Assembly (NCBI RefSeq): GCF_001050275.1
Contig: NZ_BBYA01000008.1
Span: 124,001 to 188,000 of the forward strand
Reading direction: 5' to 3'
DNA length: 64,000 nt
Source: Leptolinea tardivitalis
GTDB taxonomy: Bacteria; Chloroflexota; Anaerolineae; Anaerolineales; Anaerolineaceae
The notes under the pieces are model-generated. The model did not search any database, had not been told where the DNA came from, and saw only the letters and a program-made list of their open reading frames with translations. Positions 1 to 64,000 of the stretch are shown here, one piece after another. A program made the translations under genes and the position numbers. Each line of letters opens with the position of its first letter. The stretch's first letter is position 1.

Positions 1-66
1 GAGCATATCCCGACAGATGAACTTGTCCCGATGGCTGAGCATATCGAAGCCATTTCGGTTTTCTGA
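1..66 (+). CDS. C-terminal end of a protein cut by the window edge
   Basis: Frame 1 is open from the first base to a TGA at 64-66 and encodes 21 residues ending in AISVF. The rest lies outside the window. The piece is too short to assign to a family. It is called coding because it is open to the edge and is followed by a normal intergenic gap before the next ribosome binding site. Confidence 0.4.
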   Translation, partial: EHIPTDELVPMAEHIEAISVF

Positions 67-139
67 ATGTACAGAGTAAAATGGATTGAATTAAATTCCA
101 TCGATACTGGTAAAACTTTAAACATTGGGGAGAAAAACA

Positions 140-637
140 ATGAACATTGAACCACCATGGAAAGAATTAGTACATGAATATGCTGACGGTCCCGACAGGC
201 TTGCCCGAGAATTAGCCGGGTTGAGCGATACCCAATTGGACAGGCGACTGACGGCGGATACCTGGTCGATACGGCAGATAGCTCATCATATTGTGGATGG
301 CGATGACATCTGGAACACCTGCATTAAAGCAGCACTGGGAAATCAGGCAGGCGAATTTTCTCTGAAGTGGTACTGGGATGTTCCGCAGACAGAATGGACC
401 GGATTCTGGCAATATGAAAAACGGTCACTTGAAACCAGTCTGGCATTATTCAAGGCCAACCGGGCACACATTGTGGAGTTATTGGACCTTATCCCGGATG
501 CACAGTCACGGTCTTGCCTGATTCGTTGGCCAGGGAACCCGGAGATTGAACCTGTGCGGGTTGAACAAATCGTAAAAATGCATGTGGATCATTTGAAAGG
601 CCATCTGCAGGATATTAAGTCCATAGAAACCATGTAG
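140..637 (+). CDS. DinB/YfiT-like four-helix metal-binding protein
   Basis: This 165-residue protein resembles the DinB/YfiT superfamily of small four-helix-bundle proteins, many of which bind a divalent metal through three histidines. The expected ligands are visible: His49/His50 in the helix after TWSIRQIA, and an HxxHxxxH pattern near residues 148-155. Some family members are thiol-dependent S-transferases or hydrolases; the substrate here is unknown. The start chosen is the ATG at 140, which has a GGGGAG ribosome binding site at 127-132. An upstream in-frame TTG at 125 lies inside that site and is unlikely to be used. The gene ends shortly before a bidirectional terminator shared with the convergent arsR-type gene. 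Confidence 0.75.
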   Translation: MNIEPPWKELVHEYADGPDRLARELAGLSDTQLDRRLTADTWSIRQIAHHIVDGDDIWNTCIKAALGNQAGEFSLKWYWDVPQTEWTGFWQYEKRSLETSLALFKANRAHIVELLDLIPDAQSRSCLIRWPGNPEIEPVRVEQIVKMHVDHLKGHLQDIKSIETM

Positions 638-660
638 CCTGTCTCCTGAGAAAGGGTTAA

Positions 661-697
661 AAAACTCTTCCGGTTTACTAAAAATCGGAAGAGTTTT
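661..697. terminator. Bidirectional rho-independent terminator
   Basis: A perfect 12-bp inverted repeat (661-672 with 686-697) flanks a 13-nt loop. The outer stem is A-rich on one side and T-rich on the other, so it can end transcription from both converging genes (DinB-like on plus, ArsR-type on minus). Confidence 0.8.
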
Positions 698-715
698 GTG
701 ATTAATCTGATTCGA

Positions 716-1015
716 TTATCCGTGTTGAATATGACTGAGCCCGCATTCCAGTAATTCAACCACATGCGCGTCATCAAGGTAGATGTAAACATTGCGGCCT
801 TGTTTGCGGGTATTGATAATACGTCTGTCTTTTAATCGGCGAAGCTGATGTGATATGGCGTATTTAGAAATGCCCACTATTTCGACAAGTTCCCCCACAC
901 CTTTCTCTCCATTCAATAGACTTATCAAAATAAGCAGTCTGGTCGGGTCGCTCAGGGAATCAAACAGGTTGGCCAGGTCAGATGTGATTTCAGGTGAAAC
1001 AGGTGATTCGGGCAT
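716..1015 (-). CDS. ArsR/SmtB-family winged-helix regulator
   Basis: This 99-residue winged-helix repressor has the ArsR layout: an N-terminal helix with LFDSLSDPTRLLIL, a recognition helix around GISKYAISHQLRRLK, and a beta wing with RKQGRNVYIYLDD. The classic metal-binding CxC motif of arsenic sensors is absent; the only cysteine lies near the C-terminus in LLECGLSH, so the signal is unclear. It is the second gene of a two-gene minus-strand operon, 12 bp after an isoprenylcysteine-methyltransferase-like membrane protein. A palindrome at the start site of the operon promoter is a candidate autoregulatory operator. Confidence 0.85.
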   Translation of the reverse strand: MPESPVSPEITSDLANLFDSLSDPTRLLILISLLNGEKGVGELVEIVGISKYAISHQLRRLKDRRIINTRKQGRNVYIYLDDAHVVELLECGLSHIQHG

Positions 1016-1027
1016 CTCTTTTCCTGA

Positions 1028-1636
1028 TTAATAAATAAATGGAACATATCGTTTTGTCCGTTTCTTATACTCTACATATTTTATTCCATGTACGGCTGTC
1101 AGGTAATCTTCTTCACACCTCACCTGCACTTCAAGAAAAAAGATAAAAAACATGGCAAAGAAAAAAACAGACCAGGTCGGCCAGATCAGCCAGATTCCCA
1201 GATTCATCGCGAACAATCCGAGATATGTGGGATTGCGGATATATTGATAAAGACCATTGGTGACCAATTCTGTACTGTTCTTTTCATCAATTCCAACCCG
1301 CCAGGAAGAGCCCATTTTTATCTGTGCATATAGACACAAAGAAAGACCGGTCAAACCAACCAACAGACCGGTAATATCGACACCGAGGAAGCTCAGGCGG
1401 TCAATACGGGTAAACAACGACCCAATCTGAAAGTTTAGAGAATGTGCGATGATGGAGATCGCCATATACAGACTGAGTATTGAGGTTAAGCGAGAAAAAT
1501 ATTGTTGAACATTGGAAGTAGATTTTTGAATGACCTGTACATCAATACCCGATTCACGCATCAATCGAATCTGTTTAACTTTCCACAGGACCGCATAACA
1601 CAGGAAAATAGTCAAAACAAAGATGGTTTCAAGCAT
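1028..1636 (-). CDS. Isoprenylcysteine carboxyl methyltransferase-like membrane protein
   Basis: This 202-residue multi-pass membrane protein has the signature of the ICMT/PEMT family. The C-terminal part carries LVTNGLYQYIRNPTYLG, where RNP-x-Y and the preceding GxYxxxRHP-like core form the S-adenosylmethionine site, followed by a conserved glutamate in LEVQVRCEEDYL. About five hydrophobic segments are visible. Bacterial members methylate lipids, thiols or unknown small molecules; the substrate here cannot be told. The start is placed at the ATG at 1636 because GGAGAA stands just upstream; an upstream in-frame extension to 1702 would overlap the promoter. It is co-transcribed with the ArsR-type regulator. 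Confidence 0.75.
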   Translation of the reverse strand: MLETIFVLTIFLCYAVLWKVKQIRLMRESGIDVQVIQKSTSNVQQYFSRLTSILSLYMAISIIAHSLNFQIGSLFTRIDRLSFLGVDITGLLVGLTGLSLCLYAQIKMGSSWRVGIDEKNSTELVTNGLYQYIRNPTYLGLFAMNLGIWLIWPTWSVFFFAMFFIFFLEVQVRCEEDYLTAVHGIKYVEYKKRTKRYVPFIY

Positions 1637-1682
1637 TCTAGTTTCTCCGTTGTTTGTAATCTTGATAAACAAAAGTTGCAAA

Positions 1683-1721
1683 GTTGCGCAACAATATAAC
1701 ATATATAATACTGCCCGTCAA
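1683..1721 (-). promoter_or_regulatory. Promoter with start-site palindrome for the ICMT/arsR-type operon
   Basis: On the minus strand a TTGACG -35 box (1716-1721) is 17 bp from a TATATT -10 box (1693-1698). The 10-bp palindrome GTTGCGCAAC (1683-1692) covers the expected transcription start. This position suits a repressor site for the ArsR-family product of the same operon. Confidence 0.6.
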
Positions 1722-1811
1722 CAAAGCGGCATGTAATTACAAGTATCAATAGACCAGGTTGAAATCATGAGGTAATATTTCACTGGTTGAATCATTGCAG
1801 GGAGGTATAAA

Positions 1812-2456
1812 TTGAAAATCCACTCTCCGCGTTTCCCAAAACCCATGCCGGTCACAGAACTGGAACCTCTGGGTGATCATGCGCACATTTTTCAATCCTC
1901 ACTGACAGGTGAGGAATATAACAACCTGACTGCCGGTGGACTGATCTTTGAACAGGTAAAATGCCGGAAACTTCAATTAATGCGTTCCAAACTTCCCGGT
2001 TTCAGAACGGTGGATTCGCTTTTTGATACCTGTGAAATGTCAGGTTCAGAGTGGGACAGAGTTTTCTTTCGCCGGGTGGTTTTTCAGGGGTGCCGGTTAT
2101 TGGGAACCCAGATGTTGGAAGGGATATTTGAAGACGTGGAATTTATCCATTGTCAAATGGAAGGTCTTTCCATGGTCTCTGCGGTTTTCAAAAACTGCCA
2201 GTTTACCAAATGTATCCTCCGTAAGGCTACATTTGACAGTGCAGACCTGAGGAAGGTTGCCTTTTTGGATTGCGATCTGACGGAAGCCAATTTTCATCTG
2301 GCAAAACTGGATGGTACGGATCTCAGGACTTCCATTATCGATGGACTTCAGGTGGGTGTGGAAGAAATGCACGGTGCCATTATCGCCCCACATCAGGTCC
2401 TTCAAGTGGTGGGACTGCTGGGTGTAAAAGTACAGGATATTGATACCTCAGAATGA
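1812..2456 (+). CDS. Pentapeptide-repeat protein
   Basis: This 214-residue protein shows the A(D/N)LxX periodicity of pentapeptide repeats through its middle and C-terminal parts, for example CRLLGTQMLEGIFEDVEF, KATFDSADLRKVAF and DLTEANFHLAKLDGTDL. Such proteins fold as a right-handed quadrilateral beta-helix. The role is unknown; some relatives mimic DNA and protect gyrase, but nothing here points to that. The start is a TTG at 1812, supported by a strong GGAGG at 1801-1805 with 6-nt spacing and by the lack of a better start. It stands alone, upstream of the arsenic cluster, and its promoter was not resolved. Confidence 0.75.
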   Translation: MKIHSPRFPKPMPVTELEPLGDHAHIFQSSLTGEEYNNLTAGGLIFEQVKCRKLQLMRSKLPGFRTVDSLFDTCEMSGSEWDRVFFRRVVFQGCRLLGTQMLEGIFEDVEFIHCQMEGLSMVSAVFKNCQFTKCILRKATFDSADLRKVAFLDCDLTEANFHLAKLDGTDLRTSIIDGLQVGVEEMHGAIIAPHQVLQVVGLLGVKVQDIDTSE

Positions 2457-2474
2457 GGAAATACCAAAACAAGA

Positions 2475-2520
2475 TTGACCTTTCAAAAAACGAGACTATA
2501 ATATATTCAAAATTATGAAT
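2475..2520 (+). promoter_or_regulatory. Promoter and possible operator of the arsenic operon
   Basis: A TTGACC -35 box (2475-2480) lies 16 bp from a perfect TATAAT (2497-2502), only 12 bp before the arsR ATG. An inverted repeat, ATTCA (2505-2509) and TGAAT (2516-2520) with a 6-nt spacer, covers the expected start site and the start codon. This is a natural place for ArsR to bind. No Shine-Dalgarno sequence fits between the box and the ATG, so the mRNA is probably near-leaderless. Confidence 0.6.
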
Positions 2521-2955
2521 GCGATAGAAGATAATCCTGCAAAACTGGTCGAATCAATTTTTAAGGCTTTTGCCCATCCGGCACGGTTGGAGATTCTTGA
2601 AGAGCTGCGAAAAGGTGAATTTTGTGTTTGCCACCTTGAAGCCTTGTTGAATGCCCGGCAATCCTATGTCAGTCAGCAGTTGGCTGTTCTACGGGAAAGC
2701 GGACTTATCTCTGACAGACGAGATGGGTGGAATGTGTATTATCAAATTAAAGACCCTCGGGTGCTGGATTTATTGGATACAGCGTATTCTATTACGGGTA
2801 GAAAACCAATTGTACGAAAAGCAGTGAAAGGATGTCCATGTCCTCACTGTAATCAAAATTTTAAAAAGGAAATGAATGATGATGAATGTAAAAATTCTAG
2901 GATCCGGATGTGCCAATTGCCAGAGATTGGAAGCGCTGACCAAAAAAGTAATTGA
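2515..2955 (+). CDS. arsR: ArsR-family arsenite-responsive repressor
   Basis: This 146-residue winged-helix repressor carries the arsenic-sensor CxC motif in its DNA-binding region (GEFCVCHLEALL, around residue 40), then the recognition helix ARQSYVSQQLAVLRESGL and a wing with RRDGWNVYYQI. A cysteine-rich tail (KGCPCPHCN) could add thiol ligands. In this family As(III) or Sb(III) binding releases the repressor from its operator. The last 80 bp overlap the next gene in another frame, so the final 20 or so residues come from an unusual double-coding stretch. It heads a plus-strand operon with a thioredoxin-like protein, a permease and an ACR3 pump. Confidence 0.9.
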   Translation: MNAIEDNPAKLVESIFKAFAHPARLEILEELRKGEFCVCHLEALLNARQSYVSQQLAVLRESGLISDRRDGWNVYYQIKDPRVLDLLDTAYSITGRKPIVRKAVKGCPCPHCNQNFKKEMNDDECKNSRIRMCQLPEIGSADQKSN

Positions 2956-3115
2956 CGAGTTGGGAGTTGAAGCTCAGATCGATCATGTGAGAGATTATGC
3001 AGAGATCATGAAATATCCGATTCTTTCCACTCCAGCACTGGTAATCAATGAAAAAGTTGTCGCTTCCGGTAGAATTCCGTCAGAAAATGAGATCAAAGGC
3101 TGGCTAAATTCATAG
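2876..3115 (+). CDS. Small thioredoxin-like (MTH895-type) redox protein
   Basis: This 79-residue thioredoxin-fold protein has the active site GSGCANCQRLE near the N-terminus and the cis-proline segment STPALVIN, which match the small redox-active disulfide proteins often found in ars operons beside UPF0718 permeases. It probably shuttles electrons or thiols for arsenic handling or for the permease; this is inferred from context. Three ATG codons lie in tandem (2876, 2879, 2882) after AAAAAGGA, so the exact first residue is open. It overlaps arsR by 80 bp, which implies translational coupling. Confidence 0.85.
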   Translation: MMMNVKILGSGCANCQRLEALTKKVIDELGVEAQIDHVRDYAEIMKYPILSTPALVINEKVVASGRIPSENEIKGWLNS

Positions 3116-3142
3116 CCTCCAATAAAAGCTCTTTTTTTTACC

Positions 3143-4213
3143 ATGAGCATATTCAATAAAATGAATGTTAAGTTGAGATCAGACACAAGGCTGGATAAAT
3201 CACCCTACAGATTCTATGTCTTATTTGTATTGATTGTTGTCGTCTGGGTTTTTCTCTATAACGTTATTCAACCATTCAGCCAATGGCTCGTATTTACGGT
3301 ATGTAAATTTCAACCGGGTTCTTCCCTGGGGGAATCACTGGCGTTTTTCTTCTATGACGTCCCCAAAATTCTATTGTTATTATCCGGAATGGTTTTTGCC
3401 ATTTCGGTTATTCGTACTTTTTTCAGCCCGGAACGTACCCGATCTTTGCTTGGCGGTAAAAAAGGGGCCGTAGGGAATGTTCTGGCATCTTTGCTGGGTA
3501 TTGTCACTCCGTTCTGTTCCTGCTCGGCAGTCCCATTGTTTATCGGATTTGTTGAAAGCGGAATACCGCTGGGAATTACCTTTTCTTTTCTGATATCGGC
3601 TCCCATAATCAATGAGGTTGCGCTGGTTATGCTATTCGGCCTTTTTGGCTGGAAAGTGGCGGCTTTATATGTGGCATCTGGATTAACCATTGCCACAATT
3701 TCCGGGTTGGTGATTGGACGGCTGAATCTGGAAAAATATGTAGAAGATTTTGTCTGGCAAATACAGGCTGCGACTATTGGTGAAGGTGAAAAATTAACCT
3801 GGAAAGATCGATTCGAGAGAGCATGGGGATCGGTTAAAGAGATTGTCGGGAAAGTCTGGTTGTATGTCGTGATTGGAATTGCCGTTGGGGCAGGAATACA
3901 CGGATATGTTCCTCAGGATGCCATGGCTGGAATTCTGGGTGCAAAAACATGGTGGTCTGTTCCGGCTGCTGTTTTACTCGGAATACCGCTCTATTCAAAT
4001 GCCGCCGGCATTATTCCCATCGTCAGTGCATTGATGGAGAAAGGTGCATCCCTGGGAACAGTTCTGGCTTTCATGATGTCTGTTAGAGGCTTGAGTCTCC
4101 CGGAAGTGATTATTTTACGGCGGGTGTTAAAACCACCCCTGATTGCAGTTTTTATCGGAACTGTCGGTCTGGCTATTGTTTTGACCGGATACCTTTTTAA
4201 TCTTGTTTTGTAA
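3143..4213 (+). CDS. UPF0718/ArsP-type permease
   Basis: This 356-residue membrane protein has two related halves and the family hallmark TPFCSCSAVPLFIGFVE near residue 120, followed by APIINEVALVML. The second half has PLYSNAAGIIPIV. Members include ArsP (organoarsenical efflux) and metal or thiol-linked permeases. In this operon a role in exporting an arsenic species is likely; the actual substrate is not readable. It lies 27 bp after the thioredoxin-like gene and ends 12 bp before the ACR3 start. No clear ribosome binding site precedes the ATG at 3143; an in-frame ATG at 3164 is an alternative. Confidence 0.85.
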   Translation: MSIFNKMNVKLRSDTRLDKSPYRFYVLFVLIVVVWVFLYNVIQPFSQWLVFTVCKFQPGSSLGESLAFFFYDVPKILLLLSGMVFAISVIRTFFSPERTRSLLGGKKGAVGNVLASLLGIVTPFCSCSAVPLFIGFVESGIPLGITFSFLISAPIINEVALVMLFGLFGWKVAALYVASGLTIATISGLVIGRLNLEKYVEDFVWQIQAATIGEGEKLTWKDRFERAWGSVKEIVGKVWLYVVIGIAVGAGIHGYVPQDAMAGILGAKTWWSVPAAVLLGIPLYSNAAGIIPIVSALMEKGASLGTVLAFMMSVRGLSLPEVIILRRVLKPPLIAVFIGTVGLAIVLTGYLFNLVL

Positions 4214-4225
4214 AGGAAAATGAGC

Positions 4226-5296
4226 ATGAATGATCAGCCCGTAAAAAAATTGTCGTTTATTGATCAATACCTGACATTGTGGATATTCCTTGCCATGGCT
4301 ATTGGCGTTTTATTGGGATATCTGGCTCCTGGATTTGAGGTGTTTATTAATCAATTTCAGGCAGGAACCACCAATATACCCATCGCAATCGGTCTGATTT
4401 TGATGATGTATCCGCCATTGGCCAAGGTCCATTATGACGAACTCGGTGATGTTTTTCACAATTGGAGAATCCTTGGTCTTTCGTTGATCCAGAACTGGGT
4501 GATTGGACCTGTACTAATGTTCCTTCTGGCGATCATTTTTCTACGCGGATATCCTGAGTATATGACCGGTCTGATTATGATTGGACTGGCCAGATGTATT
4601 GCCATGGTGATTGTATGGAATGAACTTGCCAAAGGTGATTCTGAATATGCTGCGGGACTGGTGGCATTCAATTCCATTTTCCAGGTTCTCTTTTATAGTG
4701 TTTATGCTTATGTGTTCATCACCGTTTTACCAACATGGCTTGGTATGAAGGGTGTGGCTGTAAATGTGACCATCGGTGAAATTGCCCGAAGTGTCTTTAT
4801 TTATCTTGGAATTCCGTTTATTGCCGGATTTGTCACACGATATGTCTTAGTCAAAATTAAAGGGAAAGAATGGTATTACACAAAATTCATCCCGAAGATT
4901 AGTCCAATTACTCTGATCGCGTTATTGTTTACGATTGTGGTGATGTTCAGTCTGAAGGGTAATCTTATCCTCACCATTCCCATGGATGTAGTTCGCATAG
5001 CAATTCCTCTTCTTTTCTATTTCCTGATTATGTTCTTTGTCAGTTTTGTAATGGGAAAGAGCGTTGGAGCTGACTATAAAAAGACAACGACACTTTCATT
5101 TACAGCCGCCAGTAATAATTTTGAACTAGCTATCGCTGTAGCTGTTGCTGTGTTTGGAATCAATTCAGGGCAGGCCTTCACTGCGGTTATTGGACCATTG
5201 GTTGAAGTACCCGTAATGATAGGGCTGGTTAATGTTGCATTTTGGTTGAAGACAAAAATGTTTGATGTGAGGATACCCGAAGAATCAGCCGGATAA
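4226..5296 (+). CDS. arsB: ACR3-family arsenite efflux pump
   Basis: This 356-residue ten-helix transporter exports arsenite using the proton motive force. The ACR3 signature [19 protein letters not shown] contains the conserved cysteine essential in studied members; [16 protein letters not shown] and [19 protein letters not shown] also fit the family. The ATG at 4226 is preferred because the AAAGGA site (4212-4217) is 8 nt upstream; the ATG at 4220 would be only 2 nt away. It is the last gene of the ars operon and is followed by a terminator. It is often called arsB or acr3; it belongs to the ACR3 family, not the ArsB antiporter family. Confidence 0.93.
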
Positions 5297-5320
5297 ATCA
5301 CTGAAGATAGAAGCGTTGAT

Positions 5321-5351
5321 AAAAGGGATGTTTCATTCAGACATCCCTTTT
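5321..5351 (+). terminator. Rho-independent terminator of the ars operon
   Basis: An 11-bp perfect stem (5321-5331 with 5341-5351) has a 9-nt loop and ends in a T-rich run. The rest of the gap to 5605 is AT-rich. Two similar boxes, AATAGTACAAA near 5425 and AATATGTACAAA near 5532, are weak candidates for CarH-type binding sites. Confidence 0.85.
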
Positions 5352-5605
5352 ATTTTGCCAAATTGAGATCTGGCGGAAAATGACTGTTAATGAAAATAAA
5401 ATATATAGGCTTTATACTATGCAAATAGTACAAAATAATTACGAAAGCAAGTTTTCTTTAGGAAATATGAAGAATTTCTTACAGGAAATTTGCAAAAGTT
5501 ATAGGAAAAGTAAAATAGAATCCAGTATATTAATATGTACAAATTGTTTAATGATTATCAGACAAAAAAGAAATAACTGCCAGGAAAAGAATTCACAGAG
5601 GAACC

Positions 5606-6583
5606 ATGACACTATCATCCATTGATACCATATCTGATGACCCTAAATACACCATTAAAGCTGTATGTGAACAGACGGGTGTGCTACCAGTGACATTGCG
5701 TGCCTGGGAACGCCGCCATGAGGTCTTAAATCCTCAGCGAGGTGATAACCGCTACCGTTTATATTCTGATCGTGACATAGCCACCCTCCGGTGGATTAAA
5801 AACCGGCTTGACTCCGGAATTTCTATCAGCAGTGCTGTGTCAGAGCTTCGGCAGATGCAGCAAAACGGCGGGCAGCTGGAAACTGTTCCCACTATCCCGT
5901 TCTCTACTCCCAAACCGGTTACGCCAGCCGTGCCACCTGAACAAATTGCCCATGAGCTCTACCTGGCCTTGATCAAACATGACGAAGATCGTGCGAGTGA
6001 ATTACTCCACCAGGCTTACAGCATGTATGACTTGTATACATATATACTAAAGACTCAGATTCCCTGTCTTGTGGAAATTGGTGAAGCATGGGCCAACGGA
6101 ATCATACCTGTGGCAACAGAGCATTTTGCCAGTGCCTATCTGCGCGGGAACCTGTTGACAATTTTCCAGGCATATCCGGCTCGCAATTCAGCCCCCTTCA
6201 TTCTGGTTGGATGTGCTCCAACCGAATTACATGAAATTGGCAGTCTTATGCTGGCTGTGATGTTGCGAAGCGAAGGATATCGGGTGGAGTATCTTGGACC
6301 AGATCTTCCATTGGATGACCTGGTGGATTACGCCAGATACGAACATCCTGCCATGGTAGTCATGGCGGCTACATCATTGGAATCAGCCGAACTGATTGAT
6401 CATCTCAATGAGAAATTATCCAAATTAAAACCTGCACCCGTGCTGGGGTTTGGAGGTAGTGCGTTCAATCAGCAGCCGGATCTCATTGAGAAAATTTCAG
6501 GAAAATTCCTTGGTCTGTCACTGGATTCGGCGGTTGAATCGGTCAAACAGATGCTTCCTGTGACCCGTAAGAGTCCCCGTTAA
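5606..6583 (+). CDS. CarH/LitR-like MerR regulator with B12-binding photosensor domain
   Basis: This 325-residue transcription factor has an N-terminal MerR helix-turn-helix (YTIKAVCEQTGVLPVTLRAWERRHEVL, residues 15-41) and, after a proline-rich linker, a B12-binding four-helix bundle plus Rossmann domain. Diagnostic residues of light-sensing CarH proteins are present: the Wx9EH motif (W162, E172-H173) that caps adenosylcobalamin, and ExHxxG (ELHEIG) with His209 as the lower ligand of cobalt. CarH tetramers bind DNA in the dark and fall apart in light, usually controlling carotenoid or photoprotection genes; no such genes are seen here. The target is unknown. It stands alone and converges on the GTPase gene with 3 bp between. 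Confidence 0.85.
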   Translation: MTLSSIDTISDDPKYTIKAVCEQTGVLPVTLRAWERRHEVLNPQRGDNRYRLYSDRDIATLRWIKNRLDSGISISSAVSELRQMQQNGGQLETVPTIPFSTPKPVTPAVPPEQIAHELYLALIKHDEDRASELLHQAYSMYDLYTYILKTQIPCLVEIGEAWANGIIPVATEHFASAYLRGNLLTIFQAYPARNSAPFILVGCAPTELHEIGSLMLAVMLRSEGYRVEYLGPDLPLDDLVDYARYEHPAMVVMAATSLESAELIDHLNEKLSKLKPAPVLGFGGSAFNQQPDLIEKISGKFLGLSLDSAVESVKQMLPVTRKSPR

Positions 6584-6586
6584 TTG

Positions 6587-7246
6587 TCATGCATCAGGCA
6601 AGTGCAATTGCCGGGCTCGTAATATGCCGACTGAGATGGCATTTCGAAGCAGGGCTGTGTTTTGCCGGTTTATCGTGGAGACTTCGAATGCAGGAACATT
6701 GCCGTGCCAATCGGGGAACTTTTTTTGAATTTCCTGTTTTACATAAACACTTCCGTTGCTGATCATACCCGGGGTGACCTCTCTTGAATGTTCCTGGTCC
6801 AAATGTGTGCCCACAAGTATGAACTGTGTGGAAGGATTGCATAAAGTTAGAGCCTGGTTGATCCAGAATTCAAGGTCGTTAAAACTGTTTGCTTCCACAA
6901 GTTTATACGAAAGTAATACGACATCGATTTGTTTGAATAAGAACTGGTATGTTTCGACGACTTTCTCAAAACTACGTCCCCCGCTGATTCCTTCCATCTC
7001 TTTTTGACCGGGTGGAACCAGGAATTGCTGCAATATCTGATAAGCTTTCCCTCGAAAAATTACACGATCAAGAACATAGCCGAATTCCAAATTGACAGAT
7101 TTTCTCGATATCTGCTTCTGCATATGGTCGATATCTAATGCAACAGGGATGGATGATTTTCCTACCGCACCGTTGCCAACAGGGAGTACAAATCCAGTTA
7201 CTTTTTGAATTACCGAAGAATCAATTTCAATATCTGCATCATACAT
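6587..7246 (-). CDS. Ras-like small GTPase, partner of the CBS protein
   Basis: This protein of about 219 residues starts with a beta strand and a P-loop, VLPVGNGAVGKSS, as in Rab/Roc-type GTPases. The switch-II element reads LVPPGQ, so the usual DxxG aspartate is replaced. The G4 motif is GTHLD, the THxD variant of NKxD seen in Roc-like proteins. The ATG at 7246 is chosen because GGTGGAAA stands upstream and a longer reading to 7357 would lie inside the preceding gene. It overlaps the end of that gene by 8 bp, so the two are translated together. A regulatory switch role is likely, but no pathway can be named. Confidence 0.7.
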   Translation of the reverse strand: MYDADIEIDSSVIQKVTGFVLPVGNGAVGKSSIPVALDIDHMQKQISRKSVNLEFGYVLDRVIFRGKAYQILQQFLVPPGQKEMEGISGGRSFEKVVETYQFLFKQIDVVLLSYKLVEANSFNDLEFWINQALTLCNPSTQFILVGTHLDQEHSREVTPGMISNGSVYVKQEIQKKFPDWHGNVPAFEVSTINRQNTALLRNAISVGILRARQLHLPDA

Positions 7247-8096
7247 AGTTTTCCACCACTCTTGACGGCCGAAGAGCACGAAGCTGTAACTCATGGTCAT
7301 AAAGGACAGGAATTTCTCTGATTTCTTTTCCGCAGGTATGCCGCACATACAAAACATAAGACTTATTGCCCATTTTTGATGTTATTTCAACGCCTCTATT
7401 AAGTTGAGGATGAGAACGGACAACATCAGCAATGGTGTAATCTACCCTTTGACCACAACAATCGCAGTTTATCGAATTTCGATTGATGAGGACAGCCGGA
7501 TTCGTAAGTCCGGTGATTTTCGTAAATTTCACGAACCTTCGGATAGCTTCCTCATCTGTCAGATGAATACCGTTCGATACAGTAAATACATGCTGGTTAT
7601 GCATGGTTAGTAATATTTGATTTTCAGCCAAAAAAACCGTCAAAATATCCAGAACTCTAAAGGAAGAATCTTCTTTTGCCACAATAATCGGGTCATATAT
7701 TGAACGAGAGTCTCGTTTCAAGGCTTCATGAATAGCCTGGCTGACAGGAACCTTTTCGGCAAGGACTAAAGGTTTGCTGGAATATTGATCCAGCATGGTA
7801 GAAATTGGACGACCAAGAAAAACCTCTACCCCAAAACGTTTTCCGGTTTTTTCAAAGAATACTTCACGTGATATAAGACCTTTGATGACATTGTTTTCTA
7901 GAATTATCACTCCAGGATTGGCCGGATTTTCCTGAAAAATCTTCGAAACAGAATCACCGGTTGTCGTTACATCAATGGAGGAATCAAGCGATGGCAATTC
8001 ACCTATAGATGTATCAATGGATAGCGCATTCAGCAAAGTATGTCCCATACGATAAACATGATAATGAAAAGGTAATATCAAAATATCACGAACCAA
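7239..8096 (-). CDS. CBS-domain protein with a cysteine-containing C-terminal domain
   Basis: This 285-residue protein has a probable CBS pair at about residues 20-150: VSKIFQENPANPGVIIL, NVIKGLISREVFFEK and VSQAIHEALKRDSRSIYDPII are typical strands and helices. Its C-terminal part (about 170-285) contains NCDCCGQRVDYTIADVV and YVRHTCGKEIRE, whose cysteines could bind zinc; I do not recognise this domain. CBS pairs often sense adenine nucleotides, which would suit control of the coupled GTPase. The start is uncertain: TTG at 8096 has no clear ribosome site, and ATG at 8048 is also possible. The 268 bp upstream contain no gene that I can see. Confidence 0.6.
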   Translation of the reverse strand: MVRDILILPFHYHVYRMGHTLLNALSIDTSIGELPSLDSSIDVTTTGDSVSKIFQENPANPGVIILENNVIKGLISREVFFEKTGKRFGVEVFLGRPISTMLDQYSSKPLVLAEKVPVSQAIHEALKRDSRSIYDPIIVAKEDSSFRVLDILTVFLAENQILLTMHNQHVFTVSNGIHLTDEEAIRRFVKFTKITGLTNPAVLINRNSINCDCCGQRVDYTIADVVRSHPQLNRGVEITSKMGNKSYVLYVRHTCGKEIREIPVLYDHELQLRALRPSRVVENYV

Positions 8097-8364
8097 TAAA
8101 GCAGATGCGAAGGTTCGTTTAATAATTTGTAAAGGAATGGTTATTTTTATTACCTGGAAAATATTTTAGGGATTGCTTATCTAAAAACGAATTCTCAGGT
8201 TATTTGATAAAAAAAGGACTTGATAATACCTTCACGTTCAATCTTCTGATTTGATCTACATTGACTATGATCGTAAAGCCATGTTTTTCAATGATAAATT
8301 GTTATTTTTGAAAAATAAAAAGGGCAAAATTTATTCAACCTGTCTCTTGATAACGATTTTTCTG

Positions 8365-9003
8365 TCAGGAGGCAAATGACCTGGCCAGGCGGACAGCCCG
8401 GCTGGCATCAGAGGCAAATCCATCAGCCCCGATTTCGCTGGCGAATGTATCCGTTAAGGGTGCACCACCAACGATGATTTTCACCCTGTCACGAACTCCG
8501 GCCTGTTTAAGGGCGTCAATAGTCGTCTTCATATTTGGCATGGTTGTGGTCAACAGGGCAGATAAGGCTACAATATCAACGTCACCTTTGCTGACTTCTG
8601 CCACGAACTGTTCAGGAGCTACATCTGTCCCCAGGTCACGGATGGTATAACCGGCTCCTTCCAACATCATACAGACCAGATTTTTCCCAATGTCGTGCAT
8701 GTCACCTTTTACCGTACCAGCAACTACAGTACCGGCTGATTTCACATTAGATTCTTTCATGGCCGGTTTTAATACTTCCAGTCCAGCCTGCATGGCACGG
8801 GCTGATACGAGCATTTCAGGAACAAAATATTCGCCTTCTTCAAATAATCGTCCGACCTCCGTCATCGGGGCGATCAATCCATCATTAAGAATAACTTCTA
8901 CATCCAGTCCAGATTGGAGAGCTTCCTCCACACAGGCAATCACTGATTTCTTATTCCCGTCAAGAACACCCTGATAGATTTTTGCGATTAATTGATCCAT
9001 CAT
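8365..9003 (-). CDS. Corrinoid (B12-binding) methyltransfer protein
   Basis: This 212-residue protein belongs to the MtbC/MttC-type corrinoid proteins that carry a methyl group between a substrate methyltransferase and a second acceptor. Residues 1-85 form the helical cap (methionine synthase B12-binding 1), with FEEGEYFVPEMLVSARAM. Residues 90-212 form the Rossmann domain, with the cobalt-ligand motif GDMHDIGKNLV and the later VGGAPLT segment. A GAGGTGA site precedes tandem ATG codons at 9003 and 9000. It is monocistronic here. A UroD-type methyltransferase lies 3.3 kb away and a reductive activator at 36.9 kb, which together could form a complete system. Confidence 0.9.
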   Translation of the reverse strand: MMDQLIAKIYQGVLDGNKKSVIACVEEALQSGLDVEVILNDGLIAPMTEVGRLFEEGEYFVPEMLVSARAMQAGLEVLKPAMKESNVKSAGTVVAGTVKGDMHDIGKNLVCMMLEGAGYTIRDLGTDVAPEQFVAEVSKGDVDIVALSALLTTTMPNMKTTIDALKQAGVRDRVKIIVGGAPLTDTFASEIGADGFASDASRAVRLARSFAS

Positions 9004-9164
9004 CTCACCTCTATTTTGCTATACCAATCGGAAAAAGGACAAATAGTAAATAGATTCTACCCTATTACAGTTTGGGAGAAATCCTGGCCAGGCATTTTCA
9101 TTACGATTTTTTCTACATATGGTAAAAATAGGCTCATTCTCAAATTTGTTATAGAGGTATTCTT

Positions 9165-9941
9165 GTGAAAATATTGATTGTGATGGGAAGTCCGCATAAA
9201 GGGGAGAGTTACTGGGGTGCCAACCGGCTGGAAGATCAATTGAAAACATATCCTGATGTGAATGTGGAATACCTCTGGCTGCGTGATTTAACCATAAAAG
9301 ACTGCCTGGGATGCCATGCCTGCATTTTGAAGGGCGAAGAAAAATGCCCGCTGAAAGATGACACATCTTTATTTCAACAGAAAATGATGGAAGCCGATGG
9401 TGTGATCTTCACGTCACCGGTTTATTCCATGCAGATCTCTGCACAGTTGAAACGTATTATCGATCATTTATCTTATCTATGGCATCGCCCGCGTTTTTTC
9501 GGGAAATATGCCATGGCGCTGGTCAGCGGCGGGGGACAATTCAAAGAAACCCTGAACTATATCAAATTGAACACAAAAAACTGGGGCTTTACGTATGTGA
9601 CAGGTCTGGGTATTGCACACCATGATGCCCTTTTGCCAAAAAGACAGTCTAAACAGGAAGCTGACCTGCGGAAGGCGGCAGACATCTTCTATCACGCTGT
9701 AAAATCACAAAAACATCCAGCACCCAGTCTGACCGATCTGATTGGCTTCCGTGTTTGGCGTATCAATGCGCGCTGTCTTTCTGAATCCAATCCGGTGGAT
9801 CACGCTTACTGGTTGGGAAAAGGCTGGTTCAATACGGATTATTACGCGGACCGACCGGTATCTTTCGTTAAAAAATTAGCGGCGGATGCCATGGAGAAGG
9901 TCATCCACCGCTTTCTACAATCGGTGTATCAGGGTTATTGA
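9165..9941 (+). CDS. NADPH-dependent FMN reductase / flavodoxin-fold protein
   Basis: This 258-residue protein has the flavodoxin-like start MKILIVMGSPHKGESYWGAN, the iron-sulfur-flavoprotein style segment CLGCHACILKGEEKCPLKD and FTSPVYSMQISAQLKRIIDH. The cysteines in CxxC-x8-C resemble those of Isf-type NAD(P)H oxidoreductases. The C-terminal 70 residues look like a helical extension that could touch a membrane or partner. The start is a GTG at 9165 after GAGG. It probably reduces quinones or passes electrons; a role in keeping the neighbouring corrinoid protein reduced is speculation from position. Confidence 0.8.
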   Translation: MKILIVMGSPHKGESYWGANRLEDQLKTYPDVNVEYLWLRDLTIKDCLGCHACILKGEEKCPLKDDTSLFQQKMMEADGVIFTSPVYSMQISAQLKRIIDHLSYLWHRPRFFGKYAMALVSGGGQFKETLNYIKLNTKNWGFTYVTGLGIAHHDALLPKRQSKQEADLRKAADIFYHAVKSQKHPAPSLTDLIGFRVWRINARCLSESNPVDHAYWLGKGWFNTDYYADRPVSFVKKLAADAMEKVIHRFLQSVYQGY

Positions 9942-9954
9942 TCGCGAGAAGTGA

Positions 9955-11814
9955 CTAGATAAAAGATTCGTAATCCTCGATAGTGCCGTCTTGCAGACAG
10001 CACTCAATGATCTGCCGTCCCAAGGGATCGAGTTCGGGATGCAGGTAATCTTGCAGGCATTCCTTGAAGAAGTTGGTGAGAATATTAGCGCCAATATCAT
10101 AGGCTTCTTCGCCGACTTCCGGTTGGGTATCTACCTGCAGCATCCATCGGGCTACACTACGCCCTTCGATCAGCAACTGATGCATGGTGTAACCAAGCAA
10201 CGGGCAGCGTGCTTTGCGAATTTGTTCAGGGCGGAACTTGGCATTACCGCGGCGGGCCAGGTATTCGCGGGCAATCCATTGCGGCATGAAACCTACCTTC
10301 CAGGCACCGATGTACTGGTTGGGAATCAACACATAAGATGTCGCGGTATTTTCTTTAAATTGATTGAAAAGAAGATTGGCCTGATCCACCCGGCGGCCGG
10401 TGGCAAATGGCCAATACGACCCGACACCCTCACTGCTCATTCCCTCTGTCTCGACAATGCTGGGGTTATCATGCCCACGCGGGGCAACCAGACGCCACAG
10501 CCAGGCCAAAGAAGGCGGAAGAATATGGAATAAACCGATGATTCCGTATGTTGGATTCTCGCGAGTGCAGGGCGGCGTTCGGACTCCCATGCTGCGAATA
10601 TCTACACTCACTGGTTCATTGACAATACCAGGGATGATTCGGCGCGGAATAACCACCCGGGGGTTAGAGCACCGTTTACCCGGAGCATCCATCACATGCT
10701 CCCAGATTAAGGCCCGGCTGTTGGGGACGGCATCAATATTTAAAAAGAGAAGTGGTTCTGAAGGCTCTGCCGTCAAACGTTCTGTTTGTACATCTGTGCC
10801 GTAATGTTCAATGTGATTAACCCGCATAAACCAGGCTTTTTCTGCGTCAACAACTGTAAGCTTGTGGTTGTTTGATTGAATGGAAGGATGGCACAGTGCC
10901 ATATCATCTGTTACAGGGCGAATCTGGCAGGTGCGAGGAATTTCGAGATGACGGGTTTCTTTGGTTACGATGTTTTCTCCAAGGAGAATTCGTCCGTCCA
11001 TTTCACGGTGTACCTGTTCGAGCATTTCACTCTTGCCGCCGCCGCTGGCGCCTTCATGCATGATGGTGACCACATTGTCATACGGAGTGATTAATTGTGC
11101 AGTCGAACAATGTGTGGTTACCCAGCCTTCTTTTTCACCCAGACTGATCAAAACACCATAGACACCTTTTTTTGCGCTTGGACCCGGGTAAAGGTTGTAA
11201 GAATAAAGTTCATGCATTCCTTCAAGACGATTATGTACTACAACCTGCTCACCTGAAAAATGGGTGTGACGGAAGGGCGGTGCCACATAGATCACCATAT
11301 GGGGAGTGAAATCATCGGGAATCTCTTCGTATGGAATCATTCCCTGAAGCATTGCCAGACCCAGGGCAAAAAAACCAGCATTGGATGGAGCGATGACCAG
11401 CGCGTCCATTCCCATACCTTTTTGACCGGCAACAAAACCAAAAATCAGCAATTGCTGGGTTTTTAACCAGTTGAACGTTTCCTGGCGAAGGATATTAAAT
11501 TCAGTACCAAATCGAGATTTAAATGTCGGTTTGTCTGTGGGATTTTGATCGCCAATAACCATACATTCCGGATCTCGACGGCGCATATACGGTTCAAGGT
11601 AATTGGCCGCAACACCATTTCGAACGCGACTGACTGTTGCTTCAGTTACCCAGCCTTTGCCTTTTACCTCATATGCTACTTCAAAGTAACTGCTTCCCGG
11701 CCCGCCGCAGGAGAGATCGATTAGCTGCGGAATGGTACTGGCAGCAATTACTCCGGGTGCGGCATTTAGAATTTCGATTGCTTCTGGTGGAGGGTTGTAT
11801 TTACGAAACTCCAT
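9955..11814 (-). CDS. DUF4914-like protein, PEPCK-related P-loop ATPase fold
   Basis: This 619-residue protein resembles DUF4914-type proteins, distant relatives of ATP-dependent phosphoenolpyruvate carboxykinase. A PEPCK-style P-loop, HEGASGGGKSEM, lies near residue 265, and HILPPSLAWLWRLVAPRG and GVGSYWPFATGRRVDQ later resemble the carboxykinase C-terminal region. The catalytic residues of true PEPCK cannot be checked by eye, so calling it a carboxykinase would go too far. A GAGGAGA site precedes the ATG at 11814. The gene is monocistronic and converges on the flavin reductase with 13 bp between. Confidence 0.6.
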   Translation of the reverse strand: MEFRKYNPPPEAIEILNAAPGVIAASTIPQLIDLSCGGPGSSYFEVAYEVKGKGWVTEATVSRVRNGVAANYLEPYMRRRDPECMVIGDQNPTDKPTFKSRFGTEFNILRQETFNWLKTQQLLIFGFVAGQKGMGMDALVIAPSNAGFFALGLAMLQGMIPYEEIPDDFTPHMVIYVAPPFRHTHFSGEQVVVHNRLEGMHELYSYNLYPGPSAKKGVYGVLISLGEKEGWVTTHCSTAQLITPYDNVVTIMHEGASGGGKSEMLEQVHREMDGRILLGENIVTKETRHLEIPRTCQIRPVTDDMALCHPSIQSNNHKLTVVDAEKAWFMRVNHIEHYGTDVQTERLTAEPSEPLLFLNIDAVPNSRALIWEHVMDAPGKRCSNPRVVIPRRIIPGIVNEPVSVDIRSMGVRTPPCTRENPTYGIIGLFHILPPSLAWLWRLVAPRGHDNPSIVETEGMSSEGVGSYWPFATGRRVDQANLLFNQFKENTATSYVLIPNQYIGAWKVGFMPQWIAREYLARRGNAKFRPEQIRKARCPLLGYTMHQLLIEGRSVARWMLQVDTQPEVGEEAYDIGANILTNFFKECLQDYLHPELDPLGRQIIECCLQDGTIEDYESFI

Positions 11815-11858
11815 TGTGACGGATCTCCTCTGGCATTCAATGGACGTTAAATTAATGC

Positions 11859-11887
11859 ATTATAGTACGTTACAAAGCGTATAAAAG
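11859..11887 (-). promoter_or_regulatory. Promoter of the DUF4914-like gene
   Basis: On the minus strand a perfect TATAAT (11859-11864) is 17 bp from a weak CTTTTA box (11882-11887). The start codon lies about 45 bp downstream, after a clear ribosome binding site. Confidence 0.45.
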
Positions 11888-11974
11888 AAAATTGTCTGTC
11901 CCATTTTCTGCATGGATGAAACGAAAACCGTCATTCTGCGTATTTAGAAATGTAACGATTTCAAGGAGTGAAAA

Positions 11975-12151
11975 ATGGGATTGATCAAATTTGTTTTAGA
12001 CCTGATCGGGGGCATTATCGGGCTTGTTGTGGGTATCATCGGAGCTGCATTCGGCCTGGTTGTGGGCGTTCTGGGTTGCGTAGGCGGCCTGTTGTTGACT
12101 GTACTATTGCTTATCCTTCTGCCCATCGGCTTGATTGCTTTGATCTTCTAA
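11975..12151 (+). CDS. 58-residue glycine-zipper membrane peptide
   Basis: This short gene has a strong AAGGAG site at 11963-11968, 6 nt before the ATG, and is closed by a terminator 16 bp after its stop, which argues that it is real. The peptide starts with the amphipathic MGLIKFVLDLIGG, then has GxxxG-rich hydrophobic stretches (GLVVGIIGAAFGLVVG) and a second hydrophobic run, LLLTVLLLILLPIGLIAL. It contains a single cysteine and one lysine. It would span the membrane once or twice and may self-associate through its glycine zippers. No function is known. Confidence 0.65.
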   Translation: MGLIKFVLDLIGGIIGLVVGIIGAAFGLVVGVLGCVGGLLLTVLLLILLPIGLIALIF

Positions 12152-12167
12152 CCATTTCCCCGATGGC

Positions 12168-12199
12168 AAAAACCTCAGACTGAAACGAATGAGGTTTTT
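12168..12199 (+). terminator. Rho-independent terminator after the small membrane peptide
   Basis: A 10-bp perfect stem (12168-12177 with 12190-12199) has a 12-nt loop and is followed by GTTTTT. It isolates the small gene from the downstream UroD-type methyltransferase. Confidence 0.8.
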
Positions 12200-12256
12200 G
12201 TTTTTAATACTACAATAATAAGACTTATTGTTTTATCGTATCGGGAGGTACTGATT

Positions 12257-13405
12257 ATGGCTTGGACGTCTCGAGAGCGAGTTATTGCGGCGATAAATCA
12301 TCATGAACCAGACAGGGTACCCATTGACTTTACACCCTTGCAGGCATTCTATCAAAACCTGAAGGACTATCTGGAGATCCAAATTGATGAAACCATTCAA
12401 CCCAATATGGCAATGGAAGTAATCCCTCATCCGAAAGTCCTACAAGCCATAGGAGCCGATCTTATCTCTGTAAAATTAGCCAGCGGCAGGGGAAAAAAGC
12501 CGCCGATGCATTCGGATGGTCTGGTGGAAGATGCCTGGGGCGTGGTTTATCGCCCGGTTAGCCAACCAGCCGGAGGTATGTATTATGAAGCTGTGATTAA
12601 TCCACTGGCTAACGTAGACGAAGAAAAACTAGAGCGATACCCGTGGCCTGAAGTGGATGTGCCAGGCCGGTTTGAAGATACTGCCGAGAATGCCTGCAAA
12701 TTATTTAACGAGACTGACTTTGCCCTGGTCGGCCGGTTTGGCGGCCCGATCATAGAGACGGCCGTCTATTTAATGGGCTTCGAGAAATGGATGATCACAG
12801 CCGCCAGCGAACCAGACCTGGCGGCACGTATTCTGGAAAAGATTACTGAAGTCCAAATAAGCCTTGACCGTATTGGATTGGAAGCGGCGGGCAGGTATCT
12901 TCAAATTTTTAAGGTAAGTGGTGAAGACTACGGCGGGCAAAAAGGACCGTTGTATTCCATGAAGATGTTTCGTTCCTTGCTGCTTCCCTGCTTGAAAAAA
13001 CGTATAGATGCCGCTAGAGGATATCTGAAAAAGGTCAATCCAGATTGTAAGATTATGTTGCATTCCTGTGGGAGCGTGAGACGGTTTCTGCCTGCCCTGA
13101 TCGATGCCGGGATTCAAATCCTTGATCCAGTGCAACCACTGGCGGCTGAAATGGACTCATTTGAGTTGAAGCGTGAATTTGGCCGCCAGCTTTGTTTTCA
13201 TGGTGGTGTGGATATTCAGGAAGTCCTTCCCTTTGGGACGGAAGAAGATGTCATCGAAGAAACCCGTAAACGGATTAAGGCGTTCGCTCCAGAAGGTGGA
13301 TACCTGTTATCTACTTCTCACAATGTACAGGCTGATATTCCCCCGGCCAATTTTATGACCATGATAAAAACGGCGCACGATTTTGGCATATACCCTATAC
13401 GATAA
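12257..13405 (+). CDS. Uroporphyrinogen decarboxylase-family corrinoid methyltransferase
   Basis: This 382-residue TIM-barrel protein belongs to the UroD/MtaA/MtbA superfamily. The N-terminus reads TSRERVIAAINHHEPDRVPI, typical of the methyltransferase branch, and the C-terminal half contains KIMLHSCGSVRRFLPALID and FHGGVD. The His and Cys of HSCG are the likely zinc ligands that activate the methyl acceptor or donor. True heme-pathway HemE proteins have a different N-terminus. With the corrinoid protein at 8.4-9.0 kb it probably forms a methyltransfer pair; the substrate (an O-methyl, N-methyl or thiol compound) is not known. GGGAGG precedes the ATG, and a terminator follows. Confidence 0.8.
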   Translation: MAWTSRERVIAAINHHEPDRVPIDFTPLQAFYQNLKDYLEIQIDETIQPNMAMEVIPHPKVLQAIGADLISVKLASGRGKKPPMHSDGLVEDAWGVVYRPVSQPAGGMYYEAVINPLANVDEEKLERYPWPEVDVPGRFEDTAENACKLFNETDFALVGRFGGPIIETAVYLMGFEKWMITAASEPDLAARILEKITEVQISLDRIGLEAAGRYLQIFKVSGEDYGGQKGPLYSMKMFRSLLLPCLKKRIDAARGYLKKVNPDCKIMLHSCGSVRRFLPALIDAGIQILDPVQPLAAEMDSFELKREFGRQLCFHGGVDIQEVLPFGTEEDVIEETRKRIKAFAPEGGYLLSTSHNVQADIPPANFMTMIKTAHDFGIYPIR

Positions 13406-13420
13406 GAATAAGAGATAGAA

Positions 13421-13458
13421 AAAAGTCCTTCCCGATTTATAAACTGGGAAGGACTTTT
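13421..13458. terminator. Bidirectional rho-independent terminator
   Basis: A 13-bp perfect stem (13421-13433 with 13446-13458) encloses a 12-nt loop and has an A run before and a T run after. It lies between the UroD-type gene and the convergent DUF4867 gene and can serve both. Confidence 0.88.
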
Positions 13459-13483
13459 GAGCCATACAGATATTGTCAGAGCA

Positions 13484-14164
13484 TCAATCAAGAGGATTGA
13501 TCTTGATATTCGGACCTTTCATTCCGATTACATTGCCGCTGTCTTTAAGATCAGGGTGGGCAATAATCCATTGATTCTTGGCCACCAGGAGTTTGCCATC
13601 GACTGTATCCGATTTGGGAGAAGTCAGAGCTGTGCCGGTTCCTTTGGGAAGAACGAAGATATCGCAGAAACCAAGGTGTTGGTGCACATGAACAGGTACA
13701 TAATGGAGTGCCCAGCCGGCTAATTCAGTGATAGTACCTTTGGGGCAGAAGAAGGCCTTGACTTTTGTCGTGTCAATCATGCCTTCAGATGTCCAGTCAA
13801 TATCTTCAAACTTGTATAGAAGGAAGACGGTATCTTCGAGAGGAATATGGACTTCACTTCCCTGGTGATATTCCAATGCATTCAACATGGAATTACGGCC
13901 GTACACCCAGCCAACCTCAACGGGCATCTGTCCGAAAATCCGCTGGCTAATGGTTTTATCCAGATCTTTGTCGGCTTCAAATTCAGGAACAGAAACGGCA
14001 GCTCCAATACTGTCATCCACTTTCCATACCTTGCGGGCATGGGCTACGGCTGCATCCGCTTTTACATTGGATAGAACCCGACCAAATGCCTTAAATTCTG
14101 GATCTGTTACCGAATAGATCTTAATCTGAGGGTTCTTAGCCTGAAGATCACTTAATGTACTCAT
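13484..14164 (-). CDS. DUF4867-like protein of the sugar locus
   Basis: This 226-residue protein resembles DUF4867 proteins, with YGRNSMLNALEYHQGSEV and the later segment HYVPVHVHQHLGFCDIFVLP. The histidine-rich strands suggest a cupin-like barrel that might bind a metal and act on a sugar; no activity is established. It is the last gene of the dhaK-dhaL-DUF4867 operon, starting 12 bp after dhaL with an AAGGAGA site. Its fixed place with the dihydroxyacetone kinase subunits suggests that it acts on the ketose or its precursor, perhaps as an isomerase or mutarotase. That is inference from context. Confidence 0.65.
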   Translation of the reverse strand: MSTLSDLQAKNPQIKIYSVTDPEFKAFGRVLSNVKADAAVAHARKVWKVDDSIGAAVSVPEFEADKDLDKTISQRIFGQMPVEVGWVYGRNSMLNALEYHQGSEVHIPLEDTVFLLYKFEDIDWTSEGMIDTTKVKAFFCPKGTITELAGWALHYVPVHVHQHLGFCDIFVLPKGTGTALTSPKSDTVDGKLLVAKNQWIIAHPDLKDSGNVIGMKGPNIKINPLD

Positions 14165-14176
14165 AAAATCTCCTTG

Positions 14177-14806
14177 TCATTTGCCGACAATTGCTTCGAA
14201 GACAACAACAAAGGCATTGCAGCCAGGATCTGGTAATCCTTTGGTGCGTTCACCCAGCCAGCTGGCGCGTCCGACTTTGTTTTGCAGAGATGTGACAGAA
14301 TCACGACCATTTTTCGCAGCCTGCAGGGCTTTCAGTCCGGCTTCTCTTAAGCTTAAGCCTGAAGCAATACCGGCTGAAAGGGCTTCATCAGCCGGATGAA
14401 TGGCATCGAGAACAGTCTTATCGCCAAGATTGGCTTTTCCGCGTTCCTGAATTCCTGTAAAAGCTGCATGGAGCATGGCTGCCGCATCAGCGGAAGAGAA
14501 TTCGGTTTTTCCGGCAATTTCTTTGCCGGCGCGCATCAGGGCAGTTGCCAGCAGGGTACCCATGGTGGAGGGAGCAGCTTTGTTGGCTTCCATGCCGGCA
14601 CTCATAAGAAATTTGCCGAGGTCGGTAGGCTGTGCATTTTTTGTATAAACAAGAAGAGCTTCACCAACTTTGCCCATTGTAATCCCCAGGTCTCCGTCTC
14701 CCATTGCCTGATCAAGGGAGGTCAGAAATTCAGAGTTATCAATAAGCGCCTGAGAAGCCCGTTGAATGGCACCAATCAAGGATTGGCTATTGAATGTTTC
14801 GGACAT
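14177..14806 (-). CDS. dhaL: Dihydroxyacetone kinase subunit DhaL (ADP/ATP-binding)
   Basis: This 209-residue all-helical subunit holds the nucleotide. The Mg-binding motif SLDQAMGDGDLGITMG is near the N-terminus, and the glycine-rich PSTMGTLLATALMRAG and GRASWLGERTKGLPDPG complete the nucleotide site. With DhaK it phosphorylates dihydroxyacetone or a related short ketose such as erythrulose. No DhaM-type phosphoryl donor is seen in the window, so whether ATP or a PTS protein supplies phosphate is unresolved. It begins 2 bp after the dhaK stop, with the ribosome site inside the end of dhaK. Confidence 0.92.
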   Translation of the reverse strand: MSETFNSQSLIGAIQRASQALIDNSEFLTSLDQAMGDGDLGITMGKVGEALLVYTKNAQPTDLGKFLMSAGMEANKAAPSTMGTLLATALMRAGKEIAGKTEFSSADAAAMLHAAFTGIQERGKANLGDKTVLDAIHPADEALSAGIASGLSLREAGLKALQAAKNGRDSVTSLQNKVGRASWLGERTKGLPDPGCNAFVVVFEAIVGK

Positions 14807-14808
14807 GG

Positions 14809-15807
14809 TTATACCTGTTTAAAGAAGGGAGTATTCGCCGGGTAATCAACGAGAGTTTTCAGTTCGGCATCAAGTTTCATGAAGGTCAGAGAAGCACCGG
14901 CCATTTCCATGGAGGTGGCGAATTCACCCACATAAGCGCGGTGAACACGCAGTTTCTTATCTGTCAAGATCTGATTGACTTTCCGGTAAATCACATAAAG
15001 TTCTTCCGGGGGAGTGGCACCCAAACCGTTTACCATCACGGCTAATTCATCACCAGCGGAGGGTTTGAGGTCGTCGAGAATGGCAGTGGTCATACGTTCA
15101 GCGATCTGGTCAGCCGTCTGAAGTTTTTCACGTTTCATACCTGGTTCGCCATGAATTCCCATACCGATTTCCATTTCATCTTCACCAATGGTAAAGGTGG
15201 GTTTTCCGGCCATGGGGACTGTGCAGGGGGAGAGAGCCACTCCCATTGTGCGGGTATTAGCCAGGGCTTTTTCTGTAACGGCTACCACCTCATCCAGGGA
15301 TCCACCCAGATCAGCTTTGGCTCCAGCTACTTTAAAGGCGAAGACCATGCCTGCCACACCACGGCGGCGGCCGGCCTCTGCAGGAGGAGCGGATGCAACA
15401 TCATCCTTTACCAGAACGGTCTTAACTTTGATATCTTCCATATCGGCCATTTCAGCCGCCATATCAAAATTCATGACATCGCCACCGTAGTTCCCATAAA
15501 TGTAAACGACACCTTTGCCGCCATGAATCCGTTTGGTGACAGAAAGCATCTGTTCGGCAGAGGGAGACTGGAAAACATCACCAACGGCACAGCCATCTAA
15601 CATACCTTTTCCGACGTAACCGAGAAATACCGGCAGGTGACCGGAACCACCGCCAGTGGCGAGGGCCACTTTGTTTTTTACCGGTGAATCAGCGCGAACG
15701 ATGCAATGAATATCTTCTGCATAGGTTAGCTGGTTGGGATAAGCCTTGCACAGACCATCCAGCATTTCAGGAACGAAATCAGCAGGTTTATTCAGAATTT
15801 TTTTCAT
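14809..15807 (-). CDS. dhaK: Dihydroxyacetone kinase subunit DhaK (ketose-binding)
   Basis: This 332-residue subunit binds the ketose covalently. The nucleophilic histidine that forms the hemiaminal is His219 in GMGIHGEPG. TGGGSGHLPVFLGYVGKG and GNYGGDVMNFD are further family landmarks. DhaK relatives may act on dihydroxyacetone, D-erythrulose or L-erythrulose; the ABC transporter and FGGY kinase nearby favour a locus for a short sugar or polyol, but the exact substrate cannot be read. The ATG at 15807 follows GAGAGG. A 14-bp element shared with the ABC ATPase gene lies 17 nt upstream of this start. Confidence 0.92.
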   Translation of the reverse strand: MKKILNKPADFVPEMLDGLCKAYPNQLTYAEDIHCIVRADSPVKNKVALATGGGSGHLPVFLGYVGKGMLDGCAVGDVFQSPSAEQMLSVTKRIHGGKGVVYIYGNYGGDVMNFDMAAEMADMEDIKVKTVLVKDDVASAPPAEAGRRRGVAGMVFAFKVAGAKADLGGSLDEVVAVTEKALANTRTMGVALSPCTVPMAGKPTFTIGEDEMEIGMGIHGEPGMKREKLQTADQIAERMTTAILDDLKPSAGDELAVMVNGLGATPPEELYVIYRKVNQILTDKKLRVHRAYVGEFATSMEMAGASLTFMKLDAELKTLVDYPANTPFFKQV

Positions 15808-15824
15808 GGAAACCTCTCAGAAAG

Positions 15825-15838
15825 TAAAATGGGATGTT
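15825..15838 (-). promoter_or_regulatory. 14-bp shared leader/operator element, dhaK copy
   Basis: Read on the minus strand the sequence is AACATCCCATTTTA, 17 nt before the dhaK ATG. The identical 14-mer stands 16 nt before the ATG of the sugar ABC ATPase (17531-17544). The adjacent bases extend it into ATGTTCGAA on the plus strand, which recurs within the palindrome at 15972-15984. It may be an operator or an RNA-level control site. Confidence 0.45.
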
Positions 15839-15971
15839 CGAATAACGCGAAAACGATTAAACCAATTTAGATTATACGATGAATTTCTAACACGGAATAT
15901 GCATAGAGACGGTTATAATGTGAACAAATGGATATTTATCTGTTACAAAATGGTCAAATGTCATATATGAA

Positions 15972-15984
15972 ATGTTCGAAACAT
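15972..15984. promoter_or_regulatory. Inverted repeat, candidate operator of the sugar locus
   Basis: ATGTT (15972-15976) and AACAT (15980-15984) form a perfect inverted repeat around CGA. It lies between the divergent dhaK and binding-protein genes, 33 bp upstream of the plus-strand -35 box. The rest of the 474-bp divergent region (15808-16281) holds the promoter below, a long leader and no other gene that I can support. Confidence 0.4.
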
Positions 15985-16016
15985 AATATTAACATCAAAT
16001 TCACCCCTTTCAGGCA

Positions 16017-16046
16017 TTGACAATCAATAGGTTGATGTTGTAGAAT
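16017..16046 (+). promoter_or_regulatory. Promoter of the sugar ABC operon with a long leader
   Basis: A perfect TTGACA (16017-16022) is 18 bp from TAGAAT (16041-16046). Transcription would begin near 16053, giving a leader of about 230 nt before the binding-protein ATG. Such a long leader leaves room for post-transcriptional control. Confidence 0.6.
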
Positions 16047-16171
16047 TTTAATCAAGTTGGTAATTAGATTTCATCAAGTGAACAAAAACTCACATTATTG
16101 TTGATGATCTTACATATGTTTTAAAAATTCCTTCTTTTACTTTTTCCTGCAGATGTATTTGTCAGGAGAGG

Positions 16172-16270
16172 ATGTTTATTTGTATCTGCGATAGTGAGGA
16201 GGTGATGTGTGTAGGTAAGACTTGTATCCGTAATGTAGTTAGTACCGCATCTCATCCAAAAAAAATTTAA
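16172..16270 (+). CDS. Possible leader peptide upstream of the sugar-binding protein
   Basis: A 32-codon frame begins with an ATG directly after AGGAGAGG and ends at a TAA 11 nt before the binding-protein ATG. The peptide starts MFICICDSEEVMCVGKTC and has four cysteines. A second in-frame ATG at 16205 follows GAGGAGG. Both ribosome sites are closer to the ATG than usual, and the peptide resembles nothing that I know, so this may be chance. Confidence 0.25.
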   Translation: MFICICDSEEVMCVGKTCIRNVVSTASHPKKI

Positions 16271-16281
16271 GAGGTGAAGGA

Positions 16282-17433
16282 ATGAAGAAGTTTATATTTA
16301 CAATGGTTTCTGTGATGGCACTCGTTGCAATGCTTGCAGCTTGCGCTCCCGCTGCAACTCCTGCACCGGCTGCTGCCGAAGAAAAACCGGCTGCTGCTGA
16401 ACCCACCAAAGCCGAAGCTGCTGCCCCGGCTGCTGCTGAACCCACCAAAGCTGAAGCTGCTGCCCCGGCTGCTGCTGAACCCACCAAAGCTGAAGCTGCT
16501 GCCCCCGCTGCCAAAGTTGACCCGACCAAACTGAAATTCGTCACCGTTGTCAAACTCTCCGGTGTGGGCTGGTTCAACCGCATGGAAGAAGGTGTCAAAC
16601 AGTTCGCCAAAGATACGGGTGTCCAGGCCTTCCAGCAGGGTCCTGAAAAAGCTGATGCCGCCCTCCAGGTACAGGTTATTGAGAACAATATTGCCCAGAA
16701 AGTCGATGCCATTAGCGTCGTTCCTTTCCAGCCCGAATCCCTCGAACCCGTCCTGAAGAAAGCTATGGATGCCGGAATTATCGTGATCTCTCACGAAGCC
16801 TCCAATCAGCAGAACGTCAACTATGACATCGAAGCCTTTGATAATGCCGCTTATGGTGTTCACCTGATGGACAAAATCGGTGAACTGACCGGTGGCAAAG
16901 GTGAATATGTTGTCTTCGTTGGTTCTTTGACCTCCAAGACCCACAATGAATGGGTTGATGCTGGTATCGCTGAACAGAAAGCCAAATTCCCTGAAATGAA
17001 ACTGGTTGGCGACAAAAACGAATCTTATGACGATTCACAGAAAGCCTATGAAAAAGCCAAAGAAATCCTGAAGAAATACCCCGATCTGAAGGGTATGCAG
17101 GGTTCCTCCGCCAACGATATCGTTGGTTTCGGTCAGGCTGTTGAAGAAGCTGGCCTGAATGGCAAGATTGCTGTTGTTGGTACTTCCCTCCAGTCCATGG
17201 TTGGAAAACTGCTCGATACCAACGCTGTACAGATGGCTTCCTGCTGGGATCCCGCGATTGCTGGTCAGGCTATGAACAAATTAGCCCTGATGATCAAGAA
17301 CGGTGAAACCCCCAAAGATGGTATGGACCTGGGCCTGAAGGGTTATGAAAAATTGACCCTCAAGGGTAAAGTCTTCTACGGTTCAGCCTGGATTGACATC
17401 ACCAAAGACAATCAGAAAGATTACGCATTCTAA
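16282..17433 (+). CDS. Sugar ABC transporter substrate-binding lipoprotein
   Basis: This 383-residue lipoprotein has a signal peptide ending in the lipobox LAAC, an Ala/Pro/Glu/Lys/Thr linker with three 13-residue repeats (about residues 36-74), then a periplasmic-binding protein type-1 fold of the RbsB/RhaS/LsrB group (KLKFVTVVKLSGVGWFN onward, DAISVVPFQPESLEPVLKKA, YVVFVGSLTS). It captures a sugar or related compound outside the membrane and delivers it to the permeases encoded downstream. The strong ribosome site GAGGTGAAGG precedes the ATG. A hairpin after the gene probably stabilises its mRNA so that it is made in excess over the ATPase. Confidence 0.92.
   Translation: MKKFIFTMVSVMALVAMLAACAPAATPAPAAAEEKPAAAEPTKAEAAAPAAAEPTKAEAAAPAAAEPTKAEAAAPAAKVDPTKLKFVTVVKLSGVGWFNRMEEGVKQFAKDTGVQAFQQGPEKADAALQVQVIENNIAQKVDAISVVPFQPESLEPVLKKAMDAGIIVISHEASNQQNVNYDIEAFDNAAYGVHLMDKIGELTGGKGEYVVFVGSLTSKTHNEWVDAGIAEQKAKFPEMKLVGDKNESYDDSQKAYEKAKEILKKYPDLKGMQGSSANDIVGFGQAVEEAGLNGKIAVVGTSLQSMVGKLLDTNAVQMASCWDPAIAGQAMNKLALMIKNGETPKDGMDLGLKGYEKLTLKGKVFYGSAWIDITKDNQKDYAF
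16387..16503 (+). repeat. Three tandem 39-bp repeats in the lipoprotein linker
   Basis: Three nearly identical 39-bp units (16387-16425, 16426-16464, 16465-16503) encode PAAAEPTKAEAAA three times. They differ at a single silent site (gcc versus gct). The in-frame unit length means that copy-number changes by slippage would lengthen or shorten the linker between the lipid anchor and the binding domain without breaking the gene. Confidence 0.9.
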
Positions 17434-17470
17434 TCTGGAATCTTTCCAGCTGAATTGATATAAAATAACA

Positions 17471-17509
17471 GGAGCGGCTAACGGCAACAAAAATTATGTT
17501 AGCCGCTCC
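17471..17509 (+). promoter_or_regulatory. Intercistronic hairpin after the binding-protein gene
   Basis: A perfect 12-bp GC-rich stem (17471-17482 with 17498-17509) has a 15-nt loop. No T run follows at once, so it is more likely an mRNA-stabilising or partly terminating hairpin than a full terminator. Its place between binding-protein and ATPase genes matches the way such operons set unequal protein amounts. Confidence 0.7.
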
Positions 17510-17530
17510 AGTTTGTAAGATTTTTCGTGA

Positions 17531-17544
17531 AACATCCCATTTTA
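17531..17544 (+). promoter_or_regulatory. 14-bp shared leader/operator element, ABC ATPase copy
   Basis: AACATCCCATTTTA lies 16 nt upstream of the ATPase ATG. It is identical to the element upstream of dhaK on the other strand and at nearly the same distance from the start codon. Confidence 0.45.
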
Positions 17545-17560
17545 TAAAACGAGATGAATA

Positions 17561-19057
17561 ATGGCTGAAGAATTCCTTAAAGTAAACCATATCAGCAAAT
17601 CGTTCGCTGGTGTAAAGGCACTGGAAGATGTAAGTTTGACCATTAATGCGGGCGAAATTCATTGTCTGGTTGGTGAAAATGGTTCTGGCAAATCGACACT
17701 GATCAAACTAATTGCCGGAGTTTATGAACCAGATGAAGGTGAAATAATAATCAAAGGGAAACCATATAAGAGATTGCATCCCATTGATTCAATCCGGGAA
17801 GGTATTCAAATTATCTACCAGGATTTCTCGCTTTTCCCCAACTTAACTGTTGCCGAGAATATCGCTCTTAACACTGAGTTAGAGAAGAACAAGAAACTGG
17901 TGGACTGGAAAGAAGTCCGGACGATTGCCAAGGAAGCCTTGGAGAAAATTGACATCCACCTTGATTTGGATGCTCTGGTTGAACAGATGTCTGTGGCGGA
18001 TAAACAATTGATCGCAATTTCCAGAGCTCTTCTTCAAAATTCTCAGCTCATTATTATGGATGAACCGACCACGGCATTAACACAGCGTGAAGTAAAGTCG
18101 CTTTTCAAAGTAATCAAGAGCCTACAGGCAAAGGGGATGTCCATCCTCTTTGTTTCCCATAAATTGAATGAAGTCCAGGAAATTTCCGACAGGACATTGA
18201 TTCTTCGGAATGGAAAGAAGATTGTAGATGCTCCTGCTAGCGAAATTGACCGGGCCAAGCTTGTCTATTATATGACTGGCAAAGAGATCGTCGAAACATC
18301 ATATGAATACAAACCTAAGACGGATTGTCCTGAATGCCTGTTAAAAGTTGACAACCTGACTTCACCTGGACGTTTCTATAATGTTTCATTTGAATTACAT
18401 CCCGGTGAAATCCTTGGAATTACAGGTCTTTTAGGTTCGGGAAGAACTGAACTGGCCACCTCACTTTTTGGTGTTGAACCGGCCGAAAGCGGATCGATTT
18501 CAATCAACGGAAAACAGATAAAGATAAATTCAATTCAAGATGCCGTAGCGAACGGGATTGGCTATGTTCCTGAAGATCGGTTGACTGAAGGATTATTCCT
18601 TCCACAATCCATTGGGAGAAATTTAATAATTCGTAAACTGGATGAACTGCTGACGAAAACCAGATTAATTGATGAGCGTAGGGTAAATTCAGAAATCAAA
18701 CGCTGGGTTGGCAGTCTATCCATCAAAACACCCAATGCCAATCTTCCCGTACAGAGCCTTTCAGGTGGAAATCAGCAGCGTGTGGTATTAGCCAAATGGC
18801 TGGCTGTTAATCCTCAAATCTTAATCCTCAATGGACCAACAGTTGGTGTAGATGTGGGATCCAAATCTGAATTACATGCCATTATGCGCAAACTAGCCAC
18901 TGAAGGAATGGGATTATTGGTCATGTCTGATGACATTCCCGAGTTAATGGCCACCTGCAACCGGATTCTTCTCATGCGTAAAGGTCGCATTGTGGAAGAG
19001 TTCGATCGCAAGAATATTACCGAAAAAGAAATTAACTTGAAGTTGGTGGAAGCCTGA
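17561..19057 (+). CDS. Sugar ABC transporter ATPase with two nucleotide-binding domains
   Basis: This 498-residue protein is of the RbsA/MglA type. Domain 1 has Walker [14 protein letters not shown], the family's variant signature [15 protein letters not shown] and an intact Walker [11 protein letters not shown]. Domain 2 has the usual degenerate Walker [11 protein letters not shown], a strong signature, [16 protein letters not shown], but an altered Walker [14 protein letters not shown], in which the normal Asp-Glu pair is Asn-Gly. One canonical ATP site (domain 1 Walker motifs with domain 2 signature) should still form. It powers uptake through the two permeases downstream. The ATG at 17561 follows GAGATGA. 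Confidence 0.93.
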
Positions 19058-19093
19058 AAAAGGCCCCAAATCCCGAATTAGGACCAATTCGTT

Positions 19094-20107
19094 ATGATAA
19101 AGCGCCTTTTTAAGAAAACAGAATTCATAGTTGCCCTGACGACAATCGGGCTTTCGCTCATAATTGGGATGATCAATCCGACATTTTTCTCCCTGGCTAC
19201 TGTATTTGACACACTGCGCAGTGGAACAGTGGTGGGAATTTTTGCCCTTGGAACAATGATTGTCATTATTTCAGGTGGTATTGATCTATCCTTCACAGCT
19301 ATCGCCATTTTTTCACTTTACGTCACAACCAAGTTAATGTTAGCCTGGCAATATTCCGGTTCTGTCGTATTGATGTATATCATTGCTGCTGCAATCGGAA
19401 CTCTGTTAGGTCTAATAAATGCCTGGTTGATCTCATCTTTCAAATTGCCAACCATGATTGCAACTCTGGGTACCCAGAGCCTGATTCAAGGTTTCATGCT
19501 GTTCTTTATTGACAGTCAATACATTCGCAACATTCCAGATGGAATGGATAAATTTGCCAAGGCACAGTGGTTTGTGACTGATGTGGGCGGCGGTCCGGCA
19601 AAGACAAGCCTGCATCCTGGTGTGTTGATTTTCTTCGCATTGGTCATTGTCGTCTGGTTCATTCTGAAACGCACCATGATTGGCCGCGGTATTTACGCCC
19701 TCGGTGGGTCTCGTGAAGCAGCTGAACGCACTGGCTTCGACACGAAAGGAATCACGGTTTTTATTTATGCCTTTGTCGGTTTCCTGGCCGGTATCGGTGG
19801 AATGACCTTTGGTGCTTATGCCCGTGAAGCCAATCCATTTGCTCTCGTTGGCACCGAAATGGATGTCATTGCGGCTGTCGTGCTGGGCGGTACGGCTATT
19901 ACTGGCGGCCGTGGTACTGTTATCGGAACTCTATTAGGAGTTCTGCTGGTTACTATCATGAAGAATAGTCTTATTCTCATCGGTATCCCTTCGGCCTGGC
20001 AGAAAGTGGTTATCGGTATCATCCTTATCATTGGTACCGGTATTCCCGCTTATCGTTCCCTCACGGCAAAAAAGCAGCTCAATGTAGACCTGGCCGAACA
20101 ATCTTAA
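19094..20107 (+). CDS. Sugar ABC transporter permease (RbsC-like), first
   Basis: This 337-residue permease has about ten hydrophobic segments. It shows the BPD_transp_2 landmarks IISGGIDLSFTAIAIFSLY near the N-terminus and the coupling region GRGIYALGGSREAAERTGFD, followed by DVIAAVVLGGTAITGGRGT. It forms a heterodimeric channel with the next permease. It starts 36 bp after the ATPase with an AGGA ribosome site. Confidence 0.92.
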   Translation: MIKRLFKKTEFIVALTTIGLSLIIGMINPTFFSLATVFDTLRSGTVVGIFALGTMIVIISGGIDLSFTAIAIFSLYVTTKLMLAWQYSGSVVLMYIIAAAIGTLLGLINAWLISSFKLPTMIATLGTQSLIQGFMLFFIDSQYIRNIPDGMDKFAKAQWFVTDVGGGPAKTSLHPGVLIFFALVIVVWFILKRTMIGRGIYALGGSREAAERTGFDTKGITVFIYAFVGFLAGIGGMTFGAYAREANPFALVGTEMDVIAAVVLGGTAITGGRGTVIGTLLGVLLVTIMKNSLILIGIPSAWQKVVIGIILIIGTGIPAYRSLTAKKQLNVDLAEQS

Positions 20108-20125
20108 GTCGGAGTTATATTTCAC

Positions 20126-21202
20126 ATGACTCAACCATCTTCAGTTTCACCCAACGATAATTATCCAACCAAGACGGATTTCTCAAAGAATATTTTGAGC
20201 CTGTTGCGGAGTGATGAGAATATTACCCGGTTGTTTGTCATCATGCTGGTAATTCTTATCAGTATGAGTATTGCCCGGCCGGAAGTTTTCCCTACTCTTC
20301 AGAATTTTCAGTCCATGGCCTTCCAGTGCTCTGAAATTGGAATTCTGGCATTGGGTATCATGCTGACCATGATCACCGGCGGCATTGATCTTTCAGTGAA
20401 CGCCATTGCCAATCTGGCTGGTATTACCGCCGGTCTTATTTTGACCAATATGGCCCCGGCTGGATCTACTCCGGAAACAATCACATTGGCGATTATATTA
20501 GCCATTGTGGCTGCATTGCTGGTTGGTTTAATTTGTGGTGCTTTTAACGGTTTTCTGATTACACGAATTGGAATTTCACCCATCCTGGCTACACTGGGTA
20601 CTATGACTTTGTTCTCTGGCCTCACGATCGGGATCACAAAAGGTACGGGTATTTTTGGTATTCCAGAGTTCCAGTTCCTCGGAAATGGTGATTTTTTCAA
20701 AATTCCGATTCCCTTTATTATTTTTATCGTAATGGCGATTTTTATTTCCATCCTGCTGAATCGGACTACCCTGGGTATGCGTTTGTATTTGATTGGGACA
20801 AACCCGGTGGCTTCCAAATTCTCTGGTGTGGATAATCGCAATGTACTGTTACGCGTGTATGCTTTGAGCGGTTTGCTCTCTTCCATCGCGGGGATTGTTA
20901 TTCTGGCTCGTACCAATTCTGCCAATGCTGATTATGGTGGTTCCTATGTATTGATGGCCATCTTGATTGCGGTTCTGGGCGGAGTCGATGTTGCCGGCGG
21001 TTTTGGAAAGATTTCTGGAATGTTGCTTGGTCTATTCTCTCTACAATTCCTTTCAACCGGTTTGAACATGCTGCTGGCTGAATATCGGGGTGCAAATTTC
21101 TTCAAGATATTCTCCTGGGGTTTCCTGCTTATTGCCATTATGGTAATCAATTACTTAAGTGCACAACGAAAGATGAAAGTAAAAACCAAACATATTGGTT
21201 AA
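20126..21202 (+). CDS. Sugar ABC transporter permease (RbsC-like), second
   Basis: This 358-residue permease is paralogous to the preceding one, with MITGGIDLSVNAIANLAG, the coupling segment GMRLYLIGTNPVASKFSGVD and LIAVLGGVDVAGGFGKI. Its N-terminal 30 residues are polar and probably cytoplasmic. It begins 18 bp after the first permease with a GGAG site and is the last transporter gene before a terminator hairpin. Confidence 0.92.
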   Translation: MTQPSSVSPNDNYPTKTDFSKNILSLLRSDENITRLFVIMLVILISMSIARPEVFPTLQNFQSMAFQCSEIGILALGIMLTMITGGIDLSVNAIANLAGITAGLILTNMAPAGSTPETITLAIILAIVAALLVGLICGAFNGFLITRIGISPILATLGTMTLFSGLTIGITKGTGIFGIPEFQFLGNGDFFKIPIPFIIFIVMAIFISILLNRTTLGMRLYLIGTNPVASKFSGVDNRNVLLRVYALSGLLSSIAGIVILARTNSANADYGGSYVLMAILIAVLGGVDVAGGFGKISGMLLGLFSLQFLSTGLNMLLAEYRGANFFKIFSWGFLLIAIMVINYLSAQRKMKVKTKHIG

Positions 21203-21230
21203 ATATTTGCAGGTTCGGATGAATTGCCTC

Positions 21231-21267
21231 AAAAACAGGGGCGAGGTTCTGCCTCGCTCCTGTTTTT
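21231..21267 (+). terminator. Terminator between transporter genes and FGGY kinase
   Basis: A 16-bp stem (21231-21246 with 21252-21267, one G-T wobble) has a 5-nt loop and ends in TTTTTATT. It should end most transcription after the permeases, so the kinase may be read at a lower level or from its own promoter. Confidence 0.85.
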
Positions 21268-21296
21268 ATTCCTGAATTTTTCATCATGGAGGAATA

Positions 21297-22826
21297 ATGG
21301 AAAAAACATACCTCTTGGGTATTGATATTGGAACATATGAATCGAAAGGTGTTCTGGTTGACAGTGAAGGGAATCTTATTACCAGTGCATTTCAACCACA
21401 CGACCTGCTTATTCCCCGGCAGGGCTGGGCTGAACATGACCCTGAAAAAACCTGGTGGGGTGATTTTGTTTTATTAACAAAAACATTATTAGCGAAAAGT
21501 CAGATATCTTCAAAAGACATCGCAGGAATTGGGGTAAGTGCCATTGCACCCTGCATGCTGCCTGTAGACCAGCAGGGAAATCCTCTGCGAATGGGTGTAC
21601 TTTACGGCGTGGATACGCGGGCCTATCGCGAGATTGACGAATTGAATGCTCGGTTTGGTAAGGAAAATTTGTTTGCAAAAACCGGGAATGAACTCTCTTC
21701 ACAGGCGGTTGGACCGAAAATTCTGTGGTTAAAAAAGAATGAACCAGAGATTTATCATAAAGCGGCAAAATTTACGACAGCCTCGTCTTTTATCATCTCC
21801 CGATTGACCGGGAAGATGGTCATTGACCATTTGACCGCTTCCTTCTTTACGCCACTCTATGATTTTTACAAAGGTACCTGGAGTAATGAATTCTGTGAGG
21901 GCATCGTTGAACCTGAACGCCTGCCAGAAATTGGCTGGGCCTGTGAAAAAGCTGGAACCGTAACGGCCGAAGCTGCCCGAATTACAGGCCTGGCGGAAGG
22001 AACGCCAGTCAATTTTGGAACGGCTGATGCTTCGGCTGAAGCTGTCAGTGTAGGTGTCGTCAAACCGGGACAGATGATGTTGATGTACGGTTCGACCATT
22101 TTTATGTATCTTGTAACATCCACACCAAAAGTAGACAGCCGTTTATGGGCAGCCCGCTACCTGTTCCCTGGTACATCCGCGTTTGCCGCCGGTACGGCTA
22201 CCAGCGGATCGTTGACACGTTGGTTTAGGGATAAACTCTCACCTGACCTTGTAGCGGCAGAAAAATCTGGCGGCGAAAATGCGTATACTGCCCTTATCCA
22301 TGAAGCTGAAAACATTTCCGCCGGTTCAGAAGGGCTTGTGGTGTTACCGTATTTCTCTGGAGAAAGGACACCGATCAATGATCCGCTGGCAAGGGGAATG
22401 TTCTTTGGATTGACGCTTGCCCATCAACGCGGCCATCTATTTAAGGCTGTGCTGGAAGGTATGGGATACGGAGTAAGGCAGCATTTTGATGTTATGGATG
22501 AAATTAGTGTCAAACCTGATGATGTGATTGCCGTAGGCGGTGGAACAAAGAATCCGTTATGGCTCCAGGTGGTCAGCGACATCAGTGGAATCCCACAGCG
22601 AGTTCCGGCAGTCACATTTGGTGCTTCCTTTGGCGATGCATTCCTTGCAGGCATGGCTGTGGGTGTGCATTCTTCATACAATCAAATCACATCATGGATA
22701 AAATACGACCGCCTGGTTAAACCGGATCCAATGAAACATGATTTGTACTCAAAGTACTACCAGATATATCTTGACCTGTACCAAAAGAACAAAGATTTGA
22801 TGAGTGAACTGCATTCGTTAATCTGA
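21297..22826 (+). CDS. FGGY-family carbohydrate kinase
   Basis: This 509-residue sugar kinase has the two ribonuclease-H-like domains of the family. The N-terminal phosphate loop is LLGIDIGTYESKGVLVDSEG, and the C-terminal domain has FSGERTPINDPLARGMFFGL and IAVGGGTKNPLWLQVVSD. It resembles xylulokinase-like enzymes of unknown specificity. Together with the ABC transporter and DhaK/DhaL it probably phosphorylates the imported sugar, polyol or a first oxidation product. GGAGGAA precedes the ATG at 21297. Confidence 0.88.
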   Translation: MEKTYLLGIDIGTYESKGVLVDSEGNLITSAFQPHDLLIPRQGWAEHDPEKTWWGDFVLLTKTLLAKSQISSKDIAGIGVSAIAPCMLPVDQQGNPLRMGVLYGVDTRAYREIDELNARFGKENLFAKTGNELSSQAVGPKILWLKKNEPEIYHKAAKFTTASSFIISRLTGKMVIDHLTASFFTPLYDFYKGTWSNEFCEGIVEPERLPEIGWACEKAGTVTAEAARITGLAEGTPVNFGTADASAEAVSVGVVKPGQMMLMYGSTIFMYLVTSTPKVDSRLWAARYLFPGTSAFAAGTATSGSLTRWFRDKLSPDLVAAEKSGGENAYTALIHEAENISAGSEGLVVLPYFSGERTPINDPLARGMFFGLTLAHQRGHLFKAVLEGMGYGVRQHFDVMDEISVKPDDVIAVGGGTKNPLWLQVVSDISGIPQRVPAVTFGASFGDAFLAGMAVGVHSSYNQITSWIKYDRLVKPDPMKHDLYSKYYQIYLDLYQKNKDLMSELHSLI

Positions 22827-22896
22827 CAAACAATTCTGTAAAGTCAGATTTGTTGATTACTATTGCATAAAACCCGAAATTTGGTAATATTGGATT

Positions 22897-22996
22897 GCAA
22901 GCGGTCGGGTGCCCCCCTCACCCGGCTGCTTGCACTTTTAAGGGCAGGATTTCTGGATGGCGTCCAACTCACGGCGTTTTACCGTTGAGAAAATCC
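22897..22996. other. Structured intergenic segment, possible small RNA
   Basis: The 301-bp gap between the converging kinase and proA genes has no gene. It holds a 15-bp stem with two G-T wobbles (22897-22911 with 22919-22933, 7-nt loop) and then a possible three-way junction: outer GGATTT (22947-22952) with AAATCC (22991-22996), enclosing two smaller hairpins. A TTGCAT box 16 bp from TAATAT (22864-22869 and 22886-22891) could drive plus-strand transcription. The first hairpin could equally be the kinase terminator. From 22997 to 23127 I see nothing. Confidence 0.35.
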
Positions 22997-23127
22997 CAGG
23001 TGATTGACATGCGGGCAATACGTCGAAATTAAATCGACCTTGTCAGTGATCAAACAAATCCAGTATATTTTTGACTCGAACCAACAGTTGAAGTTGATAT
23101 TAATCCTGCAACTGCGGAAAATATAAC

Positions 23128-24396
23128 CTACAACCTGGCGTGATACTCCCCTTCAATAACCCACTTATAGGTGGTCAATTCACGTAACGCCATAGGACCG
23201 CGGGCATGAAGCCGTTGGGTGGAGATGGCCACTTCGGCACCCAACCCTAATTGAGAGCCATCCGTAAATCGTGTACTGGCGTTCACATAGACGGCTGCGG
23301 AGTCTACCCGGGCAACAAATTCACGGGCATTCGTTTCTGTTTCCGTCAGAATCCCATCCGAATGGGCTGTGGAGTGAAGGCTGATATGTTCGATGGCTTC
23401 ATCCAGTGTATCAACAACTTTAATACCCAGAACCAGAGACAACCATTCTGTATCAAAATCATTAACACCGGCCAATTCGACTCCTGCTGGTAGTGGATCA
23501 GGAAGGCAGGCCGCTGCCTTTTCGTCCACCCTGAAAGTCACCCCATCCTTTGACAATGTTTCCACAACCAGTGGAATGAATCTCCCTGCGACGTCTGAAT
23601 GTACCAGAAGTGTATCGAGGGCATTACAGACGCTGGGCCGTTGGATTTTGGCATTCCGTATGACCGGTAGCGCTTTTTCAAGGTTGGCACTGGCATCCAC
23701 ATATTCATGACAGATTCCTATGCCACCGGTGATCACCGGAATCAGGCTGTTCTCACGGCAGTATTTATGCAAAGCAGATCCTCCGCGAGGGATCACCATG
23801 TCAATGTCATTATGAAGTTTGAGAAGTTCAAAAACTAATTCGCGGCTGGGACTGTCAACAAACTGGACGGATCCTTCCGGCAGGCCTGTTGACGCCAATC
23901 CTCGATGAATCGCATCGACCAGAGCTCGATTGGAATTAAGGGTTTCACTGCTACCGCGGAGGATAACGGCATTTCCAGATTTCAAGGCCAATCCGGCAGC
24001 ATCCACGGTAACATTGGGGCGGGCTTCATAGATTACGGCCAGCACGCCAAGTGGAACACGTTGTTTACGCACTTTCAATCCATTGGGCATGAGCTGTTGA
24101 TCAAACACTTCGCCGACAGGGTCAGGAAGGGTGGCCACCCGGCGCAGGTCTGTTGTAATCCATCCAAGGCGTTCTTCATTCAACATCAACCTGTCAATAA
24201 AGGCTGGTGATAATCCAGACTTTTTTCCCTCATCAACATCCTGCTGATTGGCGGCAAGAATACTCTCTTTGTTATTCTCTATTTCACCGGCAATAGCCAT
24301 AAGCGCGGCTTCACGAGCACTGGTACTGGAATACGCCAATGAGTGAAAAGCTGAGCGGGCAGAGCGGGCAAGTGCAAGAGGAGATGTGGTGACCAT
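23128..24396 (-). CDS. proA: Gamma-glutamyl phosphate reductase
   Basis: This 422-residue NADPH-dependent enzyme carries out the second step of proline synthesis, turning gamma-glutamyl phosphate into glutamate semialdehyde. Aldehyde-dehydrogenase-like landmarks are present: GVLAVIYEARPNVTVDAAGL, VIPRGGSALHKYCRENSLIP and the catalytic-cysteine region KIQRPSVCNALDTLLVH. The C-terminal LGLGAEVAISTQRLHARGPM is typical of ProA. It starts 1 bp after proB and is the last gene of a four-gene operon, iclR-gltA-proB-proA. Confidence 0.96.
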   Translation of the reverse strand: MVTTSPLALARSARSAFHSLAYSSTSAREAALMAIAGEIENNKESILAANQQDVDEGKKSGLSPAFIDRLMLNEERLGWITTDLRRVATLPDPVGEVFDQQLMPNGLKVRKQRVPLGVLAVIYEARPNVTVDAAGLALKSGNAVILRGSSETLNSNRALVDAIHRGLASTGLPEGSVQFVDSPSRELVFELLKLHNDIDMVIPRGGSALHKYCRENSLIPVITGGIGICHEYVDASANLEKALPVIRNAKIQRPSVCNALDTLLVHSDVAGRFIPLVVETLSKDGVTFRVDEKAAACLPDPLPAGVELAGVNDFDTEWLSLVLGIKVVDTLDEAIEHISLHSTAHSDGILTETETNAREFVARVDSAAVYVNASTRFTDGSQLGLGAEVAISTQRLHARGPMALRELTTYKWVIEGEYHARL

Positions 24397-24397
24397 C

Positions 24398-25534
24398 TTA
24401 AGAACCTTTCTGCCGTTTGAGAGCAGGTTTTAGCAAGAGCATGTTGTTATGGTGAACAGCTTCATCCCCTTCCGTAAACCCGAGGATGCTTTCAATTTCA
24501 TCCGACCGGCATCCGATGATTTTTTTCAGATCAGACGAGTCATAGCTGGTCATACCTACGGCAACTTCGGAACCGGAGACATCCAAAATTCGAACGGTGG
24601 CGCCGCGGGAAAATTCTCCCGTTACCTCGCGAATCCCCACCGGCAGCAAACTGCCGCCTTTTCGCAAGGCCAGAGTGGCGCCTTCATCTATGGATAGAAT
24701 ACCACCGCCGCGTTTGCCTGCCAACAAGAATCGTTTTCGGCTTTCCAGTTTGGAAACCAACGGCGGAAATTGTGTGCCGATCTGCTTCCCGGAAGCGGCT
24801 TTTAGAATAATATCCGGTTCAGAACCGGAGGCAATCACTACTTTTACACCAGCACGGCGGGCAAGGTCAGCCGCCCGCAATTTGGTGACCATACCTCCTG
24901 TACCCAATCCTGATTGCGAACCCCCGGCTGCTTCCCAGTATTCCAGCGGAATTTCAGCCTGATCAACCTTTTCGATCAACCTTGCATTTTCATCTTTGCG
25001 TGGATCTCCGGTAAAAAGTCCGGCCTGATCGGTTAATAAAAGCAGAAGATCGGCTTCCACCAGGTTGGCTACCAGAGCACTCAAGTTGTCATTATCACCG
25101 AAGCGAATTTCTTCTGTGGCCACCGTATCGTTTTCATTGATTATCGGAACAACACCACCTTCGAGTAACCCTTCAAAAGTTCCGCGTGCATTCAGATAGC
25201 GATTGCGATCAGTCAGGTCTTCGCGAGTCAACAAGACCTGGGCGCTTACCTGGCCGAACATACGAAAGAATTGATCATAATAAGCAATCAAACGCGGTTG
25301 ACCAATGGCCGCCAGCATTTGCTTGCCGGGTGTAAATCGGGGCGCTTCTGCCATACTCATGGCTTCGCGGCCAGCCGCAATGGCACCTGATGTAACCAAT
25401 GCAACCTGTGCACCGGTCTCTTTCAATTGCATGATCTGACGGGTGATGTCAAAGATGTGAGGGATAGACAACCGGTGTGAACCGGCTGTCAGAGTGGATG
25501 TTCCTACTTTAATGATGACACGATGTGATTCCAT
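24398..25534 (-). CDS. proB: Glutamate 5-kinase with PUA domain
   Basis: This 378-residue enzyme phosphorylates glutamate as the first step of proline synthesis. It has an amino-acid-kinase domain (VIIKVGTSTLTAGSHRLS, NENDTVATEEIRFGDNDNLS, GTGGMVTKLRAADLARRAGV) and a C-terminal PUA domain from about residue 275 with LALRKGGSLLPVGI. The full-length PUA form is usually feedback-inhibited by proline. It lies 6 bp after the citrate synthase gene, so proline synthesis is tied to 2-oxoglutarate supply at the level of transcription. Confidence 0.96.
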   Translation of the reverse strand: MESHRVIIKVGTSTLTAGSHRLSIPHIFDITRQIMQLKETGAQVALVTSGAIAAGREAMSMAEAPRFTPGKQMLAAIGQPRLIAYYDQFFRMFGQVSAQVLLTREDLTDRNRYLNARGTFEGLLEGGVVPIINENDTVATEEIRFGDNDNLSALVANLVEADLLLLLTDQAGLFTGDPRKDENARLIEKVDQAEIPLEYWEAAGGSQSGLGTGGMVTKLRAADLARRAGVKVVIASGSEPDIILKAASGKQIGTQFPPLVSKLESRKRFLLAGKRGGGILSIDEGATLALRKGGSLLPVGIREVTGEFSRGATVRILDVSGSEVAVGMTSYDSSDLKKIIGCRSDEIESILGFTEGDEAVHHNNMLLLKPALKRQKGS

Positions 25535-25540
25535 AAGGGA

Positions 25541-26869
25541 TTACATTTCCACTTCAACAGTATCGGGTTTCCCGGCGACCCTTTCTTCCAGTATGGCAGT
25601 GGTTAATGATTTGGGCCGCTCGATGGGTTTATTCAATGCACGGGCCCAAACGGCATGGGCCGTGATCCCAAGTATACGCGAAACTCCAAAAAGTACTGTA
25701 TAAAAATCAAATTCCCGAACACCATAATGGTATTGCAGTGTGCCATTGATCGCATCAACATTGGGGTAGGGATTCTTGACTTTTCCCGTTTCCTTGAGAA
25801 TACCAGGCAATACCTCATAGATCCGGCAGACGAGCTGATATAACTCGTCATCCGGTAAATATTTTTTGGCAAATTCATACTGGGCTGTGAAGCGGGGATC
25901 CGTTGTGCGAAGAACCGCATGGCCGTAACCGGGGATAACACGACCAGATTTAAGTTCCGCTCGGGCAAAATCAGCCATTTCTTCTTTTGACGGAAGTGAC
26001 TCAAAACTGTTATAAACCTTCAACAACCAGCGCAGGCATTCCTGGTTGGCTAGTCCGTGAAGGGGGCCAGCCAGACCGTTCATGGCAGCCGATGACGCCA
26101 GATAAACATCTGATAGAGCTGAATTCACCAGATGAGCCGTGTGAGCTGATACATTGGCACCTTCATGGTCTGAGTGCAACAGGAAAAACAACCGGCATAA
26201 TTCCTCATATTCATGGTTGTTCGGGTTTTCGATCATATAAGCAAAGTTGCCGCTCCAATCCAGGTCAGGATTGGGGGCGATGACAGATCCATCACGATAT
26301 TTCCAGTTATAGATGACAGCAGCCAGGGCAGGCAGTTTAGCTGTGAGCCTTATGGAATCATCCAATGTGGGGATCCAATAATCCGATTTCGCCAATCCGT
26401 TCAAATATTGCCGGGAGAAAATGGAATCAACACCAAGCGCCATGATCCCCTGTGAAAAAAGGGTCATCGGATGGGTATTCCTTGGCATGGTATGAATCAT
26501 ATCAATGACATACTGTGGAATAACGGCGTATTTTTTCCATTCATCTTCCACTTCGAGTGCTTCTTCATAAGATGGAAGAGAATCCGTCATGAGCAGGTAA
26601 TAAAGACCACCGGCCATAGGAAACTCACATCCCGGCAGGCGGGGTAATTTTTCAAGAACTTCCGGAATGGTATATCCCCGCAATCGAAGTCCTTCGTATG
26701 GATCTACATAAGAGATATCGGTTACCTGAATTTGAACGCCGCGAATTCCCTGGTAAATCTGACTTACCGTGACATCGCATACCTTGAAATCACGATGTTC
26801 CGTAACCAGATGGTTGACGCGGTCCCGCCAGGCGGGCAATATTTCAGCAATGCGATCGTGCAGGATCAT
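25541..26869 (-). CDS. Citrate synthase, eukaryote-like type
   Basis: This 442-residue enzyme condenses oxaloacetate and acetyl-CoA. The catalytic residues are visible: a histidine in HSDHEGANVSAHTAHLV, one in GLAGPLHGLANQECL and an aspartate in PNVDAINGTLQYHYG. The sequence is closer to the long eukaryotic/mitochondrial-like group (GYTIPEVLEKLPRLPGCEFP) than to the allosteric proteobacterial type. It starts 3 bp after the iclR stop, with the ribosome site inside the end of iclR. Across the divergent promoter lie icd and acnA, so all three enzymes to 2-oxoglutarate are adjacent. Confidence 0.93.
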   Translation of the reverse strand: MILHDRIAEILPAWRDRVNHLVTEHRDFKVCDVTVSQIYQGIRGVQIQVTDISYVDPYEGLRLRGYTIPEVLEKLPRLPGCEFPMAGGLYYLLMTDSLPSYEEALEVEDEWKKYAVIPQYVIDMIHTMPRNTHPMTLFSQGIMALGVDSIFSRQYLNGLAKSDYWIPTLDDSIRLTAKLPALAAVIYNWKYRDGSVIAPNPDLDWSGNFAYMIENPNNHEYEELCRLFFLLHSDHEGANVSAHTAHLVNSALSDVYLASSAAMNGLAGPLHGLANQECLRWLLKVYNSFESLPSKEEMADFARAELKSGRVIPGYGHAVLRTTDPRFTAQYEFAKKYLPDDELYQLVCRIYEVLPGILKETGKVKNPYPNVDAINGTLQYHYGVREFDFYTVLFGVSRILGITAHAVWARALNKPIERPKSLTTAILEERVAGKPDTVEVEM

Positions 26870-26872
26870 CTT

Positions 26873-27661
26873 TTACTCCATGAACTTGGGTGGAAAGGGG
26901 CCGCGGTATCCCATATCACGGGAGATTTCAACAGCGGCATGGATTAAGGGCGGGGTAAATAGTTCGATTACCCGTGGAGTGAAACGCTGGGTTGGCCCTG
27001 ATATGCTGATGGCACCCACCGGTTCATTGAATTGATCAAAAATCGGAGCCGCGATTCCGCTGGCATCTGAAATCCATTCACCATGACTGACAGAAACACC
27101 GCGTTTGCGGATTTCAACCAGTTCATTTTGTAATTTCGTTCGGTCGATGATGGTATTTGGAGTCAACGGTTCCATTTTTAGAGTGGGAAGAATTTCCCTC
27201 AGGCGGTCTTCCGGAAGAAACGCCAGTAAAACTTTCCCCGCAGAACCGGCATATAAGGGAAGTCTTCTGCCGATTCGGGCGACGATACGAACTGTCTGTG
27301 CACTTTCTAAACGCTCAACGCAGATACGGTCATTCCCCTGCAGAATGTAGAGACTAATTGTTTCGTTTGTAGAAACATACAATTCCTCCAAAAACGGCAG
27401 GGCCCGTTTTCGTAAATCCAACGTGGCTGTGTATACTCCCGCCCAGGTAAGTACGCGGGGTCCCAGACTGTAGGCTTTACTTTCCGGATTCTGGCTCAAT
27501 ATGCCCAGATTACGCAGTGAAGCCATTAAACGGCCGGTAGCGCTGCTGGAGAGATTAACCAGTCTTGCGGCTTCACGAACACCGATTTCCGGTCTGTCTT
27601 GGTTAAAACAATCCAATATATCCACTGCTCGAGCTAAAATGGGGGAGGTGTCGTTTTCCAT
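26873..27661 (-). CDS. IclR-family transcriptional regulator
   Basis: This 262-residue regulator has an N-terminal winged helix (AVDILDCFNQDRPEIGVREA, then SSSATGRLMASLRNLGIL) and the C-terminal ligand domain with LPLYAGSAGKVLLAFLP, GVSVSHGEWISDASGIAAPI and FDQFNEPVGAISISGPTQRF. It leads the operon with citrate synthase and proBA and lies divergent to icd-acnA. A nearly perfect 21-bp inverted repeat just downstream of its own promoter is the likely operator. The effector may be a TCA or C2 metabolite, but this is a guess. Confidence 0.92.
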   Translation of the reverse strand: MENDTSPILARAVDILDCFNQDRPEIGVREAARLVNLSSSATGRLMASLRNLGILSQNPESKAYSLGPRVLTWAGVYTATLDLRKRALPFLEELYVSTNETISLYILQGNDRICVERLESAQTVRIVARIGRRLPLYAGSAGKVLLAFLPEDRLREILPTLKMEPLTPNTIIDRTKLQNELVEIRKRGVSVSHGEWISDASGIAAPIFDQFNEPVGAISISGPTQRFTPRVIELFTPPLIHAAVEISRDMGYRGPFPPKFME

Positions 27662-27673
27662 AATTGTCTCATT

Positions 27674-27733
27674 TAATGGGACAGCGTCCCGTTATCTGAT
27701 AATATTATAGATGTGCTTTTAAGTGACCGTCAA
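27674..27733 (-). promoter_or_regulatory. Promoter and IclR operator of the citrate synthase/proBA operon
   Basis: On the minus strand TTGACG (27728-27733) is 18 bp from a perfect TATAAT (27704-27709). Between the start site and the iclR ATG lies an inverted repeat at 27674-27694 with GGGAC and GTCCC arms around AGC, extended to 8 of 9 pairs per arm. Binding there would block the operon and could also affect the divergent icd promoter, which I could not define. Confidence 0.65.
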
Positions 27734-27781
27734 GGGTGATCTTTGGGTAATCTTTATTGCCTGTAATAGAAAAGAGGACTT

Positions 27782-29077
27782 ATGGTTAACGATTACAAAT
27801 CAGAAAATGACCAGATTATTATGAGGCAAGATAACCGGTTGATTGTGCCTGACCAACCGACCATTCCTTATATCGAAGGAGATGGTATTGGCGCCGATAT
27901 CTGGCGGGCTGCCAAATCTGTCCTTAACCATGCTGTTGAAAAAGCGTATCATGGAAAACGTGCCATTCGTTGGAAGGAAGTTCTGGCCGGTGAAAAAGCT
28001 GTCAAACTGTTGGGTACCGGATTGCCAGATGAAACCCTGCAGGCGTTTCGAACCTATCTGGTGGGTATGAAAGGCCCCATGGGGACTCCGGTGGGAGGTG
28101 GAGCCAGATCCTTAAATGTCGCCCTTCGTAAGGAACTCGATCTCTATGTGTGCCAACGGCCGGTCCGTTGGTTTAAAGGATTGCCTGCACCCGTGATCCA
28201 CCCAGAATATGTGGATATGGTGATTTTCCGGGAAAATACAGAAGATGTATATGCCGGAATTGAATTCGAGCTTGGTTCTGATGATAATTCCCGATTTTCA
28301 GACCTTTTGAGGGAGAATTTCCCTTCGCAATTTGCCAAAGTACGTTTTCCGAACACTACTTCATTCGGGATAAAACCCATCTCCAACGAAGGCAGCAGCC
28401 GGCTGGTGATCTCAGCCATTCGATGGGCGCTTCAGAATAGACGGAAGTCAGTAACTCTGATGCATAAAGGCAACATCATGAAGTTTACTGAGGGAGGGTT
28501 TCGTAAATGGGGATATGCAGCAGCCGAGGCAGCCTTCGGCGATAGGGTTTTCACGCAGATGCAGTGGGAACGAATTAAAACTGATCAGGGTGAAGATGCC
28601 GCCAATCAGGCCAAACAGGCTGCCCTCTCGGCGGGCAAAATGTTTGTCCGCGATATGATTGCTGATGCTGTGTTTGAAGCTGTTCTTACCCGGCCGCAAG
28701 AATTTGATGTAATTGCCACACCCAACCTGAATGGTGACTACCTGTCTGATGCTCTGGCTGCGCAGGTAGGCGGTGTGGGTATTGCCCCGGGTGCAAATTT
28801 GAACGATGATACTGGTGCTGCTGTCTTTGAAGCCACCCATGGCACAGCGCCGCTGTTTGCCAATACCAATAAGGCCAATCCATCTTCCTTGATACTTTCA
28901 GGTGAAATGATGCTGCGTTATCTGGGTTGGCAGGAAGCTGCCGATCTGGTAATTCGCGGATTGGAAGGTGCTCTGGCTGCGCGGACAGTCACGTTTGATA
29001 TTCACCGCCTTATTCCCGATGCCACTCTGGTTTCCACAGATGGTTTCGGAGAGGCTATGATCAAGGCTATGAATTAA
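27782..29077 (+). CDS. icd: NADP-type isocitrate dehydrogenase
   Basis: This 431-residue enzyme oxidises isocitrate to 2-oxoglutarate and CO2. It matches the E. coli-type dimeric group: GPMGTPVGGGARSLNVALR holds the substrate serine (phosphorylated in E. coli), FRENTEDVYAGIEFE the isocitrate-binding residues, and NLNDDTGAAVFEATHGTAP the coenzyme site. The loop after HGTAP reads LFANTNKANP, a variant of the usual NADP site, so cofactor choice needs testing. An AGAGGA site precedes the ATG. It is followed after 9 bp by acnA. Confidence 0.94.
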   Translation: MVNDYKSENDQIIMRQDNRLIVPDQPTIPYIEGDGIGADIWRAAKSVLNHAVEKAYHGKRAIRWKEVLAGEKAVKLLGTGLPDETLQAFRTYLVGMKGPMGTPVGGGARSLNVALRKELDLYVCQRPVRWFKGLPAPVIHPEYVDMVIFRENTEDVYAGIEFELGSDDNSRFSDLLRENFPSQFAKVRFPNTTSFGIKPISNEGSSRLVISAIRWALQNRRKSVTLMHKGNIMKFTEGGFRKWGYAAAEAAFGDRVFTQMQWERIKTDQGEDAANQAKQAALSAGKMFVRDMIADAVFEAVLTRPQEFDVIATPNLNGDYLSDALAAQVGGVGIAPGANLNDDTGAAVFEATHGTAPLFANTNKANPSSLILSGEMMLRYLGWQEAADLVIRGLEGALAARTVTFDIHRLIPDATLVSTDGFGEAMIKAMN

Positions 29078-29086
29078 GGAAACAAA

Positions 29087-31789
29087 ATGAAAAGCAATCG
29101 TTTTGAAGAACAGGTAGCACAATTTGGTAACCGAACATACCGATACTACTCCATCCAGCAGGCGGGTGTGGAATTTAAGAGGGATATTTCCCGACTGCCA
29201 TTTTGCATTCGCATTCTGCTTGAAATGGCCATGCGAAAATGCGACGGACTTTCTGTCACGATTGATGATGTTTCACGATTAGCCCGTTGGGCACCCTCAG
29301 CCGATGATCGCCCTCCACTGGCTTTCTACCCCGCTCGTGTGGTGCTGCAGGATTTTACCGGTGTGCCTGTGATGGTGGATCTGGCAGCCATGCGGACGGA
29401 GATGCAGCGACGCGGTGGAGATCCTTCCCGAATTAATCCCGCCATACCGGTTGATCTGGTTATTGACCATTCCGTTCAGATGGATTTTGCCGGTTCATCA
29501 GATGCCATAAAAAAGAATGTGGAAATTGAATTCCAACGCAACCAAGAACGCTATCATTTCTTGCGATGGGCTCAGCAGGCTTTCACCAATCTGCGAATTG
29601 TTCCACCATCCCGCGGGATCATCCATCAGGTTAACCTTGAGAAATTATCTCCGGTTGTCCAGACAACAAACGACACCATTCCATTGGTATACCCTGATAC
29701 TATTCTGGGTACCGATTCACATACCCCGATGATCAATGGATTGGGTGTGCTGGGTTGGGGAGTGGGCGGTATAGAAGCCATCGCAGCCATGCTTGATCAA
29801 CCTGTCGAACTTGTAACTCCAGATGTTATTGGGGTCCACCTCACCGGTACTCTGCGCGAGGGTGTGATGCCGACCGACCTGGTTCTTCATCTGACGCAGA
29901 TACTTCGCAAGACCGGTGTGGTGAATAAGTTTCTCGAATACTTTGGACCCGGATTGGATGAACTTTCACTGGCAGACCGCGCCATGATTTCAAATATGAC
30001 CCCCGAGAATGGCGCCACCGTTTCCTATTTCCCGGTTGACAGGGTAACTCTTGATTATCTGCGGCTTACCGGCCGGGGAAAAGATCAGGTGGATTTGATT
30101 GAAGCCTATTTTACTGCTCAGGGTATGCTGCGCACTTCTCAGAGTCTTGATCCTCAATACTCCTCCATCATCGAATTTAATTTGGGGGAGGTGGAACCTT
30201 CCATTGCAGGACCGAAACGACCGCAAGACAGGATCAGTCTGAAAAATGTTAAGGCCGAATTTTTGGGTTCCCTGACACGATCAAAAACAGATCGTGGATA
30301 CCAACTTCCAGAGGAAAAATTGGCGAATACGAGCCTCGTAAATTTACCGGATGGGAAAACCGCAACGCTTCACCATGGTTCTGTTGTGTTGGCAGCCATT
30401 ACATCCTGCACCAATACTTCCAATCCCACCGTCATGCTGGCTGCTGGTCTGGTGGCTAAAAAAGCCGTAGAAGCTGGTCTTTCAATCTCGCCAACAATAA
30501 AAACCAGCCTCGCACCGGGTTCGCGCGTGGTGGCTGATTATTTACGCACTTCCGGCCTGCAAAAATACCTGGATCAGCTTGGTTTTCAGGTTGCCGGGTT
30601 TGGGTGCGGAACCTGTATCGGAAATTCTGGTCCGCTTCCAGATGTAACAGTCAATGCCATCAAACAGGGTGAATTGGTGGCGGCAGCCGTCTTATCGGGC
30701 AACCGTAATTTCGAAGGCCGGGTTTCACCGCATACTCTGGCAAATTTCCTGGCATCGCCTCCGTTGGTTGTGGCATTTGCTCTGGCAGGCCGGGTGGATA
30801 TCGATTTTGAAAATGAACCAGTTGGATTGGGGAAAAATGGGACCCCGGTTTATTTGAGAGACATCTGGCCTACCCGTTATGAGATTGATGAATTGGCGGC
30901 TGCCTCCATTACTGCAGATTTGTTTACATCCGCCTATGCTGACGTATTTTCTGGAGATTCAGATTGGCAGGCGCTGGATGTCCGATCTGGATCGAATTAT
31001 GAGTGGATCAGTTCTTCTACGTATATCCAAGAACCACCGTACTTTAAGCAGACGGCATCCACTTCTGCGCAGGGTGCAACGCTAAAAAATATGCGTATGC
31101 TGGCTGTTTTTGGTGATTCTGTCACAACCGATCACATCTCACCGGCGGGTAATATTTCCAAAGATTCTCCATCAGGAGAATATTTACGCAGCCTCAATGT
31201 TGCCCCGGCGGATTTCAATTCTTATGGTTCGCGTCGCGGAAATGACCGGGTAATGGTTCGAGGAACATTTGCCAATTTGCGGCTTCGAAATTTAATGGCA
31301 GGTGGAAAAGAAGGTGGATTTACAGCATTCCAACCAGACGGTGAAATCATCACTATTTATGAAGCCTCTCGTAAGTATATGGAAAAGGGTATCCCGCTGG
31401 CTGTTCTGGCAGGAAAAGAATATGGCACCGGTTCAAGCCGTGATTGGGCTGCCAAAGGACCAATGCTTTTAGGCATTCGTGTAGTTATTGCTGAATCCTT
31501 TGAGCGTATTCACCGGTCAAATCTGGCTGGAATGGGTATTCTTCCGCTGCAATTCCAGGCTGGACAAAATGCTCCTTCATTGGGTTTGGATGGCACCGAG
31601 ACTCTGGATATCAACGTAGATGACGCAACACTTGAACCGGGTTGCCCGATTCTGGTAAGTGCTCATAAAAAGAACGGAGAAACATTAACCTTCAAAGTAA
31701 CCTGCCGCCTGGATACACCTTTAGAAGTGCAGTATTACCGGCAGGGAGGATTACTCCCGGCTGTATTGAACACTATCCAGAAAAAATAA
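29087..31789 (+). CDS. acnA: Aconitate hydratase A
   Basis: This 900-residue enzyme interconverts citrate and isocitrate. The [4Fe-4S] ligands are in ITSCTNTSNP (about residue 440) and GFGCGTCIGNSGP (about residue 507). The substrate-binding DSHTPMINGLGVLGWGVGG and the swivelling C-terminal domain with AGKEYGTGSSRDWAAKG and FERIHRSNLAGMG are intact. It is the AcnA/IRP type and is full length. It lies 9 bp after icd in the same operon. Confidence 0.96.
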   Translation: MKSNRFEEQVAQFGNRTYRYYSIQQAGVEFKRDISRLPFCIRILLEMAMRKCDGLSVTIDDVSRLARWAPSADDRPPLAFYPARVVLQDFTGVPVMVDLAAMRTEMQRRGGDPSRINPAIPVDLVIDHSVQMDFAGSSDAIKKNVEIEFQRNQERYHFLRWAQQAFTNLRIVPPSRGIIHQVNLEKLSPVVQTTNDTIPLVYPDTILGTDSHTPMINGLGVLGWGVGGIEAIAAMLDQPVELVTPDVIGVHLTGTLREGVMPTDLVLHLTQILRKTGVVNKFLEYFGPGLDELSLADRAMISNMTPENGATVSYFPVDRVTLDYLRLTGRGKDQVDLIEAYFTAQGMLRTSQSLDPQYSSIIEFNLGEVEPSIAGPKRPQDRISLKNVKAEFLGSLTRSKTDRGYQLPEEKLANTSLVNLPDGKTATLHHGSVVLAAITSCTNTSNPTVMLAAGLVAKKAVEAGLSISPTIKTSLAPGSRVVADYLRTSGLQKYLDQLGFQVAGFGCGTCIGNSGPLPDVTVNAIKQGELVAAAVLSGNRNFEGRVSPHTLANFLASPPLVVAFALAGRVDIDFENEPVGLGKNGTPVYLRDIWPTRYEIDELAAASITADLFTSAYADVFSGDSDWQALDVRSGSNYEWISSSTYIQEPPYFKQTASTSAQGATLKNMRMLAVFGDSVTTDHISPAGNISKDSPSGEYLRSLNVAPADFNSYGSRRGNDRVMVRGTFANLRLRNLMAGGKEGGFTAFQPDGEIITIYEASRKYMEKGIPLAVLAGKEYGTGSSRDWAAKGPMLLGIRVVIAESFERIHRSNLAGMGILPLQFQAGQNAPSLGLDGTETLDINVDDATLEPGCPILVSAHKKNGETLTFKVTCRLDTPLEVQYYRQGGLLPAVLNTIQKK

Positions 31790-31862
31790 TGGTTTGATGA
31801 GAAGATTTATGTAATGATAAAATACCCGGGTAAAACTTGAGTAATAATTTTGTTGGTTTTCA

Positions 31863-32738
31863 TTGAAGCAAATTACCCGTTTTAAATCCATTGATATCTT
31901 ATTGCTCGCCGCTCTGGCAACTGCTGGATGTACCTCAAACAGTGTAAAGGCGGCGAGTATTGATTTAGTCCTATCTCCAACAGTTCCTATTCTAATAACA
32001 GATACACCCTCTTTAAAGAATACAGCAACGGTTTTTCCACCAACACCATCGCCATCTGTTATTGAAACATTAGTGGCGACAGAAGTACCGTCACCAACGG
32101 GTATGCCCTTCGGCATGGAATCGGGAAAGACACAAATGGCTGACAACAAGACTGCCATTCCTACAGATGAATTCGGGTTGCCAGTCTCTCATTACATCAC
32201 CAATATCTCAGGCCACAAACAATATTTCAAACTGGGGTGTGAAGCAGCCGCCACACGCGATTGGGCGTTATATTTTGGCTTTGACATCAATGAATTTGAA
32301 TTTCAGAACCGGCTGCCCTTATCTGATAATCCAGAAGTAGGATTTGTAGGCAGTGTGAACAGCAAATGGGGGCAGGCGCCGCCCTATGCCTATGGGGTGC
32401 ATGCCGCACCAGTGGCACAATTATTGCAAGAGTATGGGATGCCGGCGACGGCAGTCAAAAATTACACACTGACTTTCTTAAAACAACAAATTGCCAATGA
32501 TCGTCCAGTGATTGTATGGGTCATTGGGAATGTGGTGGGAGGTGTACCGTTTGAATATACGGCGAAAGATGGACAGAAAGTCATTGTCGCTGCATATGAA
32601 CATGTAGTTATTGTTACTGGATACAACGAAACCCATATCCGTTATTTGAACAACGATAAATTCTTTGAAGCTCCGACGGATGTGTTTTTAAATTCGTGGA
32701 AGGTGTTGGGCAATATGGCGTTAATTGCCGGGAAATAA
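31863..32738 (+). CDS. Lipoprotein with C39-like papain-fold peptidase domain
   Basis: This 291-residue protein has a signal peptide with lipobox ATAGC, a Ser/Thr/Pro-rich linker to about residue 95, and a YvpB-type peptidase C39_2 domain. The likely catalytic cysteine is in LGCEAAATRDWALYFG (about residue 126) and the histidine in AYEHVVIVTGYN (about residue 246), with the NDRPVIVWV strand between. Such extracellular proteins are probably proteases or transpeptidase-like enzymes of unknown target. The start is a TTG with only a weak ribosome site. The next gene begins 13 bp after it. Confidence 0.78.
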   Translation: MKQITRFKSIDILLLAALATAGCTSNSVKAASIDLVLSPTVPILITDTPSLKNTATVFPPTPSPSVIETLVATEVPSPTGMPFGMESGKTQMADNKTAIPTDEFGLPVSHYITNISGHKQYFKLGCEAAATRDWALYFGFDINEFEFQNRLPLSDNPEVGFVGSVNSKWGQAPPYAYGVHAAPVAQLLQEYGMPATAVKNYTLTFLKQQIANDRPVIVWVIGNVVGGVPFEYTAKDGQKVIVAAYEHVVIVTGYNETHIRYLNNDKFFEAPTDVFLNSWKVLGNMALIAGK

Positions 32739-32751
32739 AATGGAGTGAAAT

Positions 32752-33957
32752 ATGATTGATATTTATGTGGGTCGTCAACCGATATATACACCTTCCATGG
32801 AAGTGTTTGCGTATGAACTGATGTATCGTTCAAAGGAAAACACCCGGGCGTTACTTCGAGATGGCGATAAAGCATCGTCTCAGGTTATATTTAATACTTT
32901 CATTGAGATTGGTATTGATAAGATTGTAGAAGATAAATTGGCATTTTTACAGGTTGACCGATCTTATTTGACGGGCAAACTTCCCCTTCCTTTCCCCAAA
33001 GAGCAGATTGTAATTGATATTCCTGGCTGGATTGAAATGGATGATGAACTTCTTGTTTCCATTGAAATCCTCCGAAACCAGGGTTATTGGTTTGCTCTGG
33101 AGGATCACCCCAGTTTGATATTGAATGAACAAATCACAAAAAGCATCAATATTCTGAAGCTGAATATTCATGAGTTCCCATTATCTTCATTGAGAGACAG
33201 GGTACTGGAATTCCGGCGTTTTCCATGCCGGATTCTGGCAGATCATGTTCAAACTCAGGAAGAATATGATGCCTGTCGGGAATTCGGGTTCGATTTTTAT
33301 CAGGGTAATTTTCTTTCCAAACCCAAGGTGATTCATGGCCGCCGTCTACCAGCACGTCGGTTCTCGCTCTTGCGATTATTAACCTGCCTTTATGATCCAG
33401 AAGTAGATATGAAAGAGCTGGAAGAATTGATCCGGCAGGATGTGTCCTTAAGTTATCGCCTGCTGCGTATGGTCAATTCGGCATTCTACGCCCTGGATAC
33501 CAAAGTTGAATCCATTCGCCATGCTCTTGTCATTCTGGGATTAAAACAGATACGAGGCTGGTTAACCATCCTTGCCATGTCAGAGGTTAATGACCGCTCC
33601 AACACATTGATGACCACGGCAATGATCCGTGGAAAGATGTGTGAATTACTCGCTCTATCAATGGGATACAAACAAGAAGACCGGTATTTCACTATCGGGT
33701 TGTTATCCATTTTGGATGCCATCATGGACCTGCCCATGGCAGAAGTACTACAGAATTTGCCCCTTACAGATGATATGAATGCTGCTTTGCTTGATCACAC
33801 CGGTCCCATGGGACAGATTTTGGGATGTGTGATTGCTTATGAAAATGGAGAATGGAACGATGTTGAAGCTACCAACATTTCGTCCATTTCTCTGCGTGAT
33901 TCCTATCTGGCGTCTATAGCCTGGTCATCAGAAATCAGCAGACGTATTCAAATCTGA
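32752..33957 (+). CDS. EAL-like/HDOD signalling protein (YuxH type)
   Basis: This 401-residue protein has an N-terminal degenerate EAL domain (YVGRQPIYTPSMEVFAYELM; the metal-binding motifs of active EAL enzymes are not seen) and a C-terminal HDOD domain from about residue 205 (SYRLLRMVNSAFYAL, HALVILGLKQIRGWLTILAM). Proteins of this layout act as c-di-GMP receptors or scaffolds rather than enzymes. It follows the lipoprotein by 13 bp and overlaps tail to tail by 10 bp with the PAS-GGDEF-EAL gene. Confidence 0.88.
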   Translation: MIDIYVGRQPIYTPSMEVFAYELMYRSKENTRALLRDGDKASSQVIFNTFIEIGIDKIVEDKLAFLQVDRSYLTGKLPLPFPKEQIVIDIPGWIEMDDELLVSIEILRNQGYWFALEDHPSLILNEQITKSINILKLNIHEFPLSSLRDRVLEFRRFPCRILADHVQTQEEYDACREFGFDFYQGNFLSKPKVIHGRRLPARRFSLLRLLTCLYDPEVDMKELEELIRQDVSLSYRLLRMVNSAFYALDTKVESIRHALVILGLKQIRGWLTILAMSEVNDRSNTLMTTAMIRGKMCELLALSMGYKQEDRYFTIGLLSILDAIMDLPMAEVLQNLPLTDDMNAALLDHTGPMGQILGCVIAYENGEWNDVEATNISSISLRDSYLASIAWSSEISRRIQI

Positions 33958-36386
33958 CCGATAAATCCCCGGGTATTTTCCAACCGGTCGAGTAAGGATT
34001 CAAGCGGTAATGGTTTACTGAAATAGTAACCCTGCAGTTCATCGCATCCGTTGGTATTCAATAGATTGGCCTGTTCAAGATTTTCAACACCCTCTGCCAC
34101 AACCTGCAAGTTAAGATTATGACCGATGAGAATGATCCCCTGCACAAGAGACAGGTTCTGTGAATTGGATGTAACCTCAAGGATGAAGGACTTATCAATC
34201 TTCAACGTATCGATGGGCAGGATCATCAATGAGTTCAGTGACGAATACCCGGTGCCAAAATCATCAATGGAAATTCCCAAACCAAGCGAGCGCAATTCCT
34301 GAAGAATCGCCCGGGTGGCTTTCATATTCTTCATTAACAATGATTCTGTGATTTCCAATATCAGGCTGGAGGGCATCAGTCCTGAGGATTCCAGAGCATT
34401 TTTTACAGTACCTACCAGGGTATTGCGTTCCAATTGACGCCCAGAGATATTTACGGATACTTTTAGGTTTGACCATCCGGCATCATGGATTTTCTTCAGA
34501 TGCTGGCAGGCTGTCTCGAGTACCCAATCGCCAATGGGGACAATCAATCCCGTGGATTCGGCCAAAGGAATAAATACATCCGGGAAAACTCGTCCAAGTT
34601 CCGGGTTATCCCAGCGCAGGAGTGCTTCTATCGAATTGATTTCTCCCGTAGTGGCATTCACAATGGGCAGATATTCCAGCCGCAGCTCATTTCTATCAAC
34701 AGCATGCCGCAGATACCCTTCCATATCCAATTGCTTGTGGACACGTTCGTTCAACTCTGGAGAGAAGAATTGGAAATTATTCTTTCCCAATTCTTTGGCC
34801 CGGTACATGGCCATATCCGAGTTTTTCATCAGTGTGGTTACATCATCTCCATCATTGGGATACAACGAAATCCCAATGCTGCTGGTGATATAGAACTCGT
34901 GATTGTCTATTCGGAAGGGGTAGGTAAAAAGGGATAATATTTTCTGCGCGAAAGTTGATGCACCGATAATTGAGTCAACCGATGTTCCTTCCAGCAAGAC
35001 GGTAAACTCGTCGCCGCCCATACGGGCGATAGTGTCATTCTTTCGGGCAATGGAGATCAGGCGTTCACTCACCTGTTTCAACAACAGATCGCCTTTCTCG
35101 TGGCCATAAGTATCATTTATGACTTTAAAACGATCGAGATCAAGGTATAAGACTACCACCTGCTGGTTGTTCCGTTTGGCAAGTTCTAAAGCATGTGACA
35201 GCCGACTATGAAACTGGCTGCGATTTGGCAGACCGGTAAGCGGATCCTGAAAGGCAATCTGCCGGAGATTGGTTTCAATATATTTTATTTCTGATATATC
35301 ACGAATATAGAAAATGTAATTGGTGGTTTGCCCGGCACTGTCTTTTGATGGTTGAATGGATATCCAGGAAGGGAAGATTTCCCCGGTTTTCCGGATGTTA
35401 TTAATTTCTCCCTGCCAGATTCCATAGTCCTTGACCTGCCGAATAACTGATTCATAAAAATCTTTGGAATGCTGGTTGGAACGGAAAAAATCCACCGGCT
35501 TACCGATGACTTCTGTAAGACGGTAGCCGGTAATGGATGTAAAGGCTTTATTAATGGAGATAATCCGGCCTTTTTTATCAGTCAACATGATGCCTTCAGT
35601 AGCATTCTGGATGATCGAGGTAGAGAGATCCAGATTCTCAATTAACTGGTTTAACCGTGATTGTTCACGCCCGGTTGCTTCAACCTCTGTGATCTGGCCG
35701 TCTGGTCCAATCCGGCCTTTCAAAATCCACTGAACATGCAGGGCTTTATCATCCGGACCGATAAGGATGGTTTGGACAACACCGCGTGAATTGTTCCTAC
35801 GCAATTCCTGCATCTGTATTTCAAAACGGATCCAATCCTGAGCAGAAAATAACTCGTAAATCTTCCGGGTAGCCGGGTTAAAGCCAGCTCTAGACAGGTA
35901 CGAAGCAAACGATGGATCTACTTCAAGAATGGAACCATTTGGATCCAGCCGGCAGAAAAACTCAAGGTCATTTTCATTTTCGTTTTTCTGGTCCAACATG
36001 GGACGAAGAGTGGCCAGACAGGCCTTTTTATCTCTCCAATTAATGGTTATCGTCCGGGCTTCGACCAGAGTTGTAGAATTCTGGTTGGGAAGTGGATTAA
36101 ACACCACACAACCTGTTTGAGACGGTGAGAAACCACAATACTGGCCGATTATGTCACGGGGAGATTGTTGATAGATATTTATTGCTGCCGGATTGGCAAA
36201 AATGATCTGTTGATGTTCATCAATAATAATGATTCCATCCATAGACTGGTCGATGATAGCCTGCCAGAAGGATGGATCAACTAGCCGCAATTCTCCAGAT
36301 GATGAAGAAGCGGACATTTGCATTACCCGGTCTCTCGTAGATTTCTTGATAATACTCTCCTGTGAGATGGATCTATCCTCTCCCAT
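33948..36386 (-). CDS. PAS-GGDEF-EAL c-di-GMP turnover protein
   Basis: This protein of about 812 residues has several PAS modules (DQSMDGIIIIDEHQQIIFAN, and the later IIQNATEGIMLTDKKGRIIS), then a GGDEF domain with intact RMGGDEF (about residue 455), then an EAL domain with IEALLRW (about residue 590) and DDFGTGYSSL. Both active motifs look intact, so it could make and degrade c-di-GMP. No transmembrane segment is seen, so sensing is cytoplasmic. The ATG at 36386 is favoured by an upstream AAGG; in-frame extension to a TTG at 36446 lacks a ribosome site. Confidence 0.88.
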   Translation of the reverse strand: MGEDRSISQESIIKKSTRDRVMQMSASSSSGELRLVDPSFWQAIIDQSMDGIIIIDEHQQIIFANPAAINIYQQSPRDIIGQYCGFSPSQTGCVVFNPLPNQNSTTLVEARTITINWRDKKACLATLRPMLDQKNENENDLEFFCRLDPNGSILEVDPSFASYLSRAGFNPATRKIYELFSAQDWIRFEIQMQELRRNNSRGVVQTILIGPDDKALHVQWILKGRIGPDGQITEVEATGREQSRLNQLIENLDLSTSIIQNATEGIMLTDKKGRIISINKAFTSITGYRLTEVIGKPVDFFRSNQHSKDFYESVIRQVKDYGIWQGEINNIRKTGEIFPSWISIQPSKDSAGQTTNYIFYIRDISEIKYIETNLRQIAFQDPLTGLPNRSQFHSRLSHALELAKRNNQQVVVLYLDLDRFKVINDTYGHEKGDLLLKQVSERLISIARKNDTIARMGGDEFTVLLEGTSVDSIIGASTFAQKILSLFTYPFRIDNHEFYITSSIGISLYPNDGDDVTTLMKNSDMAMYRAKELGKNNFQFFSPELNERVHKQLDMEGYLRHAVDRNELRLEYLPIVNATTGEINSIEALLRWDNPELGRVFPDVFIPLAESTGLIVPIGDWVLETACQHLKKIHDAGWSNLKVSVNISGRQLERNTLVGTVKNALESSGLMPSSLILEITESLLMKNMKATRAILQELRSLGLGISIDDFGTGYSSLNSLMILPIDTLKIDKSFILEVTSNSQNLSLVQGIILIGHNLNLQVVAEGVENLEQANLLNTNGCDELQGYYFSKPLPLESLLDRLENTRGFIGQI

Positions 36387-36857
36387 AGACCTTACGTTAG
36401 TTTTTGTAAGCATCCCCATAGTTACCAGCGTTGGAATGACTACCAATAAACGGATTGGTATCGAGATAAATCAGGGATGTATCCAGGATTTTTGGATTGG
36501 TACTTTTGTAAACGCTCCAATGTCAGAATTGCAAATTTCATACCAACCCCTTGTTTTGATCGTTATGGTGGAATTCTGTCTGGCATTCCGGGAATCTATC
36601 TCTTGACCTTTGGTAGATAGAATCAATTCCAAGTAATTTGAAATAACCAGATAGAAATCCTCTTGTTAATTTTCGGCACAACTTACAAATAGTATATGGA
36701 TAATTTTTCCTTTTTATTCATTTTTTATATCTCACACTCAGATTTTTGGGGCTGTCACCCCACCTATCGCAAAAGACTATAATTATGAAAATTCATACAT
36801 AATTCTTTAATGGTTGGAATTTTTTCCTCAGGTTGTCATTGCCAGATTGGATTCGTC
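36387..36857. promoter_or_regulatory. Divergent intergenic region with a -10 box
   Basis: This AT-rich gap separates the PAS-GGDEF-EAL gene from the corrinoid activator gene. A perfect TATAAT (36778-36783) could serve the activator gene; TGTCAC at 36753 is a poor -35 match. A small GGGG/CCCC inverted repeat lies at 36748-36761. An open frame at 36229-36606 is a shadow of the PAS gene. I see nothing else. Confidence 0.35.
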
Positions 36858-38678
36858 GTGAAAATTGATTTTGAACCGCTGGGCAGGCGGGTGGAAGTGA
36901 ATGATTCTGAAACTATTCTGGATGCTGCCCAGCGAGCGGGTTTGACTGTGGCTGCCATTTGTGGCGGACGGGGTACATGCGGCACCTGTAAAATCCGGTT
37001 GGTTTCCGGTGAACTCACACCTCCAACAAGTGTGGAAACTCAGAAGTTGCCCTCTTCTGCTCTCGTATCAGGATTCCGTCTGGCCTGTCAGTCGAGACCA
37101 GCAGGAGACATCCGGGTGGAAGTTCCGCCAGAATCATTAACTGCGTTACAACGAATCCTGGTGGAAGGCATTGACAGTAAATTTGAATTCGATCCTTCTA
37201 TCCGGTTCGTCTCCCTTGATATCGAACCGCCCGATAATGGAGACTTCGAAGCAGATGACCTCAGGATACTCAAAGCCCTGAATGATCTTGGATTCTCTTC
37301 TGGAATCACGATATCTCCGCCGATTTTTCCTGTATTATCTTCCCAGCTCAGGTCCCTTGAATGGAAAATAAAACTGGCTGTCACGACTACAGAACCCGGG
37401 AGTGTGATTGCCTGCCTGCCTGTCAATGCACATGGATTGGGAATTGCCTGCGATATGGGATCAACCAAACTGGCAATGTACCTGGTGGATCTGGAAACCG
37501 GGGGAATTTTAGCTCGAACAGGTCGCATGAATCCTCAGATAAGCTATGGGGAAGATGTTGTTAATCGGATTGCCTATTGCAATACCCATCAAGACGGTCG
37601 TCAGATTCTTCAACATCGACTGATCGAGACGCTTAATGAGATGATCGGTGACCTCTGTGGGAAAACCGGTTCGCGACCTGAATGGATTGTGGATTGTGTA
37701 ATGGTGGGCAATACGGCCATGCATCATTTTTTTGCCGGTTTTCCTGTTCGGCAGTTGGGAGAAGCACCATTCATACCGGCAGTCAGTCAGGCAACATATT
37801 TATCTGCTGGTAATTTACACTTGAATGTTGCACCGGGAGCTGAGGTATACCTGCCTCCAAATATCGCCGGATTTGTAGGATCCGACCATGTGGCTATGTT
37901 GCTGGCCGCCAATAGCTGGATCGGCGAGAAGACTATCGTGTCGATGGATATTGGAACAAATACAGAAATAAGTTTGTTGTCAGGGGGAAACATGTACTCC
38001 TGTTCCTGCGCGTCCGGTCCAGCTTTTGAAGGAGCCCATATCGAAGCCGGAATGAGGGCGGCGGCAGGAGCCATAGAACGAGTTCAGATCCGCAACAGTC
38101 AAATCATCTGGCAGACAATAGAGAACACACGGCCAGTGGGAATATGTGGGTCTGGGATTCTGGATACTGTTGCAGAATTGAAATTGGCAGGATTTTTAGA
38201 TACCCGGGGAATTTTTGTGAGAGATCATCCGATGTCCAACCGGCTGAAGGAAAAGAATCGCATGGTCTTAATACCGGCCGAATCCACTGGCATTGGCAAG
38301 GACATTGAAATTACCCGACGGGATATCAATCAGATACAACTGGCGAAAGCCGCCATTCAAGCCGGGGTGAAAATTCTCCTGAAAAAAGCTGGTTGTCAAC
38401 CACAAGATATTGATGATTTCTTCATCGCCGGTGCTTTTGGAACATATCTTGATGTGGACCATTCCATCGAAATAGGCTTGCTCCCTGATATCCCATTGGA
38501 GCGGTATCATCAAATGGGCAATGCAGCTGGAGTTGGCGCCTGCCAGCTGCTCTTTTCAAAAAAGATGCGAAAAACAGCCGGATTCATTGCCAATAATTCC
38601 CACTATGTCGAACTGACGATAGATCCGGATTTCACCGGAGATTTTCTCGATGCCATGTTTTTGCATCGAGGATATTGA
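36858..38678 (+). CDS. Reductive activator of corrinoid enzymes, [2Fe-2S] ASKHA ATPase
   Basis: This protein of about 606 residues has an N-terminal ferredoxin-like [2Fe-2S] domain with ICGGRGTCGTCKIR and a fourth cysteine in RLACQS. It continues with the RamA/RACE (DUF4445) ATPase region: ACDMGSTKLAMYLVDLETGG, VMVGNTAMHHFF, SMDIGTNTEISLL and FFIAGAFGTYLDVDHSIEIG. The family uses ATP to push electrons onto inactive Co(II) corrinoid proteins. It would re-activate the corrinoid protein at 8.4 kb. A GTG at 36858 fits the start of the ferredoxin domain; an ATG at 36810 would add 16 residues. Neither has a strong ribosome site. Confidence 0.88.
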   Translation: MKIDFEPLGRRVEVNDSETILDAAQRAGLTVAAICGGRGTCGTCKIRLVSGELTPPTSVETQKLPSSALVSGFRLACQSRPAGDIRVEVPPESLTALQRILVEGIDSKFEFDPSIRFVSLDIEPPDNGDFEADDLRILKALNDLGFSSGITISPPIFPVLSSQLRSLEWKIKLAVTTTEPGSVIACLPVNAHGLGIACDMGSTKLAMYLVDLETGGILARTGRMNPQISYGEDVVNRIAYCNTHQDGRQILQHRLIETLNEMIGDLCGKTGSRPEWIVDCVMVGNTAMHHFFAGFPVRQLGEAPFIPAVSQATYLSAGNLHLNVAPGAEVYLPPNIAGFVGSDHVAMLLAANSWIGEKTIVSMDIGTNTEISLLSGGNMYSCSCASGPAFEGAHIEAGMRAAAGAIERVQIRNSQIIWQTIENTRPVGICGSGILDTVAELKLAGFLDTRGIFVRDHPMSNRLKEKNRMVLIPAESTGIGKDIEITRRDINQIQLAKAAIQAGVKILLKKAGCQPQDIDDFFIAGAFGTYLDVDHSIEIGLLPDIPLERYHQMGNAAGVGACQLLFSKKMRKTAGFIANNSHYVELTIDPDFTGDFLDAMFLHRGY

Positions 38679-38895
38679 CAATTATTTCAGGAGGTATATC
38701 CTAGTCAAACACAGAGAATAATGTATAATTACAATGTAAAGTGTAGGGAATTTGTAAATATCCATCTGATTAACAATTTGGTTCTTGCTCTCAACCGAAA
38801 TCCATTGGATTGACGGATGACTATTTGATTTTCAAAAAATTTTTTTAGAGTTTTATTCTGGATAATTGGCAAAAGAATTTGTTATATTCGCGTGA

Positions 38896-41800
38896 GTGTC
38901 CATGCTGATTTTGCACGGCCATTGGCAATCACCCCGCCGAAGCACTGAACCTGGCGGGATGTTATTCTGGGCTGAGAATTCCCGACTGCTGGTTGATGCG
39001 GTCGGGCATCCCCCTGTTTTACGCAAAGGGATCCCATCTGCGCACCCTTATGCTTTGCCTTCCCGTCGGTTGCGGGAAGAAATTGCAGCCGGCACACCTC
39101 TATGGGATTCTGAATCACAATCAGCCTATCTGGCTCTTCCGACTGTTGGATCGATCCCTGTCCCTTCCTCCCAAATATTGGTTGAGGATGAGATTAATTT
39201 CGAAACAACGAATCCGGTTTTGGAACACTGGTCAGTTTCCGGTTTGTGGTTACCAGCGGCAAAAGCATTTGGAGTTTTAATAAATCTACCAGAAGATTCC
39301 CCTTCCGGCAGTTTTCGGCTCGGTTCAGACCTGAAGTTTTGGCGGATGGTTTCAAACCTTGTGTTAGAAACCCTGGCTCTTCAAAAACTGATCCCATCGT
39401 TAGAATCAGCAGATATTTTGGGACAGAGTTTCATTGCGCGCTGGCGGCCTGTTTTAGACGGGGAAAAAGATGAATTTCGACTTCGCTTGCTCTCAGAAGG
39501 AATGCCTTCCATCTGCCGGGCTGAACCATTGGATGCTGAAGCCGTTATCAGGCCAAATTATCCAACGGCAAGACGGGTGATTGATTCCTTTGTGGAATGC
39601 ATGTGCGACGGATTAATGCGAACATGGACGCGGACTAAAGCTCCTCGCATTATGCCCGGAGAAGATGATCCGGCTCTCAATTGGATTGTTTCTCTTTTCC
39701 AGGAAGATGCCGGCGTAAAAGCCAGCAGTGCCCAATTACAGGCTTTGGAGAGTGGTTTGAGAGCCTGGAAACGAAGTCTTACGGCGGCAGGTGATTCCAC
39801 CTGCCGGGTATCTTTCAAGCTGAATGCTCCACAGGTTGAACCTGCCAATCCTTTGGAAAAAGCCTGGCATCTGGAATACGGCCTGCAGGCACGGGATGAC
39901 CATGCCATCAAATTGACTTCTGAACAAATCTGGGAAAATGGTATTTCCTCCAATCCTGAATACGCCAGTAGATTCCGACAACCTCAAGAAAAATTATTAA
40001 CAGGTCTTGGTTATGCCGCCCGATTGTTTCCGCCGATTTTACCCAGTCTGGAAGTCAGTAAACCCTGTGGAGTAGATCTGGATACCAGTGAGGCATACCG
40101 TTTTCTGCGGGAAGCTTCTCCTTTGATCGAGGAGGCTGGATTTGTTGTCTCACCTCCAGAATGGTGGGATCGAAAAGGCGCCCGATTGGCTGTTCGGCTT
40201 CGTCTTGAACCGGAAAACAAAGAAATCACACCTCGCCCGACAAGCGGAAAAATGGGACTTGACCAGCTTGTGCGGTTCACCTGGGAGCTTTCTCTGGGTG
40301 GAGAACGGATTTCCCGAGAAGAATTTGAACGGTTGGCCTCATTACACACTCCTCTCGTTCAAATCCGCGGGCAATGGGTTCAACTGGAGACCACCCAGTT
40401 GGAAGCTGCCTCAAAGTTCTGGAGCCGCCAACAACAAACAGGTTCAATGAATCTGGTTCAGGCCGCTCTCTATTCTCTTGGCGGCGAGGAAGCCTCTGAA
40501 GGGCTTCCGGTAGACGAAGTCATTGTGGATGGCTGGGTACGGGAATGGCTGCATCAATTGGAAGATCAGGGACGTTTGATCATGCTCGAACAGCCTTTCG
40601 AGTTGAAGGGTACACTGCGGCCTTATCAACGTCTCGGTTATTCCTGGCTGACCTTCTTCCGGAATTATGGAATGGGTGCCTGTCTGGCCGATGATATGGG
40701 GCTTGGAAAGACAATTCAGGCTCTGGCTGTTCTGCTTAAAGAAAAGGAAACCAATGGGTCATTGCCGGGTCCGGCGATGCTAATCTGTCCTACATCTGTG
40801 GTTACCAACTGGCAGCGTGAAGTGACAAAATTCGCTCCATCTATCACTACGATGGTACATCAGGGAGCAGCACGTCTGCGTGGGGCGGCGTTTATTGATG
40901 CCGCCCGGAAGGTTGACCTGGTGTTGAGTAGTTATGCCGTTGTTCGGCAAGATGCTGAAACCATTCAGTCCATCCCCTGGTGGTCAGTCATTCTTGATGA
41001 AGCCCAGAATATAAAGAATTCCAATGCCAAACAAACCCAGGCGATCCGCAAATTACAGGCCAGTTACCGCCTGGCGTTAACAGGAACTCCTGTTGAAAAT
41101 CGGTTAAGTGAGCTCTGGTCGATCATGCAATTCCTTAACCCAGGTTATCTCGGATCACTGGAAAATTTTCGGCGGTATTATGCCTTGCCGATTGAGCGGT
41201 TTGGAGATAAAGAAGCGGCTGGTCGATTGAAAAAACTGGTCTCTCCGTTCATTCTGCGCCGGCTAAAATCTGATCCAGCGGTTATTCAGGATTTACCCGA
41301 AAAGATCGAAGTAAAAGATTTTGTTCATCTTACCCATGAACAGGCGGAATTGTACAAGTCTGTAGTTGATGATGTAATGGCGAAAGTACAAGCATCTGAG
41401 GGTATTGAACGCCGCGGTCAAATTTTAAGTCTGCTTACACAATTGAAACAAATCTGTAATCACCCGGATCAATGGGAAAAGAAAGAGGCGGAAGCGGTTA
41501 CGACGGATGACGCGTTCTCACGTCGCAGCGGGAAGATGCTCCGACTTCTTGAAATGCTCGAAGAAATCATCAGTGAAGGTGATCGGGTACTGTTATTTAC
41601 TCAGTATGCCGAGATGGGAAAGATCCTGGCGTCCTGGCTTCCCAAACAGCTTGGTGTAAGTGCCCAATTCCTATACGGAGGTACTCCGCCGGAAATTCGT
41701 GACCAGATGGTTAAGCGATTCCAGGATGACCCCCATGGACCGCCAATTTTCATCCTTTCACTGAAAGCCGGCGGCATCGGTCTTAACCTGACCAGGGCAA

Positions 41801-42054
41801 ACCAGGTTATTCATTTTGATCGTTGGTGGAATCCGGCGGTGGAAGATCAGGCGACTGATCGGGCATACCGTATTGGTCAGAAGCAAAACGTTCAGGTTCA
41901 CAAAATGATTACTGTTGGAACATTGGAAGAACGAATTGATGAAATGATTGAATCGAAAAAAGGTCTAGCCGATGCCATCATCTCCAGCGGCGATCAATGG
42001 CTGACTGAAATGAATACGGAAGAATTGCGTGACCTTGTTACGCTCAGAGGGTAA
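38896..42054 (+). CDS. SNF2/RapA-family helicase-like ATPase
   Basis: This 1052-residue ATPase has an N-terminal region of about 570 residues typical of the bacterial SNF2-associated family, then the ATPase core: Walker A ADDMGLGKTIQAL (about residue 600), Walker B VILDEAQNIKN (about 700), LTGTPVENRLSELWS, and the C-terminal helicase lobe with LSLKAGGIGLNLTRANQVIH and DQATDRAYRIGQ. It probably remodels protein-DNA or RNA polymerase complexes. It starts with GTG at 38896 or ATG at 38902, with no ribosome site. A TATATT box ends 7 nt before the GTG, which hints at a leaderless mRNA. The SWIM-finger gene follows after 2 bp. Confidence 0.92.
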   Translation: MSMLILHGHWQSPRRSTEPGGMLFWAENSRLLVDAVGHPPVLRKGIPSAHPYALPSRRLREEIAAGTPLWDSESQSAYLALPTVGSIPVPSSQILVEDEINFETTNPVLEHWSVSGLWLPAAKAFGVLINLPEDSPSGSFRLGSDLKFWRMVSNLVLETLALQKLIPSLESADILGQSFIARWRPVLDGEKDEFRLRLLSEGMPSICRAEPLDAEAVIRPNYPTARRVIDSFVECMCDGLMRTWTRTKAPRIMPGEDDPALNWIVSLFQEDAGVKASSAQLQALESGLRAWKRSLTAAGDSTCRVSFKLNAPQVEPANPLEKAWHLEYGLQARDDHAIKLTSEQIWENGISSNPEYASRFRQPQEKLLTGLGYAARLFPPILPSLEVSKPCGVDLDTSEAYRFLREASPLIEEAGFVVSPPEWWDRKGARLAVRLRLEPENKEITPRPTSGKMGLDQLVRFTWELSLGGERISREEFERLASLHTPLVQIRGQWVQLETTQLEAASKFWSRQQQTGSMNLVQAALYSLGGEEASEGLPVDEVIVDGWVREWLHQLEDQGRLIMLEQPFELKGTLRPYQRLGYSWLTFFRNYGMGACLADDMGLGKTIQALAVLLKEKETNGSLPGPAMLICPTSVVTNWQREVTKFAPSITTMVHQGAARLRGAAFIDAARKVDLVLSSYAVVRQDAETIQSIPWWSVILDEAQNIKNSNAKQTQAIRKLQASYRLALTGTPVENRLSELWSIMQFLNPGYLGSLENFRRYYALPIERFGDKEAAGRLKKLVSPFILRRLKSDPAVIQDLPEKIEVKDFVHLTHEQAELYKSVVDDVMAKVQASEGIERRGQILSLLTQLKQICNHPDQWEKKEAEAVTTDDAFSRRSGKMLRLLEMLEEIISEGDRVLLFTQYAEMGKILASWLPKQLGVSAQFLYGGTPPEIRDQMVKRFQDDPHGPPIFILSLKAGGIGLNLTRANQVIHFDRWWNPAVEDQATDRAYRIGQKQNVQVHKMITVGTLEERIDEMIESKKGLADAIISSGDQWLTEMNTEELRDLVTLRG

Positions 42055-42056
42055 TA

Positions 42057-43286
42057 ATGAACGATAATCCATTAACCCCTTCCAATCCGAATGATCCCTC
42101 AAATCCTTCTCAACCTCGCAGGCCGCGCCGACCGTATGGGCAGCGTCCAACAAATCAGGGACAGCGACATGATCATCGTTCGAAATATGGTATTTCCAGT
42201 CCTCAACGAAATCAACCACAGAAAACTACGGGGCAGACTGATGGACAGAACCAACGCGGGGGCCCCCGGCGGAGAATTCCAGAAAAAACCACCAATTCTT
42301 CTTCCTACAGTCACGAACATGGTCCTTATATCGGCAACCGGCGAAAACCGTCTGATAAGCGGAATAATCATGAACCCCGCAGTACCGAAGAGACAATTGC
42401 GCGTCCACCTTCAGTGCCTCTAAAGGCAGTGGGTGGAATCAAAGCTCTGACGGAAAATGGTCAGTTTGGACGAAACTGGTGGGCCAGACGGTGGATTCAT
42501 GCCATGGAGAAACTGATGGACGGCCGCCGACTCTCACGCGGACAGGATTATGCCGCTCAGGGACAGGTCCTTTCGATGGGTGAAATCAAGAACGGCGTGG
42601 CTGCTACTGTGCAGGGTTCACGCGTTAAACCTTATCGGGTAACCATTCAGGTAATGCCATTGAAGGCGGAGGAGTGGGAGAAAGCCCTAGATGTTCTGGC
42701 AAGCCAGGCTGTGTTTGCGGCTAAACTTCTGGCAGGAGAAATGCCTGAAAACATTGAAGAGGCTTTTCAGAGCGCCGGACTGAGTCTGTTCCCTGAACGA
42801 CCGGGAGACCTTGTAACCCAGTGTTCCTGCCCCGATTGGGCTAACCCTTGTAAACATGTGGCTGCCGCGCATTATATTTTAGGGGATCGATTTGATGAAG
42901 ATCCCTTCCTCTTATTCCGTATGCGGGGACGATCTCAGGAACAGGTTTTGGAAGGATTGCGTCTTCACCGTGGAGGTCTGGCAGAAGAGGAAACACCTCA
43001 GACTGTTGAAGAGCCATCCATTCCTCTGGTGAGTGATCCCGAGAATTTCTGGGAACCGGGTGAACAACTTTCGGGATTTTCTGTTCAGATAAAGATGCCC
43101 AAAGTAAGTTTGCCAATACTGCGTCGGTTAGGCCAACCAGAGATTATCCGCACGTTTTTAATAGAAGATGAACTTGGTGCCGCGTATGAATCCGCTTCAC
43201 AGGCTGCCATGTTCCTGGCGTATAGTGACAGCAGCGGGGTAACAGAAGAAACAGCCTCTGGATCAGAATCAGAAGAAGACAACTGA
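42057..43286 (+). CDS. SWIM zinc-finger protein, partner of the SNF2 ATPase
   Basis: This 409-residue protein begins with about 110 residues of low-complexity Pro/Arg/Asn/Gln-rich sequence, likely disordered and nucleic-acid binding. A globular part follows, with NGQFGRNWWARRWIHAMEKL and, at about residues 256-270, the SWIM finger TQCSCPDWANPCKHVAAAHY (CxC...CxH). Proteins of this kind are regularly encoded next to SNF2 ATPases and may target them to DNA. The 2-bp spacing supports co-translation. An acidic tail (EETASGSESEED) ends the protein. Confidence 0.88.
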   Translation: MNDNPLTPSNPNDPSNPSQPRRPRRPYGQRPTNQGQRHDHRSKYGISSPQRNQPQKTTGQTDGQNQRGGPRRRIPEKTTNSSSYSHEHGPYIGNRRKPSDKRNNHEPRSTEETIARPPSVPLKAVGGIKALTENGQFGRNWWARRWIHAMEKLMDGRRLSRGQDYAAQGQVLSMGEIKNGVAATVQGSRVKPYRVTIQVMPLKAEEWEKALDVLASQAVFAAKLLAGEMPENIEEAFQSAGLSLFPERPGDLVTQCSCPDWANPCKHVAAAHYILGDRFDEDPFLLFRMRGRSQEQVLEGLRLHRGGLAEEETPQTVEEPSIPLVSDPENFWEPGEQLSGFSVQIKMPKVSLPILRRLGQPEIIRTFLIEDELGAAYESASQAAMFLAYSDSSGVTEETASGSESEEDN

Positions 43287-43300
43287 GTACCTGAATTGTC

Positions 43301-43363
43301 TTGACGAAGAAAGAAATCGGTATAAAATATTGAGCAGATGCTCAAAAAATGAGTGGAGGCTCA
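43301..43363 (+). promoter_or_regulatory. Promoter and twin TetR operators of the export cassette
   Basis: TTGACG (43301-43306) is 16 bp from TAAAAT (43323-43328). Two inverted repeats of the form TGAG-N6-CTCA follow: 43331-43344 (extended to TTGAG and CTCAA) and 43350-43363. Their centres are 19 bp apart. The first covers the expected start site and the second covers the ribosome site of the tetR gene, a good layout for autoregulation. Confidence 0.65.
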
Positions 43364-43365
43364 AT

Positions 43366-44028
43366 ATGGTAAGATCGACCGGAGTCGATCCTGTATCAGG
43401 AATTTCCAATCGGCGGCGGCATCGTATTGAAGACCGGCGGGAGCAGATTCTCTCTGCTGCTTCTACTGTGTTTGCCGAGAAAGGTTATCAACGGGCTACT
43501 ACCCGTGAAATAGCCGAGCAGGCCGATGTATCTGAAGGATTGATCTATTCGTATTTTGAAAACAAAGATCATTTGCTGCTGGCCATTCTGGAGAAATTGG
43601 CCAACTCCGGATTTGAGGAATTTGTTGCTGAAACAGAGGACCACTCCTTAAATCAGGATATTTTGGGCAAAACATTGCAGATCAGGCACCAGTTTCTTGA
43701 TGAGGTTGAACCGATGATGCGGGCAACCATGGGAGAAGCCATCAACAACTCACATTTTCGTGATCATTACTTTGAAATGTTGGTCAAGCCGGCGCTTCAT
43801 TCAATGGAAAACGAGATTGAAAATTGGATAAAAAATGGTCAAATCAAAACCACAAATACATCCGCTGCATCCCGTTTTCTGCTGGCAGAAATTATTGGAT
43901 TGTTCTTTTTGCGAGCGGTGAATGATCCGTATATGATGGAAAATTGGCAGAATAATTCATTTCTTCATCAAATTTCTGAGTATTTTATTGACGGATTGAA
44001 AGCGGTTAAGGAGCAGAATCAGGACTGA
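43366..44028 (+). CDS. TetR-family regulator of the export cassette
   Basis: This 220-residue repressor has the TetR N-terminal helix-turn-helix: REQILSAASTVFAEKGYQRA, TTREIAEQADVSEGLIYSYF and ENKDHLLLAILE. The ligand-binding C-terminal domain is not diagnostic. The ATG at 43366 is used because GGAGG (43355-43359) precedes it; an upstream TTG at 43330 lies inside the operator. The permease gene starts 6 bp after its stop, so it controls the ABC efflux operon and probably itself. Confidence 0.9.
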   Translation: MVRSTGVDPVSGISNRRRHRIEDRREQILSAASTVFAEKGYQRATTREIAEQADVSEGLIYSYFENKDHLLLAILEKLANSGFEEFVAETEDHSLNQDILGKTLQIRHQFLDEVEPMMRATMGEAINNSHFRDHYFEMLVKPALHSMENEIENWIKNGQIKTTNTSAASRFLLAEIIGLFFLRAVNDPYMMENWQNNSFLHQISEYFIDGLKAVKEQNQD

Positions 44029-44034
44029 CTCGTT

Positions 44035-46290
44035 ATGCTGAAAATCATTTTAAAGAACTTGCTGCGACGGAAAACGCGAACATTACTCACCGTGTTGGGA
44101 ATCAGCATCGGTTCTGCGGCCATTATTGGTCTGGGAACACTTGCAGAGGGATTCCAGGCTGGATATAACGGCATGATGAGTGGTAGCAAGGCGGATTTGG
44201 TTCTAAGCCAGCCGGATTCGTATGATATCAGCATGAGTACGGTGAAAGAAGAAATTGGAGAAGAACTTCTGGCATTACCAGAAGTATCGAAAGTCAGTGG
44301 TATGACGGAAGGTATCGTAACCACAGAGAGTGTTCCGTACTTTTTCGTATTTGGCTATCCTGAAGACAGTTTTATCCTTTCGAAATTTGCCATATCAGAA
44401 GGTGTGGGTTTCAATACTCCGCAGGCTGGCTCTTCCAAAGGGAAACCGGTACTGTTAGGCAGTCAGGCCGCCGAATCAATGCATAAGAAGGTCGGTGATA
44501 CATTGCGCCTGACCCAGAATGTATATCGGATCATCGGTATTTACCAGACCGGGGATGCCTTTGAAGATAGCGGCGCAGTTCTTAAACTGGAAGACAGCCA
44601 GGCATTGCTCGGAAAAGCCCGACAGGTTTCGCTGTTTTATATTCAACTGAAAGATCCCGGCATGAAGGCGAGCTTTCAGGAACGTATCTCCAAACGATAC
44701 CCCGATTTGCTTCTGGCAGGAACAAAGGAATTCGCCAGCAAGCAGGGAATGGTGGATGCTTTAAAAGGAACGGTATGGGCAATTGGTGGGATGGCCATTC
44801 TGATCGGCGGTGTGGGTATGATGAACTCGCAGCTCATGGCTGTGTTTGAACGCACCCGTGAGATTGGCGTGCTACGGGCAGTGGGTTGGTCTGGACGGCG
44901 TGTTCTATTCATGATTCTTGGAGAATCTGTTCTGGTTTCACTGACTGGAGGATTGGTCGGTTGTGTTTTAGGCTGGTTGTTCTTAACAGCTTTTGCCAGT
45001 GTTCTCCAGTATTTTGGTGGATCGGTGGGTAACATCAAGCTCCCATTGATTGCACAGGCATTTTCTGTCGTTCTGGTGCTGGGGATTATTGGCGGTATTT
45101 ACCCCGCCTGGAAAGCCTCCCGCCTGCAACCAGTTGAAGCCATTCGTTATGAAGGGGGCGGCAGCGGAGGAAAGAAGAAAAGATTTCCCTTTGGTGGAAT
45201 GGCTGTTCAAAGCCTCTGGCAGCGCTCAACACGCACGGCGCTTACTCTCGGAGGGATTGCCCTGACTGTTGGGGCGATTCTCTCCCTTGATGGCATAGTC
45301 CAGGGAATGGTGCATGCCATGAATCAGATGTTTCTGACGGATTCAGAAATCATGATCCGGCAGGCTGGAATTGCTGATACCGGTTACAGCGCCATTGACG
45401 AGCGTACCGGCGCCCGTATTTCATCTATACCCGAAGTGGCTTCTATAACCGGTTTGGTTTTTACGGCTGTTATGACCCCTGGTTCCAATGGTTTTTTTGT
45501 CGTTCAAGGCTATTCACCCAACAGTTTTGGAATTCAACGTTTCAATGTTGTGGAAGGCCGTCGGATTGAAGGAAACCGGGAAATCATGATTGGACGAATG
45601 ATGGCTGATTCGATGAAAAAACAGGTTGGACAATCCATCGAACTGGGAAATTCCCGGTTCAAACTGGTGGGTATTTATGAATCAAGTGTCAGTTGGGAGG
45701 AAATGGGCGGAGTGATGACTTTGCGTGATGCGCAAAACTTCATTGGAAAGCCTCGTAAAGTCACCATGTATGCCGTCAAATTAAAAGACCCGGCTACCGC
45801 TTCGGCAACAGTAGCCAAAATCAATACGGAACTTCCAGATGTACATGCATCTCTTTCGGGAGAATTCAGTGATGAGATGCCGGATATGCAAAACTCCAAA
45901 GCAATGGTAGATGGTATATCTATTATGGCCATTTTATTAGGTGGACTGGGGATGATGAATACCATGTTGATGGCTGTCATGGAAAGAACAAGGGAAATTG
46001 GGGTTTTACGATCCATGGGATGGCGCAGGCGGTCAGTTTTGGGCATGATTGTTAATGAATCACTGTTATTGGGCGTTCTGGGTGGATTGGTTGGCATTCT
46101 GACAGGTATTGCCATGGGGTGGTTATTTACCCTTGAGCCTACCATGGGTGCAGCCCTGTCATCATCGTATACTCTGCCGATGTTTGTCCGGTCTCTTCTG
46201 GTGGCCGTTTTACTCGGCGGGCTCGGAGGTGTGTACCCCGCCTATCGAGCCAGTCTGCAGCCGCCAGTGGAAGCCCTGCGATACGAATAA
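44035..46290 (+). CDS. MacB/FtsX-type ABC permease, two fused modules
   Basis: This 751-residue protein holds two complete MacB-like units in one chain. Each has an N-terminal helix (LKNLLRRKTRTLLTVLGISI; LWQRSTRTALTLGGIALTV), an extracytoplasmic MacB_PCD domain and a three-helix FtsX domain with the motif ERTREIGVLRAVGW or ERTREIGVLRSMGW. Most relatives are half-size and work as dimers, so this is a built-in dimer. With the adaptor and the ATPase downstream it forms a tripartite-like transporter for an unknown peptide, drug or lipid. Confidence 0.88.
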   Translation: MLKIILKNLLRRKTRTLLTVLGISIGSAAIIGLGTLAEGFQAGYNGMMSGSKADLVLSQPDSYDISMSTVKEEIGEELLALPEVSKVSGMTEGIVTTESVPYFFVFGYPEDSFILSKFAISEGVGFNTPQAGSSKGKPVLLGSQAAESMHKKVGDTLRLTQNVYRIIGIYQTGDAFEDSGAVLKLEDSQALLGKARQVSLFYIQLKDPGMKASFQERISKRYPDLLLAGTKEFASKQGMVDALKGTVWAIGGMAILIGGVGMMNSQLMAVFERTREIGVLRAVGWSGRRVLFMILGESVLVSLTGGLVGCVLGWLFLTAFASVLQYFGGSVGNIKLPLIAQAFSVVLVLGIIGGIYPAWKASRLQPVEAIRYEGGGSGGKKKRFPFGGMAVQSLWQRSTRTALTLGGIALTVGAILSLDGIVQGMVHAMNQMFLTDSEIMIRQAGIADTGYSAIDERTGARISSIPEVASITGLVFTAVMTPGSNGFFVVQGYSPNSFGIQRFNVVEGRRIEGNREIMIGRMMADSMKKQVGQSIELGNSRFKLVGIYESSVSWEEMGGVMTLRDAQNFIGKPRKVTMYAVKLKDPATASATVAKINTELPDVHASLSGEFSDEMPDMQNSKAMVDGISIMAILLGGLGMMNTMLMAVMERTREIGVLRSMGWRRRSVLGMIVNESLLLGVLGGLVGILTGIAMGWLFTLEPTMGAALSSSYTLPMFVRSLLVAVLLGGLGGVYPAYRASLQPPVEALRYE

Positions 46291-46306
46291 AGTGGGAGAA
46301 TTTGAA

Positions 46307-47497
46307 ATGAAAACAAAAAACATCTATCGTGTTATCTACGTCCTGGCCTTTATGAGCATATTCACACTCTCGGCCTGTGGAGCAGGTACAACGGCGAAAA
46401 CGGCACCGACACCGGCCGCAAATACCGCATCAGAAACATATGTCAGTGCAACAGGCGTGGTTATTCCCATCCGTTGGACTCTGCTGAGCGTCCCTACATC
46501 TGGTGTTGTAGAAAAAGTCACCGTGCAGGAAAATCAGGCCGTAAATTCTGGCGATATTCTGGTTTCATTAAAAGGTAAAGCGGCGCAGGAAGCCGCAGTT
46601 TCAGCGGCTGAAGTGGCTGTATTGACAGCTCAGCGAAAGCTGGATGATCTTTCAAAAAACCATAATGTTGTTCGGGCTGCCGCCCAACAGCGTTTGGCTA
46701 ATGCTGTAAAAGCCCTGGATAAAGCCCAGGAAAAGCGGGAGGGTAAAAACTATCAGCGTGCCAGTACGGCAATTTTGGATCAGGCAAAAGCAGACATGAT
46801 TCTGGCTGAAGACGAATTCAAGAAGGCCAGCGATCTCTGGGCTTATTATCAGGATCGGGATGAGAATGACATAACCCGTGCCGGTGTGTTAAGCATGTTC
46901 TCTGCTGCCCGTCTGGCACGTGATAAAGCCAGTTGGAACTTGAACTACCTGCAATCCCTGCCTGATGATATGGAAGTCGCACAGGCAGAAGGTGATCTGG
47001 TGGTGGCCAAAGCTGAACTTGAGGATGCCCAAAAGGAATGGGACAGGGTTAAGAATGGACCTGATCCCCGTGATGAGAAACAACTGGAAGGCGAATTAAA
47101 TAATGCCCGCAAACAACTGGAAGCTGCCCGTTCAGCATTGGCTGACCTCGATTTAAAAGCTCCTTTCAGTGGAACAACCAGTCAGGTGAGCCTGCGTGAA
47201 GGAGAATGGGTTAACCCCGGTCAAAAAGCCATGCTTCTTGCTGATCTTTCTCAGTTTCAAGTCGAAACCACTGATTTGAATGAAATCGATGTGGCGCGCA
47301 TTAAAGAAGGAGCTCCGGTTGAAATTACATTTGATGCCATAACCAATCTGAAAATTCAAGGTGTGGTAGAACGGATTGCTGCCCGCTCGTCCGAAGGCTC
47401 CGGAGTAAACTATACCGTCACGATATCAATGGATGAACGGCCGGAAAAACTTCGCTGGGGTATGACAGCTTTCGTGGATATTAAGGTGGAAGAATGA
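46307..47497 (+). CDS. HlyD/MacA-type adaptor lipoprotein
   Basis: This 396-residue protein has a signal peptide ending in the lipobox LSAC, a biotinyl-lipoyl half (PTSGVVEKVTVQENQAVNSG), a long coiled-coil region rich in Ala/Lys/Glu (about residues 100-260), the second lipoyl half (DLKAPFSGTTSQVSLREGEW) and a beta-barrel end. It links the permease to the outside. The ATG at 46307 is supported by GGGAG and by the signal peptide; a frame open upstream to 46109 overlaps the permease and is not used. It overlaps the ATPase gene by 4 bp. Confidence 0.88.
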   Translation: MKTKNIYRVIYVLAFMSIFTLSACGAGTTAKTAPTPAANTASETYVSATGVVIPIRWTLLSVPTSGVVEKVTVQENQAVNSGDILVSLKGKAAQEAAVSAAEVAVLTAQRKLDDLSKNHNVVRAAAQQRLANAVKALDKAQEKREGKNYQRASTAILDQAKADMILAEDEFKKASDLWAYYQDRDENDITRAGVLSMFSAARLARDKASWNLNYLQSLPDDMEVAQAEGDLVVAKAELEDAQKEWDRVKNGPDPRDEKQLEGELNNARKQLEAARSALADLDLKAPFSGTTSQVSLREGEWVNPGQKAMLLADLSQFQVETTDLNEIDVARIKEGAPVEITFDAITNLKIQGVVERIAARSSEGSGVNYTVTISMDERPEKLRWGMTAFVDIKVEE

Positions 47498-48309
47498 CCT
47501 GGACGGTTGAAACTCGCGATCTATGCCGGATTTACGGTAATGGTGATGAGGTCAGGGCATTGGATAATGTGAACCTGAAAATCGCCCCCGGGGAATTTGT
47601 AGCTATCATGGGTCCCAGTGGAAGCGGAAAAAGTACTCTGCTCAATGTTCTGGGCGCTCTGGATAAACCAACCTCAGGAAAAGTTTTTATAAATGGGGAT
47701 GATCTTTCAGAGGTAAAAGACCTTGACTCGTTTCGTGGAAAAACGGTTGGCTTTATTTTTCAATTGCACAACTTACTCCCGACACTGACATCTGTAGAAA
47801 ACGTAGAAATTCCTATGCTTCATTACAGCTCGGCAAAAGAGCGCCGGGAACGGTCCATGAAACTTCTTGAATTGGTGGGAATGTCTCACCGGCTGGATCA
47901 TCTTCCGGGACAGCTTTCTGGCGGACAGCGTCAGCGTGTGGCCATTGCCCGAGCCCTCGCTAACAGGCCATCGCTGGTTCTGGCGGATGAACCCACTGGC
48001 AACCTGGATTCTGTCAACGGACATGAATTGATTAAATTGATGCGCGAACTAAATGAAAGTCAGGGAACCACTTTCATACTGGTCACCCACGATCATGAAG
48101 TGGCTGCCCAGACCCGGCGCGTCATCCGCATGGGTGATGGAAAAATCACCGGTGATGAAGTAATCAATTCTCCTGTAGAGCAGGATCTGAAAGATATGAA
48201 GTATTCGCTGATCGGCCAGGCAATTGCAGATGGTGATTTGCAGGCTTTAGAAAAAGCCGGACTGAATCCCAGTGAAATAAAGGCTTTGCAGCGTATCTTG
48301 AAACGATAG
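47494..48309 (+). CDS. MacB/LolD-type ABC ATPase
   Basis: This 271-residue ATPase has Walker A GPSGSGKSTLLNVLG, the Q-loop FIFQLHNLLPTLTSVEN typical of LolD/MacB transporters, signature QLSGGQRQRVAIARAL, Walker B LVLADEPTGNLDS and the H-loop VTHDHE. About 45 residues extend beyond the usual end. It starts inside the stop codon of the adaptor gene (ATGA overlap) and completes the cassette tetR-permease-adaptor-ATPase. Confidence 0.94.
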   Translation: MTWTVETRDLCRIYGNGDEVRALDNVNLKIAPGEFVAIMGPSGSGKSTLLNVLGALDKPTSGKVFINGDDLSEVKDLDSFRGKTVGFIFQLHNLLPTLTSVENVEIPMLHYSSAKERRERSMKLLELVGMSHRLDHLPGQLSGGQRQRVAIARALANRPSLVLADEPTGNLDSVNGHELIKLMRELNESQGTTFILVTHDHEVAAQTRRVIRMGDGKITGDEVINSPVEQDLKDMKYSLIGQAIADGDLQALEKAGLNPSEIKALQRILKR

Positions 48310-48319
48310 TTTAATGTAA

Positions 48320-48399
48320 AAAACTCTCCCGTCGTGAACTGCACCCCAAAAGTTGGACACCACCAACGGAAAGGGGTGCAGTACAGTCGGGAGAGTTTT
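48320..48399. terminator. Bidirectional terminator split by a 51-bp insertion
   Basis: AAAACTCTCC (48320-48329) and GGAGAGTTTT (48390-48399) are perfectly complementary but lie 60 bp apart because a 51-bp palindromic element and a 4-bp duplication sit between them. Removing the insertion restores a stem of 10 bp with a 5-nt loop, which would end both the ATPase and the convergent gmd transcripts. Confidence 0.75.
48335..48385. mobile_element. Minimal IS150/IS3-type inverted-repeat remnant
   Basis: This 51-bp element is almost wholly palindromic. Its ends read TGAACTGCACCCC and, on the other strand, TGTACTGCACCCC, which match the terminal repeats of IS150-group IS3-family elements, and each is followed after 4 nt by GTTGG. 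GTCG is duplicated directly on both sides (48331-48334 and 48386-48389), as expected for IS3-family insertion. No transposase remains between the ends. Identification rests on remembered IS150 ends. Confidence 0.6.
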
Positions 48400-48407
48400 C
48401 TTATTAA

Positions 48408-49478
48408 TTAACGTTCCATCGATACAACTTGAGATTCCCAGCGGTGCCAGCCGCCGAATCTCTCATTCAATATTTTCTTTCCTTCACCCGGGGGAGTCAG
48501 TCCTGTTAATTCCAGGTCGGCATCCATCATGATGCGCACCAGTTCATGGAAGTGAACGCGAGGTTCCCATTTCAACAGGTTACGCGACCGGCTGGCATCG
48601 GCCAGCAGATAATCAACTTCTGTTGGGCGGAAGTAACGAGGATCAATTTTGACATAGTCATTCCAGTCAAGATCGACATAACTGAATGCTTCATTCAGGA
48701 ATTCACGAACGGTATGTGCTTCGCCGGTGCCAATCACATAATCATTTGGTTTTTCCTGCTGCAGAATCATCCACATTGCTTCTACATATTCGGGTGCATA
48801 TCCCCAATCACGGCGGGAATCGAGGTTGCCGAGGTACAGGTGTTCCTGTTTGCCAGCCTTGATGGCAGCCACGGCGCGGGTGATCTTGCGGGTAACAAAT
48901 GTTTCACCACGGCGGGGTGATTCATGATTGAACAGAATCCCGTTTGTGGCAAACATGTTATATCCTTCACGATAGTTCCGGGTGACCCAGTAGGCATAAA
49001 CTTTTGCCGCAGCATATGGGCTGCGGGGTTCAAAGCGGGTTTCTTCATTCTGGGGCGGTTTGGCGCCGCCAAACATTTCGCTGGATGATGCCTGATAAAA
49101 TCGGGCATTTGAGCTGCTCTTGCGGATGGCTTCAAGAATACGAATAGTCCCCAATCCTGTTACATCACCGGTATATTCCGGCATGTCAAAGCTGACACGT
49201 ACATGGCTTTGTGCTGCCAGATGATATATTTCTTCAGGGCGAATATTATAGATCACATCCAAAAGGGTATCTGATGTGGCTACGTCACCGTAATGCAGGT
49301 GAAGGTTTACTTTCTCGCCATTGTTGTGTGGATCATGGTAAATATGGTCAATACGGCGGGTATTGAATGTGCTGGCCCGGCGGATGATCCCATGGACTTC
49401 GTATCCTTTATGAAGCAAAAGCTCTGCCAGATACGAACCGTCTTGGCCGGTAATGCCGGTAATCAATGCTTTCTTCAA
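48408..49478 (-). CDS. gmd: GDP-mannose 4,6-dehydratase
   Basis: This 356-residue short-chain dehydrogenase converts GDP-mannose to GDP-4-keto-6-deoxymannose, the precursor of fucose, rhamnose or perosamine. It has the NADP-binding [17 protein letters not shown], the catalytic YxxxK in [16 protein letters not shown], and the substrate segment [19 protein letters not shown]. The start is a TTG at 49478, with GGAGGAA just upstream. No fucose synthase is seen in the window, so the final sugar is unknown. Confidence 0.95.
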
Positions 49479-49491
49479 TTTATTCCTCCAA

Positions 49492-49508
49492 CCCTGAAAT
49501 TCTCAGGG
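49492..49508 (-). promoter_or_regulatory. Small hairpin upstream of gmd
   Basis: A 6-bp perfect inverted repeat, CCCTGA (49492-49497) and TCAGGG (49503-49508), lies just before the gmd ribosome site and after the HD-GYP gene on the same strand. It is too short to be a firm terminator and may be chance. Confidence 0.25.
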
Positions 49509-49608
49509 GATGATTCAATTCTCACATTCTTCCAGTCATCCAGGCGCATAAGTATACCCACGCGGGAAGGCAGTGTCAATTCGTCAGAACACTTAATGGC
49601 AGATTATC

Positions 49609-51393
49609 TCAGATTTCCCCCAACCTGTGCATATATTCCAAAAAGACATCAACCACTTTGGGATCGAAATGTTTTCCTTTCTGTTCTTTTATAAAATTGA
49701 AAACTGCTTCTTTATCCCATGCTTTACGATATGGACGGTCGCTTGACAGAGCGTCGTATACATCCACTATGGCAAACAACCGGGCTGATAGGGGAATTTG
49801 TTCACCCTTAAGACCATATGGATAACCGGTTCCATCCCATTTCTCATGATGTAAATGTGGAATATCCAGTGCTGGTTGTAAATAATCAATTGATTTTAGC
49901 AGGTTGAAAGCATAAATGGGGTGTTGTTCCATAATCTTTCGCTCTTCCATCGTGAGAAGTCCCGGTTTTCTCAGAATGGCATCGGGAACACCCATTTTTC
50001 CGATATCATGCAGTAAGGTTCCACGGTGTATATTGGTAATTTCTTCCTGTGTGAAGTCCATCATCCTGGAGAGTTCAAGCATCATGGTAGACACCCGGCG
50101 TGAATGATCTTCCGTCTCATAGTCTCTCAGATTCAATGCCTGTACAAGGCTCTCAATTGTTGCATCATAGGCTTCGATCAAATGAATATTGGCAGCAACT
50201 AATTCTGTATTGGCTAAAGATAATTCTTTATTGGCTGATTCAAGTCCATCAAATAGACGGGCATTCTCAATTGCCAGTGCTGCCTGACCGGCGAGAGTTT
50301 CGTAAAAATCCAACCATTCTTTATCAGGATTGATATCATTCCGCATGAACAGTTCAAGCACCCCGACAAGAGTATCCTTTGAGATTAATGGCATCCCGAA
50401 ATAATTTTTAATACCTTCTTCCCGCAACAGGGAAGAAAACGCTTCATCAATATGATTATTCTCCAGATCGCGGATATGGAGCATGGTTCTTTGTTGAGCA
50501 GCTATGCCGGCAAAACTCCCCCCCATTTTCACACGGGCATTCTGAATTCGGTTGGTATCGAATCCAGTACTTTCTGCATATTTGAAAACCTTCTCGGCAT
50601 TATCGTAAAGAAGAATAGAAACAGCATCTGCATCCAAATGCTGCATGACATTTTGGACAATCTTTTCCAATGTTGTTAAAAAATCTGATGTTGAACTGAT
50701 TTCATGGTCGATTTCGCGCAAAGAAGCAATTCGTTTTAAACGGCGCTGGGCATCTTCAAATAATCTGTTTCGGATAATTTCTGCTTCTTTGCTTTCTGTA
50801 ATATCCGAGAATGTGCCCAACAGGCGGACTGGCCGTCCAGCGATATCCCTTTCGACAATTTGGCCAATCGAGAGGATCCATTTCCATTCCCCTGAATTTG
50901 TTTTTTGTCTGAATTCGACTTTGTATTCAGCCAATTTTCCGTCGATATAGTTTTTAAATATCTCATTAACAATTTCGATATCATCTGGGTGCATCCGTTC
51001 CAGCCATGATTCAACATTCTCATGGAAGGATATGGGGTCATACCCAAGCATTACGGCATAAATATCATTGACCACGAGATTTCCGGTGCGTACATCCAGG
51101 TCAAAAATCCCCTGGTTGGCTGCTGAAACAGCCAACCGCAGCCTTTCTTCACTCTCATGCAATTGGTTTTTGATTTTTGCCTGTAAATTCAGGTACTGCC
51201 GCAATAAGAGAAATATCAACAATCCACTGGCAGCAACAAACGCCCAGCCTTTGTAGCTTTGGATTCGGGTCATGTCTGTTGTATTATGAACAAATGCATC
51301 CAGTAATTGATCGGAGAATATGATCCATAGTCCCCCGAATAATAGATAGAGCATTGGTATTCTAATTCCAACATCAAGATGGAATTTTTTCAT
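49609..51393 (-). CDS. Membrane PAS-GAF-HD-GYP c-di-GMP phosphodiesterase
   Basis: This 594-residue protein has two N-terminal membrane helices (PMLYLLFGGLWIIFSDQLLD; GWAFVAASGLLIFLLL), a PAS domain (AVSAANQGIFDLDVRTGNL), a GAF domain (MGGSFAGIAAQQRTMLHIRD, YFGMPLISKDTLVGVLEL) and a C-terminal HD-GYP domain with LLHDIGKMGVPD and HHEKWDGTGYP. The HD and GYP motifs are intact, so hydrolysis of c-di-GMP is likely. The ATG at 51393 follows GTGGAGA with 6-nt spacing; the ATG at 51399 touches the site. A 130-bp gap separates it from gmd. Confidence 0.9.
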   Translation of the reverse strand: MKKFHLDVGIRIPMLYLLFGGLWIIFSDQLLDAFVHNTTDMTRIQSYKGWAFVAASGLLIFLLLRQYLNLQAKIKNQLHESEERLRLAVSAANQGIFDLDVRTGNLVVNDIYAVMLGYDPISFHENVESWLERMHPDDIEIVNEIFKNYIDGKLAEYKVEFRQKTNSGEWKWILSIGQIVERDIAGRPVRLLGTFSDITESKEAEIIRNRLFEDAQRRLKRIASLREIDHEISSTSDFLTTLEKIVQNVMQHLDADAVSILLYDNAEKVFKYAESTGFDTNRIQNARVKMGGSFAGIAAQQRTMLHIRDLENNHIDEAFSSLLREEGIKNYFGMPLISKDTLVGVLELFMRNDINPDKEWLDFYETLAGQAALAIENARLFDGLESANKELSLANTELVAANIHLIEAYDATIESLVQALNLRDYETEDHSRRVSTMMLELSRMMDFTQEEITNIHRGTLLHDIGKMGVPDAILRKPGLLTMEERKIMEQHPIYAFNLLKSIDYLQPALDIPHLHHEKWDGTGYPYGLKGEQIPLSARLFAIVDVYDALSSDRPYRKAWDKEAVFNFIKEQKGKHFDPKVVDVFLEYMHRLGEI

Positions 51394-51554
51394 CAACATT
51401 CTCCACAAGGGGGATGAGACCAATTTTTCATATATATAAAACAATTGTATGTGAATAAATAGGGATTTACAATTCGCCGATGTTTCTATGTATACCTTTA
51501 TATAAAAGCAAATGGGTAGCAGGAATAAATTCATGCCCCAGATATTATTCTGGT

Positions 51555-51582
51555 TGATATGTTTTTTTATTCTGGTAGAATC
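51555..51582 (+). promoter_or_regulatory. Promoter of the beta-lactamase-fold gene
   Basis: TTGATA (51555-51560) is 16 bp from TAGAAT (51577-51582). Transcription would start near 51589, right at the GAGGT ribosome site, giving a very short leader before the ATG at 51597. Confidence 0.55.
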
Positions 51583-51596
51583 ACCGCAGAGGTCTT

Positions 51597-53081
51597 ATGA
51601 ATATCAAGAAATCATTGACGTATCTACGCTGGATAGCTCTGGCGTTTATTTTTATTGCTGTTTTAATCACTGTCTATAATTTGATTGGTTACAGCCGAAT
51701 CAGAGGGAATTTTCCTCCCGGAATGCAAATTGCCGGCGTTCCTGTTGGTGGGCTAGACAGACAACATGCTGCCGAACGGCTGGTGCAAGCATATGGTGTA
51801 CCGGTGGAGTTGCATTACAACGATGCCATCATTCAAGTCAAACCGGCTGTGCTGGGTTTTGAATTGGATCTTGAAAACATGCTATCTGCGGCTGATCTTC
51901 AACGCGTAAACCAGCCGTTTTGGAACGGTTTTTGGGAATATTTATGGAACCAGCAGCCTTCAACGGCAAATATCCCTCTAAGCTCACAGATGGCTGAAGA
52001 CCGTCTTAGAGGGTATTTAAAAGATGAAATAGCCGCCCGGTTTGACTCCCCGCCGTCTGCGGCCGTACCTGTTGCAGGAAGTACCAATTTTTCCGGCGGT
52101 TCATCAGGAATGACTCTTGATGTTGATCGTGCTGTGGTACTTATATCCGATGCCCTGAAATCACCGGTAAATCGTGTGGTAAATCTTTCTTTGAAGAAAG
52201 TAGCCCCTCCACGCCCATCTTTCCAGAACCTGCAGATCCTAATTCAACAAATTATTTCGCAATCCTTTGATGGATTAGCGGAAATATATTTGCATGACCT
52301 TCAGACAAATCAGGAATTGCATTTTGCGGTAAACAAAAACGAAGTCATCAAGCCTGATGTGGCTTTTACCGCGGCAAGTACCATGAAGATTCCGATCATG
52401 GTGTCTGTTTTTAAGCGCTCCAAAGAACCTTTACAACCATCCGTTAGTGACCAGATCACACTGATGATTGATCGCTCTGATAATCCTCCGGCAGATAAAT
52501 TGATGTCTGATGTACTTGACGCCAACATGGGTCCCCTTGTTGTCAGTCAGGATATGGCTTCACTTGGATTACCAAATACTTTCCTGGGCGGTTACTTCTA
52601 TCAGGGAGCTCCATTGTTGAAAAAGTTCACTACACCGGCCAATTCTCGTACTGATTTCAACACCAACCCTGACCAGTACAACCAGACCACCCCGATGGAA
52701 ATGGGATTGTTATTAAGCGATATCTATGAATGCGCCAGCACTGGCGGCGGCACTTTTGCCGCAGTATTTCAGGGAGAGATTAGCCAGAATGAATGCCGGC
52801 AGATGGTCAACTATCTGGCCAAGAACAAAATTGGTGTTTTGCTTGAAGCCGGATTACCTGAAGGAACCCAGTTTGCCCATAAACATGGTTGGGTGACCGA
52901 TACCACCGACGGTGTCATTCATACCATGCAAGATGCCGGTATTGTTTATTCTCCCGGTGGTAATTATGTTTTAACAGTCTACCTGTACCATCCTGTGCAG
53001 GTCGTGTTTGATCCCGTCAATATTATGTATGCTCAGATTTCACGAGCTGTATATAACTATTTCAACCTGCCTACACAATAG
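51597..53081 (+). CDS. Membrane-anchored class A beta-lactamase-fold protein
   Basis: This 494-residue protein has one N-terminal membrane helix (WIALAFIFIAVLITVYNLIG), a VanW/PG-binding-like domain (FPPGMQIAGVPVGGLDRQHA) and a C-terminal serine-hydrolase domain of the class A beta-lactamase type. The SxxK serine is in AASTMKIPIM (about residue 261), SDN is in RSDNPPADK (about residue 293), and the KTG triad reads KHG in HKHGWVTD. It more likely acts on cell-wall peptides or another substrate than as an antibiotic-resistance enzyme; this is inference. It is the only gene on its strand here. Confidence 0.75.
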   Translation: MNIKKSLTYLRWIALAFIFIAVLITVYNLIGYSRIRGNFPPGMQIAGVPVGGLDRQHAAERLVQAYGVPVELHYNDAIIQVKPAVLGFELDLENMLSAADLQRVNQPFWNGFWEYLWNQQPSTANIPLSSQMAEDRLRGYLKDEIAARFDSPPSAAVPVAGSTNFSGGSSGMTLDVDRAVVLISDALKSPVNRVVNLSLKKVAPPRPSFQNLQILIQQIISQSFDGLAEIYLHDLQTNQELHFAVNKNEVIKPDVAFTAASTMKIPIMVSVFKRSKEPLQPSVSDQITLMIDRSDNPPADKLMSDVLDANMGPLVVSQDMASLGLPNTFLGGYFYQGAPLLKKFTTPANSRTDFNTNPDQYNQTTPMEMGLLLSDIYECASTGGGTFAAVFQGEISQNECRQMVNYLAKNKIGVLLEAGLPEGTQFAHKHGWVTDTTDGVIHTMQDAGIVYSPGGNYVLTVYLYHPVQVVFDPVNIMYAQISRAVYNYFNLPTQ

Positions 53082-53104
53082 TCAGAAATACTCAGGATGA
53101 TGAA

Positions 53105-53758
53105 CTACTCTTCATCTGTACTACGGCCGTCAGCTCCAGTGAGATGAACAAGCGCCCGGATGTCCCAGGGCGTAAAATTGATAGGTCCCAGGTGCGGTTT
53201 CCCGTCCCTTACAGAGATAAGCGACAGGGAAGCCGGTTCGATGGATAGACGTTGGAAGTCATCAAGCCCCATATTTAAATAATACGCTACCGCCAGGCGA
53301 ATTGGATCACAATGAGAAAAACAGATCGCCAGATCATTTTCACCCATGGCTGAAAGAATCTCATCCAGACTGGCAACCATGCGCTGCTGGGCTTCAATGA
53401 AAGACTCACCTGCCGGGAAGGTAACTTTAGATGGGATCGAGTGAATAACTTCCCAGAGTTTCAATTTTTGCAATTGCTTGTATTGTTTGCCCTGCCATGC
53501 ACCAAAATTGATCTCTGTTAATCCGCTGTGCGGACTAATGGGTATCCCGCAGCTTTCAGATAGCGGCCGGGCAGTCTCCATGGCACGTTCCAATGGGCTG
53601 CTGAAAATCGCACCAATCTTCACACCCTCGAGTGCCTTTGCCAGACGATTGGCCTGGTTGCGGCCGTTTGCATTCAGATGAATGCCAGTTATACGGCCGG
53701 TCAATCGTTTTCCAATGACATCTGTTTCACCATGACGGGCCAGAATTAATGCAGGCAT
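53105..53758 (-). CDS. Histidine phosphatase (phosphoglycerate mutase-like)
   Basis: This 217-residue enzyme has the catalytic RHGETD near the N-terminus, IFSSPLERAMETARPLSE, the acidic residue in TEINFGAWQG and the second histidine in ICFSHCDPIRLAV. The family contains cofactor-dependent mutases, CobC-type phosphatases and broad phosphatases; motif spacing favours a phosphatase. The C-terminus is acidic. It lies 5 bp after rarA in a minus-strand run that also holds the SPFH gene. Confidence 0.88.
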   Translation of the reverse strand: MPALILARHGETDVIGKRLTGRITGIHLNANGRNQANRLAKALEGVKIGAIFSSPLERAMETARPLSESCGIPISPHSGLTEINFGAWQGKQYKQLQKLKLWEVIHSIPSKVTFPAGESFIEAQQRMVASLDEILSAMGENDLAICFSHCDPIRLAVAYYLNMGLDDFQRLSIEPASLSLISVRDGKPHLGPINFTPWDIRALVHLTGADGRSTDEE

Positions 53759-53763
53759 ATCGG

Positions 53764-55122
53764 TTATTTCTCCTCAGAATCTTTTTCAGTCTGTCTCTTA
53801 ATCTGCCGCCAATGTTTCAGCCTTTCGGCGATAATCTTTTCATAGCCCTGATCTGATGGTTCGTAAAATTGACGGTCATTCACCATTTTGGGTAGATAGT
53901 TTTGGGGAATGTAATGACCCGGATAATCATGTGGATAGAGATAACCTTCGCCATGACCAAAACCGGCTGCATCCCGGCTGGCATCCATTAAATGGATAGG
54001 AACGGCCCCCATGCCTTCTTTTTCAATCAACTCTTTCACCCCAAAGATGGCTTTTGCCGAGTTACTCTTGGGTGCTGTTGCCAGATACAGCGTGGCTTCT
54101 GTAATGGGGTAAACACCTTCAGGCATTCCAATAAATTCAAAAGCGGTGACAGCAGAGGCTGCTACCATCAACCCTTGTGGATCAGCCAGGCCAATATCTT
54201 CACTGGCAAGGACGACCAACCGGCGCAAAATGAATCGTGGATCTTCACCGGCTGAGAGCATTTTCCCCAGCCAGTATAGAGCCGCATCCGGGTCTGAACC
54301 GCGAACAGATTTTATGAAAGCAGATATTGTATCGTAATGATTATCGCCCTTCTTATCATAGGTAAGGGCACGCTTTTGAATGGACTCCTGGGCAATTTCC
54401 AGTGAAATGTGGATGATTCCGTCCTCAGATGGCCGGGTAGTTTCCACCGCTAATTCCAACGCATTTAATAGATTGCGGGCATCATGGTTAGCCATATCAA
54501 TGAGGTGAGCTCGTGATTCTTCTGGCAAATCAATGGATAAATGACCGTAACCTCGTTCACGGTCCTGCAAGGCGGAATCCAAAATCTTCTTTAAATCTTC
54601 ATCCTTTAATGGCCCAAGTTCAAATATGCGGGAACGGGAAACCAACGCCGGGATGACCTCAAAGTACGGATTCTCTGTGGTGGCACCGATCAAGGTGATC
54701 AGGCCACGCTCCACATGCGGAAGCAGGGCATCCTGCTGGGCTTTGTTCCACCGGTGCACTTCATCGACAAATAACAGAGTCCGCTGGTTGTGGTGTTTGC
54801 GGCGCATTTCTGCATTTTCAATGACTTTTCGCAATTCTGCCACTCCGGCTAAAACTGCGGAAATACTTTCAAAATATGCCTGTGTATGATTGGCTACAAT
54901 CCGGGCCAGGGTTGTTTTTCCGGTACCCGGAGGGCCGTACAGAATTATGGAAGAAAACAACCGATCCGCTTCAATGGCGCGTCTGAGGAGACGGCCAGGA
55001 GCCGTGATATGCTCCTGGCCGATAAATTCATCCATAGTGCGCGGCCGCATGCGCTCAGCCAGCGGAGCTTCGCTTTTCATGCGGTTTTCCATCGCCTGAC
55101 TGAATAAATCTTTTTCAGTCAT
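53764..55122 (-). CDS. rarA: Replication-associated recombination ATPase RarA (MgsA)
   Basis: This protein of about 452 residues belongs to the clamp-loader-like AAA+ ATPases that act at stalled replication forks. The order is PLAERMRPRTMDEFIGQEHI, Walker A ILYGPPGTGKTTLARIVAN, Walker B LLFVDEVHRWNKAQQDALLP, sensor 1 LIGATTENPYFEV and the C-terminal MgsA tetramerisation part with SDPDAALYWLGKMLSAGEDP. The ATG at 55122 lies 4 nt after the SPFH stop codon, so translation is probably coupled; an in-frame extension to 55179 overlaps that gene. Confidence 0.94.
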   Translation of the reverse strand: MTEKDLFSQAMENRMKSEAPLAERMRPRTMDEFIGQEHITAPGRLLRRAIEADRLFSSIILYGPPGTGKTTLARIVANHTQAYFESISAVLAGVAELRKVIENAEMRRKHHNQRTLLFVDEVHRWNKAQQDALLPHVERGLITLIGATTENPYFEVIPALVSRSRIFELGPLKDEDLKKILDSALQDRERGYGHLSIDLPEESRAHLIDMANHDARNLLNALELAVETTRPSEDGIIHISLEIAQESIQKRALTYDKKGDNHYDTISAFIKSVRGSDPDAALYWLGKMLSAGEDPRFILRRLVVLASEDIGLADPQGLMVAASAVTAFEFIGMPEGVYPITEATLYLATAPKSNSAKAIFGVKELIEKEGMGAVPIHLMDASRDAAGFGHGEGYLYPHDYPGHYIPQNYLPKMVNDRQFYEPSDQGYEKIIAERLKHWRQIKRQTEKDSEEK

Positions 55123-55126
55123 AGAT

Positions 55127-56161
55127 TTACGGTGTTGTTGTGGTGCCCTGGTTATTAATGTTGGGCAGTTGGAAGACAAACGGTGAACTGCTTGGCAGGA
55201 GCATCGTTTGCACTGTGGGTGATAACTTTGTGATGTACTGATAGGTTAACAGATTCGGATTGGACTGCAGGGCTTTGGCGATCAGTTCCAAAGATTGTGC
55301 TTCTGCCTGAGCTTCAATCACGCGGGCTTCAGCTTCACCTTTAGCGCGGATGACAGATGCATCTGCTGAGCCCTGGGCTGTCTGGCGAGCCTGTTCTGCT
55401 TCTTGTCGTTTCTGTTCCACGACAAATTTCGCTTGTTGAGCTGTCTGTTCGGCTATCTGTTTCTGTTCGACTGAAGCTGCATATTCTGGTGAGAAGGTGA
55501 TATTGCGAAGAATAAAGTCAACCAGAACCAGTCCATTATCCGTTAATTTGGATGCCATTGTCTGACGCAATTTTTCGGCCATTTCAAATCGCTTTGTTGT
55601 CACGACTTCTTCCACCCTGTACTGTGAGACAACATCGCGGATCACACCGCGTGCCTGTGCCCGCACAAGGTCATCACCATAACGGTTTTTCCACAGGATA
55701 TGGACCTTTACCACCTGGTTGGGGTCAATGGCATAAATTACAGATGCATCGACATAGATTTCCTGACCATCAGATGTCCGCGCGGTGATGGAATCATCTC
55801 CTTGCACTTTCCCTTCACTGGTGGCAATGCTCATGGTATAGGTTTGGCGGCTTATGGGATACTGGACAACCGTCTCGGCGAAGGGGATGATCCAATGCAG
55901 ACCCGGTGTCAGGGCTTCTTCACGGTATCCTTTGGCAGAAATAGCTGATATCACCACGCCGCGCTGGTCTGGCTCGATGAAAACCAGTCCGGCGCTGATG
56001 GAAGAAAACACAATGGCAATAAGAATAGCCAGGGTCACATACAGTCCACTGTGTGGAACGGGCTTTCCTCGGCTTGCGCGGAAAATAAAGAATGCAAAAA
56101 GGGCGATGGCGAGAAACCACCCAAGTACACTGATAATTGAAACAAGTGAGGAAATGTCCAT
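55127..56161 (-). CDS. SPFH/prohibitin-domain membrane protein
   Basis: This 344-residue protein has two N-terminal membrane helices, the SPFH domain (VFIEPDQRGVVISAISAKGY to VLVDFILRNITFSPEY) and a long Ala/Glu/Gln-rich coiled coil (about residues 215-300). It resembles HflK/stomatin-type proteins that build membrane rings and modulate proteases. No FtsH or NfeD-type partner is next to it. An AGGAGAGA site precedes the ATG. It is the first gene of a run with rarA and the phosphatase. Confidence 0.9.
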   Translation of the reverse strand: MDISSLVSIISVLGWFLAIALFAFFIFRASRGKPVPHSGLYVTLAILIAIVFSSISAGLVFIEPDQRGVVISAISAKGYREEALTPGLHWIIPFAETVVQYPISRQTYTMSIATSEGKVQGDDSITARTSDGQEIYVDASVIYAIDPNQVVKVHILWKNRYGDDLVRAQARGVIRDVVSQYRVEEVVTTKRFEMAEKLRQTMASKLTDNGLVLVDFILRNITFSPEYAASVEQKQIAEQTAQQAKFVVEQKRQEAEQARQTAQGSADASVIRAKGEAEARVIEAQAEAQSLELIAKALQSNPNLLTYQYITKLSPTVQTMLLPSSSPFVFQLPNINNQGTTTTP

Positions 56162-56204
56162 TCTCTCTCCTTTTAGTTCTTTTCGGGCGATTGTTGTATG
56201 AAGG

Positions 56205-56232
56205 ATTATACAATGTGATATAGTCTCGGAAA
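56205..56232 (-). promoter_or_regulatory. Promoter of the SPFH-rarA-phosphatase operon
   Basis: On the minus strand a perfect TATAAT (56205-56210) lies 16 bp from a weak TTTCCG (56227-56232). A TATAGT box on the plus strand (56219-56224) overlaps this promoter and ends 7 nt before the PyrK-like ATG, so the two directions share the same 30 bp. Confidence 0.4.
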
Positions 56233-56900
56233 TGAAAAGTGCACAGTGTTCCCTGTTAAAGATTTGTAAGAACGGTTCGGTTGTATTTGTGGAATTGGAA
56301 TTGCCGTCACCCGTTCTGACTGCCGGTCAATTTCTCCTGGCTCGAAATCAACGGGATATTCTACCGGCGGTGTTATTTTCAACAGATAAAAGAGGCCAGT
56401 ACATATTCCCTATGAATAGCGAATTCCATTGGGAAGTTGGAGATGACCTGCTAATCACTTTTCCACATGGACACGGATTTACGATCAAGCCTGATATGCG
56501 AAAATTGTTGATGATTTCTCAAACATCCTCACCTGTGCGCTTGTTTTCGGCAGCCCGGCAAATACTTGAAAATGGTGGTGAGGCTGCTCTTTTCAGCCGT
56601 AATTTACCTGACCAGGTTCCTCCAGAGATTGAAGTCCTTTCCGATGAGCAGTTGGATGAAGCTGTTCTCTGGTCAGATGCCATCATTGGGGATGCCCAAC
56701 TCCATCACATGGATTTTTGGCAAGGTTTTCAGACAAAATATCAATTATCCGCCAGACAATCCGTTCAGATTCTTGTTGACACTCCAATTGCCTGTGATGG
56801 AACGGCGGAATGCGGGGTTTGCGCCATCAAAACCCATGCAGGATGGAAACAAGCCTGCTCAGATGGCCCCGTATTTAATCTGCGGGATTTGGAATTCTGA
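56232..56900 (+). CDS. PyrK-like ferredoxin reductase subunit, degenerate FAD site
   Basis: This 222-residue protein has the layout of dihydroorotate dehydrogenase electron-transfer subunits: a beta-barrel flavin domain, a nucleotide domain and a C-terminal [2Fe-2S] site. The iron-sulfur cysteines C188, C194, C197 and C209 lie in ACDGTAECGVCAIK and KQACSDGPVFNLRDL. The RxYS/T-type motif that holds FAD in PyrK is not recognisable (LPAVLFSTDKRG stands there). It has no ribosome site, and a TATAGT box 7 nt upstream suggests a leaderless start. The PyrD-like gene follows after 2 bp. Confidence 0.65.
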   Translation: MKSAQCSLLKICKNGSVVFVELELPSPVLTAGQFLLARNQRDILPAVLFSTDKRGQYIFPMNSEFHWEVGDDLLITFPHGHGFTIKPDMRKLLMISQTSSPVRLFSAARQILENGGEAALFSRNLPDQVPPEIEVLSDEQLDEAVLWSDAIIGDAQLHHMDFWQGFQTKYQLSARQSVQILVDTPIACDGTAECGVCAIKTHAGWKQACSDGPVFNLRDLEF

Positions 56901-56902
56901 CA

Positions 56903-57655
56903 ATGAACGAAACAGATCGTATAGTCCTTGATCTACCATCCCGCTGGATGAATCAAGCCGGAACAGCAGGTTTTTCCCCAGGGAACCAATTATTACCGAA
57001 CGGTTCAATCTTTGTAACCAATCCGGTCAGCCTGCGGGTAAGGATGCCATCAGCCGATAGGAATTTGTTACCGTTCCCTGGCGGATTCCTGCTGCATACC
57101 GGCCTACCCAATGCCGGGTGGAAAGCCATCCGACGGAAATATCAATCCCACTGGCATCAGTCAGACTCCCCTATCTGGATCCATGTAATCAGTCAAGATT
57201 TGGCCGGGTTAGAGGGGATCGTACGCGATTGTGAGGAAATAGACGGTATTGCAGCTATTGAACTGGGGCTCCCTCCAGCCTGTCCGCGCGATTGGATGAT
57301 GCAATTAATACAATCAGCCCGGGGAGAGATACCACTTGTGTTGCATATCTCGCTGGGTGAAGACCTTTCTGTTCTGTCCTCACTTCCTGAAGCTGTAAGT
57401 GCCGTCACATTGGGAACACCGCGCGGCATCGTACCGGAAGGTGAAAATGGCCGACTTATCCACGGCCGGTTGCACGGACCGGGATTGTTCCCGCAAATGC
57501 TGAACGCCCTGCAGGATGCAAGGACGTGGCAGATTCCGGTCATACTTGGCGGAATATGCAACCAGAAAGATGGAGAAACAGCATTGAATAACGGGGCTGC
57601 GGCGGTGCAGATAGACCATCTATGCTGGCAGGGTGGACTGCCAACCGGGTTGTAA
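56903..57655 (+). CDS. Truncated, catalytically altered PyrD-like protein
   Basis: This 250-residue protein aligns by eye with class 1B dihydroorotate dehydrogenase (FVTNPVSLRVRMP, GGFLLHTGLPNAGW, IELGLPPACP, GRLHGPGLFPQMLNALQDA, IPVILGGICNQKDGETALNNGAAAVQID) but is about 60 residues shorter. The NxSCPN-type catalytic segment and the FMN-contacting lysine are not found; the equivalent places read IELGLPPAC and VLHISLGED. With the PyrK-like partner it may keep an electron-transfer or regulatory role, or act on another substrate. Whether it still makes pyrimidine cannot be decided here. Confidence 0.6.
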   Translation: MNETDRIVLDLPSRWMNQAGTAGFSPGNQLLPNGSIFVTNPVSLRVRMPSADRNLLPFPGGFLLHTGLPNAGWKAIRRKYQSHWHQSDSPIWIHVISQDLAGLEGIVRDCEEIDGIAAIELGLPPACPRDWMMQLIQSARGEIPLVLHISLGEDLSVLSSLPEAVSAVTLGTPRGIVPEGENGRLIHGRLHGPGLFPQMLNALQDARTWQIPVILGGICNQKDGETALNNGAAAVQIDHLCWQGGLPTGL

Positions 57656-57731
57656 CAATATTGATCTGCACAGAAAACGTCAGTCCTCTGGATAGCACAG
57701 ATCGCTAATCCTCTGGACAGCAAAAAAAACG

Positions 57732-58172
57732 CTAGTCATCGCGCAGGACGATGGTTACAGGCCCGTCATTGCTGATATCCACCAGCATATCGGCGCCAAA
57801 AACCCCCGTCTGGACGGGTACTCCCTGGTCGCGCAGAAATTGGACGAATCTATCGACCAACGCGCTGGCTTGATCGGGAAGGGCGGCATCGGTAAAAGAT
57901 GGACGGTTTCCTTTGCGTGTGTCGGCATACAATGTGAATTGGGATACAACGATTGCCGAACCGCCAACATCAAGGATAGACCGGTTCATTTTATGCTGGT
58001 CATCTTCAAAAATCCGCATGAGCGAAATTTTTTTGGCGGCTGCCAACAAATTGACTTCGGTGTCTGTCGGGCCAATGCCCAGAAGAATCACCAGTCCGCG
58101 GTCAATATCAGCCGCAATATTGCCGGCTATGGTCACCCGGCCGTGTTTAACACGCTGCAGAACGGCGCGCAT
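57732..58172 (-). CDS. dtd: D-aminoacyl-tRNA deacylase
   Basis: This 146-residue enzyme removes D-amino acids from mischarged tRNA. Both active-site motifs are present: SQFTLYADTRKGNRPSF (the SQxTL motif) and NDGPVTI (the NxPVT-type motif). It lies 3 bp after trpS on the same strand, and the trpS stop nearly touches its ATG, so translation is coupled. The 76 bp downstream hold two imperfect copies of a CCTCTGGA(T/C)AGCA motif but no gene. Confidence 0.95.
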   Translation of the reverse strand: MRAVLQRVKHGRVTIAGNIAADIDRGLVILLGIGPTDTEVNLLAAAKKISLMRIFEDDQHKMNRSILDVGGSAIVVSQFTLYADTRKGNRPSFTDAALPDQASALVDRFVQFLRDQGVPVQTGVFGADMLVDISNDGPVTIVLRDD

Positions 58173-58175
58173 GGA

Positions 58176-59162
58176 TCAGGGCAGGCCAATGGCTTCGCGC
58201 ACTTCCACCATTGTCGCTTCAGCGATCTTGCGAGCACGGATCGCGCCGTCATCCAGGATCTCCCAGATGTGGTCCGGTTTCTGATCCAGCTCAGCCCGGC
58301 GGGCGCGGAAGGGTTCAAAGTGACTGTTCAGATTGGCCGCCAGCTTTTTCTTGCAGTCAACACACCCAATTCCTGCACGGCGGCATTCGACGTTGATATT
58401 GGCCAGATCTTCTGCTGAGGTAAACATCTTATGCAGGGAGAACACATTGCACACATCCGGATTACCGGGATCTGTGCGGCGCAGACGCTGCGGATCGGTC
58501 ACCATGGTCATTACGCGCTTGGCGGTTTCTTCCGGAGTCGAAGCCAGTTCAATATGATTATTCAGACTCTTGCCCATTTTCTGCACACCGTCAATTCCCA
58601 GAACTTTCGGAAATTCAGTGGCTTTCATCTGCGGTTCGATCAATGCCTTGCAGTTATAGCGATAATTGAAAGAGCGCACACATTCGCGTGTAAATTCAAG
58701 GTGGGGAGCCTGGTCAATGCCCACAGGGACATAATCAGCCTTATAGAGGACAATATCGGCTGCCATAAGCACCGGATAACCCACCAGACCGTAGTTAACG
58801 TTATTGGGATTCTGGCGCACCTTCTCTTTAAAGGTTGGTAGATCAGTCAATTTGCCCAGCGGGGTGACCATTGACAGATACGTGTGTAATTCCATCACCT
58901 GGGGGACATGTGATTGAATAAAGACAATGCTTTCTTCGGGGCGGATACCGGCGGCCAGCCAGTCTAGCGCCATATCATAGGTGTTCGTACGAAGTTCCAT
59001 GGTTGTGTCCATTGTCGTGAGGGCATGCACATCCACGATGCAATAAACACAATCGTAGTCATCCTGCATGGCAACATAGTTCTTGATGGCGCCGAGATAA
59101 TTACCCAGATGCTGGCGTCCGGTGGGGCGGGCGCCCGAGAAAACACGTCCTTTTTTCGTCAT
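58176..59162 (-). CDS. trpS: Tryptophan-tRNA ligase
   Basis: This 328-residue class I synthetase has the HIGH-like motif in SGARPTGRQHLGNYLGAIKN and the KMSKS-like motif in DGVQKMGKSLNNHIELAST. The length fits the bacterial TrpRS family. Its ATG follows AGGA with a 9-nt gap. It forms a two-gene unit with dtd. Confidence 0.97.
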   Translation of the reverse strand: MTKKGRVFSGARPTGRQHLGNYLGAIKNYVAMQDDYDCVYCIVDVHALTTMDTTMELRTNTYDMALDWLAAGIRPEESIVFIQSHVPQVMELHTYLSMVTPLGKLTDLPTFKEKVRQNPNNVNYGLVGYPVLMAADIVLYKADYVPVGIDQAPHLEFTRECVRSFNYRYNCKALIEPQMKATEFPKVLGIDGVQKMGKSLNNHIELASTPEETAKRVMTMVTDPQRLRRTDPGNPDVCNVFSLHKMFTSAEDLANINVECRRAGIGCVDCKKKLAANLNSHFEPFRARRAELDQKPDHIWEILDDGAIRARKIAEATMVEVREAIGLP

Positions 59163-59209
59163 TGCTGTAAGTCCTGTTATTCATTATTGGCCGTTGGCGG
59201 CTGGATTGA

Positions 59210-59521
59210 ATTATAACATTTGGAGATTACCTAATTCCCTTTCTCCCAGTAGAGAATAAGGATGCATATGATGTGAAAGAGCTTGAAATTCCATCTGAAG
59301 ATTCCTCCAACATGGTCGTGACAAAGTCGGGTGATCTGTTGATCATCGCTCAATCAGAATCTGGCGAACTTAATTTTCTCAATCCTTCCTCGGGAGAGGT
59401 AGTCTATGTGTTCCCCGTTGGAGGAAACCCGAAAAAGCTGGCTTTACAGTCAAATGACACCCTGCTCGCTGTGGCAGACAGGAAAAATGGAATTAGCATT
59501 CTGGGAATCCCCGGAGAATAA
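59210..59521 (+). pseudogene. C-terminal fragment of a beta-propeller-like protein
   Basis: A frame open from 59210 to a TAA at 59519-59521 encodes repeat-like strands such as SNMVVTKSGDLLIIAQ, LNFLNPSSGEVVYVFPVGG and DTLLAVADRKNGISIL, as in YVTN-type beta-propellers. There is no ATG at its head; a GTG at 59273 with AAGGA upstream is the only possible start and would give 82 residues. Such a short piece cannot form a propeller, so it looks like the end of a longer gene whose front was lost near the trpS promoter. It sits just before the tRNA-Lys promoter. Confidence 0.45.
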
Positions 59522-59541
59522 AATTCATTACATCGGTTTTG

Positions 59542-59570
59542 TTGACGCCGGGAAAAGTGCGTGATAGAAT
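59542..59570 (+). promoter_or_regulatory. Promoter of tRNA-Lys
   Basis: TTGACG (59542-59547) is 17 bp from TAGAAT (59565-59570), which places the start near 59577, about 9 nt before the mature tRNA. Confidence 0.7.
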
Positions 59571-59585
59571 ATTGCCCTGTTGGTT

Positions 59586-59657
59586 GGGCGCGTAGCTCAA
59601 TGGTAGAGCAGTGGCCTTTTAAGCCATTGGTTAAGGGTTCGAGCCCCTTCGCGCTCA
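59586..59657 (+). tRNA. tRNA-Lys(UUU)
   Basis: A full cloverleaf can be drawn. The acceptor stem GGGCGCG (59586-59592) pairs with CGCGCTC (59650-59656, one G-T) and is followed by discriminator A. The anticodon loop CTTTTAA carries TTT, and the T arm AAGGG-TTCGAGC-CCCTT is intact. CCA is not encoded. A terminator hairpin with a GAAA loop follows directly. The 3' part is the first copy of a tandem array. Confidence 0.95.
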
Positions 59658-60065
59658 CAAAGACCTGTCGAAAGACGGGTCTTTTGATTTAAATCCAGTA
59701 CCGATGGGAGGATCGGCATACTGGATAAGGGTTCGAGCCCCTTCGCGCTCACAAAGATCTGTCGAAAGACGGGTCTTTTGATTTAAATCCAGTACCGATG
59801 GGATCGGCATACTGGATAAGGTTTCGAGCCCCTTCGCGCTCACAAAGACCTGTCGAAAGACGGGTCTTTTGATTTAAATCCAGTACCGATGGGAGGATCG
59901 GCATACTGGATAAGGTTTCGAGCCCCTTCGCGCTCACAAAGACCTGTCGAAAGACGGGTCTTTTGATTTAAATCCAGTACCGATGGGAGGATCGGCATAC
60001 TGGATAAGGGTTCGAGCCCCTTCGCGCTCACAAAGATCTGTCGAAAGGCAGGTCTTTTGATTTAA
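59632..60065 (+). repeat. Tandem array of tRNA-Lys 3' ends with two hairpins per unit
   Basis: There are four full units (59632-59725, 94 bp; 59726-59816, 91 bp; 59817-59910, 94 bp; 59911-60004, 94 bp) and a partial fifth (60005-60065). Each holds the T arm and 3' acceptor strand of tRNA-Lys, then an 11-bp terminator hairpin with a GAAA loop, and, in the four full units, a second hairpin (8 bp plus 5 bp with a CA bulge). The first unit is part of the real tRNA. Units 3 and 4 carry a G-to-T change in the T stem. Antisense frames across it are artefacts. Confidence 0.95.
59659..59685 (+). terminator. tRNA-Lys terminator, first of five copies
   Basis: AAAGACC pairs with GGTCTTT, then a T-G wobble, then GTC with GAC around a GAAA tetraloop, and TTTT follows. 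Copies lie at 59753, 59844, 59938 and 60032. The last copy changes the wobble to a T-A pair. Confidence 0.85.
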
Positions 60066-60147
60066 TCTCAAATTTTCAGTTGCGAATACCTGGTTTTATT
60101 TCTTACGTTCAAGAAGTGAAAATACCAGTAATAGATACAATTAACGA

Positions 60148-60543
60148 ATGAAAAAACAAATCAACCAATTGCCTGAACGGTGGTGGCCTTCTCTATTGAT
60201 TATGGGGGTGATATTCCTGGCGAGTTCCACACCGGGTAAGGAAATGCCGTCGTTTGGTCTGGCCGATACCCTTATCAAAAAGGGCGGACACATGACTGGC
60301 TATTTCCTTCTGACTCTTTCTGCGTTGAGGGGAATTCATCAATCGGGGAAGAAAGCTTCTGCTCTGGCAATGGCACTGGCGCTGCTATATGCCATCAGTG
60401 ATGAATTTCATCAAACCTTTATTCCCGGAAGGCATCCTTCTGCTTTTGACGTACTTATTGATATGACAGGCGCCGGTCTGGCACTTTGGGCAGAACAGGC
60501 TTTTCCCTGGCTCAGGAAAATAATCGGAAGGGATAATCTTTAG
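60148..60543 (+). CDS. VanZ-like membrane protein
   Basis: This 131-residue protein has four hydrophobic segments and the VanZ landmark SDEFHQTFIPGRHPSAFDV, with the earlier IFLASSTPG and KKGGHMTGYFLLTL. VanZ proteins of glycopeptide-resistance operons have a similar fold, but most family members have unknown roles. It has no ribosome site; a TACAAT box ends 6 nt before the ATG, so it may be leaderless. It converges on the next gene with 49 bp between. Confidence 0.88.
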   Translation: MKKQINQLPERWWPSLLIMGVIFLASSTPGKEMPSFGLADTLIKKGGHMTGYFLLTLSALRGIHQSGKKASALAMALALLYAISDEFHQTFIPGRHPSAFDVLIDMTGAGLALWAEQAFPWLRKIIGRDNL

Positions 60544-60592
60544 TGTTTCTTTCCTGGTAATGAAGGTATTTTACCGGTTGAGACTCTTCTGA

Positions 60593-62083
60593 TTATTCGT
60601 TGCTTTTCTGCTCTGCGACAGTTCCAGAATTTCTTCGATTCTTGAAAATAAAGATATAGAATAATCCGGCCACAACAATCATGCATCCTGCATAAATCAC
60701 GAACATCCTGTTGGACATCCATGGACCCTGGGTCATGAAGTAATACTGGTACGGGAATTCAATCAGAGGGCCATGAAATTCTTCCACATTGATAGGCATC
60801 CAGATCTTTGAAACAATGAAAGCTGTCAAAGTAATCACCCAAAATTGCATTTTCCCCCAGTTCAAATCGTCCATTGCCTTGACGGTGAGGGCAATCACCA
60901 GCGGGAAAACGGGTGTCAATTGCCTTGATTCGCAAATCAGGATGAATTGAATAAAATAAAAAACAAGAAAAAGGGATAACCCCAAGCCAATTTGATTGGC
61001 GATTTGTGCGATTTTTCTCCAAAATAAAACAGCCAGGACAATAAAAACGCCGAAATACGCAAAATGGGCAACCAAGGAATTGAATGGCCGGATGACGGAT
61101 GTCTGGAAGAACAACCGCAGGGTGGAATAGAGGGTCACTGTACCTTCATTACCAATCAAGAAGATGCCTACCTGAAGGAATAAAAATGTTGAAAGAGAAA
61201 TGCTGAACCATTTTTTATCAAAATTTTGGCAGATTTTCTTGTGATCGTTGAAATTCCCATAACTGAATAATTCAACAGACCCGAAAAAGATAATCAGAAG
61301 AACTGATAGAACCGATACGGGAAACAGGGATTGAATTCGGGGAACAAGGTCAATCCTGATGGATGAGTCAACATAATAATGGAAGAAAATCAGTCCCACA
61401 ATTACCATCAAAACAATGCAATACGCTAAAAAAATTGCGGTTTTACTTCGATGACGGAGATGGGTATTGGGGTTATTCTGCACCGGGAAAGCCAGCAAAA
61501 GGATTGACCCCAGGAAGAAATTCGGCCAGGTAAATGTCCCGAGGATCGAAACGGCCAATAAAGCTGCCGGTTTTTTCTTGAGGTAAAACAATAATTGCGA
61601 AATCCCGAGTACAAAAGCAGTCTGGTCAGTAAGAACGGGATAGTAAAAGAACATTTTCAGGAAACAATAATTAACCAGCAAGCCAACCACCATCAGCCAC
61701 TGCCCGGTCAAACTGACATGAAATTCTTCGATTACTTTTGACCACAAAAAAGTCCCCAGGATTAGGACAATGGCATTGTAAATTCTGAAAGCCAGAATGA
61801 TATTCGCGTAGGTTAATGGCTGGTGAATGACAGACATTCCAATAAAAATGATTGTAGATGGGACCAACCGCCCAAGATCATATCGTGGAAGGGACAGCAG
61901 GTATTTCAATGAAAAATTCTGGACAATATTTGTGTATCCAATTCCATCCCATCCGCGGCCATCGAAAACAGGAATGGTTTCACCGAAAAAGAAATTCAAC
62001 AAACAGAACAGAATAACAAAAATAATGGACGCGACATCCACTCTGGTGATGATCTTAAGAAGTTTTGATAAAAATTTCTGCAT
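60593..62083 (-). CDS. Polytopic membrane protein, possibly GT-C-type
   Basis: This protein of about 496 residues has roughly ten to twelve hydrophobic helices. Between helices 1 and 2 a loop contains PVFDGRGWDGIGYTNIVQNF, in the place where GT-C glycosyltransferases keep an Asp-containing catalytic loop. No further family signature is clear, so it is only a guess that it moves or adds sugars. The ATG at 62083 gives a sensible cytoplasmic N-terminus; a TTG at 62149 is a poorer choice. It is monocistronic. Confidence 0.65.
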   Translation of the reverse strand: MQKFLSKLLKIITRVDVASIIFVILFCLLNFFFGETIPVFDGRGWDGIGYTNIVQNFSLKYLLSLPRYDLGRLVPSTIIFIGMSVIHQPLTYANIILAFRIYNAIVLILGTFLWSKVIEEFHVSLTGQWLMVVGLLVNYCFLKMFFYYPVLTDQTAFVLGISQLLFYLKKKPAALLAVSILGTFTWPNFFLGSILLLAFPVQNNPNTHLRHRSKTAIFLAYCIVLMVIVGLIFFHYYVDSSIRIDLVPRIQSLFPVSVLSVLLIIFFGSVELFSYGNFNDHKKICQNFDKKWFSISLSTFLFLQVGIFLIGNEGTVTLYSTLRLFFQTSVIRPFNSLVAHFAYFGVFIVLAVLFWRKIAQIANQIGLGLSLFLVFYFIQFILICESRQLTPVFPLVIALTVKAMDDLNWGKMQFWVITLTAFIVSKIWMPINVEEFHGPLIEFPYQYYFMTQGPWMSNRMFVIYAGCMIVVAGLFYIFIFKNRRNSGTVAEQKSNE

Positions 62084-62348
62084 GGTTTTCGTTGGTGTTT
62101 TTTGCTGACAATGTTTTCGGATGATTGACCTGTTATGAAGTGTTACCAATACTGAAAATCTTCAAATCACCAGATGACAGGGGATTGTTTTGCCCCCTCC
62201 ATCATGATCAAAACAGATTTTATATTCTACGCATAAAACAGGATCGCAGATCGGTGTTTGATGAATAGACGTCAAAAATCGCAGAGGAATAATCCTCTGT
62301 GGCAACCTGTGTTATGGATGGTCTGTCACAATTTTACCGGATGTTTGG

Positions 62349-63266
62349 TCAGTAGATTTCTGGCACAAACATCTGAGAATTAATGGGCGGTCTCACATAC
62401 CCGGTGTCTTTTTGCCGGGGCGGCAGCTCCAATGGCGGAGGAGTAAGGTCTTCATATTTGATCATACTCAGTAAATGATGGATGCAATTCAAGCGGGCGC
62501 GTTCCTTGTTATCCGAGTTGACAACCCACCACGGACTTTCTGGAAGATGGGTATAGAGAAACATCTGATCTTTTGCCCGTGAATACTCCACCCAGCGTTT
62601 TCGGCTTTCAAGATCCATGGGGCTGATCTTCCAGCGTTTTGTCGGGTCATTGATTCGATCTTTGAAGCGCCTTTCCTGTTCCTCATCACTCACGGAGAAC
62701 CAGTATTTAATCAATATGATCCCGGCACGCAGAAGCAGGCGTTCAAATTCGGGGCAGGAATGCAAGAATTCTTGATATTCCGTTTCGTTACAAAAGCCCA
62801 TCACATGTTCCACGCCGGCGCGGTTATACCAGGAACGGTCAAATAAGACTATCTCTCCCGCTGCCGGGAGGTGAGATACATACCGTTGGAAGTACCATTG
62901 AGTTTTCTCTTTTTCTGTTGGGACGCCCAGGGCTACCACCCGGCATATACGCGGGTTAAGGCATTCGGTGATTCGTTTAATGGTGCCGCCTTTTCCCGCA
63001 GCATCGCGGCCTTCAAACAGAACCACCACTTTCAATCCCTTAAACTTGACCCATTCCTGAAGCTTTACCAGTTCAATCTGCAATTTGGCCAGTTCTTTTT
63101 CATACTCTTTTGTTGTCAATACTTTTGAAGACTTACTGGCTTCGACTACGGTTTCAGCTTCTGGCTTCTGTTGATGAATGTGTTCTTCTTTTTCCTTATG
63201 TCCCCCGTGTGAATCTCCCCGGTTTTTTGACGATGCATGGGCGGACTCATCTTTCTTGTTTTTCAT
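62349..63266 (-). CDS. ppk2: Polyphosphate kinase 2
   Basis: This 305-residue enzyme transfers phosphate between polyphosphate and nucleotides. The charged, His/Lys/Glu-rich first 50 residues are followed by Walker A FEGRDAAGKGGTIKR (residues 86-94 within it) and Walker B LFDRSWYNRAGVEH (about 142-150), with the lid RWKISPMDLESRKRW. It is a single-domain (class I-type) PPK2. Its direction (ADP to ATP or GDP to GTP) cannot be told from motifs. It lies 61 bp after a DUF4345-like gene on the same strand. Confidence 0.95.
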   Translation of the reverse strand: MKNKKDESAHASSKNRGDSHGGHKEKEEHIHQQKPEAETVVEASKSSKVLTTKEYEKELAKLQIELVKLQEWVKFKGLKVVVLFEGRDAAGKGGTIKRITECLNPRICRVVALGVPTEKEKTQWYFQRYVSHLPAAGEIVLFDRSWYNRAGVEHVMGFCNETEYQEFLHSCPEFERLLLRAGIILIKYWFSVSDEEQERRFKDRINDPTKRWKISPMDLESRKRWVEYSRAKDQMFLYTHLPESPWWVVNSDNKERARLNCIHHLLSMIKYEDLTPPPLELPPRQKDTGYVRPPINSQMFVPEIY

Positions 63267-63327
63267 GACTGTATCCCTCCTGTGACGGTTGGATAACTTC
63301 TACAAAAAACAAATGATCATATATTGA

Positions 63328-63675
63328 TTATATGACGAGTATTATCCCAAGCACAATTTCGGTTGCCAGGCTGATGATGTTTGATTTTTCGATAGAATGA
63401 TCTAAAAACATTGAAATTACTCGAACCAGGGCTATTGCCAGATACATAATGCCTATAAGGCGGTATGTTTCAGGCACTTTTAATAGAAAAGGTGCTATTC
63501 CAAGTGCAATGAAAGCGGCTCCAAAAACTGCCCGGACTTCCGTAACGCCGCGTGGTCCGGCGATTGTTAAACCTGTGAAACCTTGTGCCGATTGTGGGGC
63601 GACTAAGGCAAGCACACCGGTAGCTGCTGTAGCAATCAGTGACAGGATTTTTAAAATGGATAGCAGATTAATCAT
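63328..63675 (-). CDS. DUF4345-like small membrane protein
   Basis: This 115-residue protein has four hydrophobic segments and the motif region GPRGVTEVRAVFGAAFIALG, seen in DUF4345-type proteins. The function is unknown. It is separated by 19 bp from the DegV-family gene upstream on the same strand, so the two may be co-transcribed. Confidence 0.65.
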   Translation of the reverse strand: MINLLSILKILSLIATAATGVLALVAPQSAQGFTGLTIAGPRGVTEVRAVFGAAFIALGIAPFLLKVPETYRLIGIMYLAIALVRVISMFLDHSIEKSNIISLATEIVLGIILVI

Positions 63676-63694
63676 AGTTTCCCTCTTAATGTTT

Positions 63695-64000
63695 TTACCA
63701 TGGCATGATGGATGGAGATTCTTCTGTTATGCAAACCAGACCAACTGCCCCAGGGCCGATGTGTGCACCGATGACCGGATTAATTTCAACGCTCAATTTT
63801 GGTCCAAAAGGCAGAATATCTTTTACCTCTTCCCAGAACTGTTGTGCTTCCTGAATCGCATGTGTGTGCATTAAGGCTGCAATTTTAATTTTTGGCATTT
63901 TCTCCAGATACGTCCTCATCCGCAGAAATGCGCGTCGGCGGGTCAACACACGATCAGAGGCTGGAACACCATTGTGCATATGAAGAATGGGTGTAATCGA
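63695..64000 (-). CDS. DegV-family fatty-acid-binding protein, C-terminal part
   Basis: The minus-strand frame is open to the window edge and gives the last 101 residues of the protein. SITPILHMHNGVPASDRV and the later VIGAHIGPGAVGLV are typical of the DegV C-terminal domain, where the glycine-rich segment holds the fatty-acid carboxylate. The N-terminus lies beyond the window. DegV proteins (FakB type) bring fatty acids to the FakA kinase. Confidence 0.85.
   Translation of the reverse strand, partial: SITPILHMHNGVPASDRVLTRRRAFLRMRTYLEKMPKIKIAALMHTHAIQEAQQFWEEVKDILPFGPKLSVEINPVIGAHIGPGAVGLVCITEESPSIMPW

Follow-up and report, generated by a model that had tools for sequence, protein, structure and literature searches.

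We found that the tRNA-Lys(TTT) gene in the window, the whole stretch of 64,000 nucleotides of Leptolinea tardivitalis DNA analysed here, is followed by a tandem array of its own 3' end, and that arrays of this kind recur behind tRNA genes of Anaerolineales. These arrays share a common anatomy, occur at many tRNA species, have a sharp boundary 11 nt before the T loop, are linked to a small hairpin, and within a genome tend to share the loop of that hairpin. Our data suggest that the window array is probably a locally amplified, DNA-level repeat of this recurring kind and not the remnant of stacked islands. Islands and phages classically integrate at tRNA genes, and a copy of a tRNA 3' end is commonly taken as an integration scar. 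Here, 3'-end copies recur whose boundary is fixed and whose hairpin is typical of the genome, and no integrase is in sight. Such arrays could produce false island predictions and interrupt assemblies at tRNA genes, and they form a natural comparable set for studying how short repeats start and grow beside highly expressed genes.

The tRNA-Lys array of the window

The tRNA-Lys(TTT) gene is intact (59586-59658, plus strand; ARAGORN and Rfam), and its 3' end forms the first repeat of an array that Tandem Repeats Finder placed at 59628-60065 on the plus strand, with a period of 94, 4.7 copies and 95% matches. Unit lengths are 91-94 bp, one unit being 91 bp. Full matches (20 of 20) to the terminal 20 nt of the tRNA lie at +74, +165, +259 and +353 from the tRNA end, giving four extra 3' ends past the gene that end at 59752, 59843, 59937 and 60031. 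These data bear out the initial annotation, which had described tandem units of about 94 bp carrying the tRNA-Lys 3' end.

By reading, the tRNA stretch of a unit, from its T loop to its 3' end, is followed by a hairpin with a short run of T residues, a bulged second hairpin and approximately 11 nt of tRNA that directly precede the next T loop, all on the plus strand. The four copies of the T loop to the 3' end lie at 59732-59752, 59823-59843, 59917-59937 and 60011-60031. The terminator-like T-run hairpin was read at 59659-59685 in unit 1, where it is also present in the fold of the array, and recurs at 59753-59779, 59844-59870, 59938-59964 and 60032-60058. The second hairpin (CCAGTACCGAT..ATCGGCATACTGG, with a 2-nt bulge) was identified by reading and in folds at 59693-59726 in unit 1 and recurs at 59787-59817, 59878-59911 and 59972-60005. 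Homology to the tRNA begins approximately 10-11 nt 5' of the T loop (CTGGATAAGGG versus TTGGTTAAGGG), so that the 5' strand of the T stem is included in the repeat. The resulting 11-nt block, comprising the end of the variable region and the 5' strand of the T stem, lies at 59721-59731 in unit 1 and at 59812-59822, 59906-59916 and 60000-60010 in further copies; its boundary was measured in relatives and applied to the window array by reading. Upstream of the gene, a promoter-like TTGACG-17-TAGAAT lies at 59542-59570 on the plus strand, which is weak evidence alone given that one was found against 1.0 expected in shuffles, and the 52 bases 5' of the gene have 94% identity in a relative of the same genus (G003).

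Folded as single-stranded DNA, the array greatly outscored dinucleotide shuffles (z -11.2; 0 of 100 as good) with both hairpins in the fold, while a 57-nt stretch limited to the second hairpin and a single tRNA end did not stand out from shuffles (z -0.84). A consensus terminator scan made no call at the T-run hairpin. Thus, of the unit described previously as carrying a terminator and a second hairpin, both hairpins stand, while the scan does not identify the first as a terminator. An Rfam search at E up to 5 over 59500-60120 returned tRNA only.

The setting is ordinary, with neighbors encoding a class I tRNA synthetase (W and Y type), a D-Tyr-tRNA deacylase, a VanZ-like protein and PPK2. Upstream of tRNA-Lys, a small frame of 82 aa (59273-59521) matches no Pfam family at E 0.01. 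The same gap holds another gene in two relatives of the genus (G001 and G003), where a small Rdx-family gene lies between trpS and tRNA-Lys (L021:2611-2859, minus strand, PF10262, E 3e-21; L022:7726-7977, plus strand, E 1e-20). This Rdx gene, with its in-frame TGA at the CxxU site, likely encodes a selenoprotein, and the 82-aa frame is unrelated to it. A truncated gene upstream had been offered as a hint of past rearrangement; local gene turnover is real, as the gap gene differs in relatives, but a link between it and the array would be conjectural. Elsewhere in the window, a 39-bp tandem repeat (16387-16511, 3.2 copies) could, by eye, encode an Ala-rich stretch.

Anatomy and recurrence of the arrays

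In relatives, units have a canonical order: first come 11 nt of the tRNA that stop at the T loop, then a hairpin of the form TCCCC-N-GGGGATGNTA, and last the same tRNA from its T loop to its 3' end. We searched for the hairpin with a strict pattern (CCCCN{3,6}GGGGATGNTATTCGA), which matched in 69 of 400 genomes, and the reversed-pattern control matched in none. Among 30 loci with the strict pattern, 26 have their first matching unit 40-87 nt behind a tRNA, and these tRNAs cover eight amino acids (Lys, Arg, Glu, Gly, Val, Asn, Ser and Met); three of the other four lie near a contig end with no tRNA in view, and one is apparently unrelated. Further loci that we read carry the module behind tRNA-Pro and tRNA-Cys.

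We collected 59 units and compared the 44 with a readable module, representing 11 anticodons, to their own tRNA. Identity to the tRNA is 0.66-0.95 across the 11 nt before the module and drops to 0.05 at nt 12. After the module, identity is 0.92-1.0 over 20 nt (n = 53), a value that is partly built in since units were picked by their match to the tRNA tail. The boundary is set from the T loop, as tRNA-Ser, which has a long variable arm, also has 10 or 11 nt. The module is 19 or 20 nt long in 38 of the 44 units. Its orientation was forward in 192 cases and reversed in none, a count that is biased because the forward pattern itself served to retrieve many of the loci.

In an alignment of 45 of the 59 units, which omits 14 atypical or redundant units including the window's own Lys unit, the T stem pairs in 82% of cells and the inner hairpin in 91%. 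The T stem covaries, which is mostly tRNA inheritance. The inner hairpin has few two-sided changes, indicating that its conservation lies more in the sequence than in structure alone, and RNAalifold predicted no more than three of its pairs. We rejected an extended hairpin of seven pairs, which was weaker in this alignment than the T stem plus hairpin. The idea that the hairpin is an inverted copy of the T stem was also dropped, since units with a CTCTC stem retain the CCCC/GGGG hairpin.

This pairing, the strong fold of the window array, and the tRNA 3' end held likewise by the RtT repeats of Escherichia coli would suit a structured RNA, in which the array is co-transcribed with the tRNA and acts as a multi-hairpin trailer, a decoy or an attenuator, in the manner of RtT of tyrT; a decoy and a multi-hairpin RNA were also among the alternatives of the initial annotation. 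We consider this rather unlikely. The pairing of the T stem comes from the tRNA itself, and two positions of this stem are less conserved (0.66) than the outer block (0.86-0.95). Many units, as judged by eye, have a terminator-like hairpin of their own, so distal units would hardly be transcribed, and Rfam finds no family other than tRNA at the window array. In E. coli tyrT-tyrV (RtT, RF00391, tpr; NC_000913.3), as here, tandem repeats lie directly behind a tRNA gene and contain the last 19 nt of the tRNA with hairpin-like sequence before it. Unlike here, 178 bp lie between the two distal copies, the copy starts inside the T loop, and the TCCCC-N-GGGGATGNTA module is missing. The RtT model (RF00391) gave no match above its gathering score in the window or in five loci from relatives and from the window genome (L012, L053, L249, L247 and L268), and gave three in the E. 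coli positive control (L309). E. coli tyrT/RtT is the closest kind known to us, and we regard the present arrays as a variant of it.

The window array departs from the canonical order. In the genus Leptolinea, the hairpin (CAGYACC..GGCATACTGG) sits 5' of the 11-nt block instead of between the block and the T loop, and the strict hairpin patterns have no match anywhere in the genome of the window (G000). The kinship of the window array with canonical units therefore rests on resemblance, and we place it in the class, as a variant, by anatomy and company and not by sequence. The array at tRNA-Arg(GCG) of the same genome has the canonical order.

The window array is not a one-off. We compared the DNA downstream of all 46 tRNAs that Rfam identifies in this genome with the respective tRNA tail and found arrays at three, Lys(TTT), Arg(GCG) and Val(CAC), with six extra copies at Arg(GCG) and two at Val(CAC) at a threshold of at least 15 of 20. 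A 15-of-20 match at +307 from tRNA-Gly(TCC) was weak and was taken as chance. Within the genus, tRNA-Lys has four extra copies in the window genome, one in G001, and several degenerate ones in G003.

For a survey of tRNA-Lys we used Anaerolineales genomes at least 90% complete; the 100 places, which yielded 101 tRNA-Lys(TTT) genes, left out places fetched earlier, some with known arrays, and several at contig ends. Extra 3' ends occur within 1 kb of 22 of the 101 loci, and in none for the reverse-complement control. A gapped test detected them at 21 of 100 loci, with none in reverse-complement and shuffle controls. A reversed-sequence control matched at 7 of the 101 loci; all seven hold real copies, and their tail is nearly mirror-symmetric, for which reason the reverse complement was taken as the control. 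In two of the 22 loci (L173 and L181) the copies begin in the anticodon loop. These copy tests miss degenerate arrays, such as those at L190, L211 and L233, and a looser expression for the module matched 26 tRNA-Lys loci against 2 in the reverse-complement control. In relatives that have no array, the tRNA, a terminator-like hairpin and the flank follow in direct succession. The initial annotation had held that finding the array in this assembly alone would weaken it; arrays recur in relatives, both at these 22 tRNA-Lys loci and in the 69 genomes with the strict pattern. Its concern that the array might be an assembly artefact does not apply to this kind of feature, as similar arrays lie inside multi-megabase contigs of three other genomes (G001, G032 and G295). 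In three further genomes (G374:C100, G313:C80 and G382:C85), only 1-22 nt separate tRNA-Lys from a contig end, which the 3' side of the gene faces, as expected if arrays break short-read assemblies.

Across named genomes, a Lys-shaped pattern selected 51 stretches, 32 of which contain non-tRNA partial copies behind a tRNA (criterion 15 of 20). Thirteen of these 32 have Chloroflexota-type titles, and 19 come from others, for example, Saccharibacteria, sphingomonads, Pelagibacterales and an archaeon. The stretches outside the 32 comprise 14 with ordinary neighboring tRNA genes, four without a tRNA and one with a tRNA at a contig edge. The repetition of a tRNA 3' end behind its own gene is thus a widespread theme, and we claim the anatomy described here for Anaerolineales only. 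Six Saccharibacteria loci (L085, L094, L102, L104, L121 and L130) have a partial copy behind tRNA-Lys with a conserved hairpin CCCTCG-TTCTTCGAAT-CGAGGG before the T loop, and in L104 the same hairpin loop is also found behind tRNA-Val. Within the open-access literature, including passages of PMC3733652 and PMC12306157, we found no description of tRNA 3'-end arrays in Anaerolineales.

Attachment sites and islands

We asked whether the arrays are stacked attachment sites, left as a row of 3' ends by tyrosine-integrase elements that repeatedly integrated and decayed. As in the arrays, the tRNA attachment sites of tyrosine integrases include a same-orientation copy of the tRNA 3' end at a distance from the gene. 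The tRNA-Lys gene is also a real integration target, since in G003 an element of approximately 3.7 kb that encodes an integrase (PF00589, E 6e-20) separates tRNA-Lys from further 3' copies. The 11-nt block, the 7-nt T loop and the following arm would resemble the core site of a tyrosine recombinase.

Within the window genome, a recombinase search limited to the Phage_integrase family (PF00589) identified six genes, none of them on the three contigs that carry arrays (C8, C9 and C11), in agreement with the earlier observation that no integrase lies near the array. Three of the six adjoin other tRNAs, two at 0.5 and 1.3 kb from tRNA-Met (C10:180310) and one at 0.2 kb from tRNA-Asn (C3:97272), and neither tRNA has an array. 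The 434-bp array had no match in phage and plasmid collections.

Copies of the island type also have another boundary. They start at tRNA position 24 in G003 and at positions 23-31 in G007, G032 and G060, the last three being called islands by position only; inspection by eye of the listed frames of G007 and G032 revealed no integrase, and G003 is the case in which one was identified. Overall, island-type copies (these four together with L173 and L181) begin at approximately positions 23-33, near or in the anticodon arm, as attachment copies of tyrosine integrases do, whereas the arrays start 11 nt before the T loop. Array-type units lie past the far copy in G003 and G060 and adjoin the tRNA in G032, which fits arrays that are present independently of islands. 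Unlike attachment sites, the arrays carry no integrase or payload, and their units are mostly approximately 55-115 bp. No array-type end with a kilobase payload was recognisable in the 30 strict-pattern loci or among 52 matches, in 30 loci, to a pattern without the C arm, and every unit displayed bears the 3' end of its own tRNA. With no PF00589 gene on the array contigs, no phage or plasmid match, and a different boundary in island-type copies, the proposal of the initial annotation that the units resemble stacked attachment sites was not upheld, and we regard it as quite unlikely.

One viral contig (L307; IMGVR_UViG_3300005259_000061) begins with two canonical units that carry a tRNA-Gly-like 3' end (positions 1-140, the very edge), and its frames include terminase-, portal- and capsid-like ones by eye. 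The repeats may be host DNA beside a prophage.

The hairpin module and the proposed growth of the arrays

The tie of the module to tRNA repeats is strong but not complete. Without the last letters of the T loop, the pattern matched 18 further sites in 12 genomes versus 2 for the reversed pattern; among nine of these extra loci that we read, three have a tRNA and six have none within the 3-kb locus. The pattern without the C arm matched in 48 of 261 genomes and its control in none. Six of the 52 matches read for this pattern are without CCCC, comprising stem variants (L365 and L366), a longer module (L352), a contig start (L346), a degenerate case (L358) and one with no tRNA in view (L354).

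Hairpin loops tend to be shared within genomes. We compared 47 loci in 19 genomes among the strict-pattern matches listed: of the 40 pairs that share a genome, 15 have identical loops, whereas shuffles give 1.9 and 0 of 20000 shuffles reached that number. Inside one genus the effect is weaker, and among the matches listed 7 of 16 pairs are identical versus 2.1 (75 of 20000 as high). A wider list picked by hand, with 57 loci in 20 genomes and one locus represented by its minority loop, had identical loops in 29 of 67 pairs versus 4.3; the stricter count supersedes it. The size of this effect is approximate, since the genomes are related and the loci are those among the matches listed.

Shared loops, together with the single position of the module in repeats of many tRNA species, would also fit a mobile hairpin, namely a REP-like or single-strand-transposing element of 19-20 nt whose insertion point would be the T-loop border in partial tRNA copies. 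Double modules (L012 and L194), longer ones (L154 and L352) and some sites outside tRNA repeats point the same way. REP elements are described as palindromes tagged with GTAG and CGTC (PMC3733652), and like the module they are small, similar in size and alike within a genome. However, REPs are scattered through intergenic DNA, while the module is mostly found at one position in tRNA-derived repeats, which hold 26 of the 30 sites. By eye, moreover, the dispersed hairpins that we read have no common flank, GTAG is not in the module, and CGTC is in some units only. We therefore consider a mobile hairpin unlikely.

Local amplification, which we favor, would proceed from a unit of three parts, namely a piece of the tRNA itself (the 11-nt block and the part from the T loop to the 3' end), the original downstream sequence, in which a terminator-like hairpin may or may not be present, and the small T-arm hairpin. 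Events at the T arm of the tRNA, either misalignment or recombination, might create the first unit, and copy number might then rise or fall by replication slippage or unequal recombination between direct repeats. The hairpin could be kept alike within a genome by a trans-acting agent or by conversion between arrays. Replication slippage had been among the alternatives proposed initially, and near-identical units with varying copy number make slippage or unequal recombination the plain reading. The constant hairpin and the fixed 11-nt boundary, however, exceed what plain slippage predicts.

From its geometry, the position of the hairpin at the border of the arm and the T loop looks like that of a recombinase core site. 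A recombinase of the tyrosine or HUH type might read the 11-nt arm, the 7-nt T loop and the next arm and set a species-typical hairpin precisely where the first arm meets the T loop, building rows of cassettes without genes behind tRNA genes in the manner of a miniature integron. The T loop would bear a loose likeness to GTTRRRY of integron attC sites. We think this improbable; if true, it would mean a site-specific system acting on the near-universal T-arm sequence of Anaerolineales tRNA genes.

Some modules are doubled or nested (extra units 5 and 8 of L012, and L194, L154 and L352), either as tandem hairpins or with an TCGCGAAGCAC-like insert in a longer loop. The module contains an ATG, at which, by eye, a peptide might begin.
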